Below the pieces are notes generated by a model that made no database searches, was not told the DNA's origin, and was given only the letters and a program-made list of their open reading frames with translations. Positions 1-64,000 of a stretch of DNA of 64,000 bases are shown piece after piece (the stretch's first letter is position 1; each line of letters begins with the position of its first letter). The position numbers were made by a program, and so were the translations under genes. Location of the stretch: the NCBI GenBank assembly GCA_029265815.1, contig JAJUGU010000003.1, positions 186,001 through 250,000 on the forward strand. The letters run 5' to 3'. Origin of the DNA: Anaerolineaceae bacterium (GTDB lineage: Bacteria > Chloroflexota > Anaerolineae > Anaerolineales > Anaerolineaceae).

Positions 1-1
1 C

Positions 2-247
2 ATTGCCACTGGCGACCCGCTCGATAAAGCAGGAGCGTATGCCATTCAAAATGAGGACTTTCATCCGGTGAGCAAAATTTCTGGCTGCTATGCCAGCGTG
101 ATGGGGCTGCCACTCTGCCATCTCGAGCGTTCATTGCGAAAATTAGGCTTCGGCAGCCGCAACTCAGTTCCCTTTCGCTGCCAGCGTGAATTGGCTTATA
201 CTTGCCCTATCTATCGGAAAGTTCTCTCTGGTGAAAATGTTGGGTAA
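2..247 (+). CDS. maf: Maf-like nucleotide pyrophosphatase, C-terminal part (5' end outside window)
   Basis: The open frame from the window edge encodes 81 residues ending at TAA 245-247. It begins ATGDPLDKAGAYAIQ and continues to a GCYASVMGLPLCHL segment, which is the conserved C-terminal part of the Maf/YhdE family. These enzymes hydrolyse non-canonical or modified nucleoside triphosphates to monophosphates in the cytoplasm. The Asp of TGDPLDKAGAYAIQ and the final Gln/Gly-rich loop belong to the active site in known members. The last 30 or so residues are richer in Cys and Arg than usual (C at about residues 60 and 67), so the tail may be lineage-specific. The N-terminal motif and start lie upstream of the window. 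The penicillin-binding protein gene starts 24 nt downstream in the same direction. Confidence 0.85.
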   Translation: MATGDPLDKAGAYAIQNEDFHPVSKISGCYASVMGLPLCHLERSLRKLGFGSRNSVPFRCQRELAYTCPIYRKVLSGENVG

Positions 248-271
248 CCCGGGAAAATAACCGGGAGGAAA

Positions 272-2443
272 ATGATGAATAAAATTTGGCGAGTAATCCT
301 TGTTGCAATTGTGTTATTAACTGCATGTTCGAACGGTATAAGTCCGACTGAGAAACCCAGCGAAAGCCTGCCTACACCGGTGATACAAACCACCAGTCTA
401 CCAGATGCTTCGGCAACAGCACTGGAGTTTCTCGAAAAGTGGAATTCCGCTGATTACGCAGGCATGTATCAAATGCTTGCTCCAACCAGCCGAGACGCGA
501 TAACTGAAGAAGACTTCATAAAAACCTATTCCGATGCCGCCATAAACCTGACGCTGACCGAAATTGAATATGGTGTATTAACTGCGCTGATCAATCCAAC
601 ATCAGCGAAGATCGGCTACCAGGTTAATTTTAAAACCAGATTGTTTGGAGATCTCCAGCGTCAAATGGAAATGAACCTGGTGGCTGTTAATGGTTCGTGG
701 CAAGTCCAATGGGAAAGTGGAATGATTTTACCTGAACTTAGCGGCGGAAAAAAGCTAGCGCTGCAGGTTACCCAACCCGCTCGAGGGGAGATCTATGACC
801 GCAATGGAAATATCATTGCGACAAACACCGACGCCGTCTCGTTGGGCGTTGTCCGTGGACAGATTTCAGATAGCCAGGAAGAATCGCTCGTCGTGCAATT
901 GAGTGAAATGACCGGCATTCCGCGAAATATGATTATTGACCTGTATGAAAACTCGGATGCTGAAGCCTACACAGCTATTGGCGAAGTCTCAAAAGAAGGG
1001 TATGACAAACGTGCTGCCACACTGGAACAATTTTCAGGACTGGTCGTAAACGAATACTCTTCCCGTTACTACTATAATGGCGGGATCGCGCCGCAGGTAA
1101 CGGGGTATCTGCGCTACATCTTCCCGGAAGAATATGACGAATACCGTCGAATGGGATACGCAGGTGATGAAAAGATTGGTGCCTCTGGTCTGGAAAAATG
1201 GGGCGAGGATTATCTAAAAGGAAAACCAGCTGCTGAATTGTATGTGGTGAATCCAGATGGAACTTATTCCACACGCCTCGAAAATTCCGATCCTCAGGCA
1301 GCCGATATAATCTACACCACCTTCGACAAGGATTTTCAGCTTCTTGTTCAAAAAGCTCTTTACGGATTTACTGGCGCGATTGTGGTGCTAGAACGGGATA
1401 CCGGACGCGTACTGGCAATGGCCTCATCACCGGGGTATGACCCGAACGCTTTTCAATCAGAGAATTACAACAGTCAATACGTGTTAAATGATCTGTTGAA
1501 TGATGAAGACACGCCCATGTGGAACCGCGCGACGCAGTCCGCATATCCGCTTGGGTCTGTATTTAAACTCATTACCATGGCCGCCGCGTTAGAATCGGGT
1601 TTATATACACCTGATTCGATTTATGAATGCACAAGCCAGTATACCGAGCTGCCTGGATTTGTGGGTAACGATTGGACGTATGACAAGGAATTACCTCCGT
1701 CAGGCACACTGACCCTTGTTGATGGATTGATGCGTTCGTGCAATCCCTGGTTCTACCACCTGGGTCTGGATCTATACCGCCAGAAGGGTGCCACATACCT
1801 TTCCGACTTTGCCCGTGAATTTGGTCTGGGAGAGGCTACCGGCATTGAAGCCGTAGCAGAAGAAGTGGGAAGTATTAACGACCCAACCACTGAAGGAGCG
1901 GCTGTGCAGATGGGAATCGGCCAGGGTGATATGCTGGTTACACCTCTTCAGGTGGCAAGCTTCGTTGCAGCGATTGGAAATGGCGGTACATTATACCGAC
2001 CGCAAATTATTGAGAAAATTACCACGATCGATGGCGAAATTATTGAAGAGTTCACTCCTGAGGTGCGAAATCAACTGCCGGTCAGCCAAGAGACTCTCGA
2101 TGCCATCTGGCAAGGGATGTATAAAGTTGTGAGAGATGAACGTGGAACGGCATATCGAAGGTTTATAGGCATGCAGACCACGATTTATGCCAAAACAGGA
2201 ACAGCAACCACTTCTGTTGAAGATCCACATTCATGGTTCGCTGGTTTCACTGATTCCAATAATCCAGAAAAGCCCGATATTGCTGTGGCGGTCATTGCCG
2301 AGTACGCCGGTGATGGTTCTGCAATTGCCGCTCCTATCTTCCGCCGCGTGATCGAAGCTTATTTTACTGGTGATATTTACACCACCTACCCGTGGGAGCA
2401 AACTTTCTATCTTACAAAAACTCCAACAACCGAAGGAGAATAA
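272..2443 (+). CDS. Penicillin-binding protein transpeptidase, lipoprotein, with NTF2-like N-terminal domain
   Basis: A 723-residue peptidoglycan D,D-transpeptidase acting on the outer face of the membrane. An N-terminal hydrophobic stretch ends in a lipobox LLTAC, so Cys19 is the likely lipidated residue. An NTF2-like (MecA_N type) domain spans about 45-160, a PBP dimer domain begins at RGEIYDRNG near 170, and the transpeptidase domain carries all three active-site motifs: SVFK 429-432 (nucleophile Ser429), SCN 489-491 and KTGTA 641-645. Domain order and length match class B PBPs of the PBP2a/PBP3 type with MecA_N. Lipid anchoring in place of a transmembrane anchor is less common. The start is set by GGGAGGAAA just upstream. 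It follows maf and is 9 nt from rsgA, so co-transcription is likely. Confidence 0.93.
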   Translation: MMNKIWRVILVAIVLLTACSNGISPTEKPSESLPTPVIQTTSLPDASATALEFLEKWNSADYAGMYQMLAPTSRDAITEEDFIKTYSDAAINLTLTEIEYGVLTALINPTSAKIGYQVNFKTRLFGDLQRQMEMNLVAVNGSWQVQWESGMILPELSGGKKLALQVTQPARGEIYDRNGNIIATNTDAVSLGVVRGQISDSQEESLVVQLSEMTGIPRNMIIDLYENSDAEAYTAIGEVSKEGYDKRAATLEQFSGLVVNEYSSRYYYNGGIAPQVTGYLRYIFPEEYDEYRRMGYAGDEKIGASGLEKWGEDYLKGKPAAELYVVNPDGTYSTRLENSDPQAADIIYTTFDKDFQLLVQKALYGFTGAIVVLERDTGRVLAMASSPGYDPNAFQSENYNSQYVLNDLLNDEDTPMWNRATQSAYPLGSVFKLITMAAALESGLYTPDSIYECTSQYTELPGFVGNDWTYDKELPPSGTLTLVDGLMRSCNPWFYHLGLDLYRQKGATYLSDFAREFGLGEATGIEAVAEEVGSINDPTTEGAAVQMGIGQGDMLVTPLQVASFVAAIGNGGTLYRPQIIEKITTIDGEIIEEFTPEVRNQLPVSQETLDAIWQGMYKVVRDERGTAYRRFIGMQTTIYAKTGTATTSVEDPHSWFAGFTDSNNPEKPDIAVAVIAEYAGDGSAIAAPIFRRVIEAYFTGDIYTTYPWEQTFYLTKTPTTEGE

Positions 2444-2452
2444 TCGGGTATC

Positions 2453-3364
2453 GTGAAACAGCAAACCATTCCCGGCAGGGTCATCCGCTACCAGTCAGGC
2501 TTTTACAATGTACTGACAGAAAACGGTGTGCTTACCTGTGTACTGCGTGGACGATTGAAGCGCCGAACCATTCAAGGTGATGTCATCAGTATCGGAGACA
2601 AAGTGCAAATCAGCCTGCTGCCAGAAGGAACTGGGGTGGTTGAAGTCATTGAGCCCAGAGAGAAAGAACTGGTACGAATGGATCCCACACCCCGCGGTGA
2701 ATTTCGGCAAATCTTGCTTGCCAATCCAGATCAAATCGTGGCAGTGTTTGCTTGTGCATCTCCTGAACCTCATTTGCGTATGCTCGACCGTTTTCTTGTG
2801 ATTGCTGAAAAACAGGGCTTACAGGCATTGATCATTGCCAACAAAGTAGATCTTGTTGGTCATCGCGAGGCGAAAAAGATTTTTGAGGTTTATCCTCCGC
2901 TTGGGTACCCAGTTATTTATACATCAGCTGTTACGGGCGAAGGCATCAAGGAATTGAAAAATGCACTTAAGGGTAAAATTTCCGCTCTGGCAGGACCTTC
3001 AGGGGTAGGTAAGTCAAGCCTGATGAATCAAGTGCAGCCGGGTTTAGGATTGGCCGTACGAGAGATCAGCAGCCGAAATGAACGCGGACGCCATACCACA
3101 GTTGTCAGAGAGTTGTTCCCTCTCGATGATGGAGGATTTGTCGCTGACCTTCCAGGTTTGAGGCGTTTGTCATTATGGGATACTCAGCCAGAAGAATTAG
3201 ATGGATATTTTCCGGAATTGCGCGACCTTGTAAAACACTGCCAATTCAATGATTGCACACACTACGAAGAGCCTGGCTGCGCGGTTATTCGAGCCGTGGA
3301 GAATGGTAAAGTTAGCCCTGAACGTTATGAATCCTACCTAAGAATGCGCGCAGGGGATGATTAA
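2453..3364 (+). CDS. rsgA: Ribosome small subunit-dependent GTPase A
   Basis: A 303-residue circularly permuted GTPase that helps late 30S maturation by checking the decoding centre and releasing with GTP hydrolysis. An OB-fold occupies the first 70 residues. The G motifs come in the permuted order: NKVD (G4) at 130-133 precedes the P-loop GPSGVGKS at 181-188, then DLPG (G3). The C-terminal zinc site is visible as C263, C268, H270 and C276. The start is GTG with a GGAG inside the end of the upstream PBP gene, 9 nt after its stop. Length and motifs are typical. The permutation here is the normal state of this family. Confidence 0.96.
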   Translation: MKQQTIPGRVIRYQSGFYNVLTENGVLTCVLRGRLKRRTIQGDVISIGDKVQISLLPEGTGVVEVIEPREKELVRMDPTPRGEFRQILLANPDQIVAVFACASPEPHLRMLDRFLVIAEKQGLQALIIANKVDLVGHREAKKIFEVYPPLGYPVIYTSAVTGEGIKELKNALKGKISALAGPSGVGKSSLMNQVQPGLGLAVREISSRNERGRHTTVVRELFPLDDGGFVADLPGLRRLSLWDTQPEELDGYFPELRDLVKHCQFNDCTHYEEPGCAVIRAVENGKVSPERYESYLRMRAGDD

Positions 3365-3415
3365 TCGATCCGTTTTGTGATATGATATGCAAGAATGTAA
3401 GCATTAATCCCCCTA

Positions 3416-3443
3416 TTGACTTTTACGTTATTTGGGGTATTAT
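3416..3443 (+). promoter_or_regulatory. Sigma70-type promoter for the membrane protein gene
   Basis: TTGACT (3416-3421) and TATTAT (3438-3443) are separated by 16 bp, upstream of the GTG start at 3522. Only sequence match supports it. It would start a transcript with a leader of about 70 nt and would separate the downstream gene from rsgA. Confidence 0.55.
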
Positions 3444-3521
3444 TTCTTACCTTTATTGTTCACGCCGAAATTTAAGACCGCAATAAAATAAACCAAAGTT
3501 AAAAACTAGAGGTTTTCTATC

Positions 3522-4418
3522 GTGAAGCCTAAGGTGAGTAAACAGAAGCAAATTACGGGGCTGCTTTATGGCCTTGTAGCAGGTTTAACGTTCGCAGTTT
3601 TAGCTTGGGGGATTGATGGAATACAGTTAGCTCGTGCGCACGGTGCTTTTTCATGGGTGAAATTCGTTCCAGGTCTTCTGATATGCGTTATCTGCAGTGG
3701 TCTGGTTGGCTGGCTGGTGGCAAAATTTGAGAATAGCCTTCTAGGCGTTGTTTTATGGTTTGCGTTGATGATCGTTTATTCTCAATTGATCATCTGGTTA
3801 CCAATACGAGTGGCACCTTTCCTGATCAAACTTTTCAATGGAGCCCTCGGAAATTACCTGCAGTATCCCTATTATTCTGAACTCAATCAAAACCTCTGGT
3901 TTGGGTTTGCGGTATTCGCGATTATCGCCATCATTAACGGGTTGATTGAAAACATCCTCATTGACCAGGCACTTTTTTCAGCAGGATCGGCAGCAGTAAT
4001 CATTCCGTTGCTTGTTTGTGCTCTGAGCTTTGGGTTGGCTGGTTCGATTGGTGATTCGTTGTTAAATAAAAACTTACGCGAACCGATTCAAATTGTTGAT
4101 GAACTGATCCAGTTTGCCCAAGACAATTATGAAAAAGAGGTTCCATCTGATGTTGCCAAGGCTATGCATCTTGGTGCTTTAAATCCAGTAATGCAGTACG
4201 TTCCACTTGATAGAAAACTGGTATTAAGCAATTATGATCAGTATCTGGGACAGGTTGAGGTGCTGGTGGATTTTGAGGGTAAATGGATCAAATGCGTTAC
4301 CATTTACAATCAGGTAACCAATTGCAGACCGGCTTTTGAAATCCCTTCAATTCGATTAACCAGCATTAAAAAATTTGTTGAGGTGATGACCCCGGGAGAA
4401 TCACCGAATTACCAATAA
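3522..4418 (+). CDS. Polytopic membrane protein of unknown function
   Basis: 298 residues with a GTG start preceded by AGAGG. I do not recognise a family. The first 185 residues contain about five hydrophobic segments (approximately 12-30, 45-66, 72-95, 124-145, 152-175), separated by short loops. The last 110 residues are soluble and include a mostly helical stretch (IQIVDELIQFAQDNYEKE) followed by a beta-rich tail of about 60 residues. The last segment could be a cytoplasmic sensory or binding domain. It has its own likely promoter and is followed by 134 nt before the oligopeptide ABC ATPase, so it may be an independent unit. No catalytic motif is visible. Confidence 0.7.
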   Translation: MKPKVSKQKQITGLLYGLVAGLTFAVLAWGIDGIQLARAHGAFSWVKFVPGLLICVICSGLVGWLVAKFENSLLGVVLWFALMIVYSQLIIWLPIRVAPFLIKLFNGALGNYLQYPYYSELNQNLWFGFAVFAIIAIINGLIENILIDQALFSAGSAAVIIPLLVCALSFGLAGSIGDSLLNKNLREPIQIVDELIQFAQDNYEKEVPSDVAKAMHLGALNPVMQYVPLDRKLVLSNYDQYLGQVEVLVDFEGKWIKCVTIYNQVTNCRPAFEIPSIRLTSIKKFVEVMTPGESPNYQ

Positions 4419-4552
4419 TGGAAATAAAACCGGACTGTTGTATTTTTATTGTAATGTGTACCTACAAGATATTTGTCTAAATTATGGTAAACTTGGCTAT
4501 GCCGAGAATTTCAAAATCAGAATATCCATACTACTTCAAAGAGGACTCGTAG

Positions 4553-5542
4553 ATGGTCGAACAATTGTTAAACGTACAGAATCTTGAGACTCACTTTAAG
4601 ACACCTGAAGGGATCGTCCATGCGGTTAATGGTGTTTCATTTACATTAACTGAAGGCGAAACTCTTGGTGTGGTAGGCGAGAGCGGCTGTGGCAAAAGCG
4701 TTACGATGCTTTCCTGCCTGAGGTTGATTGCCTGTCCACCGGGAAAGATCGTAGCCGGAGAAGCGATCTTCAGGGGTAAGGATCTGTTGAAAATGAGCTC
4801 CGAGGAAATTCGCCATGTTCGCGGTGGCCAGATCAGCATGGTCTTTCAGGACCCAATGACGTCGCTGAATCCCGTAATGACCATCGGAAAGCAGCTGGCT
4901 GAACCACTAATGCTTCACCTGAACATGACTAGCGAACAAGCCCGCAATCGTTCCATTGAGCTGCTGAGCTTGGTAGGAATCCCGAACGCCGCAGATCGGC
5001 TAAAAGATTATCCTCACCAGTATTCAGGTGGTATGCGCCAGCGCGTTATGATTGCGATGGCTCTTTCCTGCAATCCTCAGATTCTGATCGCTGATGAACC
5101 AACTACGGCATTGGATGTGACCATCCAGGCTCAGATCGTTGATCTGGTCAAACGGTTGCGCGATGAGCTCGGCATGGCAATTATATGGATTACTCATGAT
5201 CTGGGCGTGGTAGCGTCAATTGCCCACCGCGTCATGGTCATGTATGGTGGTTATATCATTGAAGAGGCTGAAGTAAAGGAACTTTATGCCAATCCAAGAC
5301 ATCCGTACACACTTGGACTACTCGGAAGCCTTCCCCAGATCCATGAGCAAGCTCACACGAAATTGTTCTCCATTGAAGGAATGCCCCCAGTCCTCTACCA
5401 AAAGCCAACCGCCTGCCCGTTTGCTCCTCGCTGCACGTGGGTAACAGAGAAATGCTGGAAAGAAAATCCGCTGCTTGAACCAGTTGCTCCTGGTCATCGA
5501 GTGGCTTGCTGGGTTGATACTAAATCCGGGAGTAAGCGATAA
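4553..5542 (+). CDS. Oligopeptide ABC transporter ATP-binding protein (OppD/DppD type)
   Basis: 329-residue cytoplasmic ATPase of a peptide/nickel-type importer. Walker A GESGCGKS is at 42-49, the ABC signature SGGMR at 158-162, and Walker B LIADEP at 178-183. After the ATPase core comes the C-terminal oligo_HPY region ([14 protein letters not shown]) and a four-Cys cluster (CPFAPRC then KC and C near the end) that in OppD/DppD homologues can hold an iron-sulfur centre. It starts the operon; its stop overlaps the next ATG by one base (TAATG), so the two ATPases are translationally coupled and presumably form the heterodimer. Confidence 0.94.
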
Positions 5543-6522
5543 TGACCTCTGAAAAGAATGTTTTGATCAAAGTTGAAGATCTCGTAATGCACTTCCCCAT
5601 CTATCGCGGTGTTATTCGTCGCCAGGTGGGTGCGGTTCACGCTGTGGACGGGATTTCGTTCGAGGTATACCAGGGTGAGACACTTGGCCTGGTAGGTGAA
5701 TCAGGTTGTGGTAAGTCCACCACTGGGCGAACCATCCTTCAGTTATATAAACCCACAGGTGGAAACGTTTATTTCAAAGGCAAGAATTTGGTCAAATTAA
5801 AACCTGAGGCCATGCGCTTGATGCGACGAGAAATGCAAATGATCTTCCAGGATCCTTATGCGAGCCTCAATCCGCGTATGACCGTTCGTGATATTATCGG
5901 CGAACCTTTGATGGCGTTTGGTGAAGGCACCAGCAAGGAAATTGATGACCGTGTTGCCTCCCTGTTAGATTTGGTCAAACTGAACAAAGATTTTGCCAGC
6001 CGCTATCCACATGAATTCTCTGGAGGTCAACGCCAGCGTATCGGTGTTGCCCGTGCTCTGGCTTTGAACCCGTCCTTTATCATTTGTGATGAACCTATCT
6101 CGGCTCTGGATGTGTCCATCCAGGCGCAGGTGGTTAACCTGTTGGAAGAACTTCAGGAAGAGTTTAATCTTACTTACCTCTTCATCGCCCATGACCTCTC
6201 GATGGTGCGTCATATCAGCAATCGTGTGGCGGTGATGTACTTAGGTATTATTGTAGAACTTGCAGACCGTAACGAGCTATACAACAACCCCTTGCATCCT
6301 TATACCCAGGCTTTGCTTTCAGCAATTCCGGTGGCTGATCCTGTGTACAGCGAAACCCGCCGCCGAATTATTCTGGAGGGTGATGTGCCCTCTCCAGCCA
6401 ATCCGCCTTCAGGGTGTCGATTCCGCACACGCTGTCCGCTTGCTGATACGATCTGCAAGGAACAGAAACCTGAATGGCGTGAAGTGCGGCCAAACCATTT
6501 TGCCGCCTGTCATAAAATTTAA
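5542..6522 (+). CDS. Oligopeptide ABC transporter ATP-binding protein (OppF/DppF type)
   Basis: 326-residue partner ATPase. Walker A GESGCGKS 52-59, signature SGGQR 160-164, Walker B FIICDEP 179-185, and the oligo_HPY tail with [17 protein letters not shown]-terminal Cys-containing region ([11 protein letters not shown]...C) parallels the one in the first ATPase. The ATG overlaps the stop of the upstream gene by one base. It is followed by 108 nt and then the binding-protein gene, an order (D-F-A-B-C) found in several peptide systems outside the enterobacteria. Substrate cannot be read from the sequence. Confidence 0.94.
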
Positions 6523-6537
6523 CCAATGGTGCAGTAC

Positions 6538-6547
6538 AAGGAGGTGA
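6538..6547 (+). promoter_or_regulatory. Isolated full-length Shine-Dalgarno sequence in the leader of the binding-protein gene
   Basis: AAGGAGGTGA lies 83 nt upstream of the binding-protein ATG at 6631, which has its own AAGGAGGAG. Nothing longer than an 8-codon frame (ATG 6547, MCISIKGK, too close to the SD) follows it. A similar element sits before the second sugar-binding protein gene (61901-61909). It may be a ribosome-binding stabilising element, a translated minigene, or chance. Confidence 0.4.
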
Positions 6548-6630
6548 TGTGTATTTCAATAAAGGGAAAATGAATATCAAGTGAAAGTACGCGTTCGAAT
6601 AAAACGAATTTCTCATAAGGAGGAGAAACA

Positions 6631-8646
6631 ATGCGTAAGTTTTATGTTTTACTTGCTGTATTGATGGTCGTCAGCCTTGTTTTAAGCGCCTGTGCACAGA
6701 CTCCGGTTGCTACCGAAGCCCCCACCGCCGAAGCAACAGCTGCACCCACCGAAGCCGTTGAAGAGGTTTCTTTGAACCCATACTTGGGCTCGAACAAACT
6801 GGATGGAAATGGTATTCCGCCTACATTCTTCGATGATGTTCATATCCGCAAAGCCTTTGCATACTGCTTTGACTGGCAGACTGTCATCGATGATGTATAC
6901 ATGGGCGAAGCTATTCAATCCAAAGTTTTGTCCCTGCCTGGTATGCCGGGTTACGATCCCGAAGCCCCGTTCTATTCCACTGACCTTGACAAATGCGCCG
7001 AGGAATTCAAACTGGCCGATGTTGACAAAGACGGTGTCCCAGCCGGTGAGGATCCTGACGATGTTTGGGAAATGGGTTTCCGCGTTCAGATGCTCTATAA
7101 CTCGGGCAACACCACCCGCCAGATCTATGCAGAGATCCTGCAGCAGAACCTTGCAGCCGTCAACGAAAAGTTCTCGGTTGAAATCCTTGGTTTGCCCTGG
7201 CCTTCCTACCTGGCCGCTCAGCGCGCCCATAAAATCCCCATCATGACCGGTGGATGGTTGGAAGATATCCATGACGCTCATAACTGGTATCAGCCTTACA
7301 CCACAGGCACATACGGCGCCCGCCAGAATATGCCTGATGACCTGAAAGCCCAATTCAAGGCTTTGTTGGATCAGGGTGTAACCCTGGTTGACCAGGATGC
7401 CCGCCATGCTGTTTATCAGCAGTTCAACCAGTTGTACTATGATCAGGTTCCTGGTCTTCCTGTTGTTCTCGCTACTTCTCATGGTTACGAGCAGAAGTGG
7501 GTTTCTGGCCGTGTCATGAACCCGATCTTCTCAAATATCTACTACTATCCAATCACGAAGAGCGGCTCACCTGATGACACCACCTTCACCTATGTAACCA
7601 TCACTGGTGGACCTGATACCTTCGATCCTGCCCTTGCCTACGATACCGCCTCTGGCGAAATCATCCAGAACGTCTATGAAACCCTGGTGTTCTATGATGG
7701 TGAAGCCACCGATAAATTCGTACCACAGTTGGCAGAATCCTGGACCGTTTCAGATGACGGCACTGTCTGGACCTTCAACATCCGCCAGGGTGTCAAGTTC
7801 CATGAAGGTGGCGATCTGACCCCGTCTGATGTGGCTTATTCCTTCCAGCGCGGTTTGCTGCAGGGTGGATATTCCTCCCCGCAGTGGTTACTTGCCGAAC
7901 CTTTCCTCGGCGTTGGCAATGATGACATCACCATGATTGTTGATGGTGGTGCTTCTGCTGATGACAAAGAAACCCTGTTGAAGAACGACCCCGCCGTCCT
8001 CAAGGCTGCCTGCGAAAAAGTTCAGGCCGCAATCGTGGCTGACGACGCCGCTGGCACCGTGACCATGACCCTTGCACAGGCCTGGGGTCCCTTCCTGGCG
8101 ACCATTGCCAATGGTTGGGGTTCCATCATGGATAAGGAATGGGTAATCGAGAATGGTGGCTGGGATGGTTCCTGCGATACCTGGCAGAATTACTATGGTA
8201 TGACCTCTGCCGAGGATCCTTTCACCGCCATCATGAACGGCACCGGTCCCTTCAAACTGGATCACTGGACAAACGGACAGGAAGTTGTCTTGGTTCGCAA
8301 CGACAATTACTGGCGCGAACCTGCTAAACTGCAGTATGTAAAGATCGTCGAAGTCGGCGAGTTTGGTACCCGCTTTGCGATGCTGCAGGCCGGCGAAGCT
8401 GATGCCATTGTTGTCCCCGCTGAATACCGCGCCCAGGTCGACCCGCTTGTGGGTGAGGCCATGATCTATGATGCAGAAGCCAATACCTACAAAGCCGCAC
8501 AGCCTGTTTGCGAAGTTGATACCGATAAACTGGGTCTCGAAAGATTCACTCTTTGCGATACCCCCAGCGATCAGCCTCTGCGCCTGTACTACGGACGCCC
8601 TGGCTTGCAGCAGGATGTTATCCTCTTCAACTTCTTGATTGAGTAG
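6631..8646 (+). CDS. Oligopeptide-binding lipoprotein (SBP_bac_5 family), circularly permuted
   Basis: 671-residue extracytoplasmic binding protein with lipobox LVLSAC (Cys21) and a Thr/Ala/Pro-rich linker to about residue 46. The domain order is unusual. Residues 47-311 match the C-terminal half of the family: VHIRKAFAYCFDW is at 70-82 and the half ends with IYYYPITKS. Residues 312-671 match the N-terminal half: GGPDTFDP 326-333, VKFHEGGDLTPSDVAYSF from 388, GTGPFKLDHW 537-546, ending at FLIE. In the canonical paralogue at 11013-12971 the equivalent motifs run in the opposite order (174, 268, 386). Joining FLIE to SLNPYLGSNK would restore a normal protein. The frame is intact and the gene sits in the expected place, between the ATPases and permeases. 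It should still deliver peptides if the permuted chain folds; an unusual assembly error is the alternative. Confidence 0.9.
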   Translation: MRKFYVLLAVLMVVSLVLSACAQTPVATEAPTAEATAAPTEAVEEVSLNPYLGSNKLDGNGIPPTFFDDVHIRKAFAYCFDWQTVIDDVYMGEAIQSKVLSLPGMPGYDPEAPFYSTDLDKCAEEFKLADVDKDGVPAGEDPDDVWEMGFRVQMLYNSGNTTRQIYAEILQQNLAAVNEKFSVEILGLPWPSYLAAQRAHKIPIMTGGWLEDIHDAHNWYQPYTTGTYGARQNMPDDLKAQFKALLDQGVTLVDQDARHAVYQQFNQLYYDQVPGLPVVLATSHGYEQKWVSGRVMNPIFSNIYYYPITKSGSPDDTTFTYVTITGGPDTFDPALAYDTASGEIIQNVYETLVFYDGEATDKFVPQLAESWTVSDDGTVWTFNIRQGVKFHEGGDLTPSDVAYSFQRGLLQGGYSSPQWLLAEPFLGVGNDDITMIVDGGASADDKETLLKNDPAVLKAACEKVQAAIVADDAAGTVTMTLAQAWGPFLATIANGWGSIMDKEWVIENGGWDGSCDTWQNYYGMTSAEDPFTAIMNGTGPFKLDHWTNGQEVVLVRNDNYWREPAKLQYVKIVEVGEFGTRFAMLQAGEADAIVVPAEYRAQVDPLVGEAMIYDAEANTYKAAQPVCEVDTDKLGLERFTLCDTPSDQPLRLYYGRPGLQQDVILFNFLIE

Positions 8647-8671
8647 GATAAGCCTGATTCTTTGATTTGAT

Positions 8672-8701
8672 CATGCGGGGGCCTGAAAGGGCTCCCGCAT
8701 G
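8672..8701 (+). other. Stable hairpin after the binding-protein gene
   Basis: CATGCGGGGGCCT pairs with GGGCTCCCGCATG around a GAAA tetraloop, giving 13 pairs including two G-U. There is no T-run, so it is a poor intrinsic terminator. It starts 25 nt after the stop codon and is a good candidate for a 3' stabiliser of the binding-protein message. Confidence 0.6.
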
Positions 8702-8723
8702 AAACCCCCGAGGTTTTACTCGG

Positions 8724-8756
8724 CGGCATATCTCGAAAATATTTCGCGATATGCCG
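8724..8756 (+). other. Second intercistronic hairpin before the permease genes
   Basis: CGGCATATC (8724-8732) pairs with GATATGCCG (8748-8756), and inside it CGAAA pairs with TTTCG around ATA, with one mismatch between the two stems. It lies 28 nt before the permease ATG and has no T-run. With the preceding hairpin it could set a higher level of binding protein than of permease. Confidence 0.6.
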
Positions 8757-8784
8757 GTTGGTGAAACTAAAATGAGGTGTTCAG

Positions 8785-9849
8785 ATGACCAATTACATTA
8801 TTCGCCGCTTGCTTCTTGTACCAGTCCTGCTTTTTGGAGTAACAGTGATCATCTTCGCTATGCTCCAATTTTTGGAACCGGTTGAGCGGTCTGCTTTATA
8901 TGTGAAAGATTTTCCCAAGAACGAGAAACAGATCGAAGGCATTATTAAGAAATACGGATTAGATCAGCCGATCTACGAACAGTATTACCGCTGGCTTGTT
9001 GGACATGTGGATCCTGCAACAGGCATCCGCACAGGTGGCATCATTTATGGTGATTTCGGCTACTCGCGCACTGGTTCTCAACCTGTGATCGATATGATTA
9101 AAAACCGATTCCCTAATACACTTGATCTGGCGTTGTGGACTGTGTTCCCGATGCTTTCGGTAGGCATCTGGCTGGGAGTTAAGGCTGCTGTTCACCAGAA
9201 TGGATTTGTTGACCAGGCCGCCCGTATTTTTAGCATCGTCGGTACCTCATTTCCTACTTTCGTGTTTGGCTTGTTGGTTTTAATCTTATTCTATGCCAAA
9301 CTCGGGTGGTTCCCACCGGGAAAAATGTCGGATTGGGTCAGTCAACTGATCTTCTCAGGTCAATTGAAACAATACACACATCTGTTAACCATTGATGCAT
9401 TATTGAACGGAAGGTTCGATGTGTTCTGGGATGCTCTTAAGCACATGATCCTGCCTATTCTGACACTCTCATACATCAACTGGGCTACATTTGTGCGTGT
9501 TACCCGCTCTTCCATGCTCGAAACGCTGCGTATGGAATATGTGGTTACCGCACGTGCAAAAGGATTATCCGAGAAGACCGTGATCAATAAACATGCCCGG
9601 CCGAACGCAATGCTTACTATCGTTACTCTGGCGGGTATGCAGGTTGTTGGTTTGTTAGGCGGTGTAGTCATCACTGAGACAGTGTTCAACTACCCGGGTA
9701 TTGGGCAGGCAGCCGCAAATGCAGCCCAACAACTGGATGTTGTTACCGTGTTGGGTTTTGCAGTTTTCAATGGTTTTATTTTGATTGTGGCAAACCTGAT
9801 CGTTGATATCCTCTACGGAGTGATTGATCCTCGAGTACGCCTGGATTAA
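8785..9849 (+). CDS. Oligopeptide ABC transporter permease (OppB/DppB type)
   Basis: 354-residue inner-membrane permease. The N-terminal MTNYIIRRLLLVPVLLFGVTVIIF helix and the long periplasmic loop are typical of DppB. Six transmembrane segments are predicted, and the cytoplasmic EAA loop that docks on the ATPase reads EYVVTARAKGLSEKTVINKH followed by RPN. The start is set by GAGGTG 6 nt upstream. It lies 11 nt before the second permease, with which it would form the translocation pore. It is separated from the binding-protein gene by two hairpins. Confidence 0.94.
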   Translation: MTNYIIRRLLLVPVLLFGVTVIIFAMLQFLEPVERSALYVKDFPKNEKQIEGIIKKYGLDQPIYEQYYRWLVGHVDPATGIRTGGIIYGDFGYSRTGSQPVIDMIKNRFPNTLDLALWTVFPMLSVGIWLGVKAAVHQNGFVDQAARIFSIVGTSFPTFVFGLLVLILFYAKLGWFPPGKMSDWVSQLIFSGQLKQYTHLLTIDALLNGRFDVFWDALKHMILPILTLSYINWATFVRVTRSSMLETLRMEYVVTARAKGLSEKTVINKHARPNAMLTIVTLAGMQVVGLLGGVVITETVFNYPGIGQAAANAAQQLDVVTVLGFAVFNGFILIVANLIVDILYGVIDPRVRLD

Positions 9850-9860
9850 GGAGAAAAAGA

Positions 9861-10901
9861 ATGACAACTCTTACAACACCCAGTGCTGATAATTCATTAC
9901 TAAAAGAGGTGCTTCCGGACCGGAAAATTGGCCGCGTTGAACGAATCTTGGGTCCAGAGAACTACCGCATTGTAAAAGGCCTTTTAAAAACACCAGCCTC
10001 CATTCTAGGCTTTATCTTGATTGGAATTTTTGTACTGATTGCGATCTTTGCTCCTCTCATTGCCCCACCGGTAGGGAATGATCCGTATAAAATTCCAAGA
10101 GATGGGTTTGGTGGTGAACCGAAACCAATGGGAACTGAATGGAAAAAGAATGTTCCTGATATTCCCTTCTGGTATAAAGCCGTTACTGGAAAAGACGAAT
10201 GGGTTCATTTGCTGGGGACCGCTCAGGGACAGTACGACATTTTCTACGGCATTATCTGGGGAACGCGCACTGCCTTTAAGACCGGTTTTATCGTGGTTGT
10301 GGCTACTTTCCTGATCGGCGTCATCATTGGATCGATTTCAGCGTATTATGGCGGTATCGTTGATAATATTCTTATGCGCATAGTGGATATCTTCATGACC
10401 ATCCCATTTATTATGATGGCCTTGATCATGGCCGCCGTATTGACGCCAATGATTGGAAGGAGCTTGATACCTGCCACGCTGGCATTGATTACATTCGGCT
10501 GGATGGGATATTCTCGCGTGATCCGTGCAGATATCCTTTCGGTCAAACAACGCGATTTTGTCTTGGCTGCCCGTGTTGCAGGCGTGAAGGATGGTCGTAT
10601 TTTGTTCAAACATATTATCCCCAACGCAATCTTCCCCACGCTGGTGTTGGCTTCGCTCGGCATTGGTGATGTCGTGCTCAGTTTTGCCGCTCTTTCCTTC
10701 CTTGGAATAGGTACCGAAATCGGTTACGCTGACTGGGGACAGGTGTTGAGCTTTGCCCGTAACTGGATTACCAGCCTTGGCGATTACTGGTACATCGTTG
10801 TCTGGCCTGGTCTTACTCTTATGTTCTTTGTCATGGGTTGGAACCTGGTCGGCGATGCCATGCGCGATGTGCTGGATCCAAGAATGCGCGGAAAATCTTA
10901 A
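9861..10901 (+). CDS. Oligopeptide ABC transporter permease (OppC/DppC type)
   Basis: 346-residue permease partner. It has the extra N-terminal region of DppC proteins, a first transmembrane helix at about 53-75 (ILGFILIGIFVLIAIFAPLI), a roughly 70-residue external loop, and five further helices. The EAA loop reads DFVLAARVAGVKDGRILFKH followed by IIPN. The C terminus (GDAMRDVLDPRMRG) is the standard family ending. AAGGAG precedes the ATG. The operon ends at the intrinsic terminator 20 nt downstream. Confidence 0.94.
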   Translation: MTTLTTPSADNSLLKEVLPDRKIGRVERILGPENYRIVKGLLKTPASILGFILIGIFVLIAIFAPLIAPPVGNDPYKIPRDGFGGEPKPMGTEWKKNVPDIPFWYKAVTGKDEWVHLLGTAQGQYDIFYGIIWGTRTAFKTGFIVVVATFLIGVIIGSISAYYGGIVDNILMRIVDIFMTIPFIMMALIMAAVLTPMIGRSLIPATLALITFGWMGYSRVIRADILSVKQRDFVLAARVAGVKDGRILFKHIIPNAIFPTLVLASLGIGDVVLSFAALSFLGIGTEIGYADWGQVLSFARNWITSLGDYWYIVVWPGLTLMFFVMGWNLVGDAMRDVLDPRMRGKS

Positions 10902-10922
10902 TCTACCTGGAAATCGATTACG

Positions 10923-10950
10923 CCGACCCCTTAATGGGGTCGGTTTTTTT
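10923..10950 (+). terminator. Intrinsic terminator of the oligopeptide operon
   Basis: CCGACCCC and GGGGTCGG form an 8-bp G+C-rich stem with loop TTAAT, followed by seven T. It cleanly ends the ABC operon before the second binding-protein gene. Confidence 0.9.
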
Positions 10951-10968
10951 ATTATCATCACAATGCTT

Positions 10969-10974
10969 TATAAT
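10969..10974 (+). promoter_or_regulatory. -10 element for the second binding-protein gene
   Basis: A perfect TATAAT sits 39 nt before the ATG at 11013 and just after the operon terminator. No good -35 hexamer is seen at normal spacing because that position falls in the terminator T-run, so the assignment is tentative. Confidence 0.4.
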
Positions 10975-11012
10975 TACCAAAATACAGGAGTTGTTAAACC
11001 AAAGGAAAAACA

Positions 11013-12971
11013 ATGGGAATTCGAAATCATACCATCCGAATGGCAGCTGTCAGTATTATTATTACAGCATTCTTCTTAACAGCTTGCGGTGAAGCCAAAC
11101 CTTTTCCGTCTGCCAGTGTAACACAAACTTCCGAAGTGACTCTTACACCGACCGTGGAACCGCAAAAGACGCTTGTGGTTTGTTTGGGTGAAGAACCAGA
11201 AAGTCTATATCTCTATAATCATTCATCAATTGCCATGTGGAGTGTGCTTGAAGCCATCTACGATGGTCCAATCGACACAGAAAATTTTGAACCCTCCGCC
11301 GTTATTCTAAAAGAACTACCCTCGCTGGATGGGGGGGGTGTTTCGTTGCAATCTGTACCCGTTACCGCGGGTGATGCTGTGGCGAATATCGAAGGGGATA
11401 TCGTAGCGCTTGAAAAGGGAGTGAAAGTATTCGCGGATGGTTGTACATCGGCTGAGTGTGCCACTGAATGGGATGGAGTATCACCACTTAATCTGACCCA
11501 GATGGTAGTCAAATTTCAAATCCTTGATTCGATCAAATGGTCAGATGGACAGCCATTAACTGCTGAAGATTCCGTTTTTTCCTTTAACATCAGCGCCGAT
11601 CCCGACACGGATGTTACAAAAACAAATATCAAACGCACCTTATCTTACACAGCACTTGATGATCACACGATTGAGTGGGTGGGAAAACCCGGTTACCTCA
11701 CATTAAATCCTTCTGCTTTCTTCTGGGTACCCCTTCCAAAACATATTCTTGGAAATTTAACCGCTGAACAGCTTAACACAAATGAACTTGCTAACAGAAT
11801 GCCAATCGGCTGGGGACCATATCAAATCGATGAATGGGTGACAGGAGATCATATTCGTTTAACAAAAAATCCGTTTTACTTCCGCAGTAATGAAGGGTTG
11901 CCGTACTTTGATGTTGTCGTTTATCGATTTATCAGTGCGGTACCTGAGGCTGACCTGTCATCAGTAGTAACTGGCGAATGCGATATCATCGATACCTCTG
12001 TCGCACTTGAAACTCAGATACACTCCATTAGAGAACTTGAACTTTCGGGCAATATAAAAGCCTATTTTGGTATGGGGCCTGAATGGGAAGGATTAAATTT
12101 TGGTATTAAACCTGCTTCATATGACGATGTTTATAATCCATACGAAGATCGGCAAGATTTCTTTGGAGATGTCAGGGTAAGACAGGCCTTTGCCTATTGT
12201 ATCGACCGCGAAAAAATCGCCAGCGAGGTTCTGTTTAGCCAATCAACAATTCCTGATTCGTATCTACCACCGACTCATCCATACGCAGGCCAAAACTTGA
12301 CTTCGTATGTGCATGACCCCATACTGGGAAATCAGCTGCTTGAAGAAGCAGGTTGGGTAGATTCTGACGGTAATCCTTCCACTCCGCGAGTTGCTGAAAA
12401 TGTGGCGAATGTTACCTGGGGAACAGAGTTCATACTCAACTACTATTTGACTGAAAGTCAACTACATTCAAGTGTGTCAAATATCGTAATCGATTCTCTA
12501 GCAGAATGTGGTGTTAAAGTGAATCGTACCTACCTGAACGTAGATGATATGTATGCTTCAGGGGCAAACAGCATTGTTTTTGGCCGCAATTATGATCTGG
12601 TGGAATTAGCCTGGTCTACCGGTCGGCAGCCCCCGTGTTTTCTTTACTCGTCTTCTGAAATTCCAACCGAGAAAAATGATTGGCTTGGAACGAAATACGG
12701 CGGCGTAAACCTTACAGGTTTTTCAAATGAAGAATACGATGCTGTTTGCACGCAATCCCTTACAGCCGGACTTGATAAAGATTTATTTATTGCCAGTGCA
12801 CAAAGGGTTCAAGATATTTTGGCTGATGAGGTGCCTGTCCTTCCTTTGTTCTATCATGTGAAAGTGGTTGTGTCACGACCAGACCTGTGCGGTTTACAAT
12901 TCGATGTTTCATCGCGCAGCGCATTGAAAGATATCGAAGAATATCAGATTTCGACAGCATGTGACAAATAA
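11013..12971 (+). CDS. Oligopeptide-binding lipoprotein (SBP_bac_5 family), canonical order
   Basis: 652-residue binding protein with a signal peptide ending in FFLTAC (Cys25). The family motifs are in normal order: KTLVVCLGEEP near 53 opens domain I, IKWSDGQPLTAEDSVFSF starts at 174, GPYQIDEW at 268 and DVRVRQAFAYC at 386-396. It is about 100 residues longer than E. coli DppA, mainly from an inserted loop around 105-150. It lies after the operon terminator with a -10 element of its own and no permease beside it, so it may feed the upstream permease with a different peptide, or be an orphan. AAGGAAAA precedes the ATG; an internal Met10 is a less likely start. Confidence 0.92.
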   Translation: MGIRNHTIRMAAVSIIITAFFLTACGEAKPFPSASVTQTSEVTLTPTVEPQKTLVVCLGEEPESLYLYNHSSIAMWSVLEAIYDGPIDTENFEPSAVILKELPSLDGGGVSLQSVPVTAGDAVANIEGDIVALEKGVKVFADGCTSAECATEWDGVSPLNLTQMVVKFQILDSIKWSDGQPLTAEDSVFSFNISADPDTDVTKTNIKRTLSYTALDDHTIEWVGKPGYLTLNPSAFFWVPLPKHILGNLTAEQLNTNELANRMPIGWGPYQIDEWVTGDHIRLTKNPFYFRSNEGLPYFDVVVYRFISAVPEADLSSVVTGECDIIDTSVALETQIHSIRELELSGNIKAYFGMGPEWEGLNFGIKPASYDDVYNPYEDRQDFFGDVRVRQAFAYCIDREKIASEVLFSQSTIPDSYLPPTHPYAGQNLTSYVHDPILGNQLLEEAGWVDSDGNPSTPRVAENVANVTWGTEFILNYYLTESQLHSSVSNIVIDSLAECGVKVNRTYLNVDDMYASGANSIVFGRNYDLVELAWSTGRQPPCFLYSSSEIPTEKNDWLGTKYGGVNLTGFSNEEYDAVCTQSLTAGLDKDLFIASAQRVQDILADEVPVLPLFYHVKVVVSRPDLCGLQFDVSSRSALKDIEEYQISTACDK

Positions 12972-13092
12972 AAAGGTTGATCTTACGCTTCTGCAGTCTT
13001 TCTCTTTATCGGAATTTTCGTTCTATAAAGACTATTGGTAGATCCATAGGGTACTGATGGTGAAGTTATCTTAAATCAACATTGGAGGACCT

Positions 13093-13611
13093 TTGAAGAG
13101 AATACCTCTTGAAAAACAGGTTGGCGATATCTTAAAAGAGCGCGGGATGAAACTGGTTCTGGCTGAATCGTGTACTGGTGGTTTAGTGGGGAACATGATC
13201 ACCAATATCCCCGGTTCATCCGATTATTATCTGGGAAGCGTGACAGCATATGCGTATGAAGCCAAAGAGGCACTCCTTGGTGTGAAGCATGAAACGCTGA
13301 TGAGGCACGGTGCAGTAAGCCGTGAAACTGTGCTCGAAATGGCTAGCGGCGTACGGCAATCACTTGCGGGTGGGTTCCCTCTAGATTCGATCATTGGAGT
13401 TTCTATCAGCGGGATTGCGGGGCCGGGCGGTGGTTTACCAGAGAAACCAGTTGGTACGGTTTGGTTCGGCATGAGCACCAAGAATGGCAATTGGGCGTGG
13501 CGATTTATCTGGGATGGAGACCGAATTCAGGTTAAACGCTCTGCTGCCCGCATGGCTTTGACTTTGGTGAAGAAGTATCTTCTGGAGAAACTTCCACCTG
13601 AAACAGTATAG
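13093..13611 (+). CDS. pncC: Nicotinamide-nucleotide amidase (CinA C-terminal domain protein)
   Basis: 172 residues, a stand-alone CinA-C domain. It deamidates nicotinamide mononucleotide to nicotinic acid mononucleotide, recycling NMN in the pyridine nucleotide cycle. Family signatures are ESCTGGLVGN near 24-33, YYLGSVTAYAYEAKEALLGV, AVSRETVLEMA, and SISGIAGPGGGLPEKPVGTV. The start is TTG, 4 nt after GGAGG. The N-terminal MoaB-like pyrophosphatase domain found in full CinA is absent, as is usual for PncC. It stands alone between the second binding-protein gene and a convergent glycosyltransferase gene. Confidence 0.93.
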   Translation: MKRIPLEKQVGDILKERGMKLVLAESCTGGLVGNMITNIPGSSDYYLGSVTAYAYEAKEALLGVKHETLMRHGAVSRETVLEMASGVRQSLAGGFPLDSIIGVSISGIAGPGGGLPEKPVGTVWFGMSTKNGNWAWRFIWDGDRIQVKRSAARMALTLVKKYLLEKLPPETV

Positions 13612-13674
13612 TGATGAAGTAAATACCTTCGTGCTAACAATGCGAAATTTAGGAAAGTAATAATTTTGATTATA

Positions 13675-13710
13675 AAAGACGACTCCCGGGTAAAAAGGAG
13701 TTGTCTTTTT
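13675..13710 (+). terminator. Intrinsic terminator after pncC
   Basis: AAAGACGACTCC pairs with GGAGTTGTCTTT (12 pairs, one G-U) and is followed by further T. The flanking A and T runs would let it work in both directions, which suits the convergent gene at 13800. Confidence 0.85.
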
Positions 13711-13799
13711 GTTCAATTTCTATATTCTTGCCTGTGTAGCGCTCTGACCATTCTCAAGTATGCCAATTAATAACCTCATTAGCCCTGCCAGGAAAAAAA

Positions 13800-14990
13800 T
13801 TACAGGATGAGGTCTTTGAGCCTTCGTTTTCGCTTTGTTTTTCCCCGGGCAATGAGCGCCTGGTATCGATCTTCCACTTCTCTCATTACCGTCTCCCAGG
13901 GTAACGGAATACTCGTCTGCGCTTGAGAACGAATGCTCAAGCGTTCTTGATCGCTTAGACGGAAGAAGTAATGTTCAATGGTATTGCTAAGACTTTCTGT
14001 ATTGTCCTCGCAGAGCAAACCATTCACACCATCTTGGATAACTTCAGCCGGTGCAGTTCCTTTGACTACAACAGAAGGTGTGCCCATCACCGAGGCTTCA
14101 CGTACCACCAACCCTGCCGTGTCATAGAGTGATGGAAAAACAAACAAAGATGAAGCCATGTAAAGACCATCAAGCAAGTCACGCTCAGTGATGTGACCAG
14201 TAAAAATCACATTATCCAATTTGAGTTCATTCGCGATTTTTTGGAGTGCTTTAAGGTCTCGTCCCTGTCCGGCCAGCACCAGTTGGAAAGTATATCCACG
14301 ATTTTTTAACAATGCAGCCGCTTCAATAGTTCGACGCAAATTCTTTTTAAAATCTATTTGGCCCACATAAAGCAGGATTGGATCATTTCCTAGATTGAAT
14401 TCTTTCCTTGCAGCAGCTTCAAATTCTGGATTGGGAGTACGAATTTCAGTGCCATTTTGAACTACAGTAATTTCGCCTTTATAGCCGTAGGAATAGAGGG
14501 TCTCAACTGCGTCTTCACTGACCGTCCAGACTTCATCACAAAGTTCATAGAATTCAGCCACGTAACGCGAACCCAGTGAAGCCAAGACATCGCTGTGTGT
14601 CACACGTAAGAAATCATCGTAATATTTTGAGTGGAAGGTTCCTACCAGGGGGATGTTTAATTTTTCTGCCAGCCGGAATGCTTCAATGCCTGCGAAACCA
14701 GGAGCGTGAGCGTGAACAAGATCGAGTGAAATATGCGATATGCGTTCAGTGTAATGAAGATCAAGAGGAGCAATACCGGTATGATATTGTGGAGCAGTTG
14801 GCAGTTTGACACTGAGAAAATCCACAATTTCAAAGGGATATTGACCACGGTAGCCGGTATTGTTCAGCGGTGTGATAACATAACACTCATTTCCAGAGAG
14901 TGAAAGTGAATTGGCATACTGAAAAACGACTCGTCCAACACCATCGACCACTGGTAAAAAACTTTCAGAACACTGAGCGATTCTCATCAT
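13800..14990 (-). CDS. GT4-family glycosyltransferase
   Basis: 396-residue GT-B glycosyltransferase. The N-terminal acceptor domain (MRIAQCSESFLPVVDGVGRVV) has the glycine-rich loop of GT4 enzymes of the PimB and diacylglycerol glucosyltransferase type, and the C-terminal nucleotide-sugar domain begins at about 200 (NDPILLYVGQIDFKKNLRRTIEA). The E-x7-E region reads REASVMGTPSVVV near 300. The usual substrates are a UDP- or GDP-sugar and a lipid or glycan acceptor. Similarity to 1,2-diacylglycerol 3-glucosyltransferases is suggestive but not decisive. The gene is isolated on the minus strand. The C terminus is basic (RGKTKRKRRLKD), which may help membrane contact. Either of two adjacent ATG codons could start it. 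Confidence 0.88.
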   Translation of the reverse strand: MMRIAQCSESFLPVVDGVGRVVFQYANSLSLSGNECYVITPLNNTGYRGQYPFEIVDFLSVKLPTAPQYHTGIAPLDLHYTERISHISLDLVHAHAPGFAGIEAFRLAEKLNIPLVGTFHSKYYDDFLRVTHSDVLASLGSRYVAEFYELCDEVWTVSEDAVETLYSYGYKGEITVVQNGTEIRTPNPEFEAAARKEFNLGNDPILLYVGQIDFKKNLRRTIEAAALLKNRGYTFQLVLAGQGRDLKALQKIANELKLDNVIFTGHITERDLLDGLYMASSLFVFPSLYDTAGLVVREASVMGTPSVVVKGTAPAEVIQDGVNGLLCEDNTESLSNTIEHYFFRLSDQERLSIRSQAQTSIPLPWETVMREVEDRYQALIARGKTKRKRRLKDLIL

Positions 14991-15434
14991 AAAAACTTCT
15001 CTAAATAAGTAATCCTACTAAATAACATTAAAATTCGATTCAATATAACACAATAAACTGTAGGGTGTATTGATTGGTGCGTAAACCGAATTGATGATTA
15101 CCTGTAATCCATTTATAGTCTGTGTTTGCTGAAAATAATCATAAAATAAAAATATTGGAAAAATATCAAAATATTGTCAATTAATCGTAATATAATGTTG
15201 ATGGTATTTGGTTTGGTCTACAAATGGGGATTTAGAAAACTTAACAATAATTGTCAATGAAATTGCAAAAAAAAGATAATATCTTCGCCATTTTTTCTAA
15301 TGTATAACAATGACAAAATTAAAAAAGTACAATAGTCAGGTAAGTTCTATACTATAGACAATTTAAGGAAAAATGACTGAAATTGAAGTTTACTCCATGA
15401 GAATTGATTTAACATTCATAAGGTGGGAATCAAA
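14991..15434 (+). other. A+T-rich divergent intergenic region
   Basis: About 440 bp between the glycosyltransferase (minus strand) and the nucleoside phosphorylase homologue (plus strand). It is much richer in A+T than the flanks and holds no coding frame that I can support. TATAAT (15191-15196) and TATACT (15348-15353) are seen, but neither has a convincing -35 partner. No hairpin terminator or riboswitch was recognised. Confidence 0.6.
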
Positions 15435-16160
15435 ATGAAGGAGTCACATACAGGAGAATTCTCAGTAGAAATTGTTGTCTTAATTTCTGCAATTGCAGAA
15501 TGGAGAACGGTCTTAACCTACTATCGTGATCCCACGGTACAGGTGTCACCTTTTGGTGCATACTTTTTTACCACTCTGGCCGGTAGACAAAGTGTCATGT
15601 TTTTTGGCGGATGGGGGAAAGTATCAGCTGCTGCAAGTACCCAGTATGTGATCGATAACTGGCATCCAAAATTGCTAATCAATATCGGCACATGTGGTGG
15701 TTTATCAGGGAGGATCAGATGCGGAGATATCATCCTTGTAGATGAAACCATCATCTACGATATCTACGAACGTATGGGTGATCCAATCCAGGCAATTCGT
15801 GATTACACTACTCATATTGATCTATCTTACCTGTGTGAACCATACCCACAAAAGGTTCAGCTGGGGCGCATTGTCTCAGCAGATCAGGATATCGACCCGG
15901 ATCTGGTTTTTAGATTACGTGAGGAATACAATGCTATTGCGGCAGATTGGGAATCGGGTGCCATTTCATGGACAGCGCAGCGAAATCGCATGCGGCTATT
16001 GATCCTCCGGGGTGTAAGCGACCTGGTCAGTGAGGTAGGAGGGGAAATTTATAATAACAACGAAGGATTCACGCAGCGGGCTGAAAGAATCATGTTGCCT
16101 CTCCTGAAAGCCCTTCCTAATTGGGTGCGGTGTGCATTCTGGGGAAGTGTCCAACAATAA
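15435..16160 (+). CDS. Nucleoside phosphorylase / MTA-SAH nucleosidase superfamily protein
   Basis: 241 residues of the PNP_UDP_1 fold. NIGTCGGLSG is the conserved phosphate or purine-binding loop, ADWESGAI contains the ribose-binding Glu, and ILRGVSD contains the catalytic Asp, all in expected order. Members cleave the glycosidic bond of nucleosides such as methylthioadenosine. Which nucleoside is used here cannot be told, and the sequence is divergent from typical MtnN. The ATG at 15435 is chosen because AGGTGG lies 7-8 nt upstream; an in-frame GTG at 15423 would overlap that site. The stop codon lies inside the shared terminator hairpin with metG. Confidence 0.82.
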   Translation: MKESHTGEFSVEIVVLISAIAEWRTVLTYYRDPTVQVSPFGAYFFTTLAGRQSVMFFGGWGKVSAAASTQYVIDNWHPKLLINIGTCGGLSGRIRCGDIILVDETIIYDIYERMGDPIQAIRDYTTHIDLSYLCEPYPQKVQLGRIVSADQDIDPDLVFRLREEYNAIAADWESGAISWTAQRNRMRLLILRGVSDLVSEVGGEIYNNNEGFTQRAERIMLPLLKALPNWVRCAFWGSVQQ

Positions 16161-16193
16161 AATTCCGGAGATATTCTCCGGAATTTTATTGTT
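16153..16193 (+). terminator. Bidirectional terminator containing both convergent stop codons
   Basis: A perfect 19-bp inverted repeat with a TAT loop. The left arm is AACAATAAAATTCCGGAGA. The stop of the nucleoside phosphorylase gene (16158-16160) is inside the left arm, and two bases of the metG stop (16192-16194) are in the right arm. The T-rich right arm and A-rich left arm allow termination from either side. Confidence 0.9.
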
Positions 16194-18003
16194 ATTCTTT
16201 TGGCTTTCCAAGTTTACTGCGTTCTTCTTCGACGATCTTGGCTTCCAGTTTCTTAAAAAGCGGTTGCGGCTGTAAGAAACGCTGACCCGGTTTGAGCTGG
16301 CTGGGTTCCCATTTCCCAGTAGCAGAAGAGGGGTCATAACGTAGGACTGTGTGTTCGCCAAGCTCATCCTTAATAGTCTCAGTTGACTGAGTGCCGAATA
16401 GATTTCCTGAATATCCCAAAAATTCATTCAAACGCTGACTGGTGAAAGGTAAAAATGGCGCGAGAAGAGTTTTTAGGGAGTCAATAGCTTTCATAGCAGT
16501 AAAAATTGCCCTGCCAGCAGCAGTTTTATCTGTTTTCACTGTCTGCCATGGAGCTGTGATATCGAGGTATTTGTTGACTTCGGATGCAATGCGCATGGCT
16601 TCTGCCAGCGCTGCACGCAGCCTGACCGCTTCGAGCTCCTGACCAACCGTATCGAACCCAGCTTCCACCTCGCGCAATAAATCAAGGTCGATTCTTGTCA
16701 ATTCACCCGGATCTGGAATGATACCCTCCCAATGTTTGTAAGCAAACGCCAGAATGCGGTTAGCCAGGTTTCCCCAGGTGGCCACCAGTTCGTCATTGTT
16801 GCGGTGGTAGAAATCGTCCCAATCCCAGTCAGTATCCTTACTTTCTGGCATGTTTACTGTCAGGTAATAGCGCAGAGGGTCAGGATCATATCGAGACAAG
16901 AAATCAGAAACCCAAACTGCCCAATTTCGGCTGCCCGATATTTTTTGTCCTTCAAGGTTCATGAATTCGTTTGCAGGTACGTCGTAAGGCAAGACCATCG
17001 TAAGAGGTTTTTTACTACCAAGGTTTTTATCCAGTTGTTCACCGGCACCAATCAGTTCAGCTGGCCAAATAATCGCGTGGAAGGGAATATTATCCTTGCC
17101 AATGAAATAATATGAGCGTGCGTTTGGATCCTGCCACCATCGACGCCAGGCATCTTTATCGCCTGTGAGCTGACTCCACTCCAATGAGGCGGAAAGATAC
17201 CCTACAACCGCTTCGAACCAAACATACAGGCATTTGTTTTCCCATTCTTTCCCTTCCTGCTGGATTTCTTGTGGCAGGTGAATGCCCCAGTCGAGGTCGC
17301 GGGTGATGGGTCTGCCCCGTAAACCTTCCGTAAGGATCTGACCGAGCGATTGTCTCAATACACTGGGGCGCCAGTATGACTCGCGCATTTTCAAGAAATG
17401 GATAACAAGATCTTGAAGACGGCTAAGATCGAGGAAATAATGTTCTGTGCTGCGCAACTCTGGCGTTGATCCGTCGATCTTAGACTTGGGGTTGATCAAC
17501 TTTTCTGCTTCAAGCATGTTGCCGCATTTGTCGCATTGGTCACTGCGAGCGCCTTCGTAACCACAGATATAACAGGTTCCCTCCACATACCGGTCAGGCA
17601 AAAAACGATTCTGGCTGTTGGAGTACCATTGCAATTGTTTTTCCTTATAGAGGAAACCATTTTCTTTTAGCGCCATGAACATACTGCTGGCAACTTGCTT
17701 GTGATTTACGGTATGGGTGCTGGTAAAAAGGTCATAAGACAACCCGAGTTTTTGGAAAATTTCCAAAAAGCCTGCATGATATCTTTGATAAACATCATAA
17801 GGGGTGCTATTTTCGACATCAGCGCGTACAGTGATTGGTGTTCCATGACTATCGGAACCAGAGACCATGAGCACATCTCTACCGCGCAGCCTTTGATATC
17901 TTGCAAAAATATCTGCAGGAAGATACGATCCGGTCATGTTTCCAACATGGATCTCGGCGTTTGCGTAAGGCCAGGCAGCAGCAACAAGAATGGGCTCAGA
18001 CAT
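16192..18003 (-). CDS. metG: Methionyl-tRNA synthetase
   Basis: 603-residue class I synthetase that charges tRNA-Met. The HIGH motif appears as HVGN (19-22). A zinc knuckle with four Cys (CYICG...CDKCG) sits near 143-160. The anticodon-binding helical domain follows the core from about 385. The KMSKS loop is altered to KISGS (354-358), keeping the first Lys and the Ser residues but with Ile and Gly substitutions, as in one subgroup of MetG. The C-terminal tRNA-binding (EMAP-like) domain of longer MetRS is absent. The start at 18003 has GAGG 5 nt upstream; an in-frame GTG at 18009 overlaps that site and is less likely. Confidence 0.95.
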   Translation of the reverse strand: MSEPILVAAAWPYANAEIHVGNMTGSYLPADIFARYQRLRGRDVLMVSGSDSHGTPITVRADVENSTPYDVYQRYHAGFLEIFQKLGLSYDLFTSTHTVNHKQVASSMFMALKENGFLYKEKQLQWYSNSQNRFLPDRYVEGTCYICGYEGARSDQCDKCGNMLEAEKLINPKSKIDGSTPELRSTEHYFLDLSRLQDLVIHFLKMRESYWRPSVLRQSLGQILTEGLRGRPITRDLDWGIHLPQEIQQEGKEWENKCLYVWFEAVVGYLSASLEWSQLTGDKDAWRRWWQDPNARSYYFIGKDNIPFHAIIWPAELIGAGEQLDKNLGSKKPLTMVLPYDVPANEFMNLEGQKISGSRNWAVWVSDFLSRYDPDPLRYYLTVNMPESKDTDWDWDDFYHRNNDELVATWGNLANRILAFAYKHWEGIIPDPGELTRIDLDLLREVEAGFDTVGQELEAVRLRAALAEAMRIASEVNKYLDITAPWQTVKTDKTAAGRAIFTAMKAIDSLKTLLAPFLPFTSQRLNEFLGYSGNLFGTQSTETIKDELGEHTVLRYDPSSATGKWEPSQLKPGQRFLQPQPLFKKLEAKIVEEERSKLGKPKE

Positions 18004-18121
18004 AAGCACCTCGCAGGTAAAAGGGATGGCTGTATTTTAACATATTTACTCGCTCCACCTTCAGCGCGGTTTCATGTATTCCGTGTGTCATTTAGCCTGT
18101 TTTAATCGGAAAATTGAGAAC

Positions 18122-18150
18122 TTGACCGACTCCGGTCTACATGATAAGAT
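18122..18150 (+). promoter_or_regulatory. Promoter of the first LysM-M23 peptidase gene
   Basis: TTGACC (18122-18127) and TAAGAT (18145-18150) with a 17-bp spacer, just before the GAGGT ribosome site and ATG at 18172. The match is good at -35 and moderate at -10. Confidence 0.55.
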
Positions 18151-18171
18151 TTTTTTCGAGGTATTTATAAA

Positions 18172-19374
18172 ATGATAGAGAATTCGCAGTCTCCTCTTCA
18201 GAAGGATCCCGAAGAAGGGACTATAAAAACTGAATATGATAACGAGATCGTTGACCAAAGATCACCAGCAGAGAAACTTTGGAACCGCATCTTACATCTA
18301 GGGCTGGGAGAAGTTTCCCTGCGAGCGGCAACTGCAGTAGTGTCGGTTATTCTGGTTTTATTTGTGATTTGGGTGATGAGCAAGTTTTATCTTCAGGCTC
18401 AGGGGAAAGGTGGGGCATACGAGAATACTCCCACACCTACCCAAATTGCCCCAATTACCGTTGTGAATCTTGAAAATGTTCCAGCTCTTACCAGTAGTTT
18501 TGGAATTGGCCGCCTGGCTCAACCACATACTGACCGGCCGGCTGAACCGCGTACAGAGATTACTACATATACCATCGTTTCTGGTGACACATTGTTCGGG
18601 ATTGCGGAAAAGTTTGGTCTTCAACCCCAATCGCTCCTGTGGAGTAACCGCCATATTCTTGGTGATAATCCTGAGAACATATTTCCCGGCGTTGAGATAT
18701 TGATTCCACCAATAGATGGCGCGATCTATCAATGGAACACTGGTGACGGGCTGAATGGCGTTTCGAAGTTTTACAATGTGACCCCTGACGTTATTCTCGA
18801 CTGGCCGTCTAACAATCTAGACCGCAATACGATCGGTGACCTTTCGTTACCCAACATCCCGGCTGGAACATTTGTTTTCATACCCGGCGGTGTGGGCGAG
18901 TTTACCGATTGGCTGCCAAAGTATACACGCGAGGAACCTGCGACTTCATCTATCTCAGGCAGTGCCTGTGGTGTGATCACGTCGGGTTATATCGGCTATG
19001 GCTCGTTTATCTGGCCGACGACTGAAACCTATCTCTCAGGTTATGATTATGATCCATCCACCAATCACCGGGCAATTGATATTGCCGGTGCCATTGGTAA
19101 CCCGATCTATGCCGCAGATGCGGGTGTGATTGTCTATTCCAACTGGAATGAGAATGGCTATGGCAATTTGATCGTGATCGACCACGGAAATGGCTGGCAG
19201 TCAGTGTACGCTCACTTGGATACCTTTGCCAAATATTGTGGCGAAAATGTTGATCAGGGTGAAATAATTGGTACTATGGGTACCACTGGTAACTCAACCG
19301 GTCCACACTTGCACTTTGAATTGAGGCACGAAAACTACGGTGCAGTTAATCCCTGGGATTATCTGATTTACTAG
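18172..19374 (+). CDS. Membrane-anchored LysM / M23 peptidoglycan peptidase
   Basis: 400 residues. A charged N-terminal cytoplasmic part of about 45 residues is followed by one transmembrane helix (about 48-70, VSVILVLFVIWVMSKF), a linker, a LysM domain (TYTIVSGDTLFGIAEKFGL, about 130-180), a second weaker LysM-like repeat to about 245, and a C-terminal M23 (LytM) metallopeptidase domain. The zinc and catalytic ligands are present: H299 and D303 in HRAID, H348 in YAHL, and H379/H381 in HLH. It probably cleaves or remodels cross-bridges in the wall. A paralogue with the same layout is at 36244-37335. Confidence 0.93.
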   Translation: MIENSQSPLQKDPEEGTIKTEYDNEIVDQRSPAEKLWNRILHLGLGEVSLRAATAVVSVILVLFVIWVMSKFYLQAQGKGGAYENTPTPTQIAPITVVNLENVPALTSSFGIGRLAQPHTDRPAEPRTEITTYTIVSGDTLFGIAEKFGLQPQSLLWSNRHILGDNPENIFPGVEILIPPIDGAIYQWNTGDGLNGVSKFYNVTPDVILDWPSNNLDRNTIGDLSLPNIPAGTFVFIPGGVGEFTDWLPKYTREEPATSSISGSACGVITSGYIGYGSFIWPTTETYLSGYDYDPSTNHRAIDIAGAIGNPIYAADAGVIVYSNWNENGYGNLIVIDHGNGWQSVYAHLDTFAKYCGENVDQGEIIGTMGTTGNSTGPHLHFELRHENYGAVNPWDYLIY

Positions 19375-19391
19375 TACCTAATATTAAGTTG

Positions 19392-19430
19392 ATTCCCGGT
19401 GTCAGGTTAGATGACCCGGGAATTTGTTTT
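19392..19430 (+). terminator. Intrinsic terminator after the LysM-M23 gene
   Basis: ATTCCCGG pairs with CCGGGAAT, extended by GTCA/TGAC across a bulged T, and followed by TTGTTTTTT. It lies between the peptidase stop and the Memo-like gene. Confidence 0.8.
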
Positions 19431-19449
19431 TTCCGGGCCTGCGCAACTG

Positions 19450-19455
19450 TATAAT
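19450..19455 (+). promoter_or_regulatory. -10 element of the Memo-like gene
   Basis: TATAAT lies 22 nt before the chosen ATG at 19477 and just after the previous terminator. The best -35 candidate (TTGTTT 19424-19429) is 20 bp away, which is long, so only the -10 is offered. Confidence 0.45.
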
Positions 19456-19476
19456 AGAAATACCTGTGAGGGAAAA

Positions 19477-20319
19477 ATGAACACGATTCACTCAATTCGT
19501 CCGTCTCCAATCGCCGGTTCCTGGTATCCGGCGAATGCGGAAGTGCTGGCTGCGGAAATCAGCAAATATATCGAAGGGGCAACCCTTCCAAAAGTGACTG
19601 GTGATGTGATCGGCTTGATTGCTCCACACGCTGGTTATTTCTACTCGGGAACTACCGCCGGGTATGCATACCGTTGCGTGCAAGGAAATAAATTTGATGT
19701 ATGCGCTGTCTTTTCTCCGTTGCATGATTACCTGCCTTATGACCTGATGACCAGCGCGCACGAAGCGTATGGCACACCTTTGGGTCAGGTCAAGATCGAT
19801 CATGAGTTGATCGATCTGATTTCTAAAAAGATCGAGGAGAGGGCTGGTGTCAGCTTGCAGCACATCGCCAACGACCGGGAGCATTCTCTTGAGATTCAAC
19901 TTCCTTTTCTCCAGAAGGCTCTGATGAATCCATTCTGGCTGTTACCTGTCATGGTGCGTACCCACGATCCTTTTACATTAAAGAGTACTGCCGAGGCAAT
20001 CTCCGATGGGTTGAAGAGCAGGAAGGTTTTGCTGATCGCCAGTACTGACCTGTCTCATTTTTACACAGAATCCGAAGCAAATGAACTTGATGCCGTAATG
20101 CTCAAGCAGATGATGTCTTTTTCTCCTGAAGGCGTATTGAAGGCTGAACGAAGCGGGACGGGTTTCGCCTGTGGCGCTGGCGCTGTTGCGCTTATGCTCT
20201 GGACCGCACGTTTTCTGGGCGCTGAAAGAGTTACCCTGCTGCATCACAGCACTTCAGCCGATGCTTCAGGTGACTCTAGCCGCGTGGTAGGGTACGGAGC
20301 GCTGGTGGTTACCCGATAA
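19477..20319 (+). CDS. Memo-like protein (AmmeMemoRadiSam system protein B family)
   Basis: 280-residue protein of the MEMO1 family, which is related in fold to extradiol dioxygenases. SPIAGSWYPAN opens the domain, LIAPHAGYFYSGTTAGYAY carries the first conserved His, and later conserved parts include LEIQLPFLQ, DLSHF and GAGAVALML. Human MEMO1 binds metals and affects redox and copper biology; the bacterial role is not settled. In many bacteria it is encoded with an AMMECR1 protein and a radical SAM enzyme, neither of which is nearby here. The start at 19477 follows GAGGG; an upstream in-frame ATG at 19411 would lie inside the terminator and before the -10, so it is rejected. Confidence 0.88.
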   Translation: MNTIHSIRPSPIAGSWYPANAEVLAAEISKYIEGATLPKVTGDVIGLIAPHAGYFYSGTTAGYAYRCVQGNKFDVCAVFSPLHDYLPYDLMTSAHEAYGTPLGQVKIDHELIDLISKKIEERAGVSLQHIANDREHSLEIQLPFLQKALMNPFWLLPVMVRTHDPFTLKSTAEAISDGLKSRKVLLIASTDLSHFYTESEANELDAVMLKQMMSFSPEGVLKAERSGTGFACGAGAVALMLWTARFLGAERVTLLHHSTSADASGDSSRVVGYGALVVTR

Positions 20320-20338
20320 AATTGACAGGAATAAATAG

Positions 20339-22825
20339 ATGCCCCGTTATGCCCGCATTTCCATAAACATCCCCCAACTGACGGGGCTTTTTGATTATTC
20401 CATTCCAGAAGAATTCGATGGCTTGATTCATGCTGGCAGTCTGGTGAATGTTCCTTTTGGCAGGCAAATTGCTCAGGGGATCGTTGTGCAGCTGATTGAT
20501 GAACCAGCGGTGGCAGAAACGAAATCAATCGAAGCTGTAGTGGAGAGCGATCGGGTAATCACACCCTATCAAATGGAACTTGCAGAATGGCTTGCGCAAG
20601 AGAACTATTCAACCCTGTCTGAGTGCCTGGATATGATGTTGCCGGTAGGGCTGAGCCAGCATACGGATATCTTGCTGCAACTATGTTCAACCGACATTCC
20701 AGAGGGATTATCGGTTGCACAGCAAAAAATCTTGAAAATTCTTCAAAAGCGCGGTGACCTGCACGGCAGGCAGCTCGATCGCGCGCTCTCGCGAATGGCC
20801 TGGCGCGAGGCAATACCTGGTCTTGTGAAGCGCGGTCTGGTGAAGTCAAAACCAATTCTATCACCCATACAGGTAAAACCCAGATACATTCGAACCGCGC
20901 AATTTTCCGCTCCCAGCGACTGGCGGGAGAATCCTGAAAAAACATTGGGCCGCGAGTCAGTTGCGTTTTTTCGTAGAAAAGCGGTCCTGGAGTTACTCGA
21001 AACGCAATCCATGCCGGTAGAGGTTGCCTTGATCTACACCGAGACGGGTGCAACTGCTGCCGATCTGACTGTTCTGGCTAAAAAAGGTCTGGTGATTCTA
21101 GGAGAAAATGAGGGCTGGCGCGATCCGCTGGAGCAAATGACGCCAGTGTTGAATGAACCTCCTGTTTTAACCTCTGATCAACAAAAGGTTTATGAACAGA
21201 TTGAAAGACAGATCGCTGATATTTCTCTGCGAAAGCCGAGCCTGCTTGTTGGTGTAACCGGTTCCGGGAAGACGGAAATCTATCTAAGAGCTGCTGCCGA
21301 AACCTTAAAAACAGGTAAAGGGGTGATCATCCTGGTTCCAGAAATTTCGCTGACGCCTCAGACCGTTAAACGATTTTTTAGTCGTTTCCCGGGTAAAGTG
21401 GGATTGGTCCATTCACAGCTTTCAACAGGAGAACGTTATGATACCTGGCGGCGTATCCGCAGTGGACAGCTACCTGTTGTAGTAGGTGCGCGCAGTGCGT
21501 TATTTTCGCCGTTGCCCGAGATTGGATTGATCGTTATCGACGAATGTCACGATTCTTCCTATCACCAGGAGGATTTTCATCCCCATTATCACACACTGGA
21601 AACCGCGTATGCACTGAGCCGCATCACTGGTGCAACTTTACTGCTTGGTAGTGCTACACCTGACATAGAAACGATGTTTCAATTCAACCAGCGTGGATGG
21701 AATATCCTGCGGCTGCCGAATCGAATTCTGGCGCATCAAGAACCATCTTCAAATGCTGAGCTTGCTCCCAAATATTCTCCTATGCCGGAAATCGAAGTTA
21801 TTGACATGCGCAAGGAACTCGCTGCCGGAAATCGCTCACCACTAAGTAACAGTTTGCAGAGAGAGATTAAGAATGTGCTTGAGCGTGGAGAACAGGCAAT
21901 CCTCTTTCTTAACCGTCGCGGAAGCGCCTCATATGTATTTTGCCGGGATTGTGGTTATGTCTTGCGATGCCCGCGATGTGATACTCAACTTACTTATCAT
22001 GCGGATGAAATTTCATTGCTATGCCATATATGTAATTACCGTAGATTAATGCCCAAGAAATGCCCAGATTGCGAAGGAACACGGATTAGACAATATGGTA
22101 TGGGAACGGAAAGCCTGGAGCGGTTGACATGTGAGCTATTTCCTGGCGCAAGAGTGCTACGTTGGGATGCGGACACATCCCGTCTTAAAGGTGCGCACGA
22201 TCTTATTCTCGATCATTTCCTTCATCACAGGGCTGATATTCTGATTGGCACTCAGATGATTGCTAAGGGACATGATCTGCCGTTTGTGACCCTGGTGGGA
22301 GCTGTACTTGCGGATACCAGCCTAAACCTGCCTGATTTCAGGGCAGCAGAACGCACCTACCAGCTCTTAACACAGGTGGCTGGCAGAGCGGGTCGCAGTG
22401 CACGCGGTGGAAAAGTGATCTTTCAAACTTATCACCCAGAGCATTACGCGATCAGGTGTGCCGCAACTTATGATGCTGAAGGGTTTTACTTGAAAGAATT
22501 GTCTTATCGTGAACAAACTGGATATCCTCCCTATTCTCGTCTGATGAAGATTGAATTTAGTCATACCAACCCTATACAGACACAGCAGGCTGCACTGGCT
22601 GCTGGTGAGCAGTTGAACTATTGGATCGAATCTGAGAAGATAGCCGCCACCTCAATAATTGGCCCTGTACCCTGTTTCTATCAGCGACGGGCTGGATATT
22701 ACCGCTGGCAAATTCTGGTCAGAAGCCCTGATCCGCGAATAATACTGAAACAGCACCCATTGAAAACCTGGATTTCTACAGGGATGACAGTGGATATTAC
22801 TATTGACCCAACGAGGGTGCTCTGA
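20339..22825 (+). CDS. priA: Primosomal protein N' (replication restart helicase PriA)
   Basis: 828 residues. PriA loads the replisome at stalled forks and recombination intermediates. A 3' DNA-binding domain occupies about 1-110 and a winged-helix region about 120-200. The superfamily 2 helicase core has Walker A GVTGSGKT (305-312) and a DECH box (401-404). A zinc module of paired cysteines starts at C535/C538 (CRDCGYVLRCPRC) and runs to about 585. Later helicase motifs include GTQMIAKGHDL and QVAGRAGR. Length is slightly above the E. coli protein. The ATG is 19 nt after the Memo-like gene with ACAGGA upstream, so the two may be co-transcribed. Confidence 0.96.
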   Translation: MPRYARISINIPQLTGLFDYSIPEEFDGLIHAGSLVNVPFGRQIAQGIVVQLIDEPAVAETKSIEAVVESDRVITPYQMELAEWLAQENYSTLSECLDMMLPVGLSQHTDILLQLCSTDIPEGLSVAQQKILKILQKRGDLHGRQLDRALSRMAWREAIPGLVKRGLVKSKPILSPIQVKPRYIRTAQFSAPSDWRENPEKTLGRESVAFFRRKAVLELLETQSMPVEVALIYTETGATAADLTVLAKKGLVILGENEGWRDPLEQMTPVLNEPPVLTSDQQKVYEQIERQIADISLRKPSLLVGVTGSGKTEIYLRAAAETLKTGKGVIILVPEISLTPQTVKRFFSRFPGKVGLVHSQLSTGERYDTWRRIRSGQLPVVVGARSALFSPLPEIGLIVIDECHDSSYHQEDFHPHYHTLETAYALSRITGATLLLGSATPDIETMFQFNQRGWNILRLPNRILAHQEPSSNAELAPKYSPMPEIEVIDMRKELAAGNRSPLSNSLQREIKNVLERGEQAILFLNRRGSASYVFCRDCGYVLRCPRCDTQLTYHADEISLLCHICNYRRLMPKKCPDCEGTRIRQYGMGTESLERLTCELFPGARVLRWDADTSRLKGAHDLILDHFLHHRADILIGTQMIAKGHDLPFVTLVGAVLADTSLNLPDFRAAERTYQLLTQVAGRAGRSARGGKVIFQTYHPEHYAIRCAATYDAEGFYLKELSYREQTGYPPYSRLMKIEFSHTNPIQTQQAALAAGEQLNYWIESEKIAATSIIGPVPCFYQRRAGYYRWQILVRSPDPRIILKQHPLKTWISTGMTVDITIDPTRVL

Positions 22826-22948
22826 TCTTGAAGCAAGATTGTCTTTGTTGGATAATTATTTCTCGAAATAATTAAATTCTGAATACACGTAAACATTTTT
22901 GAGACTCAACCTGGAAAACTACAATTTCTGTGATAGAATCTACCCCGT
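22826..22948 (+). other. Spacer between priA and tRNA-Gln
   Basis: About 120 bp, A+T rich. TAGAAT at 22934-22939 could be the -10 of the tRNA gene with a weak CTGGAA 17 bp upstream. No hairpin terminator for priA was recognised. Confidence 0.35.
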
Positions 22949-23019
22949 TGGGGCGTGGTGCAACGGCAGCACACCAGACTTTGGATCTGTGGATCTTGGT
23001 TCGAATCCAGGCGCCCCAG
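22949..23019 (+). tRNA. tRNA-Gln (anticodon TTG)
   Basis: 71 nt folding as a cloverleaf. The acceptor stem TGGGGCG pairs with CGCCCCA, the anticodon loop is CTTTGGA with TTG at 22981-22983, and the T arm is TTGGTTCGAATCCAG. A G discriminator follows and the CCA end is not encoded (CCT in the DNA). The outermost pair of the anticodon stem appears mismatched (C/T). It reads CAA and probably CAG. It stands alone between priA and glmU. Confidence 0.93.
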
Positions 23020-23177
23020 CCTGGCAAGTTTTGATGAAGAAAAAATCAAAATCTAATCATCATTTGTTATCTTTCTGATACGGGCGCTGTTGCGTGCTGG
23101 GCATGCACAGGGCTCGTATTTCTTTCGGTGTACAATTAATAGACAGCGAACCAGTTATATCAGGAGTTACTCCATAA

Positions 23178-24524
23178 ATGAAACTTTCAACTATCATTCT
23201 TGCAGCGGGTGAAGGAACCCGCATGAAATCTGATCTTCCTAAGGTGTTGCACGCGGTCAATGGCAAACCTATGCTGCGTTATGCCATTGATGCGGCTTGT
23301 GCCGCTGGATCCCAACGCACGGTTGTGGTGATCGGCAACGGAGCCGAAAAAGTGCGCGAAGTAATTGGAAATTCAGTGGAGTTTGTGGTGCAAGAAAAGC
23401 GATTAGGAACAGGACACGCGGTTTTGACCGCAGCATCTACTTTTTCAGGTCAAGATGGATTGATCCTGGTGATCACGGGAGATATGCCGCTATTGACCGC
23501 TGGAACCCTCAAATCTCTAGTTAATAAACAGCTTGAAAATAATGGTCCCATGACCATGACCACAGTATATTCTCGCGACCCGCGTGGATTTGGCCGCATC
23601 ATCCGTGGAGAAGACGGTGGGGTATTAGCCATAGTGGAAGAAGCCCAGGCAAACCCCGAACAACTCAAGATAAACGAACTAAATGTCTCTGCCTACTGTT
23701 TCAATGCAGAATGGTTATGGCAGGCTATAAAAAAGGTTAAGGTTTCTCCAAAAGGGGAATACTACCTGACGGATGTTGTAGAAATAGCTGTGAATGAGGG
23801 CAAACATGTGTCCGCGTTGGTACTGGATGATGAAGAAGAAACGATTGGAATCAACAATCGCGTCCAACTGGCGCAGGCTGAAGAAATTATCCGCCGTCGA
23901 ACCAACCAAGCTTACATGCTCGCCGGTGTGACCATGATTAACCCCGACACAGTATATATTGAAGAGGGAGTTAAAATCGGACGCGATACTGTTCTGCTGC
24001 CGAACACATTCCTTAGCGGAAAGACTGTGATTGGTGAAAAATGCGAGATCGGTCCGAATACGATCATCCGTGATTCAACCATCGGAAATCACTGTCATCT
24101 GCTGGCGTCAGTGATCGAAGGAGCAATTGTGGAAGACGAAGTTGGCATGGGGCCTTTCTGCCACCTGCGCAAGGGTGCACACCTTGGACGCGGTGTGCAT
24201 ATGGGAAATTTTGGCGAGGTAAAAGATTCTCATCTGGCTGCGGGCGTCAAGATGGGTCATTTTTCATACATTGGCAATGCCACGATCGGTGAAAACGTCA
24301 ACATTGGAGCCGGAACGATCACCTGCAACTATGATGGTGTGCATAAACACCCGACCGAAATTGGAGCGGATACCTTCATCGGATCAGACACCATGCTGGT
24401 GGCACCTCTCAAGATTGGCAAAGGAGCCAAGACCGGTGCAGGATCGGTGGTCACACATGATGTCGCTGATCATGAAGTTGTGGTGGGTGTTCCCGCCCGG
24501 CCGTTGAAAAAGAAGGAATCGTAA
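23178..24524 (+). CDS. glmU: Bifunctional N-acetylglucosamine-1-phosphate uridyltransferase / glucosamine-1-phosphate acetyltransferase
   Basis: 448-residue bifunctional enzyme that acetylates glucosamine-1-phosphate and then makes UDP-GlcNAc, the precursor for peptidoglycan. The N-terminal pyrophosphorylase domain has LAAGEGTRM (8-16) and LPKVLH. From about 245 the C-terminal part is a left-handed beta-helix of hexapeptide repeats, with HLRKGAHLG and NIGAGTITCNYDG, which contain the acetyltransferase residues. Length and order are normal. The 2-nt gap to the next gene implies one transcript with the CBS-domain protein. Confidence 0.96.
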   Translation: MKLSTIILAAGEGTRMKSDLPKVLHAVNGKPMLRYAIDAACAAGSQRTVVVIGNGAEKVREVIGNSVEFVVQEKRLGTGHAVLTAASTFSGQDGLILVITGDMPLLTAGTLKSLVNKQLENNGPMTMTTVYSRDPRGFGRIIRGEDGGVLAIVEEAQANPEQLKINELNVSAYCFNAEWLWQAIKKVKVSPKGEYYLTDVVEIAVNEGKHVSALVLDDEEETIGINNRVQLAQAEEIIRRRTNQAYMLAGVTMINPDTVYIEEGVKIGRDTVLLPNTFLSGKTVIGEKCEIGPNTIIRDSTIGNHCHLLASVIEGAIVEDEVGMGPFCHLRKGAHLGRGVHMGNFGEVKDSHLAAGVKMGHFSYIGNATIGENVNIGAGTITCNYDGVHKHPTEIGADTFIGSDTMLVAPLKIGKGAKTGAGSVVTHDVADHEVVVGVPARPLKKKES

Positions 24525-24526
24525 AG

Positions 24527-25777
24527 ATGCCGCTTGTCTGGCTATTTTTTGTTTTTTTTCTCCTCATAGATTTGTTTCTCGCAATGCTGCGTGCTGCGCT
24601 CTTGAATGCCCGCTTGCCGCAGTTGATCGAACTTGGATCACACGATGAACAGGATTTCGAGCGTACCATCAAAATTCTAGAGAAACCGCGATTGAGAGCC
24701 ACATTACGCCTGGTAATGGGATTAAGCCACGCATTCGTGCTGGTTTGTTCCTGGATGATCTTCCTAGAGACGGGGGTTCCATTTACCTTTGCGGGAGCGT
24801 TGGGTTTCTTTGCTCTAGTGATTTTGATCCTCATGGGGTTCGAATACCTGTTCGAGAGGTTCCCGCTGAAAAATGCCGAAAAATGGGCGATTCGGCTGGC
24901 TCCGGTCGGCAATCTTCTGGATATTGTTTTTACGCCTCTGACTTCGCTTTTAATCATCTTCCAGGGAACTGGCACTGAAGTTCAACGCAATCTGGGTTCG
25001 GTTACCGAGGATGAATTGAAGACCTGGGTCGAGGTCGGGCAGCCTGAAGGTGGGCTTGAACCAGATGAGCGCAAGATGATCTACTCTATCTTCCAGTTTG
25101 GAGATACGCTGTGCCGTGAAATTATGGTGCCACGGATCGAGGTGCTGGCTCTGGATATCAAAACACCTCTGAATACGGCCATCAATATGCTGATCGAATC
25201 CGGACACTCCCGTGTGCCGGTTTACGAAGATGTCATCGACAACGTGGTTGGAATGCTTTATGCCAAAGACCTGCTTAAAATCCAGCTCTCTCCCAATGAG
25301 AAACAATCCATACGCAAGTTTCTGCGGCCCGCTTATTTCATCCCCGAATCCAAGAAAGTGGACGAACTGCTGGCGGAGATGCAATCGAAGGGTATCCATA
25401 TTGCAGTTGTGGTGGATGAATTTGGTGGAATGGCGGGCCTGGTGTCGCTGGAAGACATCGTGGAAGAAATTGTAGGTGAAATCCGCGATGAATATGACCA
25501 GAGCGAAGAAATCCTGGTGCAAAAGGTGACGGATGATGAATTTGTGTTCATGGGAAGGGTGTCACTGGCAGACTTCAATGATGCGCTTTCCACGGAACTT
25601 GAATCGGAGCAATCAGATACGCTTGGCGGATATTTTTACAGTGAATTAGGCCGGGTTCCGGTCGAAGGTGATCATTTGCAGTTCGATGAATGGCTATTGA
25701 CCGTGGAAGAAGTTCGTGGTCGACGGGTCGGCAGGATTCGCGCCAGCCGCATCGATCCAAATGATGAAACGGAATAA
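24527..25777 (+). CDS. CNNM/CorC-type membrane protein with CBS domains
   Basis: 416 residues. Three to four hydrophobic segments in the first 150 residues resemble the DUF21/CNNM transmembrane domain. A paired CBS domain follows at about 195-320 (IMVPRIEVLALDI, SGHSRVPVYE, VVVDEFGGMAGLVSLEDIVEEIVGEI), and a CorC_HlyC domain closes the protein (about 335-412). Proteins of this layout take part in magnesium or cobalt efflux and are often called hemolysin-like, though haemolysis is not their role. It overlaps the operon between glmU and cdd with very short gaps. The transport function is inferred from the family. Confidence 0.9.
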   Translation: MPLVWLFFVFFLLIDLFLAMLRAALLNARLPQLIELGSHDEQDFERTIKILEKPRLRATLRLVMGLSHAFVLVCSWMIFLETGVPFTFAGALGFFALVILILMGFEYLFERFPLKNAEKWAIRLAPVGNLLDIVFTPLTSLLIIFQGTGTEVQRNLGSVTEDELKTWVEVGQPEGGLEPDERKMIYSIFQFGDTLCREIMVPRIEVLALDIKTPLNTAINMLIESGHSRVPVYEDVIDNVVGMLYAKDLLKIQLSPNEKQSIRKFLRPAYFIPESKKVDELLAEMQSKGIHIAVVVDEFGGMAGLVSLEDIVEEIVGEIRDEYDQSEEILVQKVTDDEFVFMGRVSLADFNDALSTELESEQSDTLGGYFYSELGRVPVEGDHLQFDEWLLTVEEVRGRRVGRIRASRIDPNDETE

Positions 25778-25789
25778 GGATAGATATCA

Positions 25790-26188
25790 ATGGATGATGA
25801 AACCCTAAATAAACTGATCGAATGTGCTATTAACGTGCGTCAATGGGCTTATTCCCCCTATTCTCATTACTCTGTAGGTGCGGCATTACTCACGGCGGGC
25901 GGTAAAATCTACGAGGGGGTCAACATTGAAAATGCGGTATACCCGCTTTGTCTCTGCGCAGAGAGGGTGGCGATTTTCAAAGCTGTTTCAGAAGGTGAAC
26001 GTGAGTTCACTGCGATCGCGATAGCCACCGAAAATGGCGGAATGCCCTGTGGTTCCTGCCGCCAGGTAATGGCGGAATTTGGACTTTCCACGCGGGTCAT
26101 CATTGTGGATACCGCTGGTCATATTCATGCCGATACCGACGTTGCCGGGCTGTTGCCGAATGCGTTTAGTCCATCAGATTTAATCTAA
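25790..26188 (+). CDS. cdd: Cytidine deaminase
   Basis: 132-residue zinc enzyme that converts cytidine and deoxycytidine to the uridine forms for pyrimidine salvage. The zinc ligands C56, C87 and C90 and the catalytic E58 are visible in CAERVA and PCGSCRQ. The size is that of the homotetrameric short form. It lies 12 nt after the CBS protein and 7 nt before recO, in a housekeeping operon. Confidence 0.95.
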   Translation: MDDETLNKLIECAINVRQWAYSPYSHYSVGAALLTAGGKIYEGVNIENAVYPLCLCAERVAIFKAVSEGEREFTAIAIATENGGMPCGSCRQVMAEFGLSTRVIIVDTAGHIHADTDVAGLLPNAFSPSDLI

Positions 26189-26195
26189 GAGGCTC

Positions 26196-26960
26196 ATGGC
26201 AAAATCTGAGCACAGCTTACGGGTTGAAGCGGTGATCCTGCGCCATGCAGATTGGGGAGAAGCCGATCGGCTATTGACCCTGTATTCGCGTGAGCAGGGG
26301 AAACTGCGGGCTATTGCCAAGGGTGTGCGAAAAATCCAGTCGCGAAAAGCCGGACACCTCGAACCATTCACCCGCTCGAAGATCATGCTTGCCAGAGGGC
26401 ATGACCTGTGGATCATTACCCAGACTGATTCCATTGATTTATATTCTCCTATTAAAGAGGATTTGCAACTGTTAGGTCAGGCATCATATGTAGTTGAATT
26501 GCTTGACCGTTTTTTATATGAAGAAGGCGAAAACTGGCAGTTGTATAAACTGTTAACAGAAACCCTCGAACGTCTTGCAGCACATCAAGATTCGTTTGTC
26601 ACCCTGCGATATTATGAAATGCGTCTGCTGGACTTGCTGGGTTTTCGCCCTCTACTATTCGAATGTGCATCCTGTGGAGAGGAGATCACAGCCCAGGATC
26701 AATACTTTTCGGCTGATCTTGGGGGGGTTCTATGCCCGAAATGCGCCTTTCGCGGTCAATCCCGGCGCCCGGTATCGGTTGATGCGCTGCGATTTCTGAG
26801 GCACATCCAGCGCAGTTCATTCAAAGAGGCTTTGCGATCCAATCCCACCACGGCCGTACGGCAGGAAATGGAAGCCCTTGTCAATTATTATCTGACTTAT
26901 CTTCTCGAGAGAAGCCTGAACTCGCCAGAGTTTCTAAAACAGATCCATAAACAACTCTAA
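26196..26960 (+). CDS. recO: DNA repair protein RecO
   Basis: 254 residues. RecO helps load RecA on SSB-coated single strands with RecR in the RecFOR pathway. An N-terminal OB-fold ([35 protein letters not shown]) is followed by a helical domain and a zinc site with C157, C160, C180 and C183. All four cysteines are kept. AAGAGG precedes the ATG. It is the last gene of the glmU operon as seen here; glyQS starts 77 nt later behind its own -10. Confidence 0.94.
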
Positions 26961-26994
26961 ATCTGATTTTTACCTTATGCCCCATCACTGGGGG

Positions 26995-27000
26995 TATAAT
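26995..27000 (+). promoter_or_regulatory. -10 element upstream of glyQS
   Basis: TATAAT 37 nt before the glyQS ATG (27038). No -35 at standard spacing is convincing. If used, transcription would begin near 27007, downstream of an in-frame ATG at 26999, which supports the start at 27038. Confidence 0.45.
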
Positions 27001-27037
27001 GGGTTCACTCTTAAGCCAGTACCATCCAGGAGATTTT

Positions 27038-30034
27038 ATGAACAAACCGCTTGATTTTCAATCCGTGATCATGACCTTGCAAAAATATTGGGCTGAGCAG
27101 GGCTGCCTGATCTGGCAGCCATATTACAGCCAGATCGGAGCCGGTACGATGAACCCGGCCACATTTTTGCGCGTGCTTGGTCCCGAACCCTGGAACGTAG
27201 CTTATGTGGAACCTTCTATTCGACCGGATGATGGTCGGTATGGAGAAAACCCGAACCGTTTTCAACAGCATTATCAATTCCAGGTAATTCTCAAACCAGA
27301 TCCAGGGAACCCCCAACAGTTGTATTTGAAATCTCTCGAAGCCCTTGGCATCGATCCCCGCGAACATGACATCCGCTTTGTGGAAGATAACTGGCAGCAG
27401 CCAGCGCTGGGTGCCTGGGGGCTAGGATGGGAAGTCTGGCTGGATGGTCAGGAAATCACCCAATTTACATACTTCCAGCAGGCCGGTGGTTTGTTCCTTG
27501 ACCCGGTGGCGGTGGAAATCACCTACGGGCTTGAGCGTATTACCATGCCATTACAGCGCGAACACCACTTCCGCACCATGCATTGGAATGACAAGCGAAC
27601 TTATGGTGAAGTCAATTACCAGGGTGAAGTTGAGCATAGTAAGTATTATTTTGAAATCGCCGACGTAGAAAGGATGCGCCAGCTTTACAGGTTGTATGAA
27701 CTTGAAGCTGAAGAAGCCATTAAGCACGGTCTGGTTTTACCGGCTCATGATTATCTCTTAAAGTGTTCTCATACGTTCAATATTCTTGATACGCGCGGCG
27801 CGGTAGGTGTCACGGAGCGCCAGGCTCTTTTCGGTAAAATGCGTGAAATGGCACACCGGATTTCAGAAACCTATGTTGCACAGCGTGAAAAACTGGGTTT
27901 CCCATTTCTGGAAGAAACCGCAAAAGTTATCCCGGTGGTGAAACCTTCTTCATCTATCCCTGCTCTTCCCAGCGGGCCGGCAGATTTCTTGCTCGAAATT
28001 GGAACGGAAGAATTGCCTGCCGCAGATCTGCAGAATGCTCTGGACCAATTAAAAGCCAGAGTGCCTGAACTTCTAAAAGAACTGCGTCTGCCCTACGGAA
28101 AGATATCTGTACAGGGCACACCCCGGCGATTAGTGGTGATTGTTGAAGATCTGGCTGAACGCCAAACCTCAAAAGAGTCTATCGTAAAAGGTCCTCCCGC
28201 CAGCCGCGGTTTCGATTCCGCCGGGCAGCCGACGAAAGCCGCTGAAGGGTTCGCCCAGAGCAAAGGCGTCAGCCTGAGTGATCTGCAAACACGCGAGATC
28301 GATGGCGGAATGTACCTGGTGGCGGTTGTTAAAGAACCCAGCCGCACAGCTTACGAAGTGTTAAAAGAAGCCCTCTCTGGGCTGGCCGCAGGCATCAAGT
28401 TCGACAAAACCATGCGCTGGAATCATACTAACGTTGCTTTCTCTCGTCCCGTGCGCTGGCTGCTTGCCATGCTTGGAGGGGTTCCTGTGCCGTTTGAATT
28501 TGCGGGCTTAACCGCCGATAATGTTACCCACGGGCTGCGGTTCTATGAACCAGAGCAAAAGGCAGTTACTTCTCTCAAGGAATACCGGGAATATCTCGAC
28601 AGCCAGGGAATTGTGATCGATCCGGATCAACGCAAAGCGATCATCTCTGGGCAGGTACGACGCTTGTGCATTGAAGCAGGTGGCAGTGATGGAATCGATG
28701 AGAGTTTGCTAGATGAGGTGAATCAACTGGTTGAAGCACCAACTGCACTGCTTGGCAAGTTCGATCCAGTTCATCTCAACTTGCCCTCTGAAGTTTTGAT
28801 TTCGGTGATGAAAAAACACCAGCGCTACTTCCCGGTGCTTTCGCCAGAAGGGAAGCTGTTGCCATATTTCGTTGCTGTTCGTAATGGTGATCATCGTGGA
28901 TTGGAAGCAGTCACTGATGGCAATGAACAGGTGATCAAGGCCAGGTTTGCTGATGCCAACTTTTTCATCGCTGAAGATCTCAAACACAAACTGGAAGACA
29001 TGCTGGAACGCCTCGGAACATTAACCTTCCAACACAAATTGGGGTCAATGCTTGACAAGTCACGCCGCATTGAAGCAATTGTTGATCCGCTTGCCGACGA
29101 ACTTGGGTTGTCTGCGGTGGAGAAAACAGATGCTCTTCGCGCGGCACGCCTATGCAAAGCTGACCTGGTAACCCACATGGTTGTGGAAATGACCTCGCTT
29201 CAAGGAATTATGGGGAAGTATTACGCGCAGCATTCTGGTGAGACCCCCGGTGTGGCCGAAGCAATTTTCGAGCATTATCTACCGCGTTTCACTGGCGATG
29301 TTGTTCCACAGTCTAAAGCAGGCCTGGCAATCGGCATCGCTGACCGCCTTGATTCGCTGGTGGGTCTTTTTGCTGCAGGCCTTGCCCCCACAGGAACAAA
29401 GGATCCTTTTGCGCAGCGCCGTGCGGCACTTGGCCTGGTTCAGCTCCTTTCTGCTTTTGATATTGATTTTGATCTTAAGAAGTGGATGGCGGTTGCCGAG
29501 AAGCAATTACCACTCCCTATGAGTGATGAAAACCGCCAGGCTTGTTTTGATTTTATTGTGGGAAGGTTAAAGAACAATCTGACCGACCAGGGATATCGGT
29601 ATGATGTGGTAGATGCCGTGCTGGCTGAGCAGCAAAACAACCCTGCTGGTGTGCTGCGTGGGGTGAAAGAACTTGGGAATTGGGTTGCCCGTCCGGATTG
29701 GAATACGATACTGCCTGCATACGCGCGTTGTGTGCGGATCACCCGTGATCAAAAAGCGAAGTTTAATGTTGATGAAACCGCGTTTGTTGATTCCGCAGAG
29801 ACGGCTCTGTTCAATGCGCTTAAGAGAGTGGAAAATGTCAACCTGAGAAAAGGGTCGGTTGACGATTTGCTAAATGCGTTCCTGCCTATGATTCCAGATG
29901 TGAATCAGTTTTTTGAAGATGTCATGGTTATGGATGAAGACCTCAGAATTCGTGCCAACCGTCTGGGGCTGCTGCAGCGCATTGCCGCGCTGACCCGCGG
30001 TGTAGCCGATCTTTCATTACTTGAGGGATTCTAA
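27038..30034 (+). CDS. glyQS: Glycyl-tRNA synthetase, alpha and beta chains fused
   Basis: A 998-residue fusion of the two chains that most bacteria encode separately as glyQ and glyS. Residues 1 to about 295 are the alpha chain with the class II catalytic core ([29 protein letters not shown]). A linker of about 15 residues leads to the beta chain at about 312 ([15 protein letters not shown] at 316), which continues through an HD-like region to the anticodon-binding domain. The enzyme charges tRNA-Gly. The ATG at 27038 follows AGGAGA; the earlier in-frame ATG falls in the -10. Fused forms are known in Chlamydia and some other lineages. Confidence 0.95.
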
Positions 30035-30042
30035 AAGCACAT

Positions 30043-30070
30043 ACCGGGAGGGTAAAACCTCCCGGTTTTT
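30043..30070 (+). terminator. Intrinsic terminator after glyQS
   Basis: ACCGGGAGG and CCTCCCGGT form a 9-bp stem with loop GTAAAA, followed by T5, 8 nt after the stop codon. Confidence 0.9.
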
Positions 30071-30117
30071 GATGCGCACATCTCATCGAATTTCTGGGTT
30101 AAAATATTTACAATCCG

Positions 30118-32022
30118 ATGACAGCAGTAGATGAAATTAAAGCCCGGATAGATATTGTCGATCTTGTTTCCGAAACGGTGAAATTGCGCCGTTCCGGAAA
30201 GAGTTATACCGGTTTTTGCCCCTTTCACCCCAATTCTAAAACACCAGCATTTGCAGTTTTTCCAGATTCTGGCACCTGGCGCTGTTTTGGTCAATGTAAT
30301 GAAGGCGGTGACATCTTTAAGTTCGTTATGAAAAAAGAGGGCTGGGATTTCTCGGAAGCCTTGAAGTATCTAGCAGAACGGGCGGGTGTTACATTGACCC
30401 CGCTCACTCCAGAACGCAAGGCAGAAGAAGATGAGTACGAAAACCTGCGAAACATTCTGGAAGAAAGTGTCAAATTTTATCAATATCAATTGATGAAAAC
30501 TCCGGCCGGAAAATCGGCATTACATTACCTCACTAACCGGGGAATCTCACTGGATAGTATCGCGCGTTTTGAACTTGGGTACGCGCCTGACGCTTACGAA
30601 GCACTCATTAATCACCTAAACGGTAAAGGGCATCCTTTCGAGCAGCTGCAAGCGGCTGGAATGGTTGTGGAAAGGGACGAGGGTGGATACTACGACAAGT
30701 TCCGTAACCGCATCTTGTTTCCCATCCGCGACGGTTCAGGGAAAATGACCGGTTTTGGTGCTCGCATCCTGGATCCGAATGATGTACCCAAATTCCTCAA
30801 TTCCCCACAGACAGCGCTCTTCAATAAAAGCCGACTGCTTTATGGACTGAATCTGGCTCGCAAATCTATTCGCGATGCTGATCAGGTGGTAATCGTTGAA
30901 GGTTACCTGGATGTAATTGCCCTACATCAATGTGGATTTGAGAACACTGTCTCACCTATGGGTACAGCCTTAAATGAGGATCAGATCAGGTATTTAAAAA
31001 AATTCACCCGGCGAATTGTCTTAGCGCTGGATGCGGATACTGCTGGTGAGAAAGCCACTTTGCGCGGATTGGACATCGCCCGTCAGGCGTTAGACCATGA
31101 GACGGAACTGGTGTTCGATGCCCGTGGATTGCTGCATCACGAAGCCCGCCTGCAGGCGGATGTGAGGGTGACTGCATTGCCTGCCGGAAAGGATCCCGAC
31201 GATGTAGTTCTCAAAGACCCTCAGGAATGGCGTAGGATCCTGGAAAATGCCAGACCAATCGTGGTGCATGTGATGGAAATGCTCGCTGCAGGTCAAAACC
31301 TTGATGATGCCAAGGTAAGGTCATCCATAGCTGCTCAGGTGCTTCCTCTCATCGAAGATGTGCCTTCAGCAATTGAACGCGATACTTATCGACAGCAGTT
31401 AGCAAGGTTGTTGAAGGTGGACGAGCGTTCACTTCTGGGCAGCCAGAAAATGCGGGAGTCTGTGCGCAGGCGAAGACTGAGCGCTCAAGATTCTGGAAAA
31501 AAGCCTCCACTGAGTGCCACCCAGCCTGGAATAGATCAACGTTCACTGCAAATGGAAAATCACTGCCTGTCACTTCTCTTTCACCGCATAGATTATCTCT
31601 ATGATCTCGAACGTGCCTTGAAACAGGCTGGATTGGAAAGATTCTCTGCCAGTGATTTTGATGACTCGCAAAATCATGCCTTGGCACGACTCTTGTTACA
31701 GGGATTAAAGCAGGATGAAATGGATGCGATCGATTATGTGAAAGAGCATGCTGAAGAGGAAATCATTGAACGAATGACCCTTCTCACGAAGGGAATGCCA
31801 ATTGAAGAAAAGAATGAAGAAAAACTGTTAGAAGATCTCTATCGAACTGTTGTGAACCTGCGATTAATTCGCACAAACCTTTTATTAAATCACCTGCGTT
31901 TTTTGGAGAGTGATGAAGCGACAGAAGATGAGAAAACTACCATTCAATCCATGATACTGCAGAATACGGTGGCGAGAGGAAAACTAGATCTTGCCCTGGC
32001 AAAATTACCCCTAAAAAGATAA
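30118..32022 (+). CDS. dnaG: DNA primase
   Basis: 634 residues. DnaG makes RNA primers for lagging-strand synthesis. The CHC2 zinc finger is complete (C34, H37, C56, C60). The catalytic core carries the TOPRIM acidic residues E261 in VIVEGYLDV and D305/D307 in ALDADTAG. The C-terminal helicase-binding region is divergent, as usual. No Shine-Dalgarno is seen before the ATG. A TAAAAT at 30100-30105 would give a leader of only a few bases, so initiation may be leaderless or nearly so. It lies 27 nt before the sigma factor gene, the dnaG-rpoD order found in many bacteria. Confidence 0.95.
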   Translation: MTAVDEIKARIDIVDLVSETVKLRRSGKSYTGFCPFHPNSKTPAFAVFPDSGTWRCFGQCNEGGDIFKFVMKKEGWDFSEALKYLAERAGVTLTPLTPERKAEEDEYENLRNILEESVKFYQYQLMKTPAGKSALHYLTNRGISLDSIARFELGYAPDAYEALINHLNGKGHPFEQLQAAGMVVERDEGGYYDKFRNRILFPIRDGSGKMTGFGARILDPNDVPKFLNSPQTALFNKSRLLYGLNLARKSIRDADQVVIVEGYLDVIALHQCGFENTVSPMGTALNEDQIRYLKKFTRRIVLALDADTAGEKATLRGLDIARQALDHETELVFDARGLLHHEARLQADVRVTALPAGKDPDDVVLKDPQEWRRILENARPIVVHVMEMLAAGQNLDDAKVRSSIAAQVLPLIEDVPSAIERDTYRQQLARLLKVDERSLLGSQKMRESVRRRRLSAQDSGKKPPLSATQPGIDQRSLQMENHCLSLLFHRIDYLYDLERALKQAGLERFSASDFDDSQNHALARLLLQGLKQDEMDAIDYVKEHAEEEIIERMTLLTKGMPIEEKNEEKLLEDLYRTVVNLRLIRTNLLLNHLRFLESDEATEDEKTTIQSMILQNTVARGKLDLALAKLPLKR

Positions 32023-32037
32023 AACTTGACTTTATGG

Positions 32038-32043
32038 TATAGT
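32038..32043 (+). promoter_or_regulatory. -10 element giving a leaderless sigma factor mRNA (predicted)
   Basis: TATAGT is separated from the ATG at 32050 by exactly 6 nt (TAACCC), so transcription should begin at or within a base of the start codon. There is no Shine-Dalgarno upstream. No -35 at 17 bp is seen. The tetR gene at 38099 has the same 6-nt arrangement. Confidence 0.5.
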
Positions 32044-32049
32044 TAACCC

Positions 32050-33762
32050 ATGCCTGAAAATCCAACAAAAAAGCAGAAAAGACAAGTAGAGGTGAATATT
32101 CAACAAAGAAGCGCTGTATCCGCAACAGCAGCTCTGCCAAAGACTGTCACTCAATCACCTGCCAGGAGCGGACAACAAGTAAAGAAAAAGAAATCCGTTC
32201 CATCAACCTTGGGAACGAAAAAGGTAGCCCGGACGAAAAGCATAAACCACGACGAGAATAATCATCTCGAAGATGATGTCTTAACCAAACAGGAACCAGA
32301 TGATTCTTCACTGGTGCAGGTGAACTCAGAATGGGGTGAGATCGCCACCGAAGACCCGTTGGAGATTCTTGAAGATCCATCCATTGCCCTTGAATTAACC
32401 GAAGACCCCGTACGCCTTTATCTCAAAGAAATCGGACAAATCAATCTACTGGATGCTGATGCGGAATTCAGACTGGCGGTACGAATTGAAGCCAGTGTAA
32501 GAATGGATGCTTTTAAGAACCACTGCAGACTTGAAAATGACAGCGAAGGTCACTACCGGGCGCTTTATCACGCAATTATTGTTGAATTGATTACTTCCTG
32601 GAAACGTTTACAGGAAGATGCACAACGTATCAATCATAAAGAGTGTCCAGATCTGGCATTGACCCTGGCGGAGGCTATTTCACTGCGCCGCAGCTGGCAA
32701 TCTGATGACCCATCGTATCTACGCACATATCTTGATAATGGGCTTTGGGGAAAGGATGCTATCTGGGAAGAGCTGGTGAGGCATGCTTTTACTGTATTTG
32801 TCAGTATGTATCTGCTGCCTGAAAAGACTGCAACATCCCTGTTACAGTATCTACAGAGCACCGATGAAATGCCAGAAGCGGTTTGGTTCAAACGCAGACT
32901 GCCTGACGAAGCCACTTTAAAGGCGGAGGTAGAAGGCGTTCGCAAGCGAGCTGAAGAGTCTAACCAGACGTTGATTCGTGCTAATCTACGGCTGGTGGTG
33001 AGTATTGCCAAACGCTACCTTGGGAGGGGTATCTCGTTTCTCGACTTGATCCAGGAAGGCAATCTTGGATTGTTAAGAGCGGTTTCTAAATTCGATTCCA
33101 CCCGCGGGTTTAAATTTAGCACCTACGCCACCTGGTGGATTCGGCAATCAATCAGCCGGTATATTGCTGAACATGCACGCACCATTCGTATACCGGTTCA
33201 TCTGTTCGAAGCCATTACCCGCATCTTACGCATCCAACGCTCTCTGGTGCAGGAACTTGGCAGAGAACCCTCTCTTGAAGAACTTGCTCTCGAATCAGAT
33301 TTGATTTCCGCAGAAGACTCTCAGGCGATCAAAGCAGCAAGATTGACCAACCAGCCCATTGATGCTGAATTGCAGCGCCGTTGGACTTGGGCCACTGTAA
33401 AAGTACAGCGCATCCTGCAATCAGCCGAAGAGCCGATTTCACTCGAAAGGCCTGTCGGTGATGAAGAAAGCAGCCAGTTGGGAGATTTTATTGAGGATGA
33501 TGAAGCACTTGAACCGATGGATGCTGCTGCCAGAGAAATGCTGCGCGAGCAAGTTCAAAACGCACTGGCCGCTCTTTCAGAGCGTGAACGCCAGGTGCTT
33601 GAATTGCGCTTTGGATTGATCGATGGTAAAGATCACACACTGGAAGAAGTCAGTCGTTATTTCAATGTCACGCGCGAACGCATCCGCCAGATCGAAGCCA
33701 AAGCACTGCGCAAGCTGCGTCACCCCACCCGCAGTCGTTACTTAAGAGAATATTTAGGATAA
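32050..33762 (+). CDS. rpoD: Primary RNA polymerase sigma factor (RpoD/SigA type)
   Basis: 570 residues. A basic, low-complexity N terminus (about 1-75, Lys/Gln/Ser rich) leads to region 1.2 ([13 protein letters not shown]). Region 2 begins near 310 ([27 protein letters not shown]), including the -10 recognition helix with [12 protein letters not shown]. Region 3 follows, and region 4 has the -35 helix-turn-helix ([13 protein letters not shown] from 511, then [25 protein letters not shown]). This is the housekeeping sigma factor layout. The region between 1.2 and 2 is about 170 residues, a non-conserved insert. The gene ends in a hairpin shared with the convergent deacetylase gene. Confidence 0.95.
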
Positions 33763-33792
33763 AAAAATTCGGGCTAAGAGCCCGAATTTTTT
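33762..33792 (+). terminator. Bidirectional terminator overlapping both stop codons
   Basis: AAAAAATTCGGGCT pairs with AGCCCGAATTTTTT around AAG (14 bp). The rpoD TAA (33760-33762) touches the left arm and the convergent deacetylase stop (33791-33793) touches the right arm. Flanking A and T runs fit termination on both strands. Confidence 0.9.
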
Positions 33793-34627
33793 AGTTACAA
33801 GAATCGGCCATTGCTTCGCTCAGGCTGATTACTTTCCAATCTTGCTCCAGCAATGTTTTTAGAACAGAGACATCCTCAGGAGTGGCATGTAGAATGATGA
33901 TCCCACCGTTTTTTAATGGTGTGCGATTCTCTTCGAAGGCATGATTATCTGCGCTCCAGTACACTGGAACTAATCCGTTGTCACTGGCAAAAGTCAGGTA
34001 GTCATAAGTCCAGGGTCCGTAAGGAACACGCGCGTAGGGCGCAAATCCTTTTTCAAAAAGGGCATCACCTAACTTGGAGCGCAGCGCATCCTCCCATAAG
34101 CGGTAATCTTCCTGCCATTCTTCTTTGGTCATCTTTTCTGCGGCTTCTACCGCCGGGTGAACATACGCGTGATAAGCGAGGTCATGACCCTCGTTAATAA
34201 TTCGCTGAACGGTTTGGTCGCTAAAATTTTCAGCAAATGGTTTACCGAGTAGGAAAAATGTTGCAGTGGCATTATGCTCTTTGAGAAGATCGAGCATCTG
34301 ATTCATCACGTCATCCCAATATCCATCATCAATGGTAAGCACAACAAATGAATCGTTCGTATCAAATCTCTGAAGGAGTTCACCGTCATAAACCGGTTCA
34401 GCCTGAATGCGGTTTACACTGCAAACTTCGATCTCTTCTGTTGCAGATGGTTCGACAGAAGGCGAGTTGGTCGTTGCCGGCGGATCGATTGTAACAACAT
34501 CTGAGGGTTCGGATGTGGTCTCAAAAACAAGGGTTGGCTGTGTGGCGCTAATAACATTGGTTGCACAGGCTGTAAAAAGCATTCCACTCAGGAGTGTTAT
34601 GGCTAATAAGACAAAAAATTTTCGCAT
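33791..34627 (-). CDS. Polysaccharide deacetylase lipoprotein (NodB domain)
   Basis: 278 residues. Signal peptide with lipobox LFTAC (Cys21), a Thr/Ser/Pro-rich linker to about 65, then a NodB/CE4 homology domain. The metal site is present as D100-D101 in TIDDG and H153/H157 in HAYVH; the arginine and later His motifs (YARVPYGPWTYDY, GGIIILHAT) are recognisable. Such enzymes remove N- or O-acetyl groups from wall polymers or chitin-like glycans outside the cell. GAGG upstream of the ATG supports the start. Substrate is unknown. Confidence 0.88.
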   Translation of the reverse strand: MRKFFVLLAITLLSGMLFTACATNVISATQPTLVFETTSEPSDVVTIDPPATTNSPSVEPSATEEIEVCSVNRIQAEPVYDGELLQRFDTNDSFVVLTIDDGYWDDVMNQMLDLLKEHNATATFFLLGKPFAENFSDQTVQRIINEGHDLAYHAYVHPAVEAAEKMTKEEWQEDYRLWEDALRSKLGDALFEKGFAPYARVPYGPWTYDYLTFASDNGLVPVYWSADNHAFEENRTPLKNGGIIILHATPEDVSVLKTLLEQDWKVISLSEAMADSCN

Positions 34628-34972
34628 AAAACCTCGCTGAACAATTTTACCAGAGAGGATAGAATTTTTACAGCAACCAAATTTTTGCTTATTCCGGTAC
34701 CAAAGAGAACAAAAACAACCATATTACAATGAAAAGTGACGATCATGGTCAGAATTGACCTCAACTAAATGGTTTTATAAGCACCTTGCATCTGAGTTTT
34801 ATCCATGTTATACTGACTCTACAGATAATCAAACACATCGAAAAGGTACGTCCTGAACATCGGAACCGCTATTTCCAATACCCCTATCGAGAAAAAATTG
34901 AACACCCACCCATTCCCTGTTCTGCAGGCATGAATGGAAATATTCAACTTCAAATTCACGAAAGAAAATCAT
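34628..34972 (+). other. Intergenic region with the rho leader
   Basis: About 345 bp between the divergent deacetylase and rho genes. It holds the rho promoter at 34786-34814 and a transcribed leader of about 150 nt. No coding frame longer than a few dozen codons has a supported start. I see no clear riboswitch. A rho leader may itself be a Rho-sensitive attenuator, as in E. coli, but that is inference. Confidence 0.5.
34786..34814 (+). promoter_or_regulatory. Promoter of rho
   Basis: TTGCAT (34786-34791) and TATACT (34809-34814), 17-bp spacer. The predicted start is about 150 nt before the rho ATG. Confidence 0.65.
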
Positions 34973-36244
34973 ATGAAAATTCTTGAAATGGAAAATGCCT
35001 CCCTCGCCTCTTTGCGTCAAATCGCAGCGGAACTTAATGTGCCAAACGCAAATCGATTAAAAAAAGAGAATCTCATCATCAATATCCGCCGCGCTGAAGC
35101 CGAGAAGGAAGGAATAGAGGTTCGTGGAGGAGTGCTTGAAATCACTCCGGAGGGTGTAGGCTTTCTTCGCACAAATTATTCCATTGGGCCTGAAGATGTA
35201 TATGTTTCTCAGGCTCAACTCAGGCGATATGACCTGCGCATGGGTGATCTGGTGATCGGTGTCGTCCGTCCACCACGTGATGCCGAACGGCACTATGGAC
35301 TGCTTAAGGTGGAAAGTGTAAACGGCATCGCTCCCGAAGAGATGCGCGGCAGGAAAACATTTGAAAGTCTGACCCCTATCTTTCCTGATAAACGCTTTGA
35401 TCTTGAAACTGACCGCAGTATCTTATCCTCACGCTTGATCAATCTCATTGCACCTATTGGCCGCGGGCAACGTGGTATGATTGTCTCTCCTCCCAAGGCT
35501 GGAAAAACCACCATCCTCAAGCAGCTTGCCAACTCCATCACCGCTAATAATCCAGAAATTCATCTCATCATTGCTCTCATTGGTGAACGGCCTGAAGAAG
35601 TCACCGATATTGATCGTTCAGTTGATGCTGAAGTGGTAGCGTCAACATTTGATGAACCGGTTAGCGCGCACGTGCGTACGGCCGAGATTACTCTAGAACG
35701 CGCCAAGCGCCTGGTTGAAATTGGCCGCGATGTGGTCATTCTTTTAGATTCTCTCACTCGCCTTGCAAGGGCTTATAATCTAGTTGTGAACCCGTCTGGC
35801 CGAACCCTTTCGGGCGGTATGGATCCATCAGCGCTTTACCCGCCGAAAAAATTCTTTGGCGCAGCGCGCAATATCGAAGAAGGCGGTTCGCTAACGATCA
35901 TTGCCACTGCCCTTGTTGAAACGGGTTCACGGTTGGATGATGTGGTCTATGAAGAGTTTAAAGGCACCGGAAATATGGAGCTGCACCTCTCGCGCCGTTT
36001 GCAGGAACGCCGTATCTTCCCGGCGATCGATATCGAGCGCTCCTCAACCCGACGCGAAGATCTGCTTCTCGGACCTGACATCTTACCGCGGGTGTGGTTA
36101 ATGCGTCGTATGTATCTGCAGATGATCGGTACGCCTCCACAGGGTGCAGGCATGGATCCTGCTGTGGCAACTGAGGCAATCTTGCAGCGCATAAGCCGTA
36201 CGAAGAGTAACCAGGAATTCCTGGAAAATCTTACGGAGGAATAG
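34973..36244 (+). CDS. rho: Transcription termination factor Rho
   Basis: 423 residues. Rho is an RNA-dependent ATPase ring that ends unlinked transcripts. The N-terminal Rho_N helix region (SLASLRQIAAELNV) is followed by the RNA-binding cold-shock-like domain (GGVLEITPEGVGFLR) and the RecA-type motor with Walker A PPKAGKTT (173-180) and the Q-loop region. The ATG at 34973 is preferred over 34934 because the Rho_N motif begins close to it. The stop TAG shares a base with the GTG of the following gene (TAGTG), so translation is coupled. Confidence 0.94.
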   Translation: MKILEMENASLASLRQIAAELNVPNANRLKKENLIINIRRAEAEKEGIEVRGGVLEITPEGVGFLRTNYSIGPEDVYVSQAQLRRYDLRMGDLVIGVVRPPRDAERHYGLLKVESVNGIAPEEMRGRKTFESLTPIFPDKRFDLETDRSILSSRLINLIAPIGRGQRGMIVSPPKAGKTTILKQLANSITANNPEIHLIIALIGERPEEVTDIDRSVDAEVVASTFDEPVSAHVRTAEITLERAKRLVEIGRDVVILLDSLTRLARAYNLVVNPSGRTLSGGMDPSALYPPKKFFGAARNIEEGGSLTIIATALVETGSRLDDVVYEEFKGTGNMELHLSRRLQERRIFPAIDIERSSTRREDLLLGPDILPRVWLMRRMYLQMIGTPPQGAGMDPAVATEAILQRISRTKSNQEFLENLTEE

Positions 36245-37335
36245 TGACTGTAAAAAAATCAACCCCAGAACAGCAGCTCAAAGCCGAAAATGGCAAAAAG
36301 CCTGCAGTCAATTGGGCATTGATCCTGTCCTGGGGTGGAACAATCTTATTGGTAGCAATCATGCTTGCCGTGCTGTTTCAATTCAACCCACTTAATGCAT
36401 TGAAATCGAATGAGGCAGTGGTCAGTACCCCAATTTCGGATGTAAAATTGCCAGAAATTAAAAGTTCAGGTGTGGATTTTGCCCTTGCGCGGTATGCAGA
36501 AATGGATACGGCCATCCCTGAAGGTGTTCGGCAGTATGCCATAAAGTACACGGTTGAGGAAGGCGACTCGATCTTTGCCATTGCAAAGAAGTTTTCCCTC
36601 CAACCAGAGTCCATCTTATATGCAAATTTTGATCTGTTAAACGATGATCCAACCTTCCTTTTACCTGGCTGGAGATTGACCATTCCACCCACAGATGGTG
36701 TGTATTACAAGTGGAAGGAAGGTGATACACTCGAAAAGGTAGCTGAAAAATATTATGTTGATGTGGCTGATATCACCAGCTGGCCTTCGAATAAATTGGA
36801 TGTGCAAAACCCCGATACAACCGGACTGGAATACGTAATGATTCCCGGCGGGTACCGCGAAATTCAATCCTGGATCACGCCCTTGGAATATACCGCAAGG
36901 TCAGGTGCAACCCGGGTCATTGCAGGTGAAGGCGGTTGTCAGGCTCCTGCCACAGGCCCTGTTGGTACAGGCGGATTTATCACACCCACTGGTGGTTTCG
37001 AGGTTTCAGGGTTTGATTTCACCAGTTATCATCTAGGTGTTGATCTCACAGCATACGAAGGATCTCCAATCTATGCGTCTGACAACGGTACAGTGCTCTA
37101 TGCTGGCTGGAACACATCTGGTTATGGTAACCTGATTGTGATCGACCATAACAATGGATATGAAACCCTTTACGCTCACCTTTCGCAGATTTATGTTTAT
37201 TGTGGTGAGGGTGTTGCCCAGGGTACAGTAATCGGAGCGGCTGGTAGTACCGGCAAGTCCACTGGTGCACATCTGCATTTCGAGATCCGTTATTACAATT
37301 CATTCATCAACCCCTGGCAGGTATTTGGATTTTGA
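36244..37335 (+). CDS. Membrane-anchored LysM / M23 peptidoglycan peptidase, paralogue 2
   Basis: 363 residues, same layout as the protein at 18172-19374. A short cytoplasmic tail and one transmembrane helix (about 22-43, ALILSWGGTILLVAIMLAVL) are followed by LysM (KYTVEEGDSIFAIAKKFSL, from about 100), a second LysM-like repeat (YKWKEGDTLEKVAEKYYV), and the M23 domain. The zinc ligands are H263/D267 (HLGVD), H312 (YAHL) and H343/H345 (HLH). The start is GTG, overlapping the rho stop by one base, with CGGAGGA upstream. Coupling with rho is unusual and not explained by function. Confidence 0.92.
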   Translation: MTVKKSTPEQQLKAENGKKPAVNWALILSWGGTILLVAIMLAVLFQFNPLNALKSNEAVVSTPISDVKLPEIKSSGVDFALARYAEMDTAIPEGVRQYAIKYTVEEGDSIFAIAKKFSLQPESILYANFDLLNDDPTFLLPGWRLTIPPTDGVYYKWKEGDTLEKVAEKYYVDVADITSWPSNKLDVQNPDTTGLEYVMIPGGYREIQSWITPLEYTARSGATRVIAGEGGCQAPATGPVGTGGFITPTGGFEVSGFDFTSYHLGVDLTAYEGSPIYASDNGTVLYAGWNTSGYGNLIVIDHNNGYETLYAHLSQIYVYCGEGVAQGTVIGAAGSTGKSTGAHLHFEIRYYNSFINPWQVFGF

Positions 37336-37367
37336 TCGATCGGTGAAATATCTAAGGAAAAAACCAT

Positions 37368-37401
37368 TGTAGAAGGATGAAATTCATCCTTCTACATTTT
37401 T
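37368..37401 (+). terminator. Intrinsic terminator after the rho operon
   Basis: TGTAGAAGGATGA and TCATCCTTCTACA pair perfectly (13 bp, loop AAT) and are followed by T5. Convergent with tetR. Confidence 0.9.
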
Positions 37402-37499
37402 AAGAATATGACAAAATTCTCTGGATATTCAAATTGTGAGAGGTTGATGCAATGCAGATAACCCGATTCCGGTCGAAAATGGAGATCGTTTAAAAGAAT

Positions 37500-38099
37500 T
37501 TACGCTGTCATTAACAATCCAAGTGAATTCGCGAACAATTCTTTGAGTTTGTGCTTTTCAAGAATCGTGCCCGGAAATTGACGTTCAAGGTGCAGGGCCA
37601 CAAATCCATGCACGAGACTCCAGACGGCCACAGCGGTTTCATCAGCTGATCCTGCGGGTAGAACATTCGTTTTCTGGCAGGTGGCAACGACATTGACCAG
37701 CATCTGGTAGGTTTTACGCACCGCTGACATAAATTCGGGGTGAGCATGTTCGTCTTCGAGGATGCCAGAGAACATTAGTTTAAAACACGCAGGTTCCGAC
37801 ATGGCAAACTGGATGTAACTCCAACCAGTTTCAATGAGCAGATCGCGGGGAGAATTTTGATATTTTTCAATGCTGAGGGTTAAGCGTCCTTGCAGATCGA
37901 GAAATCCCTGGGTCGATATGGCCGCCAGCAGATCCTGTTTATCGGCGAAATGCGCGTATGGCGCAGAATGGCTTACGCCTGCCGCCCGGGCTGCACTGCG
38001 CAGGGTGAGGGCAGTGATGCCTTCCTTGCGTAAGATATTGCGCCCCGAATCGATCAGCGCTTTTTTCAAATCTCCATGATGGTACTTTTCCTTTTTCAT
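37500..38099 (-). CDS. TetR-family transcriptional regulator
   Basis: 199 residues. The N-terminal helix-turn-helix (ALTLRSAARAAGVSHSAPYAHFADKQDLLAAI, about 29-60) is the TetR DNA-binding domain. The C-terminal domain (about 75-195, WSYIQFAMSEPACFKLMFSG) resembles the WHG-type ligand-binding domain. It presumably represses the divergent aldolase operon and itself through the palindrome at 38121-38135, with a pathway intermediate as inducer. The predicted -10 (TATGAT, minus strand 38111-38106) lies 6 nt before the ATG, so the mRNA is probably leaderless, and no Shine-Dalgarno is seen. Confidence 0.9.
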   Translation of the reverse strand: MKKEKYHHGDLKKALIDSGRNILRKEGITALTLRSAARAAGVSHSAPYAHFADKQDLLAAISTQGFLDLQGRLTLSIEKYQNSPRDLLIETGWSYIQFAMSEPACFKLMFSGILEDEHAHPEFMSAVRKTYQMLVNVVATCQKTNVLPAGSADETAVAVWSLVHGFVALHLERQFPGTILEKHKLKELFANSLGLLMTA

Positions 38100-38105
38100 A
38101 GAATA

Positions 38106-38134
38106 ATCATATAGAATAAACTTGACATTGTCAA
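38106..38134 (-). promoter_or_regulatory. Promoter of tetR (minus strand)
   Basis: On the minus strand TTGACA (38134-38129), 17-bp spacer, TATGAT (38111-38106). Its -35 is one arm of the operator palindrome. The predicted start falls on the first base of the tetR ATG (38099). Confidence 0.6.
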
Positions 38135-38135
38135 G
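38121..38135 (+). promoter_or_regulatory. Palindromic operator between tetR and the aldolase operon
   Basis: CTTGACATTGTCAAG is a perfect 7+7 palindrome around one T, and the outer AATAA/TTATT (38115-38119, 38137-38141) extend it. It contains the -35 box of both divergent promoters, so a bound TetR dimer would block both. Confidence 0.7.
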
Positions 38136-38150
38136 ATTATTTTCTATACT
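38122..38150 (+). promoter_or_regulatory. Promoter of the aldolase-aminotransferase-kinase operon
   Basis: TTGACA (38122-38127), 17-bp spacer, TATACT (38145-38150). This is a near-consensus promoter. Strength would make repression by the adjacent TetR important. Confidence 0.7.
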
Positions 38151-38179
38151 ATTGAAAGAATCCGGTCTGAGGAGGAAAA

Positions 38180-38851
38180 ATGAGTGAGCGTGATGCTTGC
38201 CGCCAATTAATCGTTGACACGGCGAAAGATTTAACCCATAGGGGGTTCTTAAGCGCTACGGGTGGCAATCTTTCTGTAAGGATAACGGGTGAAAAAGCCT
38301 TTGCCATTACTCCATCGAATTACGATTATTTAAAAATGATCCCGGAGGATATCTGCGTTCTGGGATATGACTTGAAGCCCCTTGCTGGTGACCGGAAGCC
38401 TTCGGTTGAAAGTGCCATGCACGCAGCTATTTATCAAGTGCGGCCAGATGTGAACGCTATCATCCATACCCATCAGGTTTATCCGAGCACTCTGGCACTG
38501 ATTGGCGAGCCGATTCCTGCTTTGTTTGACGAACAGGTGCGTTTTTTGGGTCGGTCAGTGAACATCATTCCTTATGCGCCATCGGGCACGGGGTCACTGG
38601 TCAAAGCAGTTGCCAGGAACATGGCAGATCACAACAATGCCTACATCATGGCCAATCACGGAGCGCTGCTGCTTGCTGGTGATATGGAGCGCGCCGTCCA
38701 TAATGTTTTGGTTTTAGAAAAATGCGCGCTGGCATATTTACTGGCACTATGCACAGGTAAGAAACCAAATCGTATTCCCGTGTTTGTCCGTGAAATTGCT
38801 TTTTCCAAGCTGCGTAAAGATCAAAAGAAATTTGAAGCAGAGAACAAATAG
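38180..38851 (+). CDS. Class II aldolase / adducin-family protein
   Basis: 223 residues of the FucA/AraD fold. The substrate-phosphate loop TGGNLS begins at T27, and the metal site is visible as H96 and H98 (HTHQ) and H160 (NHGAL). E77 in PSVESAMH is the likely catalytic acid. Members split sugar phosphates such as fuculose-1-phosphate into DHAP and an aldehyde, or act as epimerases. With the FGGY kinase downstream it would fit a ketose to ketose-1-phosphate to DHAP pathway, but substrate is unknown. A strong GAGGAGG precedes the ATG. First gene of an operon of four. Confidence 0.9.
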   Translation: MSERDACRQLIVDTAKDLTHRGFLSATGGNLSVRITGEKAFAITPSNYDYLKMIPEDICVLGYDLKPLAGDRKPSVESAMHAAIYQVRPDVNAIIHTHQVYPSTLALIGEPIPALFDEQVRFLGRSVNIIPYAPSGTGSLVKAVARNMADHNNAYIMANHGALLLAGDMERAVHNVLVLEKCALAYLLALCTGKKPNRIPVFVREIAFSKLRKDQKKFEAENK

Positions 38852-38907
38852 TAGATCTGGCTGTTCTGACAACAGGTTAAGAATCATTATTGGAGGAATT
38901 ATTTTTC

Positions 38908-40362
38908 ATGGAAACGAACCGTTTTGCTATTTCCGTGTACCCAGATGTTGAAGATATATATCGAAGGTTAGATGTGCTTATTTCACAACCAATGCGTCCT
39001 TTGCGCCGCGAAAAGATGCAGGATGTTCTTAATTATTTCGAGAAAAAATGTGCGCGATCCAAAGCGCTGAACCAAGAGGCAAAACAGATCATTCCTGGCG
39101 GGGTGCAGCACAACCTTGCTTTTAATTACCCCTTTCCAATTGCAGTTGAACGCGCTGAAGGCGCTTACCTGTGGGACGCAGATGGCAACCAGTACATTGA
39201 CTTCCTTCAGGCTGGTGGTCCAACCGTTTTGGGCAGCAATTACAAGCCGGTACGCGATAAAGTAATCGAGATGCTGCAAACATGTGGACCGGTGACCGGT
39301 TTATTTCATGAGTATGAGTTAAAACTTGCGCAGCTTGTGAAGCGGTTTATGCCTGCCAACGAAATGTTCCGAATGCTGGGTTCAGGAACTGAATCGGTGA
39401 TGGCTGCGATCCGTGCCGCTCGGGCATACACCGGGCACTCCAAGGTCATCAAAGTTGGAGGTGCTTATCACGGGTGGAGTGATCAAATGGTCTACGGGCT
39501 TCATATACCCGGTACCGGAAGATTGGAAGCAAAAGGCATACCGGCTGGAGCCTCTGCAAACACGCAGGAATTTTATCCCAACTCCATCGCTGCGTTGAAA
39601 CGGCATTTAATCATGAACAGGCTTGCAGGTGGCACAGCCGCAGTGATCGTTGAACCGGTTGGCCCTGAAAGTGGTACACGTCCAGTTCCATTTGATTTCA
39701 ACCAGAAAGTTCGTGAACTTTGCGATGAATTTGGCGCATTACTCATTTTCGATGAAGTGGTTACAGGTTTTCGCCTGGGAATGGGCGGAGCCCAGGGATA
39801 CTTTGGTGTAAAACCCGATCTGACCATATTTGGCAAGTGCATCACAGGTGGGTACCCGATGGCTGGCGGCGTTGGCGGGCGCGCCGATGTGATCATGCGT
39901 TTTGCTGCGGGGATTGGTGGAACCGGAGAGCGCGCTTATGTCGGTGGTACGTTATCGGCCAATCCGCTTTCTTGCGTTGCTGGATATTATGCCCTGCTCG
40001 AAATGGAACGTACCAACGCGCCTGTCATAGCTGGTCGTGCCGGAGACAGGTTGACAAAGGGCTTACAGACCATCATTGAAAAACACGGGCTGCCTTTTGT
40101 GGCTTACAACCAGGGCAGCATCGTCCATCTAGAGACTTCAGGAACCATGCTCCTCGACCTGCGCCATCCGTTGCGCCTTGCAAAGGAATTGAAGCCGCGA
40201 AAACACATGATGGAAGAGATGGGCGCGGCATACATGGCGGCGGGCATCGTCACCCTTGCGGGAAGCCGCATGTACACCAGCATGGCTGATACCGATGAGA
40301 TCATTGATGAAGCTCTATCGCGGTTCGAAGATGTGCTAACGGGGGTAGAACCAGCTTCATAA
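38908..40362 (+). CDS. Class III PLP-dependent aminotransferase (glutamate-1-semialdehyde aminomutase-like)
   Basis: 484 residues. The fold-type I, class III aminotransferase signature is present: IFDEVVTGFR with the PLP-interacting Asp, and the Schiff-base lysine K310 in FGKCITGGYPMAGG. The N-terminal part has an extra 60 residues or so ahead of the usual GGVQHN start, forming a helical extension. Relatives include glutamate-1-semialdehyde aminomutase and aminotransferases of amino sugars or omega-amino acids. Its place between an aldolase and a kinase suggests an amino or keto sugar substrate. The ATG at 38908 follows GGAGG; a TTG at 38890 is less likely. Confidence 0.88.
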   Translation: METNRFAISVYPDVEDIYRRLDVLISQPMRPLRREKMQDVLNYFEKKCARSKALNQEAKQIIPGGVQHNLAFNYPFPIAVERAEGAYLWDADGNQYIDFLQAGGPTVLGSNYKPVRDKVIEMLQTCGPVTGLFHEYELKLAQLVKRFMPANEMFRMLGSGTESVMAAIRAARAYTGHSKVIKVGGAYHGWSDQMVYGLHIPGTGRLEAKGIPAGASANTQEFYPNSIAALKRHLIMNRLAGGTAAVIVEPVGPESGTRPVPFDFNQKVRELCDEFGALLIFDEVVTGFRLGMGGAQGYFGVKPDLTIFGKCITGGYPMAGGVGGRADVIMRFAAGIGGTGERAYVGGTLSANPLSCVAGYYALLEMERTNAPVIAGRAGDRLTKGLQTIIEKHGLPFVAYNQGSIVHLETSGTMLLDLRHPLRLAKELKPRKHMMEEMGAAYMAAGIVTLAGSRMYTSMADTDEIIDEALSRFEDVLTGVEPAS

Positions 40363-40398
40363 CCAGCAGTGCAAAATCTACATCAAGAGGCAGATGTT

Positions 40399-41982
40399 AT
40401 GACTCAAATCCATGAATCGGTAATCCTCGCAGCAGACCTGGGCACATCTTCCATGAAGGTTGCATTAATTACAATCAGCGGGCAGGTGCTCGGCTGGGAA
40501 TCGCAACCTATCCGGCTTCATCTTACCCCTGATGGCGGGGTGGAGCAGGATCCTGAAGAATGGTGGCAGGCATTTATTCAGTGTTCGAAAGTGTTATTGG
40601 AAAAGGATTTAATACCGCGGTCGTCTGTGGCCGCGGTTTGCTGTTCAACGCAGGGTGAGGGTACGATCGCTGTTGACTGTGATGGAAAAGTAATTCTTGG
40701 CTGCATTCTCTGGATGGATATGCGCGGGCAGCGCGATCTGCTCAACGAGTTCAAAGGAATCATCAATATTAATGGGATGAGTGCCCTCAAAGTTTTTTCA
40801 TGGATCAAGATGACCGGTGGAATGCCTTCGGCAACCGGAAAAGATCCTGCAGCCCACATGCTTTACATCCGCAACAACTATCCTGAAATTTATGCAAAAA
40901 CCTATAAATTTCTCAATGTGCTCGATTTTCTCAATTTACGCCTGACGGGACGCTACACCGCCACGTATGATTCCATTCTGACCTCATGGGTGACCGATAA
41001 TCGTAATCCAGATGGTATTCATTACGATAAAGGGTTGATTCATTCCAGTGGCATTGACGGCGACAAGTTCCCCGAGATTGTTCCCTGTACAGCGGTTCTG
41101 GGCAATTTAAGGGAAGAGGTTGCGCGTGAATTGGGGTTGAGCGCCGATGTGCGTGTGGTCGCCGGCGCAATTGACAACACCGCAGCAGCAATCGGCGCTG
41201 GAGCAGTGGAAGATTACCTTCCTCATCTCTATATTGGTACGTCCTCATGGATGTCGGCGCATGTGCCTTACAAGAAAACGGATATTGCCTCTTCACTGGC
41301 ATCCGTTCCTTGCGCGGTTCCGGGGCGTTATCTGATGACCGCGCTCCAGGCAACGGCTGGCGGAAACCTGACCTTTCTCAAAGAAAAGATCCTCTATAAC
41401 AAGGATGAATTACTTCAAGAAGCTGCGCTCCCTGATATTTATAAAGTTCTCGATCAAATTGCCGAACGTGTACCGGCAGGGTCCAATGGTGTCATCTATA
41501 CCCCCTGGATTTGGGGAGAAAGGGCACCGGTAGAGGATAAGACACTGCGCGCGGGATTGTACAATCTCTCGCTGCATAATTCACGCGAGGATATCATCCG
41601 TGCCTTTCTTGAGGGCGTTGCCCTCAACACACGGTGGCTGTTGCAGCCGGTCGAACGATTCTTAAAGCGAAAAATCGATCAGATTCACATTGTGGGGGGC
41701 GGGGCTCAATCGGGAATCTGGTGTCAGATCTTTGCCGATGTCATGGGAGTATGCATCAGGCAGGTTGAAGACCCTGTATATGCCAATGCGCGCGGTGCGG
41801 CCTGGATTGGTGCTGCCGGTATCGGCGAGATCACTATTTCAGATATTAAACGCATGGTAAAGTTCAAAAAAGACTATTTACCCAATGAAAAAAACCTCAG
41901 CCTTTATGATCAGCGTTTCAGCCAGTTCTTACAGATCTACAAAAATATGAGAGATGTTTACCGGCAGATGAATGGCCAGTGA
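40399..41982 (+). CDS. FGGY-family carbohydrate kinase (xylulokinase-like)
   Basis: 527 residues. The N-terminal phosphate loop is AADLGTSSMKVALI and the second domain has DNTAAAIGAGAVEDYLPH and GGGAQSGIWCQIFADV, where the ATP site lies. Xylulokinases and glycerol or rhamnulose kinases share this layout. It would phosphorylate a ketose or sugar alcohol that the aldolase of the operon later splits. The ATG at 40399 has AAGAGG at good spacing; the upstream in-frame GTG at 40369 has none. It lies 36 nt after the aminotransferase. Confidence 0.9.
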   Translation: MTQIHESVILAADLGTSSMKVALITISGQVLGWESQPIRLHLTPDGGVEQDPEEWWQAFIQCSKVLLEKDLIPRSSVAAVCCSTQGEGTIAVDCDGKVILGCILWMDMRGQRDLLNEFKGIININGMSALKVFSWIKMTGGMPSATGKDPAAHMLYIRNNYPEIYAKTYKFLNVLDFLNLRLTGRYTATYDSILTSWVTDNRNPDGIHYDKGLIHSSGIDGDKFPEIVPCTAVLGNLREEVARELGLSADVRVVAGAIDNTAAAIGAGAVEDYLPHLYIGTSSWMSAHVPYKKTDIASSLASVPCAVPGRYLMTALQATAGGNLTFLKEKILYNKDELLQEAALPDIYKVLDQIAERVPAGSNGVIYTPWIWGERAPVEDKTLRAGLYNLSLHNSREDIIRAFLEGVALNTRWLLQPVERFLKRKIDQIHIVGGGAQSGIWCQIFADVMGVCIRQVEDPVYANARGAAWIGAAGIGEITISDIKRMVKFKKDYLPNEKNLSLYDQRFSQFLQIYKNMRDVYRQMNGQ

Positions 41983-42013
41983 ACCGACCTTAGCTGTGTA
42001 TGAGGATAATGAT

Positions 42014-43234
42014 ATGACAGAAAAAACCTTCCGTTTGTATCCATACCGCTGGGTGGTGCTGGGTGTGTTTATGTTGATCAACCTCACCATCCAAATTCTG
42101 TGGATTTCGTATGCGCCTATCACCGGGTTAGCTGCTTCTTATTATGGTGTGACTGATTTACAGATAGGGTTTCTGGCAATGCTTTTTATGATCGCTTTCA
42201 TCCCGCTTTCCATCCCGGTCTCATGGGCAATTGATACCTGGGGGTTCAGGCTTACTGTAAGTATCGGCGCGGTGATGATGGGTGTTTTCGGTGTTTTACG
42301 CGGGCTGGCTGGAACAGATTATACGCTGGTGGTCATCAGTACCGTTGGAATAGCCGTCGCACAGCCTTTCTTGCTTAACGCCTGGACAAAGGTGCCGGCG
42401 CAGTGGTTTAGTATTGAGGAACGCGCGACCGCGGTTGGACTGGTAACTCTTGCCAACCTGGTTGGAACTGCGCTGGGTATGTTACTTCCACCGATGTTGA
42501 TCGGCAAAATGACCATTCCTCAATCACAGCTGCTTTATGGCGCGATAGCAGCGTTTTCAGCGATTCTCTTTGTGATCCTTGCAAGGGAAAAACCAGCAAC
42601 CCCGCCATGCCCCGAAGGGATGGAAGTGCGTGCTTTAATGTTGGATGGATTAAAACACGCGCTCAAGGTCAAGGAATTCTGGTACTATCTGGTGGTTGCC
42701 TTTATTGGGTTAGGAATTTTCAATGGCGTAACTACCTGGGTGGAAAATATCATCCGACCGCGAGGATTTACTCCTTCAGACGCGGGCACGCTTGGTGCGT
42801 TAATGCTGGCGGGAGGTGTGCTCGGAGCGGTGATCATTCCACCATTCTCTGATAAACAGCAAAAGCGGCAAAAATATATCTTCTTCGGCTTTTTGATGGC
42901 CATCCCCGGATTGATTGGGCTTACCTTCGCACAATCGGCGTGGTTGTTGTACGCCTCTGCATTTTCAATGGGCTTTTTCCTGGTCAGCGCCAATCCGATT
43001 GGTATGCAGTATTGCGCTGAGATCACCAACCCTACACCCGAGGGTACATCCAATGGGTTGATCCAGCTTTTTGGGCAGGCTTCTGTGGTTTTCGTCTATG
43101 TGATGGAAGCGCTGCAAGCCGAAAATGGTGCGTTCACACCTGCACTGCTGCTGGCAGTAGGTTTAATTCTGGTGAGTTTGCTCTTAATCTCACAGATGAA
43201 AGATCCAGAGAAAAAAATCAGCGAACGAGTATAG
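42014..43234 (+). CDS. Major facilitator superfamily transporter
   Basis: 406 residues with 12 predicted transmembrane helices in two groups of six, and a central cytoplasmic loop near 195-215 (REKPATPPCPEGME). The helix 2-3 loop carries a WAIDTWGFRLTV motif in place of the GxxxDRxGRR consensus. The ATG at 42014 is chosen because GAGGA lies just upstream; an earlier ATG overlaps the kinase gene. As the last gene of the operon it is the probable entry route for the substrate handled by the kinase and aldolase. Confidence 0.88.
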   Translation: MTEKTFRLYPYRWVVLGVFMLINLTIQILWISYAPITGLAASYYGVTDLQIGFLAMLFMIAFIPLSIPVSWAIDTWGFRLTVSIGAVMMGVFGVLRGLAGTDYTLVVISTVGIAVAQPFLLNAWTKVPAQWFSIEERATAVGLVTLANLVGTALGMLLPPMLIGKMTIPQSQLLYGAIAAFSAILFVILAREKPATPPCPEGMEVRALMLDGLKHALKVKEFWYYLVVAFIGLGIFNGVTTWVENIIRPRGFTPSDAGTLGALMLAGGVLGAVIIPPFSDKQQKRQKYIFFGFLMAIPGLIGLTFAQSAWLLYASAFSMGFFLVSANPIGMQYCAEITNPTPEGTSNGLIQLFGQASVVFVYVMEALQAENGAFTPALLLAVGLILVSLLLISQMKDPEKKISERV

Positions 43235-43363
43235 GCTGCAGTGATTCTTGAAGAACAGGGCAATTAAAAGATCTATCTTGAAAAAATCATTTTTTAGCCA
43301 AAAATCTCATTTTATGATAATCTTAATTAACTGGACTGAGATATATAGACAGGAGAGATGAAT
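43235..43363 (+). other. Spacer before the small lysine-rich gene
   Basis: 129 bp. TATGAT at 43313-43318 could be a -10 for the small gene, but no good -35 at 17 bp is seen. No terminator for the MFS gene is recognised. Confidence 0.35.
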
Positions 43364-43480
43364 ATGGGAGAAGTGGGTAAAAAAGATAAGGGTAAAAAGG
43401 AACAAAGGAAAAAACCAAAGATGACCATTAAAGAAAAAAGAAAAGTAAAGCAGGAAAAACACAGTAATACTGCTGCGTAA
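43364..43480 (+). CDS. Small lysine-rich protein, 38 residues
   Basis: ATG with AGGAG 8 nt upstream, 38 codons, then TAA. The protein is extremely basic: MGEVGKKDKGKKEQRKKP, then a KMTIKEKRKVKQEK stretch, 14 Lys and 3 Arg in total, one Pro and no Cys. The MTIKEKRKVK part resembles tails of short conserved basic proteins annotated as hypothetical in several phyla. It could bind RNA, DNA or the ribosome, but no motif proves this. A strong intrinsic terminator follows about 95 nt downstream, consistent with a short monocistronic gene. An ATG at 43358 is too close to the ribosome site. Confidence 0.6.
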   Translation: MGEVGKKDKGKKEQRKKPKMTIKEKRKVKQEKHSNTAA

Positions 43481-43575
43481 GTTTCTTGCCAGGGCTTTTC
43501 GAAATTTTGCGATGATCAATCCGTCGATCGGTTGCTGCTGATCCCGAAAAAAATTGGATTGCTTAGAACAAAAGT

Positions 43576-43604
43576 AAAACCTGTCCTTTGTGGACAGGTT
43601 TTTA
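43576..43604 (+). terminator. Intrinsic terminator after the small basic protein gene
   Basis: AAAACCTGTCC pairs with GGACAGGTTTT around TTTGT (11 bp), followed by T-rich sequence. The A-rich left arm allows action on the minus strand too, and so could end the decayed channel gene. Confidence 0.85.
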
Positions 43605-43624
43605 TTATAGATAAATGCCTAGAG

Positions 43625-44295
43625 TTATTTGTATTGGGTAAGATTTTGTTGAACGGTGGCATGACCGATCAACCTTGAAGCTGCCATGGCAAGGTAACCA
43701 ATCCTGCAAAACTGTTCCAGCATAACCAGCACTTGTGAGGCAGGTGTAATGGGCAGAATATCACTCAACCCGGTAGCCGCGAGATTGGAAAAATTCAAGG
43801 AGAAAAACTCAACAATAATGATCGTTTAGCCGGGATTTATTTTGTAAAGATAACTTTCTGGCAGCCAAATTAGACACACCAGATAAAAATGAGCAAAGCC
43901 CCAGCTCAGCAATGTAAAGGTGGGTCCCAGCTGAAAACAATTAGTCAGGGGTTACCTTTCGATCAGCCAACATCTAAGCGATCATACTTCCAGCCGCGTA
44001 AAAATGTAACAACCCTTCGGTCAGAGATATTAAGACATGGAAATTTTGTAATTTCAGCAAAACAGAATGGATGATCAGAATGAATGCAGAAATGGACAAC
44101 ACCCACGCAAATCCAGTTAACGAAAGGACTGCGGAGGATCACCTGCATATCGAGTATCAAGATCAAAATTCCGAATACGCTGACCAGTTCATGGCCGGTT
44201 TGATATTCTCCCATGACGAAATAAAAAAAATAGCAGCAAAAGTTGGGGGGTAAGCAAAAACGCCGAGGGTAACTTTGAAATGGTCTGATACGCAA
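43625..44295 (-). pseudogene. Decayed two-helix ion-channel-like gene
   Basis: Read on the minus strand, 43625-43951 stays in one frame except for a TAA at 43826-43828. Before the stop it has a helix (TLLSWGFAHFYLVCLIWLPES); after it come a pore-like segment FFSLNFSNLAATGLSDILPI and an inner helix VLVMLEQFCRIGYLAMAASR. This is the layout of the two-transmembrane Ion_trans_2 pore family, with the TVGYGD filter degraded to ATGLSD. Upstream, 43963-44295 encodes hydrophobic stretches (VSVFGILILILD) in another frame, which would be the N-terminal helices, but no clean start is seen. The frameshift and stop indicate a dead gene. A sequencing error could account for one stop but not all. Confidence 0.55.
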
Positions 44296-44506
44296 GCTGG
44301 TTAATTGCTTTGATGTAGATTTTTTATGGCGGTATGGTTAGTTACCTGGTCAGAATAGGAGGGAATTTCAAACTTAAACCCGCGACTCGATGAAGGTACG
44401 CTGCGCTGAAAAATATTAAGATAAGTTGTATATTATTCAACCACTTTAATTTCAAAAGACTTATACTGTTTTATGTATTGTATTATTACTAAATATAAAA
44501 CTTATT
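44296..44506 (+). other. A+T-rich spacer upstream of the IclR gene
   Basis: About 210 bp without a supported gene. Base composition falls sharply in A+T-rich direction towards 44460-44520, where the IclR promoter and operator are expected. Confidence 0.4.
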
Positions 44507-44523
44507 GTTGTATATAGTACAAC
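44507..44523 (+). promoter_or_regulatory. Inverted repeat before the IclR gene, probable operator
   Basis: GTTGTA-N5-TACAAC, a 17-bp palindrome 19 nt before the GTG start. TATAGT (44513-44518) inside it may be the -10. Autoregulation by a dimeric IclR protein would fit. Confidence 0.5.
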
Positions 44524-44542
44524 GATTTAATGGAGGGCAAGG

Positions 44543-45280
44543 GTGAGGCAAATTCAATCATTAGCGCGGGGATTAAAAATTCTGGATATGCTGGCGAATG
44601 CGCACGACAGTATCAGTATCACAGCTGTTGCGACCGAATTACAAATCGACAAGGGCAGCGCTTCTCTTTTGTTGCAAACTCTTTCAAACTACGGGTTTGC
44701 CGAAAAAGATATGGCTACCCGGCAATACCGTCTGGGTCCCGCTGTGGTGAGATTGAGCCGGAGCCTGCTCACCAAGATGCCCCTGCGTGAAACCGCCAAG
44801 CCGTTTCTTCACCAGCTGGTGCGCGAGACAAGCGAATGTGCTCATCTGGGGGTGCTGGCTCAAGGCAAAGTGTTATATATCGACCAGGTGGAATCACCAG
44901 AAACACTGCGCGTGAATGCAGAAGTGGGTTTTACTGCACCGCTGCATTGCACGGCACTTGGCAAAGTGCTTCTTGCATGGGGGGCTGCTTCGATACCAGA
45001 GGAATTGTCTGGTTACACCGCCCGGACCATTTTCGATCCAGAAGTGTTGCAGATGGACCTGGAAAAGACCCGGCGGCGCGGTTATGCACTCGATGACGAG
45101 GAATTTGATTATGGTGTGCGCTGCATTGCCTCCCCGGTATTTGATTACCGCGGAAAGGTGGTCGGAGCACTGGGAATTTCTGGGCCTGCAGCAAGGGTCA
45201 GATTAGACAGGATCGGTGAGTTATCTGACAGGGTAGTGGCCATTGCAAAAGCTTTGTCAGATAAGATGAGTTTTAAATAG
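44543..45280 (+). CDS. IclR-family transcriptional regulator
   Basis: 245 residues. The N-terminal winged helix-turn-helix (SITAVATELQIDKGSASLLLQTLSNYG) is followed from about 80 by the IclR effector-binding domain (AHLGVLAQGKVLYIDQVES, LHCTALGKVLLAW, GYALDDEEFDYGVRCIASPV, GALGISGPAARVR). Start is GTG behind GGAGGG. It is 215 nt upstream of the ThDP enzyme operon in the same direction and is the likely regulator of that operon. Ligand is unknown, though GAF-like effector domains of this family often bind small aromatic or sugar acids. Confidence 0.92.
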   Translation: MRQIQSLARGLKILDMLANAHDSISITAVATELQIDKGSASLLLQTLSNYGFAEKDMATRQYRLGPAVVRLSRSLLTKMPLRETAKPFLHQLVRETSECAHLGVLAQGKVLYIDQVESPETLRVNAEVGFTAPLHCTALGKVLLAWGAASIPEELSGYTARTIFDPEVLQMDLEKTRRRGYALDDEEFDYGVRCIASPVFDYRGKVVGALGISGPAARVRLDRIGELSDRVVAIAKALSDKMSFK

Positions 45281-45495
45281 CAGTTTTCTTTGATCGGGGC
45301 GAATTACAAAAATTTGCCCAGTTCCTGCTGTGTGTGGTTTAGTAAGTTCTATTGGTATCCATTTTATTCGTCATTAACAAAAGAATCAATTTTTGCCATC
45401 CAACACAGTTGATATCGGGCAACTCTGCCGGTGATTTACTACTCTATAACCGGTCACCGCTGTGCAATGAAGATTTCAGGTCTTGGAGGGAACAC

Positions 45496-47409
45496 ATGCC
45501 AGATGACGAACAATGGAAAGTTGAGCGCACCAGTCGTGCTGCCGATCGTGCGAGTCATGCCAGGGCGATAAAAGCAGCCGGGGGAATGAGAAACGCAATT
45601 GACCGTGGGAGTTTACCGAAGTTCATTGACACAACTGTCTCCGAAGTGCTGGTTATGGGTCTTTTATCCCAATCTGTCAAGAAATTTTTTACAGTTTTTG
45701 GGCATGGTTCAACCGAAATTGCAGAAGTGCTGAGGATCTACCAGGAAAACGGGCTGTGCGAAGTATACGGCTTGCGGAATGAAATCGAAGCTTCTCATGC
45801 CGCTGCGGCTTTGAACTGGATCACAGGTGAAAAAGCGGCTGTTGTTACTTCCATTGGGCCAGGTGCTCTACAGGCTATGGCGGCTTCTCTGGTTGCAGCT
45901 TCAGATGGCCTTGGTGTTTGGTACCTGCTGGGTGATGAAACCAGTGAGGATGAAGGGTTTAACATGCAGCAAATTCCCCGTGGTGAACAGGAACTGTTCC
46001 TGAAACTATTTTCCAGCATGGGTAATGCTTATTCGCTGCATACGCCGCTGGCACTACCAACCGTCTTAAGCAGAGGATACCAAACGACTTCCGACCCTTA
46101 CCGCGCAGGTCCATTTTTCCTGCTGCTGCCGATGAATATTCAAAGCGCAGACCTTGTTCAATTCAATCTTGACGAAATTCCACAGGGTGAGATTTCTCGT
46201 ATGGGTGCGGCAAGAGATGATGGATTATATGAACAGGCTGCCAAAGAATTGCTTGAGGCTTCTAAAGTAGTGGTGAAAATAGGAGGTGGAGGAAGAAAGA
46301 TCGGGAAACTGCTGATGGATTTTCTCGATCTGGTGGATGGGGTTGCGGTGACCACTCCTATCGCGTCAGGTGCAGTTCCGGCATCCAACGAACGCTGCAT
46401 GTTCGTGGGTGGGTCTAAGGGGTCAATCTGCGGCAACTATGCAATGGAGAACGCCGACCTGCTGGTGGCGGTGGGTACACGTTTTGTCTGTCAATCGGAT
46501 TGCTCTCGAACCGGTTACCCCCGGGTGCAGCGGGTGATCAATTTTATTAACGATCCTGATCTGGCAATCCATTACAACAAAACGATCGCTTTTATCGGAG
46601 ATGCGGCTTTGTCACTGGAACGGTTGAATGAGATCCTGCGCAAGATGCCCAGGAAGAATGGCGGTAAACCTTCTGAATGGCTTAAATCTTGTCAAAGAAA
46701 GAGGCGGGAATGGTTGGCTCTGATTGAAGAACGGACAGCGGTTCCCATGATCTTTGACCCGGTGTGGGGTAAGCTAGTGTTCACGCAACCCGCGGTCATT
46801 CGGGCAGCGTTGGATTGGGCACAAAGAAAAAAGGTAAAAACAATCTTCGATGCGGGGGATGTACAGGCAAACGGGTTTCAACTGGTTCAGGATCAATCAA
46901 CAGATCAGACCTTCACGGAAACCGGAGCCTCCTATATGGGATTCGCCGTATCTGCTTTACTGGCAACGGGTATTGCCGATGAACCTTTCTATGCTATTGC
47001 TGTGACAGGAGATGGTTCATTCACAATGAACCCGCAAATTCTGATCGATGGTGTGGAACATAATGCCCGCGGATGCGTCCTCCTCTTAGATAACCGCAGG
47101 ATGGGGGCAATCAGCGGATTGCAGCTTGACCAGTACGGCCAGGAATTTGCGACGCATGATTCGGTTGAGGTGGATTACCTGGCGTGGGCGAAAGCGGTCA
47201 AGGGAATCAATGCACTGCCGGCCGGTGATTCTCTGGAAGATTTGCTCTCAGCTTTAGATCAAGCACTCGCATATCCGGGCCTGACATTGATCCATGTGCC
47301 GGTTTATTTTGGCAGTGATCCACACGGCAGCCTGGGTGTATACGGAAGATGGAATGTGGGGAACTGGTCGAAGGATGTCCAGGCCCTGCGTCATAAGATT
47401 GGATTATGA
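45496..47409 (+). CDS. Thiamine diphosphate-dependent enzyme (acetolactate synthase / IolD-like)
   Basis: 637 residues. The N-terminal pyrimidine-binding domain has RNEIEASHAAAALNWITG, with E96 as the cofactor-activating Glu; a central domain spans about 240-400; the C-terminal pyrophosphate-binding domain holds GDG (505-507) followed by the DNRRMGAIS segment that completes the metal-binding motif. A start of 45496 follows GGAGGG. Size is near that of IolD, the cyclohexanedione hydrolase of inositol degradation, but the sequence does not settle the reaction; carboligase or decarboxylase activity is equally possible. First gene of a six-gene operon with a sugar symporter and a split transketolase. 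Confidence 0.85.
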   Translation: MPDDEQWKVERTSRAADRASHARAIKAAGGMRNAIDRGSLPKFIDTTVSEVLVMGLLSQSVKKFFTVFGHGSTEIAEVLRIYQENGLCEVYGLRNEIEASHAAAALNWITGEKAAVVTSIGPGALQAMAASLVAASDGLGVWYLLGDETSEDEGFNMQQIPRGEQELFLKLFSSMGNAYSLHTPLALPTVLSRGYQTTSDPYRAGPFFLLLPMNIQSADLVQFNLDEIPQGEISRMGAARDDGLYEQAAKELLEASKVVVKIGGGGRKIGKLLMDFLDLVDGVAVTTPIASGAVPASNERCMFVGGSKGSICGNYAMENADLLVAVGTRFVCQSDCSRTGYPRVQRVINFINDPDLAIHYNKTIAFIGDAALSLERLNEILRKMPRKNGGKPSEWLKSCQRKRREWLALIEERTAVPMIFDPVWGKLVFTQPAVIRAALDWAQRKKVKTIFDAGDVQANGFQLVQDQSTDQTFTETGASYMGFAVSALLATGIADEPFYAIAVTGDGSFTMNPQILIDGVEHNARGCVLLLDNRRMGAISGLQLDQYGQEFATHDSVEVDYLAWAKAVKGINALPAGDSLEDLLSALDQALAYPGLTLIHVPVYFGSDPHGSLGVYGRWNVGNWSKDVQALRHKIGL

Positions 47410-47425
47410 AGTGGAGGAGGTGCAT

Positions 47426-48805
47426 ATGAGTGTAGGTCTTGCAAGCGAAAAATTATCCTTGAAAACAAAACTTTTCTACGGCATCGGTGATATTGGGAAT
47501 GCCATTGTCAATTCTGCTGTTCAATTTTTCTTGCTGATCTTCTATACAGATGCAGCTCTCCTTCCTCCTGCCCTGGTGAGCAGCGCGCTGCTGGTGGGCA
47601 AGATCTGGGACGCGATCAATGATCCATTGTTCGGATGGTTCTCAGACCGCGTCAGTTCAAAACGATTTGGCAAGCGGCGGGTATTCATGATCTTTGGAGC
47701 GGTACCGCTTGCCATCAGCATCATGTTATTGTGGTTCGTCCCCAGCGGGTTAGGACAGGTGGGGGTCTTCATCTGGATTATGATGACCTTTATCCTCTTT
47801 GACACGATCTGGACGGGAACCAACGTCCCATATTACTCGCTTTCTTCAGAACTCACTGAAGACTATGACGAGCGATCGAGTCTGACATCCTACCGCATGA
47901 TCCTGGCTGTTCCAGCCTATTTAGTGGGTGCGGCGTTGACTCCGTTCGTGGTTGGGCTTTTTGCTGTCAAATCAACCGGTTATGGCTTCATTGGCATTGC
48001 ATACGGCATTATTGCCGCAGCTGCCTTACTGATTTCCGCTTCAGGGTTAAAAGAAAAGCCGCAGATTGTTCAGAACAAGGCAGAAATTTCGCCATGGCTG
48101 GCGATCAAATACACCTTTAAAAACAAAATGTTTGTCCGGCTCATCGTCGCGTACCTGTTAATGAATGTCTCTTTTGCCCTGGTCAAGACGTTGATGGCGT
48201 ATTTTGTAACCTATCAACTCAACATGGAAGATCAGGTATCGATTGTCATGGGATTGCTCCTGATTGTGGTGGCAGCCACCATTTTTCTGTGGAAGAAAAT
48301 TTCGGAAAAATGGGAAAAGGGTCCTACTTATGCGCTGGGAATGGGGATCGGCGCACTTGCCATCGGCGCCTGTTTCTTCCTGCCAAATCACACCACCTTT
48401 TTGATTTACATCGTTGCCGTGATTGCAGGTTTTGGCTTCGCCTCCAACTGGGTCTTCCCATGGTCAATGATCCCGGATGTTGTGGAATATGACCGGCTTG
48501 AGACGGGCGAATACCGCAGCGGTATGTACTTTGGAGTATGGGGATTGGCGACCAAAATCTCAGAAGCTTTGGCCATTGCCGTTTCGGGTTGGATCCTTGC
48601 GCTCTATCACTACGTGCCGAATGTTGCACAGACCAGCCAGACGCTGTTTGGCATCCGTCTCTTCTTTGGCCCAATTCCGGCTTTGTTTATCCTGGTATCG
48701 CTCCCGTTGTTGATCTGGTACCCCATCAAACGGGCGACTCATGCCAGTGTTCGACAACAGTTGATCGAGAAGTTTGGAACTGACCAGGTCTCAGGGTCGA
48801 TGTAA
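47426..48805 (+). CDS. GPH-family sugar:cation symporter (MelB/XylP type)
   Basis: 459 residues, 12 predicted helices. LKTKLFYGIGDIGNAIVNSAVQFF and the helix-2 region DAINDPLFGWFSDRVSSKRFGKRR are characteristic of the glycoside-pentoside-hexuronide symporters, with the Asp cluster that binds cation and sugar. The ATG at 47426 is set by a strong GGAGGAGGT. It lies 16 nt after the ThDP enzyme and 12 nt before the dehydrogenase. It is the likely importer for the sugar or acid that the operon degrades. Confidence 0.93.
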   Translation: MSVGLASEKLSLKTKLFYGIGDIGNAIVNSAVQFFLLIFYTDAALLPPALVSSALLVGKIWDAINDPLFGWFSDRVSSKRFGKRRVFMIFGAVPLAISIMLLWFVPSGLGQVGVFIWIMMTFILFDTIWTGTNVPYYSLSSELTEDYDERSSLTSYRMILAVPAYLVGAALTPFVVGLFAVKSTGYGFIGIAYGIIAAAALLISASGLKEKPQIVQNKAEISPWLAIKYTFKNKMFVRLIVAYLLMNVSFALVKTLMAYFVTYQLNMEDQVSIVMGLLLIVVAATIFLWKKISEKWEKGPTYALGMGIGALAIGACFFLPNHTTFLIYIVAVIAGFGFASNWVFPWSMIPDVVEYDRLETGEYRSGMYFGVWGLATKISEALAIAVSGWILALYHYVPNVAQTSQTLFGIRLFFGPIPALFILVSLPLLIWYPIKRATHASVRQQLIEKFGTDQVSGSM

Positions 48806-48817
48806 ACAGGAGATGCG

Positions 48818-49894
48818 ATGAAAATATTGAAAGTGGCTTTTGTTGGCTGTGGCCGAATATCTGATCTGCACCAGATAGGATATCAAGACAGAGAAGATGC
48901 CCAAATTGTTGCCTTGTGTGATGTGAATGAGAAAAATGCCCGAGCCAAGGCAAAATTATGGGGTGTCTCACAGGTATACAGGGACTTTAACGAAATGTTG
49001 AAGAATCCCGAAATCGACCTGGTGGAACTGCTGGTGCCGCATTACCTGCACTGTGAGATGACCATTCAGGCGTTGAAAGCGGGTAAACACGTGTCGGTGC
49101 AGAAGCCAATGGCAATGAACCTGGAGGAAGCTGACCGCATGATCGCTGCTGCAAACGCAAGCGGTAAGGTTCTGCGCATCTACGAAAATTTTGTGTTCTA
49201 CCCGCCCAATGTTAAAGCGAAGGAACTGTTGAAAAATGGCGAGATCGGCGAACCTCAGATCTTACGCATGCATGTTAGCAATGGAAAGAGTAAGACACAA
49301 TGGAAAGTACCGCTTTCGGCCTGGGCATGGCGCATCAACGAGAAGACTGGCGGCGGAGGTCCTCTGGTATTCGACCATGGATATCATCTTTTCTCACTGG
49401 CGTACGATCTGATGGGGCCGGTGAAACGGGTCAACGCCTGGATCGATAAAAGTATGTACGCTCCCGGCATCTATATCGATGCCCCCGCCGTCATCATGTT
49501 CCAATTTCAGGGCAAGAATAAATATGGCACACTTGACTTCGCTTACACGCCGAACCTGGTGATGGATAGTATCTATTATTCCGATGACGACCGGGTGGAG
49601 ATCATTGGTGAACGTGGGGTGATCATCATCAATCGCTGCACAGCGAAAACTCTCGATTACCCGCCACTGGTGTTGTTCAAAGATGGCGTCACCCGTGAAG
49701 TACCGGTCGAAAGGTATGAATGGCACGACAGTTTCATCGATTGCACGGCACACCTGATCAACGTGCTCAACCACGGGGGCAATCCACGCCTTGATGGCCG
49801 GACGGCAAAAAATGTGCTTGAGTTTTCCATCGCCGCGCATGAATCGTCAAAACGAAATCATGAAGTGGTGATCGATCAAAAACCGGTGGTTTGA
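48818..49894 (+). CDS. Gfo/Idh/MocA-family oxidoreductase
   Basis: 358 residues. An N-terminal Rossmann fold (VAFVGCGRISDLHQIGY) binds NAD(P). The catalytic EKP motif is QKP here (95-97, VQKPMAMN), keeping the Lys. GPLVFDHGYHLFSLA holds the downstream Asp and His. Members oxidise a ring hydroxyl of sugars, inositols or sugar acids. AGGAG precedes the ATG. It sits between the symporter and the transketolase, so it would make the first keto compound of the route. Confidence 0.9.
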   Translation: MKILKVAFVGCGRISDLHQIGYQDREDAQIVALCDVNEKNARAKAKLWGVSQVYRDFNEMLKNPEIDLVELLVPHYLHCEMTIQALKAGKHVSVQKPMAMNLEEADRMIAAANASGKVLRIYENFVFYPPNVKAKELLKNGEIGEPQILRMHVSNGKSKTQWKVPLSAWAWRINEKTGGGGPLVFDHGYHLFSLAYDLMGPVKRVNAWIDKSMYAPGIYIDAPAVIMFQFQGKNKYGTLDFAYTPNLVMDSIYYSDDDRVEIIGERGVIIINRCTAKTLDYPPLVLFKDGVTREVPVERYEWHDSFIDCTAHLINVLNHGGNPRLDGRTAKNVLEFSIAAHESSKRNHEVVIDQKPVV

Positions 49895-49908
49895 AAAGAG
49901 GAAATATC

Positions 49909-50757
49909 ATGAGTTATTTGTGCGAATCGCGCATTTTAGAGCTTGAAGAGATCGCCAGACAGTTACGTATTGAAAGTATCAAAATGATCTACAAACGTGG
50001 TTCTGGTCACCCTGGTGGTGCACTTTCGGCAGCCGAGATCATCGCGGTGTTATTCTTTGACACACTGAACCTCGACCCAAAGAATCCGAAGTGGGAGGAC
50101 CGTGACCGTTTCTTCCTTAGCAAGGGGCATGCCTCTGCTGTTCTTTATGCGGCCATGTCAAAACGCGGTTTTTTCCCTGAAGAAGACCTGACCCATTGGG
50201 GTGAATTGGATTGCCATCTGCAAGGCCACCCAGATCGGGTGAAAACTCCTGGCATCGAAATGAGCGCTGGCCCGCTGGGGCACGGTCTGGCTGTTGGCGC
50301 AGGGAATGCCATGGCGGCACGAAAGACCGGTAAAAAATATCGCACTTATGTTTTGTTAGGCGATGGCGAAATCCAGGCCGGGATTGTGTGGGAGGGGGCT
50401 AACGTGGCAGCCAAGTATCATCTTAACAACCTCACCGCCATCCTCGATTACAACGATGTGCAATTGGACGGCGCCGTGCATGATATCATGCCCCTTGACC
50501 CACTGGCCGATAAATGGCGCGCTTTCAACTGGCATGTCATCGAGATCAACGGTCACAACATCCGTCAGATCCGTGAAGCGTTGGATACGGCAGGAGAAAT
50601 TCACAACCAGCCAACGATTATCATCGCTCATACCACTAAAGGGAAAGGTATTTCTTATATGGAAAACGACGCCAGATGGCATGGAGCAGTCCCTAAGCCA
50701 GACCAGTACGAACAGGCGTTGGTGGAATTGAAACGTGGAGGGAATTATGATGAGTGA
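49909..50757 (+). CDS. Transketolase N-terminal subunit
   Basis: 282 residues, the ThDP pyrophosphate-binding half of a split transketolase. GSGHPGGALS opens the catalytic domain, SKGHASAVLYAAM and GPLGHGLAVGAGNAMA follow, and GDGEIQAGIVWEGANVAAKYHLNN is the ThDP-metal motif. ATG follows GAGG; a TTG at 49891 is an alternative. Split transketolases occur in many anaerobes and Archaea. The stop overlaps the start of the C-terminal subunit by 11 nt. Confidence 0.94.
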   Translation: MSYLCESRILELEEIARQLRIESIKMIYKRGSGHPGGALSAAEIIAVLFFDTLNLDPKNPKWEDRDRFFLSKGHASAVLYAAMSKRGFFPEEDLTHWGELDCHLQGHPDRVKTPGIEMSAGPLGHGLAVGAGNAMAARKTGKKYRTYVLLGDGEIQAGIVWEGANVAAKYHLNNLTAILDYNDVQLDGAVHDIMPLDPLADKWRAFNWHVIEINGHNIRQIREALDTAGEIHNQPTIIIAHTTKGKGISYMENDARWHGAVPKPDQYEQALVELKRGGNYDE

Positions 50758-51688
50758 TATTCCACAACGCGAGGCATACGGTCACGCTCTGGCTGCTTAC
50801 GGAGAGGTCAATCCAAAGGTGGTAGTGCTTGACGCAGATACTTCGTCATCCACTCTGACCCATTTCTTTGGGAGTAAATTTCCTGATCGTTTCTACAATG
50901 TGGGTATTGCGGAACCCTGCATGGTTGACTTTGGTGTAGGGCTCTCGCTCGGGGGATTTGTTCCGTTCGTGAATGCTTTTGCAGCATTCCTTTCTTTGAG
51001 GGCTGTCGAACAGGTGCGAACCTGTGTGGCGTACGCTGAGACCAATGTTAAACTGGTAGGGCATTACGCTGGAGTTTCGGATTATAAGGACGGCCCAACG
51101 CATAATTGTGTGGTCGATCTGGCGGTGATGCGAAGCCTGCCGAATATGACGGTGATTGTTCCAGCTGATAATCATCAGATCGTACAGTGGATTCCGGTTA
51201 TTGCCGAGTATGAAGGGCCGGTGTATTTTCGAATGAGCCGTGATAAATCTTTGCTGGTGCATCCGGTGGATGTAAAACCGGTGATCGGCAAAGCTGTAAC
51301 TCTGCGCGAGGGCAGCGATGTTGCCCTGATTGCCAACGGCGCTATGCTGGGCCGTACGCTTCTGGCGGCTGACCGACTGGCTCAGATGGGGATCCAATCC
51401 AGAGTTGTTGAGGTGCACACCCTCAAACCGCTGGATGTTGATGCAATCTGTGAGGCTGCCGCATTAACTGGCGCCATCGTGACCGCCGAAGAACATACCA
51501 TCATTGGCGGGCTGGGAAGCGCAGTCGCTGAAGCGATCGCGGAGCATTATCCTGTGCCGTTGCAGCGTGTTGGCATCATGGATCGGTTCCCTGTGACTGC
51601 CAAGGATGCAGAGTTGCTGATGGATTATATGGGCTTGAGCGTAGATGATATCGTGAAAGCCGCAACGGAAGTCATCCAGCGAAAATAG
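50747..51688 (+). CDS. Transketolase C-terminal subunit
   Basis: 313 residues with the pyrimidine-binding and C-terminal domains. DADTSSSTLTHFFG and FYNVGIAEPCMVDFGVGLSLGG contain the ThDP-activating Glu, and SAVAEAIAEHYPV is the last domain. ATG 50747 or 50750 both suit the GGAGG upstream. It pairs with the N-terminal subunit to move two-carbon units from a ketose to an aldose. The acceptor and donor in this operon are unknown. Confidence 0.94.
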   Translation: MMSDIPQREAYGHALAAYGEVNPKVVVLDADTSSSTLTHFFGSKFPDRFYNVGIAEPCMVDFGVGLSLGGFVPFVNAFAAFLSLRAVEQVRTCVAYAETNVKLVGHYAGVSDYKDGPTHNCVVDLAVMRSLPNMTVIVPADNHQIVQWIPVIAEYEGPVYFRMSRDKSLLVHPVDVKPVIGKAVTLREGSDVALIANGAMLGRTLLAADRLAQMGIQSRVVEVHTLKPLDVDAICEAAALTGAIVTAEEHTIIGGLGSAVAEAIAEHYPVPLQRVGIMDRFPVTAKDAELLMDYMGLSVDDIVKAATEVIQRK

Positions 51689-51706
51689 AACGTGGAGGAT
51701 CAACTG

Positions 51707-52336
51707 ATGAAAATCGCAGTAATTAATGAAACCAGCGCTGCAGACCGCAACGCAGACATTCTGGCTGCATTGGATGGTTTAGGACATGAAATTTTAAATG
51801 TTGGAATGAAACGCACTGGAGAAAAGCCGGAACTGACCTACATTCATACCGGTTTTTTGGGTGCATTGTTATTGAACGCCGGCCGCGTGGATTTTGTGGT
51901 GGGAGGATGTGGAACAGGACAGGGATTTCTGAATTCGGTCATGCAATATCCTGGAGTGTTCTGCGGCCATCTGATGAGTCCGCTGGATGCCTGGTTGTTT
52001 AACCAGATTAACGCCGGAAACTGCATTTCGCTGGCGCTTAATCAGGGCTATGGATGGGCAGGTGAAATCAACCTGAAATTTCTCTTTGAAAAATTATTCA
52101 GCGTTGAGAAAGGTGGAGGGTTCCCGCCGCACCGGCGCGAATCGCAGCAGCAATCGCGGCTGCTGCTGACGGAGATCAATCGAGAAACTCACCGCAATTT
52201 CGCTGAAATTGTGACTGTATTACCTGATGATGTAGTGAAGCCTGCCCTTGAATATCCTGGTGTTCTAGGTGTGCTGGATTGCGAATCTATTGAGAATTGG
52301 GAATTGAAACACGCTATTATCAGACGTCTAAAATAA
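51707..52336 (+). CDS. RpiB/LacAB-family sugar-phosphate isomerase
   Basis: 209 residues. The fold is that of ribose-5-phosphate isomerase B, with the active-site loop GGCGTGQG (C68). It is about 60 residues longer than typical RpiB because of a C-terminal extension (SVEKGGGFPPHRRES onward). This longer form is seen in isomerases for four- or six-carbon sugars of specialised pathways. ATG 51707 follows GGAGG by 8 nt. It ends the operon. An aldose-ketose interconversion next to transketolase is implied. Confidence 0.88.
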   Translation: MKIAVINETSAADRNADILAALDGLGHEILNVGMKRTGEKPELTYIHTGFLGALLLNAGRVDFVVGGCGTGQGFLNSVMQYPGVFCGHLMSPLDAWLFNQINAGNCISLALNQGYGWAGEINLKFLFEKLFSVEKGGGFPPHRRESQQQSRLLLTEINRETHRNFAEIVTVLPDDVVKPALEYPGVLGVLDCESIENWELKHAIIRRLK

Positions 52337-52351
52337 TGTAAAGGATGCGGT

Positions 52352-52391
52352 GAAGTTAACCACCTCTCCCCACTTTTTCGGTGGTAATTTC
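52352..52391 (+). terminator. Hairpin between the convergent isomerase and glycerate kinase genes
   Basis: GAAGTTAACCACC pairs with GGTGGTAATTTC with one bulged A, around a 15-nt loop. It overlaps the glycerate kinase stop codon. T-runs are short, so the strength is uncertain. Confidence 0.6.
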
Positions 52392-53523
52392 AACAAATGC
52401 CGGTTTTAATGAGTCTGAACACATCTTCTGCCGTGTGCAACAGGTTCGGCCTGGCGTTGGTCAGCGCATCTTCGAGAGAGCTGGTTTCGCGGCAGGTGGA
52501 AAAGAAGGCTGTGATGCCCTCTTCGTACAGCACATCGTATCCTGCTTTGAGTGACCCCGAGAGTGCCACGACTGGCACGCCATAATATTTAGCGCGCCTG
52601 GCGATACCTGATAGCGCCTTACCCATGCTGCTTTGTTGATCGGTGCAGCCCTCACCGGTGATCACCAGATCACAATCGTGTAATTTTTGATCGAATTTGC
52701 CAGAGTCCAGCACGATATCCACTCCGCTTTTCAACTGTGCGTTGACATACGAAATGAATGGCACTGTGATACCTCCAGCAGCTCCGGTGCCTGGAATTTG
52801 CTGCAGGTCAATATTGCAGTCCTGCAGGATCACATCAGCCAGATTTCTTAATCCTTTATCCAGCACCTCGATGTCAGCCGGTGAAGCCCCTTTTTGCGGC
52901 CCATAGATACGGGCTGCTCCATTCGGACCGTACAACGGGTTATTCACGTCGCAGGCAATGGTGATGGTCGATTCATTCAGACCTTGAGCCATTTCAGACG
53001 GGTCGATCTTAGCCAGCGCGACAAGATCCTCTCCACAGGTTATAACCTGTCGGTTGGCATCTAGGTAGCGGATCCCAAGGGCGGCGGCAGCGCCTGCTCC
53101 ACCGTCGTTGGTGGCACTGCCTCCTACACCCAGAATGAATTTCCTGCAGCCACGCCCGAGTGCATCCAGAATCAATTGCCCTGTGCCGAAGGTAGTGGTC
53201 TTCATAGCGTTTCTCTCGTAATCCTTCAGCAGGGGCAGTCCTGAAGCAGCGGCCATCTCGATGACGGCTGTGTGATCATCGAGGATCCCGTAAGTGGCTT
53301 GAACGTCTCGCCACAAAGGATCTTTGACCATTACTGTGAATTTCTTTCCCCGCCCGGGGTACAGCATGGCATCAACAAACCCCTCCCCTCCATCAGCCAT
53401 GGGCATTTCGATCACTTTTAGATCGGGGAAGATGGACAGCGCGGCATCTTTCACGATCTTACAAATTTCGATCGAACTTAATGAACCTTTGAAGGAATCA
53501 GGAGCAATGATGATCTTTTTCAT
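52390..53523 (-). CDS. Glycerate kinase (GarK/GlxK type)
   Basis: 377 residues. The family motifs are KIIIAPDSFKGSLSS at the N terminus, MADGGEGFVDAM, IEMAAASGLPLL, LGVGGSATNDGGAGAAAALG and VITGEGCTDQQSSMGKA. It phosphorylates D-glycerate, usually to 2-phosphoglycerate, as the last step in degradation of sugar acids and glyoxylate. Length is normal. GAGGATGAT precedes the ATG. Though transcribed the other way, it may complete carbon flow from the neighbouring cluster. Confidence 0.94.
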   Translation of the reverse strand: MKKIIIAPDSFKGSLSSIEICKIVKDAALSIFPDLKVIEMPMADGGEGFVDAMLYPGRGKKFTVMVKDPLWRDVQATYGILDDHTAVIEMAAASGLPLLKDYERNAMKTTTFGTGQLILDALGRGCRKFILGVGGSATNDGGAGAAAALGIRYLDANRQVITCGEDLVALAKIDPSEMAQGLNESTITIACDVNNPLYGPNGAARIYGPQKGASPADIEVLDKGLRNLADVILQDCNIDLQQIPGTGAAGGITVPFISYVNAQLKSGVDIVLDSGKFDQKLHDCDLVITGEGCTDQQSSMGKALSGIARRAKYYGVPVVALSGSLKAGYDVLYEEGITAFFSTCRETSSLEDALTNARPNLLHTAEDVFRLIKTGIC

Positions 53524-53640
53524 ATCATCCTCGTCATTTCCTTTAATTCTAGCATGTGCGACTGTCTGGCTGTGAGAAATCTTACAGCTTTTTGGTTGTG
53601 AAATCAGATGATTTAGGGTTAAATGATCTTGGGTTGAGGA

Positions 53641-54561
53641 ATGATGAAATCTGATTTGATCTTTTGCTCGGTGGTTTTTCCTAAAAAAGCATCTGAGGTG
53701 AATGCCTTGATGCTGGTCGAAAGCATCCGCGCCTTTGGCGGTAAGTATTCACACCACCAAGTCTGGTTAGGCGTAGCCGGAAACAGTGAATATTTAGATG
53801 AAGGCATAAGAAAAAGATTGCTCGATCTCGATGTGCGATTCGTTCCTTTCAAAATCACGCAGAAGCCCGGTAAACTCTTTTTCTCAGATGAACTGATGGG
53901 TCTAGAAGTTCTTGAAACCGCCGCAGACAAACAATGTGAGTGTCTTGCCTGGATGGACACAAACACAATTTTACTTAATGAGCCAATAGACATGCTCTTA
54001 CCTGAAGGAAAGATGCTGGGTTACCGTCCTGTGCACCATTTATTAATTGGTTCTCGATTTGATGAACCGCCCGATGATTTTTGGAGGTTGATCTATGAGA
54101 ATTGCCAGGTAAAGCCTGATCGAATTTTCGCGATGCGGCCGGTGGTTCAGACGGTTCAAATGCGCGCATACTTCAACGCCGGGCTGCTGGTCGTTAGACC
54201 CGAAAGAGGGCTGCTGCGGCAATGGAGGCAAGATTTAACTCGTCTTATGGCGGTACCTGATTTTCAATCATTCTACAAGTCAGACAAGCGTTACTCAATT
54301 TTCATGCACCAGGCGGTGCTATCAGCAACGATTTTGAGAATGTTCGAACACCAGGAAATGATCGAGCTGCCTGCGGCTTACAATTACCCTATTCATCTGT
54401 ATGATCAGGATGAAACCTCCGGGCGCCCGGCGAGTGTTGATTCACTGGTGACGATCAGGCATGAAGGCTTGTATCAAGCCATCGATGGGCAGGCCGATCT
54501 CCCGTTCAGTATGGGTTTAAGGCAATGGCTGGTAAAAAGGCTGATTGAGATTCGTATATAA
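53641..54561 (+). CDS. GT-A-like glycosyltransferase-fold protein of unknown substrate
   Basis: 306 residues. Secondary features resemble GT8-type enzymes: an N-terminal nucleotide-binding region, WMDTNTILLNEP (in the position of the DxD strand), YFNAGLLVVRPERGLLRQWRQDL, and FMHQAVLSATI. The DxD is replaced by DTN, so metal-dependent transferase activity is uncertain. It has no signal peptide or transmembrane helix. GAGGA directly abuts the first ATG; the second ATG at 53644 is an equal candidate. It is divergent from the glycerate kinase gene and 87 nt before the mutarotase-like gene. Confidence 0.65.
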   Translation: MMKSDLIFCSVVFPKKASEVNALMLVESIRAFGGKYSHHQVWLGVAGNSEYLDEGIRKRLLDLDVRFVPFKITQKPGKLFFSDELMGLEVLETAADKQCECLAWMDTNTILLNEPIDMLLPEGKMLGYRPVHHLLIGSRFDEPPDDFWRLIYENCQVKPDRIFAMRPVVQTVQMRAYFNAGLLVVRPERGLLRQWRQDLTRLMAVPDFQSFYKSDKRYSIFMHQAVLSATILRMFEHQEMIELPAAYNYPIHLYDQDETSGRPASVDSLVTIRHEGLYQAIDGQADLPFSMGLRQWLVKRLIEIRI

Positions 54562-54648
54562 TCAAAAGGTTTCACCGAGCTTTTTGATTGAAGCAGGCTT
54601 AATTACTATATTTAAGTGATATGGATTCTTTGGAACTGAAAGGTAGAA

Positions 54649-55473
54649 ATGGGAGACTTTTACGGTAAGCCTACTCGCACCATCTCCAACGATTTTCTAG
54701 AAGTGGAGTACCTCGAATCTGCCGGGCCGCGCGTTGTGGGTCTACGATACCGGGGAGGCGCGAACTTGCTGGCACGGGTTCCTGACCAAAAAAGAGAAAC
54801 ACCCTGGGGTGAATATTTTTTCATGGGTGGACACCGTCTCTGGCATTCACCAGAACACATGCCGCGCACCTATGTGCCCGATAATGACGGCTGCACCAGT
54901 TCACTTATTCCTGATGGGGTTTTGCTCGAGGGTAAGTTGGAGGAAGGCAGCGCGATTCGAAAATCCATCGAGATTCGTGTTGATCCAATCAGGCCACGAG
55001 TTCATCTCTTGCACACACTGGCAAATGAAGGGCTGTGGGATGTGAAACTGGCCCCCTGGGCGATCACGATGTTCCGGCTTGGAGGGTTGGTTACACTTCC
55101 CATCCGAGCTGAAAATGCCGCGAAAACCGGTCTGCTCCCTGATCGGCCGCTGGTTTTCTGGCCCTACACAAAAATCCATGACAGGCGTTTGAAGTTGTCA
55201 GATGATTTTATTCAAATTGATGCCCAGCCGGGTGAACCGATCAAGATCGGCATGTTCAACCCTTGCGGCTGGATCAGCTACCAGATCGATGGGATCCTGT
55301 TCCGCAAGACCTTTGACGTTCGCTGCGGTGAGGAGCATGCCGACTTTGGTTGTAACGCTGAAAGTTTCAGTGGACCTGATTTTGTCGAACTGGAGAGTCT
55401 TGGCCCCTTCAGCTTTGTACCGGCAGGCGGGAAGGTGAATTGGCAGGAAACCTGGGAATTGAGTGAGGTCTGA
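54649..55473 (+). CDS. Aldose epimerase / galactose-mutarotase-fold protein
   Basis: 274 residues, mostly beta. ISNDFLEVEYLESAGPRVVGLRY is the common start of this fold, and HRLWHSPE, WAITMFRLGG and FVELESLGPF match DUF4380-like proteins of the galactose mutarotase superfamily. Members bind or epimerise sugars, but many are catalytically untested. The conserved His and Glu cannot be assigned safely. It lies between the GT-A-like gene and an MFS gene and would fit with sugar use in this region. Confidence 0.7.
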   Translation: MGDFYGKPTRTISNDFLEVEYLESAGPRVVGLRYRGGANLLARVPDQKRETPWGEYFFMGGHRLWHSPEHMPRTYVPDNDGCTSSLIPDGVLLEGKLEEGSAIRKSIEIRVDPIRPRVHLLHTLANEGLWDVKLAPWAITMFRLGGLVTLPIRAENAAKTGLLPDRPLVFWPYTKIHDRRLKLSDDFIQIDAQPGEPIKIGMFNPCGWISYQIDGILFRKTFDVRCGEEHADFGCNAESFSGPDFVELESLGPFSFVPAGGKVNWQETWELSEV

Positions 55474-55624
55474 GAGAATCAAAGATTACTGTGATTATGT
55501 CAAATTGACTCTCAAAAAGTACATTCGAGTGGATTGCTTATGATTGTCAAGTAGACGATTAATTTTCATTCTCAGTGATCTTTAAAATTGCATTTTATCG
55601 TCCAAAATAAGGTGATATTGGTTG

Positions 55625-56962
55625 ATGAACCAGAATACGATACTGCATTCGTTTGACAATGCCCGCTTTGGAAAATTCCATGTCATTTTAATGGTTCTTG
55701 CTGGTCTCTGCTGGATGCTGGTGGCATACGGCGTAACTATTATTGGTTTTCTCTCAACATCTTTACGCGAAGAATGGCAGGTATCAGCCAGCGCCATCGG
55801 TTGGCTGGCCAGTATCGGTATGCTGGGTATGTTTATGGGGGCCGTCATCATTGGAATTCTGTCTGACAAATTCGGCCGGCGTAACATGTTAGCCTTGACC
55901 CTGGTCTTTCTGGGAGTGGCTTTCATTACATCATCCTTTGCCTGGAATTATCCATCGCTACTGGTGCTGCGGTTTCTCACAGGGTTGGGGCTGGGCGCTA
56001 TCCTGCCGGTTTCATCCACGCTGATCGCTGAATTCTCGCCGTCGAAAAACCGCGGTGCGATGTCGGTAACGATGAATGCCTGTTGGGGGGTGGGTGGAAC
56101 GTTTGCTGCACTGGCAGGATATTCACTGGTGCTGAACCAGGGTTGGCGGCCTGCTCTGCTGATTGGAGGAACTGCGCTCATCATCAGTCCACTGGTGAGG
56201 TTGTTGCTTCCCGAATCCATGCGTTTTCTGCTGGGAAAGGGGAAGTGGAAAGAAGCCGAAGGTGAATTTTTGCGTGTGCACCGGCAATTAACCGGTGAGA
56301 GCCAGGCTATATGTTTAGAGTGTTACCAGCCAGTAGATATCGTTATTGGAAAAAATAGAGGAATATGGTCGCGGTCTTTTGCCCGCATTACCTTCGCGCT
56401 CTGGGTTCTCTGGATTGCCCTTAACTTTTTCTATCAGGGCGCTTTTGTCTGGCTTCCGACCCTGTTGACCGGCACACAATTTTCAGAAGGGCGTTCATTC
56501 TTGCTGACAATCTTAATCAGTCTGGGGCAGATCCCCGGAACCTTGATCGCCGCCTTCCTGGCTGACCGCATGAGTCGCAGAAAATTACTCTTCATCTCAC
56601 TGGCACTGTTAACCGCCGGGTCACTGCTATTTGGGTTATCTCAAAAAGATGCCTGGGTGTTAATCCTTGGATTCTTGTTGATGGTATTTAATGGTATGGC
56701 GTGGGGAATGGCTTACCCGTTTTCTTCAGAGCTGTTTCCAACACGCATGCGGGGCACGGCAACTGGCTGGGCAACCGGGATTGGCAGACTAGGCGGTGTA
56801 GCGGCTCCACTGATGGTTTCTTGGGTGACCCTGGCTGGCGGAAGTATCTTCCATGTCTTTCTGATGTTTTCATGTGTATTAATAATTACGATATTCATTG
56901 TAGGTGGAGTAAAACTAGAAACCACCGGCCGGTCGCTGGAAGAACTCTATTCAGGCAGTTAG
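55625..56962 (+). CDS. Major facilitator superfamily transporter
   Basis: 445 residues, 12 predicted helices. ILSDKFGRRN between helices 2 and 3 and LADRMSRRKLL in the second half are the MFS GxxxDRxGRR pattern. The general form resembles sugar porters and aromatic acid:proton symporters. ATG 55625 has AAGGTG upstream; a TTG at 55622 is adjacent. It is the last gene of the plus-strand block and ends in a hairpin shared with the flavoprotein gene. Confidence 0.88.
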   Translation: MNQNTILHSFDNARFGKFHVILMVLAGLCWMLVAYGVTIIGFLSTSLREEWQVSASAIGWLASIGMLGMFMGAVIIGILSDKFGRRNMLALTLVFLGVAFITSSFAWNYPSLLVLRFLTGLGLGAILPVSSTLIAEFSPSKNRGAMSVTMNACWGVGGTFAALAGYSLVLNQGWRPALLIGGTALIISPLVRLLLPESMRFLLGKGKWKEAEGEFLRVHRQLTGESQAICLECYQPVDIVIGKNRGIWSRSFARITFALWVLWIALNFFYQGAFVWLPTLLTGTQFSEGRSFLLTILISLGQIPGTLIAAFLADRMSRRKLLFISLALLTAGSLLFGLSQKDAWVLILGFLLMVFNGMAWGMAYPFSSELFPTRMRGTATGWATGIGRLGGVAAPLMVSWVTLAGGSIFHVFLMFSCVLIITIFIVGGVKLETTGRSLEELYSGS

Positions 56963-57039
56963 CACCCCGGATTTTCTATGAATGTGCATTCGAACAGGTG
57001 GTTATGAGAAGACTGTACTAAAAGAATGTAAAACAATAA

Positions 57040-57073
57040 AAAGAGATAGATTCAATTTTGAATCTACCTCTTT
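57040..57073 (+). terminator. Bidirectional terminator between convergent MFS and flavoprotein genes
   Basis: AAAGAGATAGATTCA pairs with TGAATCTACCTCTTT around ATTT with one mismatch (14 pairs). The arms are flanked by A and T runs. Confidence 0.8.
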
Positions 57074-57093
57074 CTCTAACAATGAAATCATAC

Positions 57094-58836
57094 TCAGGCG
57101 GAAGGTGCAGCAGCGGCTGCTTTGCCTGCTAGATAACCAAAAGTGAGTGCTGTGCCGTGAGAGACCCCCGGAACGGTTACAGGGTAGTCCTGGATGATAC
57201 GTCCACCCATGTTATTGCCCGCTGCATACAGGCCGTCGATAGGCACCATGTTTTCATCGACGACTTTCATACTGACAGGATCGATCTTTAAGCCGCCAAT
57301 ACAGACCAGCATGGCGCCTGCTGATACTTTGCTGGCATAGAATGGGGGTGTCTTGATCGGGAAAAGACGACTGGGGGTTTTATTGAAGTCTTCATCTATA
57401 CCCTTGTCGCAAAGTTCATTGTAACGGGCAATGGTAGCCAGCGCACGCTGTTGTGCTTCAGGTGTGAGTTCAATCGCAGCGAGCAACTCTTCGAGTGTGT
57501 TGGCTTTTGTGCACTGGCTGTCAACTTCTTCTCGGCTGGTAATGCCACTCTTACCGATCGACATGATGTTTTCAAGATGCGGATTGACGCTCTCATCCAC
57601 GACGTAATTGACAGAACCGTGGCCAACCGGCATGTATGCAAGTTGTTCGGGGTATTTGTCATCAAAAATGTACCAACCAAAGTTGTCTTTCTGGCGGAAC
57701 AATTGTGAAGAAAGTTGTTGACCGGCAACATCCTCGTTGCAGAAACGATCTCCGTTGGTATTGATCAGCAGGAATGGGTCACAGCCCAGTGCAGCACCCA
57801 GAGTGTGAGTCATAGGGGCGTGTGGACCGTCGTCGATCTTGGCTCCCACCCAGATACCCATTTGCTGACCCTCGCCCACGTTGGTGACATTGCCTTTGGC
57901 ATCTACATTGGGGAAGAAACCAAAGTAAGTGCGTCCACCGCAGTAGTATTGAACCATCTCAGGATTGCTGCCGTAATCGCCGGCTGCCATGATGACACCC
58001 TTTTTGGCTATGAACTTGATATATTTATCGTCAATATCCTGTGCGATGACGCCCTGCACACGCCCTTCTTTATTGGGGCGGATCAGCTGCTTTGCCCAGG
58101 TGGAAAAATGGAAGTCCACACCCTTTTCTACACAGATCTGGTAGCTCATATCCAGAATAGCACCCTGATCAGGCATGAAAGAAAGCGTGGCTTCAGGATA
58201 GACCGGGCTAAATTCTTTGGATGAATCAAATTGCTCTGGATACGGATAGTGGAGTGAGACAAGGGTGATGCGGGTCTTATCATAAGTGGTGGCGAAACAG
58301 TCGATATAATCCAGCAACCCCTTATCCACAGCTGGTTTCAAATACCAGTCAAATGCCTCTCCCGAGTGATCACGCCACAGGTTCCATACCCGCTGGTCAG
58401 GGCGGTAGCCCATTTCTTTCATCAAGGCACCAACGGCAGCAGTGGCGTCGAAGTCCATGCCGTGCGCCTTGTGAACGCTGCTGTTGTACGTGCCAAATTG
58501 TCCAGAGCGATACTGATAGGTTTTGGCTTTTTCAATAACTGCAACTGTGGCCCCGGCTTCAGCAGCAGAACGCGCGGCTGAAAGACCGGCCAGACCACAG
58601 CCAACGATCACCACATCCGCAGTCACGGTTTCAGAGATTTTTGAATCGGGGATGGGGTCGGGAGGAATTAAGAAACTTGGTGTACACGCAGCGCCAGGCG
58701 CGGCGGTTGCACCGGTTTGGGCCGGTGCTTCAGTGGCCACTTGTGGATTGCAGGAGCCAAGAATGCCAGCACTGGCGATACCCGCAGATCCTATAGCCGC
58801 TTTCTTAAGAAAGGATCTTCTGCTGATCTTATCCAT
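57094..58836 (-). CDS. Tat-exported FAD-binding oxidoreductase (fumarate reductase flavoprotein family)
   Basis: 580 residues. The N terminus carries a twin-arginine motif (SRRSFLKK, R6-R7) and a lipobox ILGSC (C29), so the folded flavoprotein is probably exported by Tat and lipid anchored. The FAD_binding_2 domain has GCGLAG (79-84) and VAVIEKA, and the capping domain follows from about 290. ASKVSAGAMLVCIGGLKID and NNMGGRIIQDYPVTVPG match urocanate and fumarate reductases and 3-ketosteroid dehydrogenase relatives. No heme or FMN domain and no partner cytochrome gene is nearby, so the electron donor is unknown. GGAGGAG precedes the ATG. Confidence 0.88.
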   Translation of the reverse strand: MDKISRRSFLKKAAIGSAGIASAGILGSCNPQVATEAPAQTGATAAPGAACTPSFLIPPDPIPDSKISETVTADVVIVGCGLAGLSAARSAAEAGATVAVIEKAKTYQYRSGQFGTYNSSVHKAHGMDFDATAAVGALMKEMGYRPDQRVWNLWRDHSGEAFDWYLKPAVDKGLLDYIDCFATTYDKTRITLVSLHYPYPEQFDSSKEFSPVYPEATLSFMPDQGAILDMSYQICVEKGVDFHFSTWAKQLIRPNKEGRVQGVIAQDIDDKYIKFIAKKGVIMAAGDYGSNPEMVQYYCGGRTYFGFFPNVDAKGNVTNVGEGQQMGIWVGAKIDDGPHAPMTHTLGAALGCDPFLLINTNGDRFCNEDVAGQQLSSQLFRQKDNFGWYIFDDKYPEQLAYMPVGHGSVNYVVDESVNPHLENIMSIGKSGITSREEVDSQCTKANTLEELLAAIELTPEAQQRALATIARYNELCDKGIDEDFNKTPSRLFPIKTPPFYASKVSAGAMLVCIGGLKIDPVSMKVVDENMVPIDGLYAAGNNMGGRIIQDYPVTVPGVSHGTALTFGYLAGKAAAAAPSA

Positions 58837-58892
58837 ACGTCTCCTCCATTTCTATTCGATTGGAAAAAAGGGGATACACAATTGACAAATAG

Positions 58893-58901
58893 ATTATAGC
58901 A
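58893..58901 (-). promoter_or_regulatory. Extended -10 promoter of the flavoprotein gene
   Basis: On the minus strand TGC-TATAAT, an extended -10 (TGn) element, 57 nt before the ATG at 58836. No strong -35 is needed for this class. Confidence 0.55.
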
Positions 58902-59051
58902 ATATTGAAATGCGAGTGATTCAATAAGTTTTCATGCATCATTTTGTATCTAAAATCGTATTTGTTTCGACTTTGTTACGTACATTTTCCCCGTTTATTG
59001 AGACGATTTCTCTGCTAAAATTCAATCTTACCCTATTACCGGATGCTTATT

Positions 59052-60317
59052 ATGACATCAGATACCGCTGCCAAAAAAATCCCGCTGTTGAGTCCCGTAT
59101 TGATTGTGTTCATGATCGCCATGATCCTGGCCAACCTGGGTGGGAATATGTACGGCCCGCTGCAATCCCTCTACCTCGAAGATCTGGGCGCGACTGTTAC
59201 CCAGATTGGGCTTTTCTATACTCTGGCGCAGATCGTCCCGTTGATCCTGCAGATCCTTGGAGGTTGGATTTCAGATTCACTGGGACGCCTGCGCGCGATC
59301 GCGATCGGCAGTATTTTCGGAACGATCGGGCAGATTATCCTGGTCTGCTCTACGTCATGGGGATGGGTGCTGCTTTCCAGTATGGTGGGATCTGGTGCAA
59401 GCGCCCTGGTTGGACCCAGCTTTGATGCGTTCATTGCTGAAAAATCTTCTGAAGAAAACCGGGCACGCGTGTTTGGTGTTTCTCAGACACTTTACAGCAT
59501 CGTCGCGGTTATCGGTCCGCCTATCGGCGGCTGGATCGTTCAGCGTTACGATTTTAAGACGATGCTGATCACATCGCTTGCGCTTTACGTTACTGCGATG
59601 GTCATTCGCATTTTAATGGCGCGCTCAGGCAAGCACGACACTGTCTCGTATGAACGCACTGCTTTTACCTTGACCGGGCTTAAGAAGAACCTGGGTGCGA
59701 TGTTTGGGTTGCTCTTTGCCGGAGGTATCATCACCTGGATCTTAATCACCGATGGAGTGCGCGATATTGCTTATGGTATCTCCATGAACTTCCTCAGCCT
59801 GTTCATGGAGCAGGTAGCGCACATTGATATTCAGACCATTGGCGTACTCACCGGTGTTTTTGGGCTGTTCTCGATGCTGTTCATGATCCCGGGCGGCTGG
59901 CTTTCAGATAAAAAAGGTGAACGCCTGGGAATCATCATTGGTTTTTCGCTGCATTTCCTGTCGCTGGGTGCGATTGCGGTATTACCCGCTACCAGTCCGC
60001 TCTGGGTCTATTTTGTCGCGTTTGCGGTTGCCGGAACCGGAATTGGTCTCATCGCTCCGGCATACCAATCCCTGATTAGCAAGGCAGTCCCTGCCCACCT
60101 GCGTGGAACGGCATTTGGCCTGTTTAGCACCAGCCTTGGCCTTATCTCTTTGCCAGCCCCTTTTATCGGCGGCATCCTCTGGAAGAATGTTTCACCACAG
60201 CTGCCCTTTGCCATCACCGCTGTGGTGGCCCTGCTCACCTGCATTCCAGTATGGTTCAAGTTCAAATTGCCCAGGAATACAGTATCTGGCGAAGTCGCTC
60301 CTGAATCTGGCAAATAA
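59052..60317 (+). CDS. Major facilitator superfamily transporter
   Basis: 421 residues, 12 predicted helices. GGWISDSLGRLRAI and GGWLSDKKGERLGI are the loop 2-3 and 8-9 motifs. Overall it resembles drug or metabolite exporters of the DHA type. The Shine-Dalgarno is weak; ATG 59052 has CGGA at 8 nt, whereas ATG 59043 has none. It diverges from the flavoprotein gene and may move that enzyme's substrate or product, but this is speculation. Confidence 0.85.
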   Translation: MTSDTAAKKIPLLSPVLIVFMIAMILANLGGNMYGPLQSLYLEDLGATVTQIGLFYTLAQIVPLILQILGGWISDSLGRLRAIAIGSIFGTIGQIILVCSTSWGWVLLSSMVGSGASALVGPSFDAFIAEKSSEENRARVFGVSQTLYSIVAVIGPPIGGWIVQRYDFKTMLITSLALYVTAMVIRILMARSGKHDTVSYERTAFTLTGLKKNLGAMFGLLFAGGIITWILITDGVRDIAYGISMNFLSLFMEQVAHIDIQTIGVLTGVFGLFSMLFMIPGGWLSDKKGERLGIIIGFSLHFLSLGAIAVLPATSPLWVYFVAFAVAGTGIGLIAPAYQSLISKAVPAHLRGTAFGLFSTSLGLISLPAPFIGGILWKNVSPQLPFAITAVVALLTCIPVWFKFKLPRNTVSGEVAPESGK

Positions 60318-60716
60318 AAGAATGTTAGGTGTGGTGCATCCTTGTTAGATGCCGTTGTGGGTATATGCGAGAGTTCTTTCTGAACAAATTTCATCAGTAA
60401 ACCCCACGTTTACTGAGAAATTTGATAAGGTAAAAAACATGCAGATGTATTTAAAGTTCCTCTCATTGATTTGAGAGGCGGTGCTCCTTTCTCCATTATT
60501 ATTAGGTATTTCGATTGTTAATCCATTTGGGACATGATTTTGTCAATAGAATAATAAATTGTTTGAAAATTTTCTTGAAATGGACTGAGGTCATTGGTAA
60601 ATCGTTGTAATGTCTACGCTCTCTGATGAATCAAATTACGCATATTTTCACCAGGGGCTTTTCAGTGTCATTTCCATAAATGTAAATTACATCCAAATCT
60701 TGATTTGGTAATGTTG
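60318..60716 (+). other. Intergenic region before the LacI gene
   Basis: About 400 bp with no supported coding frame. It contains the hairpin at 60386-60423 and a shorter CCTCTCA/TGAGAGG hairpin (60459-60478). The A+T content rises towards the lacI promoter. No RNA gene was recognised. Confidence 0.5.
60386..60423 (+). other. Hairpin downstream of the MFS gene
   Basis: AAATTTC (60386-60392) pairs with GAAATTT (60417-60423), and CAGTAAA pairs with TTTACTG around CCCCACG, with a small internal loop. No T-run follows, so it is either a weak terminator or an mRNA 3' structure. Confidence 0.5.
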
Positions 60717-60745
60717 TTGACGCCAAAAATCCTATATGCTATTAT
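60717..60745 (+). promoter_or_regulatory. Promoter of the LacI-family gene
   Basis: TTGACG (60717-60722), 17-bp spacer, TATTAT (60740-60745). The -10 overlaps the operator palindrome that follows, suggesting autorepression. Confidence 0.6.
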
Positions 60746-60762
60746 GAAAGAGCTTTCATAAT
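60741..60762 (+). promoter_or_regulatory. LacI-type operator O1
   Basis: TATGAAAG-AG-CTTTCATA (60743-60760) is a perfect 8+8 palindrome, extended by one or two bases on each side. The same core recurs before the sugar-binding protein gene (61823-61840). Confidence 0.7.
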
Positions 60763-60777
60763 TAAACGGAATGAAAT

Positions 60778-61785
60778 ATGAATAATGGAAAGAAAGCATA
60801 CACAATATTTGATGTTGCTGAGCTCGCCGGAGTAAGCATCTCTACGGTTTCGCGCGTTATCAATTCACCCGAGAAGGTAAACATCAATACCCGGCAAAAA
60901 ATATATGAGGCAATTGACAAATTGGGTTTTGTCCCTCAGGCTGAAGCCCGCGCCCGCGCCTTGCGATTTAATGGACGAATAGGCGTCATCACCCCCTTTT
61001 TTACAGCACCATCGTTTGTTCAGCGGTTGCGAGGGATCGCAGCAGCCCTTTCAAAAGAAAACTTTGATTTGATCATTTATACGGTTGATTCAAACAACCG
61101 TTTACAATCTTACTTGTCTTCTTTACCGCTTACTGGAAACCTTGATGGTCTGGTGATCGTTTCCCTTCCAGTTGCGGATAATGATGTTAACCGCCTACTT
61201 GAGCACAACCTTCCAACTGTTTTAATTGAATTTCCGCACCACCTGCTTAATGGTGTTGAGATCGATGATGTTGCAGGTGGCAGGATGGCTACGGAGTATC
61301 TGATCAACCAGGGACATAAACGAATTGCATTTCTTGGAGATTCTGATTTACCAGAGTATTCCATTCATCCAGTCAGCCTACGGTTGAAAGGCTTTCGTCA
61401 GGCAATAAAAAATGCAAATCTGGAGGTTCCAAAAGATTTTGTTCGTTTGGCTCCATATAATCAGGAACAAGCCAGAATTGTCGCTAAAGAGTTGCTTGAC
61501 AATCCAAATCCACCAACCGCAATTTTTGCTGCAACTGATCTTCAGGCGTTAGGAGTGCTAAAAGCTGCACGCCAGCTCAATGTTAAAATCCCTGACCAAC
61601 TCGCCGTGATTGGGTTTGACGATCTGGATATGGCTGAATATGCCGATCTTACAACCGTGCGCCAACACCTTGATGAATCTGGGCGAATTGCGATTGAGAT
61701 TTTGCTTTCACACATTTCAGATAACACACGGCCAGTACAACACATTACGCTTCCATTGACATTAATCAAACGATTGACAGCTTAA
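60778..61785 (+). CDS. LacI-family transcriptional regulator
   Basis: 335 residues. The helix-turn-helix and hinge are typical (TIFDVAELAGVSISTVSRVIN, then ARARALRFNG), followed by a periplasmic-binding-protein-like effector domain (GVITPFFTAPSFVQRL, IPDQLAVIGFDDLDMAEYADLTTVRQ). It probably represses itself and the adjacent sugar ABC operon through the TATGAAAG...CTTTCATA operators, released by the transported sugar. The ribosome site is weak. Confidence 0.94.
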   Translation: MNNGKKAYTIFDVAELAGVSISTVSRVINSPEKVNINTRQKIYEAIDKLGFVPQAEARARALRFNGRIGVITPFFTAPSFVQRLRGIAAALSKENFDLIIYTVDSNNRLQSYLSSLPLTGNLDGLVIVSLPVADNDVNRLLEHNLPTVLIEFPHHLLNGVEIDDVAGGRMATEYLINQGHKRIAFLGDSDLPEYSIHPVSLRLKGFRQAIKNANLEVPKDFVRLAPYNQEQARIVAKELLDNPNPPTAIFAATDLQALGVLKAARQLNVKIPDQLAVIGFDDLDMAEYADLTTVRQHLDESGRIAIEILLSHISDNTRPVQHITLPLTLIKRLTA

Positions 61786-61790
61786 TTTAC

Positions 61791-61818
61791 TTGTTTATTA
61801 AAAGTTGTGTGCTATACT
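61791..61818 (+). promoter_or_regulatory. Promoter of the sugar ABC operon
   Basis: TTGTTT (61791-61796), 16-bp spacer, TATACT (61813-61818), with the operator O2 starting 5 nt downstream of the -10, over the expected start site. Confidence 0.6.
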
Positions 61819-61822
61819 TGGG

Positions 61823-61840
61823 TATGAAAGTGTTTTCATG
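61823..61840 (+). promoter_or_regulatory. LacI-type operator O2
   Basis: TATGAAAG-TG-TTTTCATG, a slightly imperfect copy of O1. Placement over the start site is where a repressor would act. Confidence 0.65.
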
Positions 61841-61900
61841 TAAACATTTTATTAATGTCGATATCATACTCGCTGGTTTAAATAAAACTATTTGAATTAG

Positions 61901-61909
61901 AGGAGGTGA
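61901..61909 (+). promoter_or_regulatory. Isolated full-length Shine-Dalgarno sequence in the sugar-binding protein leader
   Basis: AGGAGGTGA lies 64 nt before the ATG at 61974, which has its own GGAGGAG. Only a four-codon frame (GTG AAA ATC ACG TAA) starts inside it. It parallels the element at 6538-6547. Confidence 0.4.
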
Positions 61910-61973
61910 AAATCACGTAATAGATTCAAATCGCTCGAGGTGTTTCAGAAAAACCTAAAAAACGGAGGAGAAT

Positions 61974-63362
61974 ATGAAAAAAGATTTCTTAAAAATCCTT
62001 GGGGTAATCGTCTTGTTGACAATGGTTTTCGCTGCATGTGCACCAAAACCAACGGCAGCTCCGACACAAGCACCAACAGAAGTTGCGACCGAAGCCCCTG
62101 TTGCTTCGACAACTGAAGCACCCGCTGAGGCTGCTGTTCCGAATTGTGGAACAGAACCTGTGGTGCTTAATGCCTACTTCGAAACAGGTTTTGATATTCC
62201 CTTTAAATTGGCTGAGGAGTTTACCAGACAATATCCAAATGTAACTTGGGATATCAAACAGGACCAATTCGCGAACCTGATTACCACAACGCCGCTCTTG
62301 CTATCTGGTGAAAATGCACCTGATTTGCTCCGTTTGCCCACCATGGTTACTTTTGCAAAAGATGGCTTGCTCATGAATCTCGATCATTATGCAGAAGTAT
62401 TTGGCTGGAACGACTGGCCAGTGCCACAGCTCAATCAAAACCGTGTCGCAGCGGATGGAACGAGAGGTTCCGGTTCTCTCTATGCTATGGGTTTGAATTA
62501 CAGCCTAACCGGTGTCTTCTACAACAAAGAATTGGCAGCTCAGATCGGCATGACCGAGCCACCCAAGACTCTGGCCGAATTCGATGCTCTGCTTGCTGCG
62601 GCTAAGGAAGCTGGATTGCAGCCAATCATGATGTGGGGCAGCGCAAAAAGTGGTATGGGGCTTGCGTTCCCGCTTCAGCAGCTGATGGCTGCCTACGGTC
62701 CGGTAGGTCCTATCAACGACTGGATTTTCAATAAACCTGGTGCGACGATTGATACTCCGTCGAACCTCCTTGCTGCTCAACATCTTGAACGATGGATCAA
62801 AGCGGGTTACTTCCCAGCTGACATTAATGCAATCGAGTATACGGATGCAGCTGCTCGTTTTGGCGCTGGAGAAGGTGTTTTCACCTTCAATGGTGATTGG
62901 CAGAACGCAGGTTACGATACAACCATGCCCGGAAACGTAGGGTTCTTCTTGATGCCTCCTCTTGAGGCTGGTGGCGCACCTGCCGCAATGTCTGCTCCAT
63001 TAACCTTTGGAATTGCAGCAAAAGCAAAGAACGCAGATTGTGCTGCTTTCTTCTTGAATTGGGTTGCCACGAATGATGAAGCTCGTAAAATCAATGTAAA
63101 CATTGGTGGGTCAAACCCTGGAGGTCCTTTAGGGGCTGTGATGCCTGCTGCTGCTGAAGGTTCAGTTACCAATGAAACCCTTGCTGCAGGTCCAGTGGTT
63201 GGTGCGGCAGGAAATTCAATGGACTTCATTGCCAATGCAACAAGTGCGATTTTTGCTCAAGGGTGGACCCCCGAGCTTCAGAAGATGGTTGCTGGTCAGC
63301 AGGATGCTGCTGGTTTGCTGAAAGCTGTCCAGGCTGAATACCTGCGAGAACTTGGTCAATAA
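61974..63362 (+). CDS. Sugar ABC transporter substrate-binding lipoprotein (SBP_bac_1 family)
   Basis: 462 residues. Lipobox VFAAC gives Cys22, followed by a Thr/Ala/Pro linker to about 55. The family 1 binding-protein fold begins with PVVLNAYFETGFDIPFKLAEEFTRQYPNV; later motifs include GSGSLYAMGLNYSLTGVFYNKEL and GVFTFNGDWQNAGYD. It captures an oligosaccharide or sugar and passes it to the permeases encoded downstream. GGAGGAG precedes the ATG. Regulated by the adjacent LacI protein, as inferred from the operators. Confidence 0.93.
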   Translation: MKKDFLKILGVIVLLTMVFAACAPKPTAAPTQAPTEVATEAPVASTTEAPAEAAVPNCGTEPVVLNAYFETGFDIPFKLAEEFTRQYPNVTWDIKQDQFANLITTTPLLLSGENAPDLLRLPTMVTFAKDGLLMNLDHYAEVFGWNDWPVPQLNQNRVAADGTRGSGSLYAMGLNYSLTGVFYNKELAAQIGMTEPPKTLAEFDALLAAAKEAGLQPIMMWGSAKSGMGLAFPLQQLMAAYGPVGPINDWIFNKPGATIDTPSNLLAAQHLERWIKAGYFPADINAIEYTDAAARFGAGEGVFTFNGDWQNAGYDTTMPGNVGFFLMPPLEAGGAPAAMSAPLTFGIAAKAKNADCAAFFLNWVATNDEARKINVNIGGSNPGGPLGAVMPAAAEGSVTNETLAAGPVVGAAGNSMDFIANATSAIFAQGWTPELQKMVAGQQDAAGLLKAVQAEYLRELGQ

Positions 63363-63375
63363 GGAAATGGGCCGT

Positions 63376-64000
63376 GTGGATAAATTTGAATCGATTTCAT
63401 CAACTGAAAAAACTATGTCTGAAATAAGTAACGACACACCGGCCCTTACTCAAAATCGACGGATCTTCCCGCATGGGAAGATCCGTCGGGAGCACTTAAT
63501 CAGCTGGTCTTTTGTGTTGCCTGCTTTATTTATGTATGCTCTATTCGTCTTGGTTCCTTTAGTTCTAAGTGTCTTTTATTCTTTTTTCCGTTGGAACGGT
63601 GTGGGGCCAATGACCTGGGTAGGGCTCAAGAATTACTTTACCATCGTTCAATTCCCGAATTTATTTGGTTCAATCTTCAATGCATTTAAGTTAATTATAT
63701 TTTTTAGTTTTATCCCTGTGGGGCTAGGCCTAGTGGTGGCCAGTGTGATCAACCGAATGGCAACCGGTCGATTAGGGTCAATCGCTAGAACAGTGATATT
63801 TCTTCCTCAGGTTATTCCGCTTGTTGCCGCTGGAATTATTTGGGGATGGCTTTTAGCTTTACCCGGATTGGTCAACGAACTACTTCGATTAGTTGGACTG
63901 GGTAGTATCACTCGTGCCTGGCTCGGAGATTTTAATTGGGCATTACCCTCAGTCGGTGTGATTGGTGTTTGGGTCTTACTTGGATTTTGCACCGTTCTCC
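63376..64000 (+). CDS. Sugar ABC transporter permease (MalF/UgpA type), 3' end outside window
   Basis: At least 208 residues of a sugar permease, open to the window edge. A cytoplasmic N terminus of about 45 residues leads to a first helix (WSFVLPALFMYALFVLVPLVL), the typical FYSFFRWNG and VGLKNY segments, and three further helices including RTVIFLPQVIPLVAAGIIWGWLLA. Its start is uncertain: GTG 63376 has AAGGA at 10 nt; ATG 63367 is too close to it; ATG 63415 is a further option. It follows the binding-protein gene by 13 nt, and a second permease is expected beyond the window. Confidence 0.9.
   Translation, partial: MDKFESISSTEKTMSEISNDTPALTQNRRIFPHGKIRREHLISWSFVLPALFMYALFVLVPLVLSVFYSFFRWNGVGPMTWVGLKNYFTIVQFPNLFGSIFNAFKLIIFFSFIPVGLGLVVASVINRMATGRLGSIARTVIFLPQVIPLVAAGIIWGWLLALPGLVNELLRLVGLGSITRAWLGDFNWALPSVGVIGVWVLLGFCTVL

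Follow-up and report, generated by a model that had tools for sequence, protein, structure and literature searches.

In the stretch of 64,000 nucleotides from an Anaerolineaceae genome analysed here (the window), one gene inside an oligopeptide importer operon appears to be written in the wrong order: the part of its product that should close a substrate-binding protein comes first, and the part that should open it comes last. Does this order reflect a faulty assembly, a decaying gene copy, or a binding protein that has been circularly permuted in nature? And if the last is true, is the gene a solitary curiosity? The features that bear on these questions are collected in Table 1.

Table 1. Permuted gene, its parts and its operon neighbours in the window (approximate ranges for the two joints)
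Feature	Position	Strand	Remarks
oppD-type ATPase	4553..5542	+	best NCBIfam model OppD, under its curated cut-off
oppF-type ATPase	5542..6522	+	best NCBIfam model OppF, under cut-off
circularly permuted SBP_bac_5 (cluster C) lipoprotein gene	6631..8646	+	one open frame, 671 aa, ATG start, TAG stop
residues 1-46: lipoprotein signal peptide and low-complexity linker	6631..6768	+	lipobox LSAC (C21, by eye)
joint of anchor linker and the fold's new N-terminus	6755..6785	+	NPYLGSNKLDG
residues 47-311: canonical C-terminal half	6769..7563	+	PF00496 profile 211-364; starts directly after hinge loop
joint of old C-terminus and old N-terminus (fused old ends)	7540..7590	+	...NIYYYPITK to SGSPDDTTFTYV...
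residues 312-671: canonical N-terminal half	7564..8643	+	PF00496 profile 1-186; last strand is the hinge, ...VILFNFLIE
oppB-type permease	8785..9849	+	Opp2B/NikB/Opp4B NCBIfam models, under cut-off
oppC-type permease	9861..10901	+	Opp4C/Opp2C/NikC NCBIfam models, under cut-off
second SBP_bac_5 lipoprotein, distantly related	11013..12971	+	canonical order (PF00496 18-360)

Pfam recognizes a single family in the window protein at E <= 0.001, namely SBP_bac_5 (PF00496), with 220.4 bits and E 5e-65 for the whole protein against a gathering cut-off of 32.4. In the whole protein, residues 362-604 correspond to profile positions 1-186, and the piece 47-311, when submitted alone, corresponds to positions 211-364 of 368. 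Because profile positions 211-364 precede 1-186, instead of following them from N to C, the protein is a permuted variant and not a standard member of the family. Two phmmer alignments with PDB sequences give the same picture: query residues 66-304 match a cluster C chain at about 277-518, and residues 316-597 match at about 8-254. The first-pass annotation of this DNA had read the second half ahead of the first within one uninterrupted frame, had set the boundaries of the three parts where Table 1 has them, and had described the downstream paralogue as normally ordered. All of this holds. The order is confirmed by Pfam, with the piece 47-311 submitted alone, and by phmmer; the boundaries agree with Pfam and with comparison of orthologues; and the paralogue matches PF00496 in one stretch. 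Each canonical half is thus present once, the old ends are fused and the new ends lie within the old chain, as in natural circular permutants. The signal peptide resembles by eye those of canonical orthologues, for example MRKLFALLSLLVVASMLLAAC, and C21 is invariant in all eight permuted proteins of one alignment.

The place where the chain was opened can be read from a canonical orthologue (L062), which passes through the hinge as DVLLYNWNI-ATSEESP-NPYIGSGKLDGNGIP, whereas the window protein ends with DVILFNFLIE and begins, after anchor and linker, with NPYLGSNKLDGNGIP. The opening therefore lies in the inter-lobe hinge loop. The old ends are joined directly, YYYPITK-SGSPDDTTFTYV. Exactly two joints had been proposed to account for the whole change. 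Both joints stand, with the small correction that about 4-7 residues of the hinge loop in the canonical orthologues compared (for example ATSEESP in L062 and ATAG in L014) are absent from the permuted proteins. These comparisons support a circular permutation in place, during which the old ends were fused, the hinge loop was reopened and the signal peptide was retained.

The surroundings of the gene are those of a regular importer. Two ATPases precede the binding protein and two permeases follow it, which is the arrangement of an Opp/Dpp/Nik-type ABC importer operon, and the earlier claim of an intact opp operon around the permuted gene proved correct, with oppD and oppF upstream and oppB and oppC downstream. 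Since the neighbours stay under the NCBIfam cut-offs, we assign no named importer subtype. The same neighbourhood accompanies the permuted order elsewhere: oppD-oppF upstream and oppB-oppC downstream are found in 21 of 29 same-order loci, six others are cut by a contig end and two deviate (L050 and L051). The full oppDF-SBP-oppBC arrangement is also present in 17 of 25 canonical loci from Chloroflexota (L062-L081 and L084-L088). As for the two deviating loci, L050 has oppF-oppD downstream on the opposite strand. In L051 no oppD or oppF was seen upstream, although another permuted copy in the same genome (L052), at the edge of a contig, has both genes.

Could a mis-joined metagenome contig have produced the swapped order? 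The window genome is split over 26 contigs, and 28 of the 29 same-order loci belong to metagenome-assembled genomes. Against this, the frame is uninterrupted, and both joints are found again in 29 of 72 relative loci from public genomes, some of them contig-cut; the remainder comprise one locus opened at another site (L091), 38 canonical and four single-half loci. The 29 loci represent 28 genomes by record title, with 57-82% identity to the window protein over the best segment, and one of them lies inside a 4.1-Mb contig of a cultured isolate, Longilinea arvoryzae KOME-1. Most of the substitutions found across the fused joint in the ten pairs tested are synonymous. The first-pass annotation had proposed a search of related genomes for the same order, and had named a close canonical relative, with this assembly alone permuted, as the observation that would overturn its reading; the search yielded the opposite. 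Because the two joints are common to so many genomes, we regard the artefact as already refuted and reject assembly error, to which we leave practically no probability, on the shared joints, the isolate and the synonymous substitutions. Genomes of the same genus, family and order point in the same direction. A match at E <= 1e-40 was obtained in 24 of 61 of them, with ten full-length proteins in window order (the window genome G000 included), two with half-length fragments only (G006, G008), one opened at another site (G027) and eleven canonical; this set is not independent of the 72 loci, as the same genomes may occur in both.

A decaying or chimeric paralogue without function could likewise be imagined, since a second, canonical binding protein resides in the same operon and could carry the transport instead of the permuted one. 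The window genome, however, holds one full-length copy of the permuted gene and otherwise only partial matches to it, and the permuted gene is kept in its operon across many genomes. No broken same-order frames other than at contig ends were found among the retrieved orthologues. Further, dN/dS amounts to 0.05-0.16 in all ten chosen pairs of permuted genes, and to 0.04-0.22 in the same number of chosen pairs over about 40 codons round the fused junction. The pairs were chosen among 13 genes and the ratios worked out from dN and dS; they are rough for the four of ten pairs in which dS exceeds 1. On account of operon conservation, low dN/dS and frames broken at nothing but contig ends, we reject decay as very improbable. 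Canonical orthologues of Anaerolineae (e.g. L062, L014, L067) occupy the same operon slot wherever the contig reaches, share 63-70% identity per half and have a similar signal peptide; they differ in their canonical order and intact hinge loop.

One confident fold is predicted for the window protein. AlphaFold2, supplied with 87 aligned rows, modelled the whole chain of the window protein with pLDDT 91.8 and pTM 0.86. In VIA-align, model residues of about 310-661 lie on the first 240-270 or so residues of cluster C chains (1dpp 1-264, for example), with Z 21.5-23.5 and 1.9-2.7 A over 233-263 residues among the best 50 rows. Because VIA-align is sequential, it mainly compares residues 310-661, and the assignment of the C-terminal half rests on homology and pLDDT. 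Foldseek gave TM-scores of only about 0.3-0.4 over some 300 columns; both programs align in sequence order and so cover one block of each model. Regarding the ligand, Asp436 of DppA, which together with Arg383 holds the dipeptide according to the available text of the report (PMC12136057), aligns in hmmer with D212 of the window protein, and D212 is invariant in eight of eight aligned permuted proteins. Arg383 aligns with M154, and a methionine is found there also in canonical L062 (GFRVQM). The pairing of Arg383 with M154 does not support dipeptide specificity. Judged from these alignments, ligand residues seem unaffected by the permutation. We are confident that the window gene encodes a genuine and presumably functional lipoprotein, the naturally permuted substrate-binding component of an Opp/Dpp-type ABC importer.

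The permutation had been taken for one unusual event. This proved too narrow, as the window gene belongs to one of six permuted groups with three cut sites in Pfam coordinates. To recognize permuted proteins with any cut site, we relied on an alignment (A3) that covers the fused junction, so that any protein which matches almost the entire alignment can be called permuted. Few candidates were scored per genome, and the resulting counts are therefore lower bounds. Matches spanning the junction were obtained in at least 6 of 400 Chloroflexota genomes, of which 21 gave some match at E <= 1e-40, and in at least 12 of 396 Anaerolineae genomes (E <= 1e-79), a set that overlaps the former. Among archaea, they occur in at least 10 of 101 genomes related to that of L091 (Thermoplasmatota, the L091 genome included), at least 6 of 292 genomes of its phylum (E <= 1e-70, overlapping the set of 101) and at least 4 of 200 genomes in the phylum of L096 (Thaumarchaeota).

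Cut site 1 is the hinge, with PF00496 profile positions of about 180-187 on one side, and is used by groups A, A2 and E. Group A has the window order. Group A2 consists of L153 and L154 from other Anaerolineae (families f21 and f126), and a contig-cut protein (L114, f25) is by eye opened at the same place. Group E (L180-L183) comes from archaea in the phylum of L096 and carries a CARDB spacer that separates the fold from the membrane anchor; of the four proteins two were scanned, and the domain scored above its cut-off in L180 (E 5e-6) and below it in L183 (0.0024). Cut site 2, at profile positions of about 280-284, is shared by L016 of genome G027 (group B, Anaerolineae) and by archaeal group C, that of L091, from Thermoplasmatota and relatives. 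Site 3 lies at about 85-100, in lobe II, and is represented by L156 and L157 and the fragment L155 (group D, Anaerolineae, family f133, genomes G729, G708 and G765 for L155-L157). The complete group D proteins begin after the anchor linker with TPPNWLKWHDPAAEA...NGTGP and end with ...GGWDGTC plus one residue.

Nine complete permuted members of group C (L091, L139-L141, L143-L147) share a loosely similar extra C-terminal tail, which is absent in four canonical relatives (L103, L148, L149 and L150). An AlphaFold-type model of L091 reached pLDDT 87.7 and pTM 0.82, and its residues of about 216-600 match cluster C chains over their first 320-340 or so residues, a stretch that crosses the hinge (VIA-align, Z 22.9-24.9). 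Among ten longer pieces with a permuted gene of group A, A2, B, C or D, oppB- and oppC-type genes adjoin in nine; the tenth (L165) ends within the permuted gene and has oppD and oppF upstream.

How many times did the permutation arise? Trees were computed after the segments had been restored to canonical order. Sets of 20, 34, 37, 26 and 34 rows were hand-picked after a 98-row tree, and since the groups were named after the first tree, the p values are indicative. L028, L052, L057, L041 and redundant group A rows were left out (29 rows were reduced to 21), and partial L114, L142 and L155 were never included. In these trees canonical homologues appear as the likely ancestral form and the permuted form as inherited, as expected of natural permutants. 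Group A requires two changes on free trees, as one or two branches among canonical proteins; one clade is not rejected (p-AU 0.30, 34 rows) and we therefore count it as one origin. Joining A and A2 into one clade is rejected, with lnL lower by 131.7 and p-AU 7e-65 (26 rows). Groups D and E form clades of their own, each with support of 100/100 (37-row and 34-row tree, respectively). Group B groups with canonical L018 (98/98, 37-row tree) and apart from archaeal C in the 98-row tree, a placement that is unsure, since the branch of L016 is long and drew a warning from the program. Group C as one clade is rejected (p-AU 2e-6, 20 rows), as canonical L148 and L150 are nested inside it; in conflict with the tree, the similar C-terminal tails indicate a common origin and we count it once. 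We suggest for this group a single origin, perhaps with a reversion in L148 and L150. In total, our counts suggest five or six separate origins, six with one each for A, A2, B, C, D and E, and five if one pair joins.

Reversion might have been more common than that, so that fewer, ancient permutations were followed by returns to canonical order. The fused junctions are alike in groups A, B and C, and both the nested canonical archaeal proteins with their rejected single clade and the two changes in group A would find an explanation. Yet the cut sites differ between the groups (A/A2/E, B/C and D), a difference left unexplained by reversion; A and A2, in spite of the same cut, are not one clade and have canonical proteins between them; the tail is shared by the permuted C proteins; and each reversal requires a further rare rearrangement. 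We consider this history unlikely. It is more probable, in our opinion, that cluster C proteins of tethered importers were permuted repeatedly, in six groups through five or six events at three cut sites, and that the tether was moved each time. Three of the openings would fall at the hinge and two at the second site, docking may have been tuned in this way, and the change may have been reversed in archaea (L148, L150).

Circular permutation is classically explained by tandem duplication of a gene, in-frame fusion of the copies and loss of the outer halves. For the window gene, tandem duplication of an ancestral canonical gene within an oppDF-SBP-oppBC operon is the most likely beginning. The copies would then be fused, old C-terminal end to old N-terminal start, through a short linker. 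Once the outer halves were lost, the second half would directly follow the original signal peptide and linker, and the new C-terminus would fall in the hinge loop. The product would be the usual two-lobed flytrap that hands peptides to an OppBC-type permease. What the permutation would alter is the entry of the tether, moved from the old N-terminus to the inter-lobe hinge. Such a route fits the retained signal peptide. A loose search of long frames revealed no fused tandem intermediate, and inspection by eye of the three forward frames in the 138 bases that follow the stop codon showed no relic of a second half; with neither intermediate nor relic found, the duplication route is one that we infer. 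Two candidate intermediates were examined and rejected. The 2087-aa frame of genome G469 (L158:715-6975, minus strand), the longest frame listed, encodes one canonical SBP_bac_5 domain together with fibronectin, beta-helix and Ig-like domains. In G511, a frame of 1249 aa proved to be two overlapping frames in L159 with one canonical protein.

Was the permutation selected because it moved the tether? Entry at the hinge or another site might aid docking of a membrane-bound binding protein, an idea put forward for TpMglB-2 in the accessible text of its report (PMC4990184). In the complete permuted proteins, inspection by eye shows either a lipobox or a membrane segment at the N-terminus. Halanaerobiales proteins without a lipobox (L093, L094, L097 and L098) are all canonical, and the 20 matches at E <= 1e-38 among 299 genomes in the phylum of these relatives (that of Halanaerobium L094) include none that spans the junction. 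On the other hand, anchors are also present in canonical relatives from the same groups. Anchoring is thus not sufficient, and the evidence from the tether is suggestive. A neutral permutation, tolerated through presumed closeness of the ends, fits the data equally well. We entertain adaptive re-anchoring as a possibility to which we give somewhat less than even weight.

The closest known system is TpMglB-2 (Tp0684) of Treponema pallidum, a natural circular permutant classified as "Type Ic / cluster Bc", whose two-lobed fold and ligand binding were shown by its authors; as far as the available text of their paper goes, permuted relatives are mostly tethered and exist in other bacteria too (PMC4990184). 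Like the window protein, it is described as a naturally permuted, anchored lipoprotein of an ABC importer. Unlike it, TpMglB-2 belongs to the cluster B sugar-binding family, and its hinge contains an additional, fourth crossover. The window protein is a cluster C protein in which PF00496 is the sole match at the threshold given above, its chain is opened in the hinge loop, and its permuted relatives, some of them archaeal, fall into several groups with three cut sites; the two topologies are compared here by description. Canonical cluster C proteins such as DppA and OppA (PF00496) are homologous in both halves, have similar operon partners and superpose on the N-terminal half; swapped halves, an anchor entering at the hinge and fused old ends set the window protein apart. 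Permuted halves of ribose-binding protein, according to the accessible part of the source (PMC9815098), likewise illustrate that new ends can be accommodated in parts of a binding-protein fold, in this case in laboratory-made constructs from a different family of binding proteins. Natural permutation of a cluster C protein had been put forward as not known to be described. For cluster C this stands, as the open-access library searched yielded no natural case among the matches listed, and the one paper there whose available text contains both SBP_bac_5 and circular permutation mentions them apart. Binding proteins in general do have the cluster B precedent; TpMglB-2 is the only natural permuted binding protein recognized among the matches listed. 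The window group is the first natural cluster C case that we could find in this search, and apparently a recurrent one.

Natural circular permutation has mostly been described as a single old event per family. Here, one family, mostly in one operon position, has seemingly been permuted several times and in two domains of life. As canonical sister genes are still present, the order of events, the preference for cut sites and the effect of the tether are directly testable. Annotators may find it worth checking the profile order in SBP_bac_5 proteins, and the permuted proteins offer natural templates for permuted binding-protein sensors.

One more gene of the neighbourhood deserves mention. Upstream of oppD, at 3522-4418 of the window, lies a gene for a 298-aa protein that is hydrophobic by eye and gave no match in the Pfam scan. 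Its relatives are found in 22 of the 29 same-order loci versus 1 of the 25 canonical loci of Chloroflexota (L068, with 33% identity).
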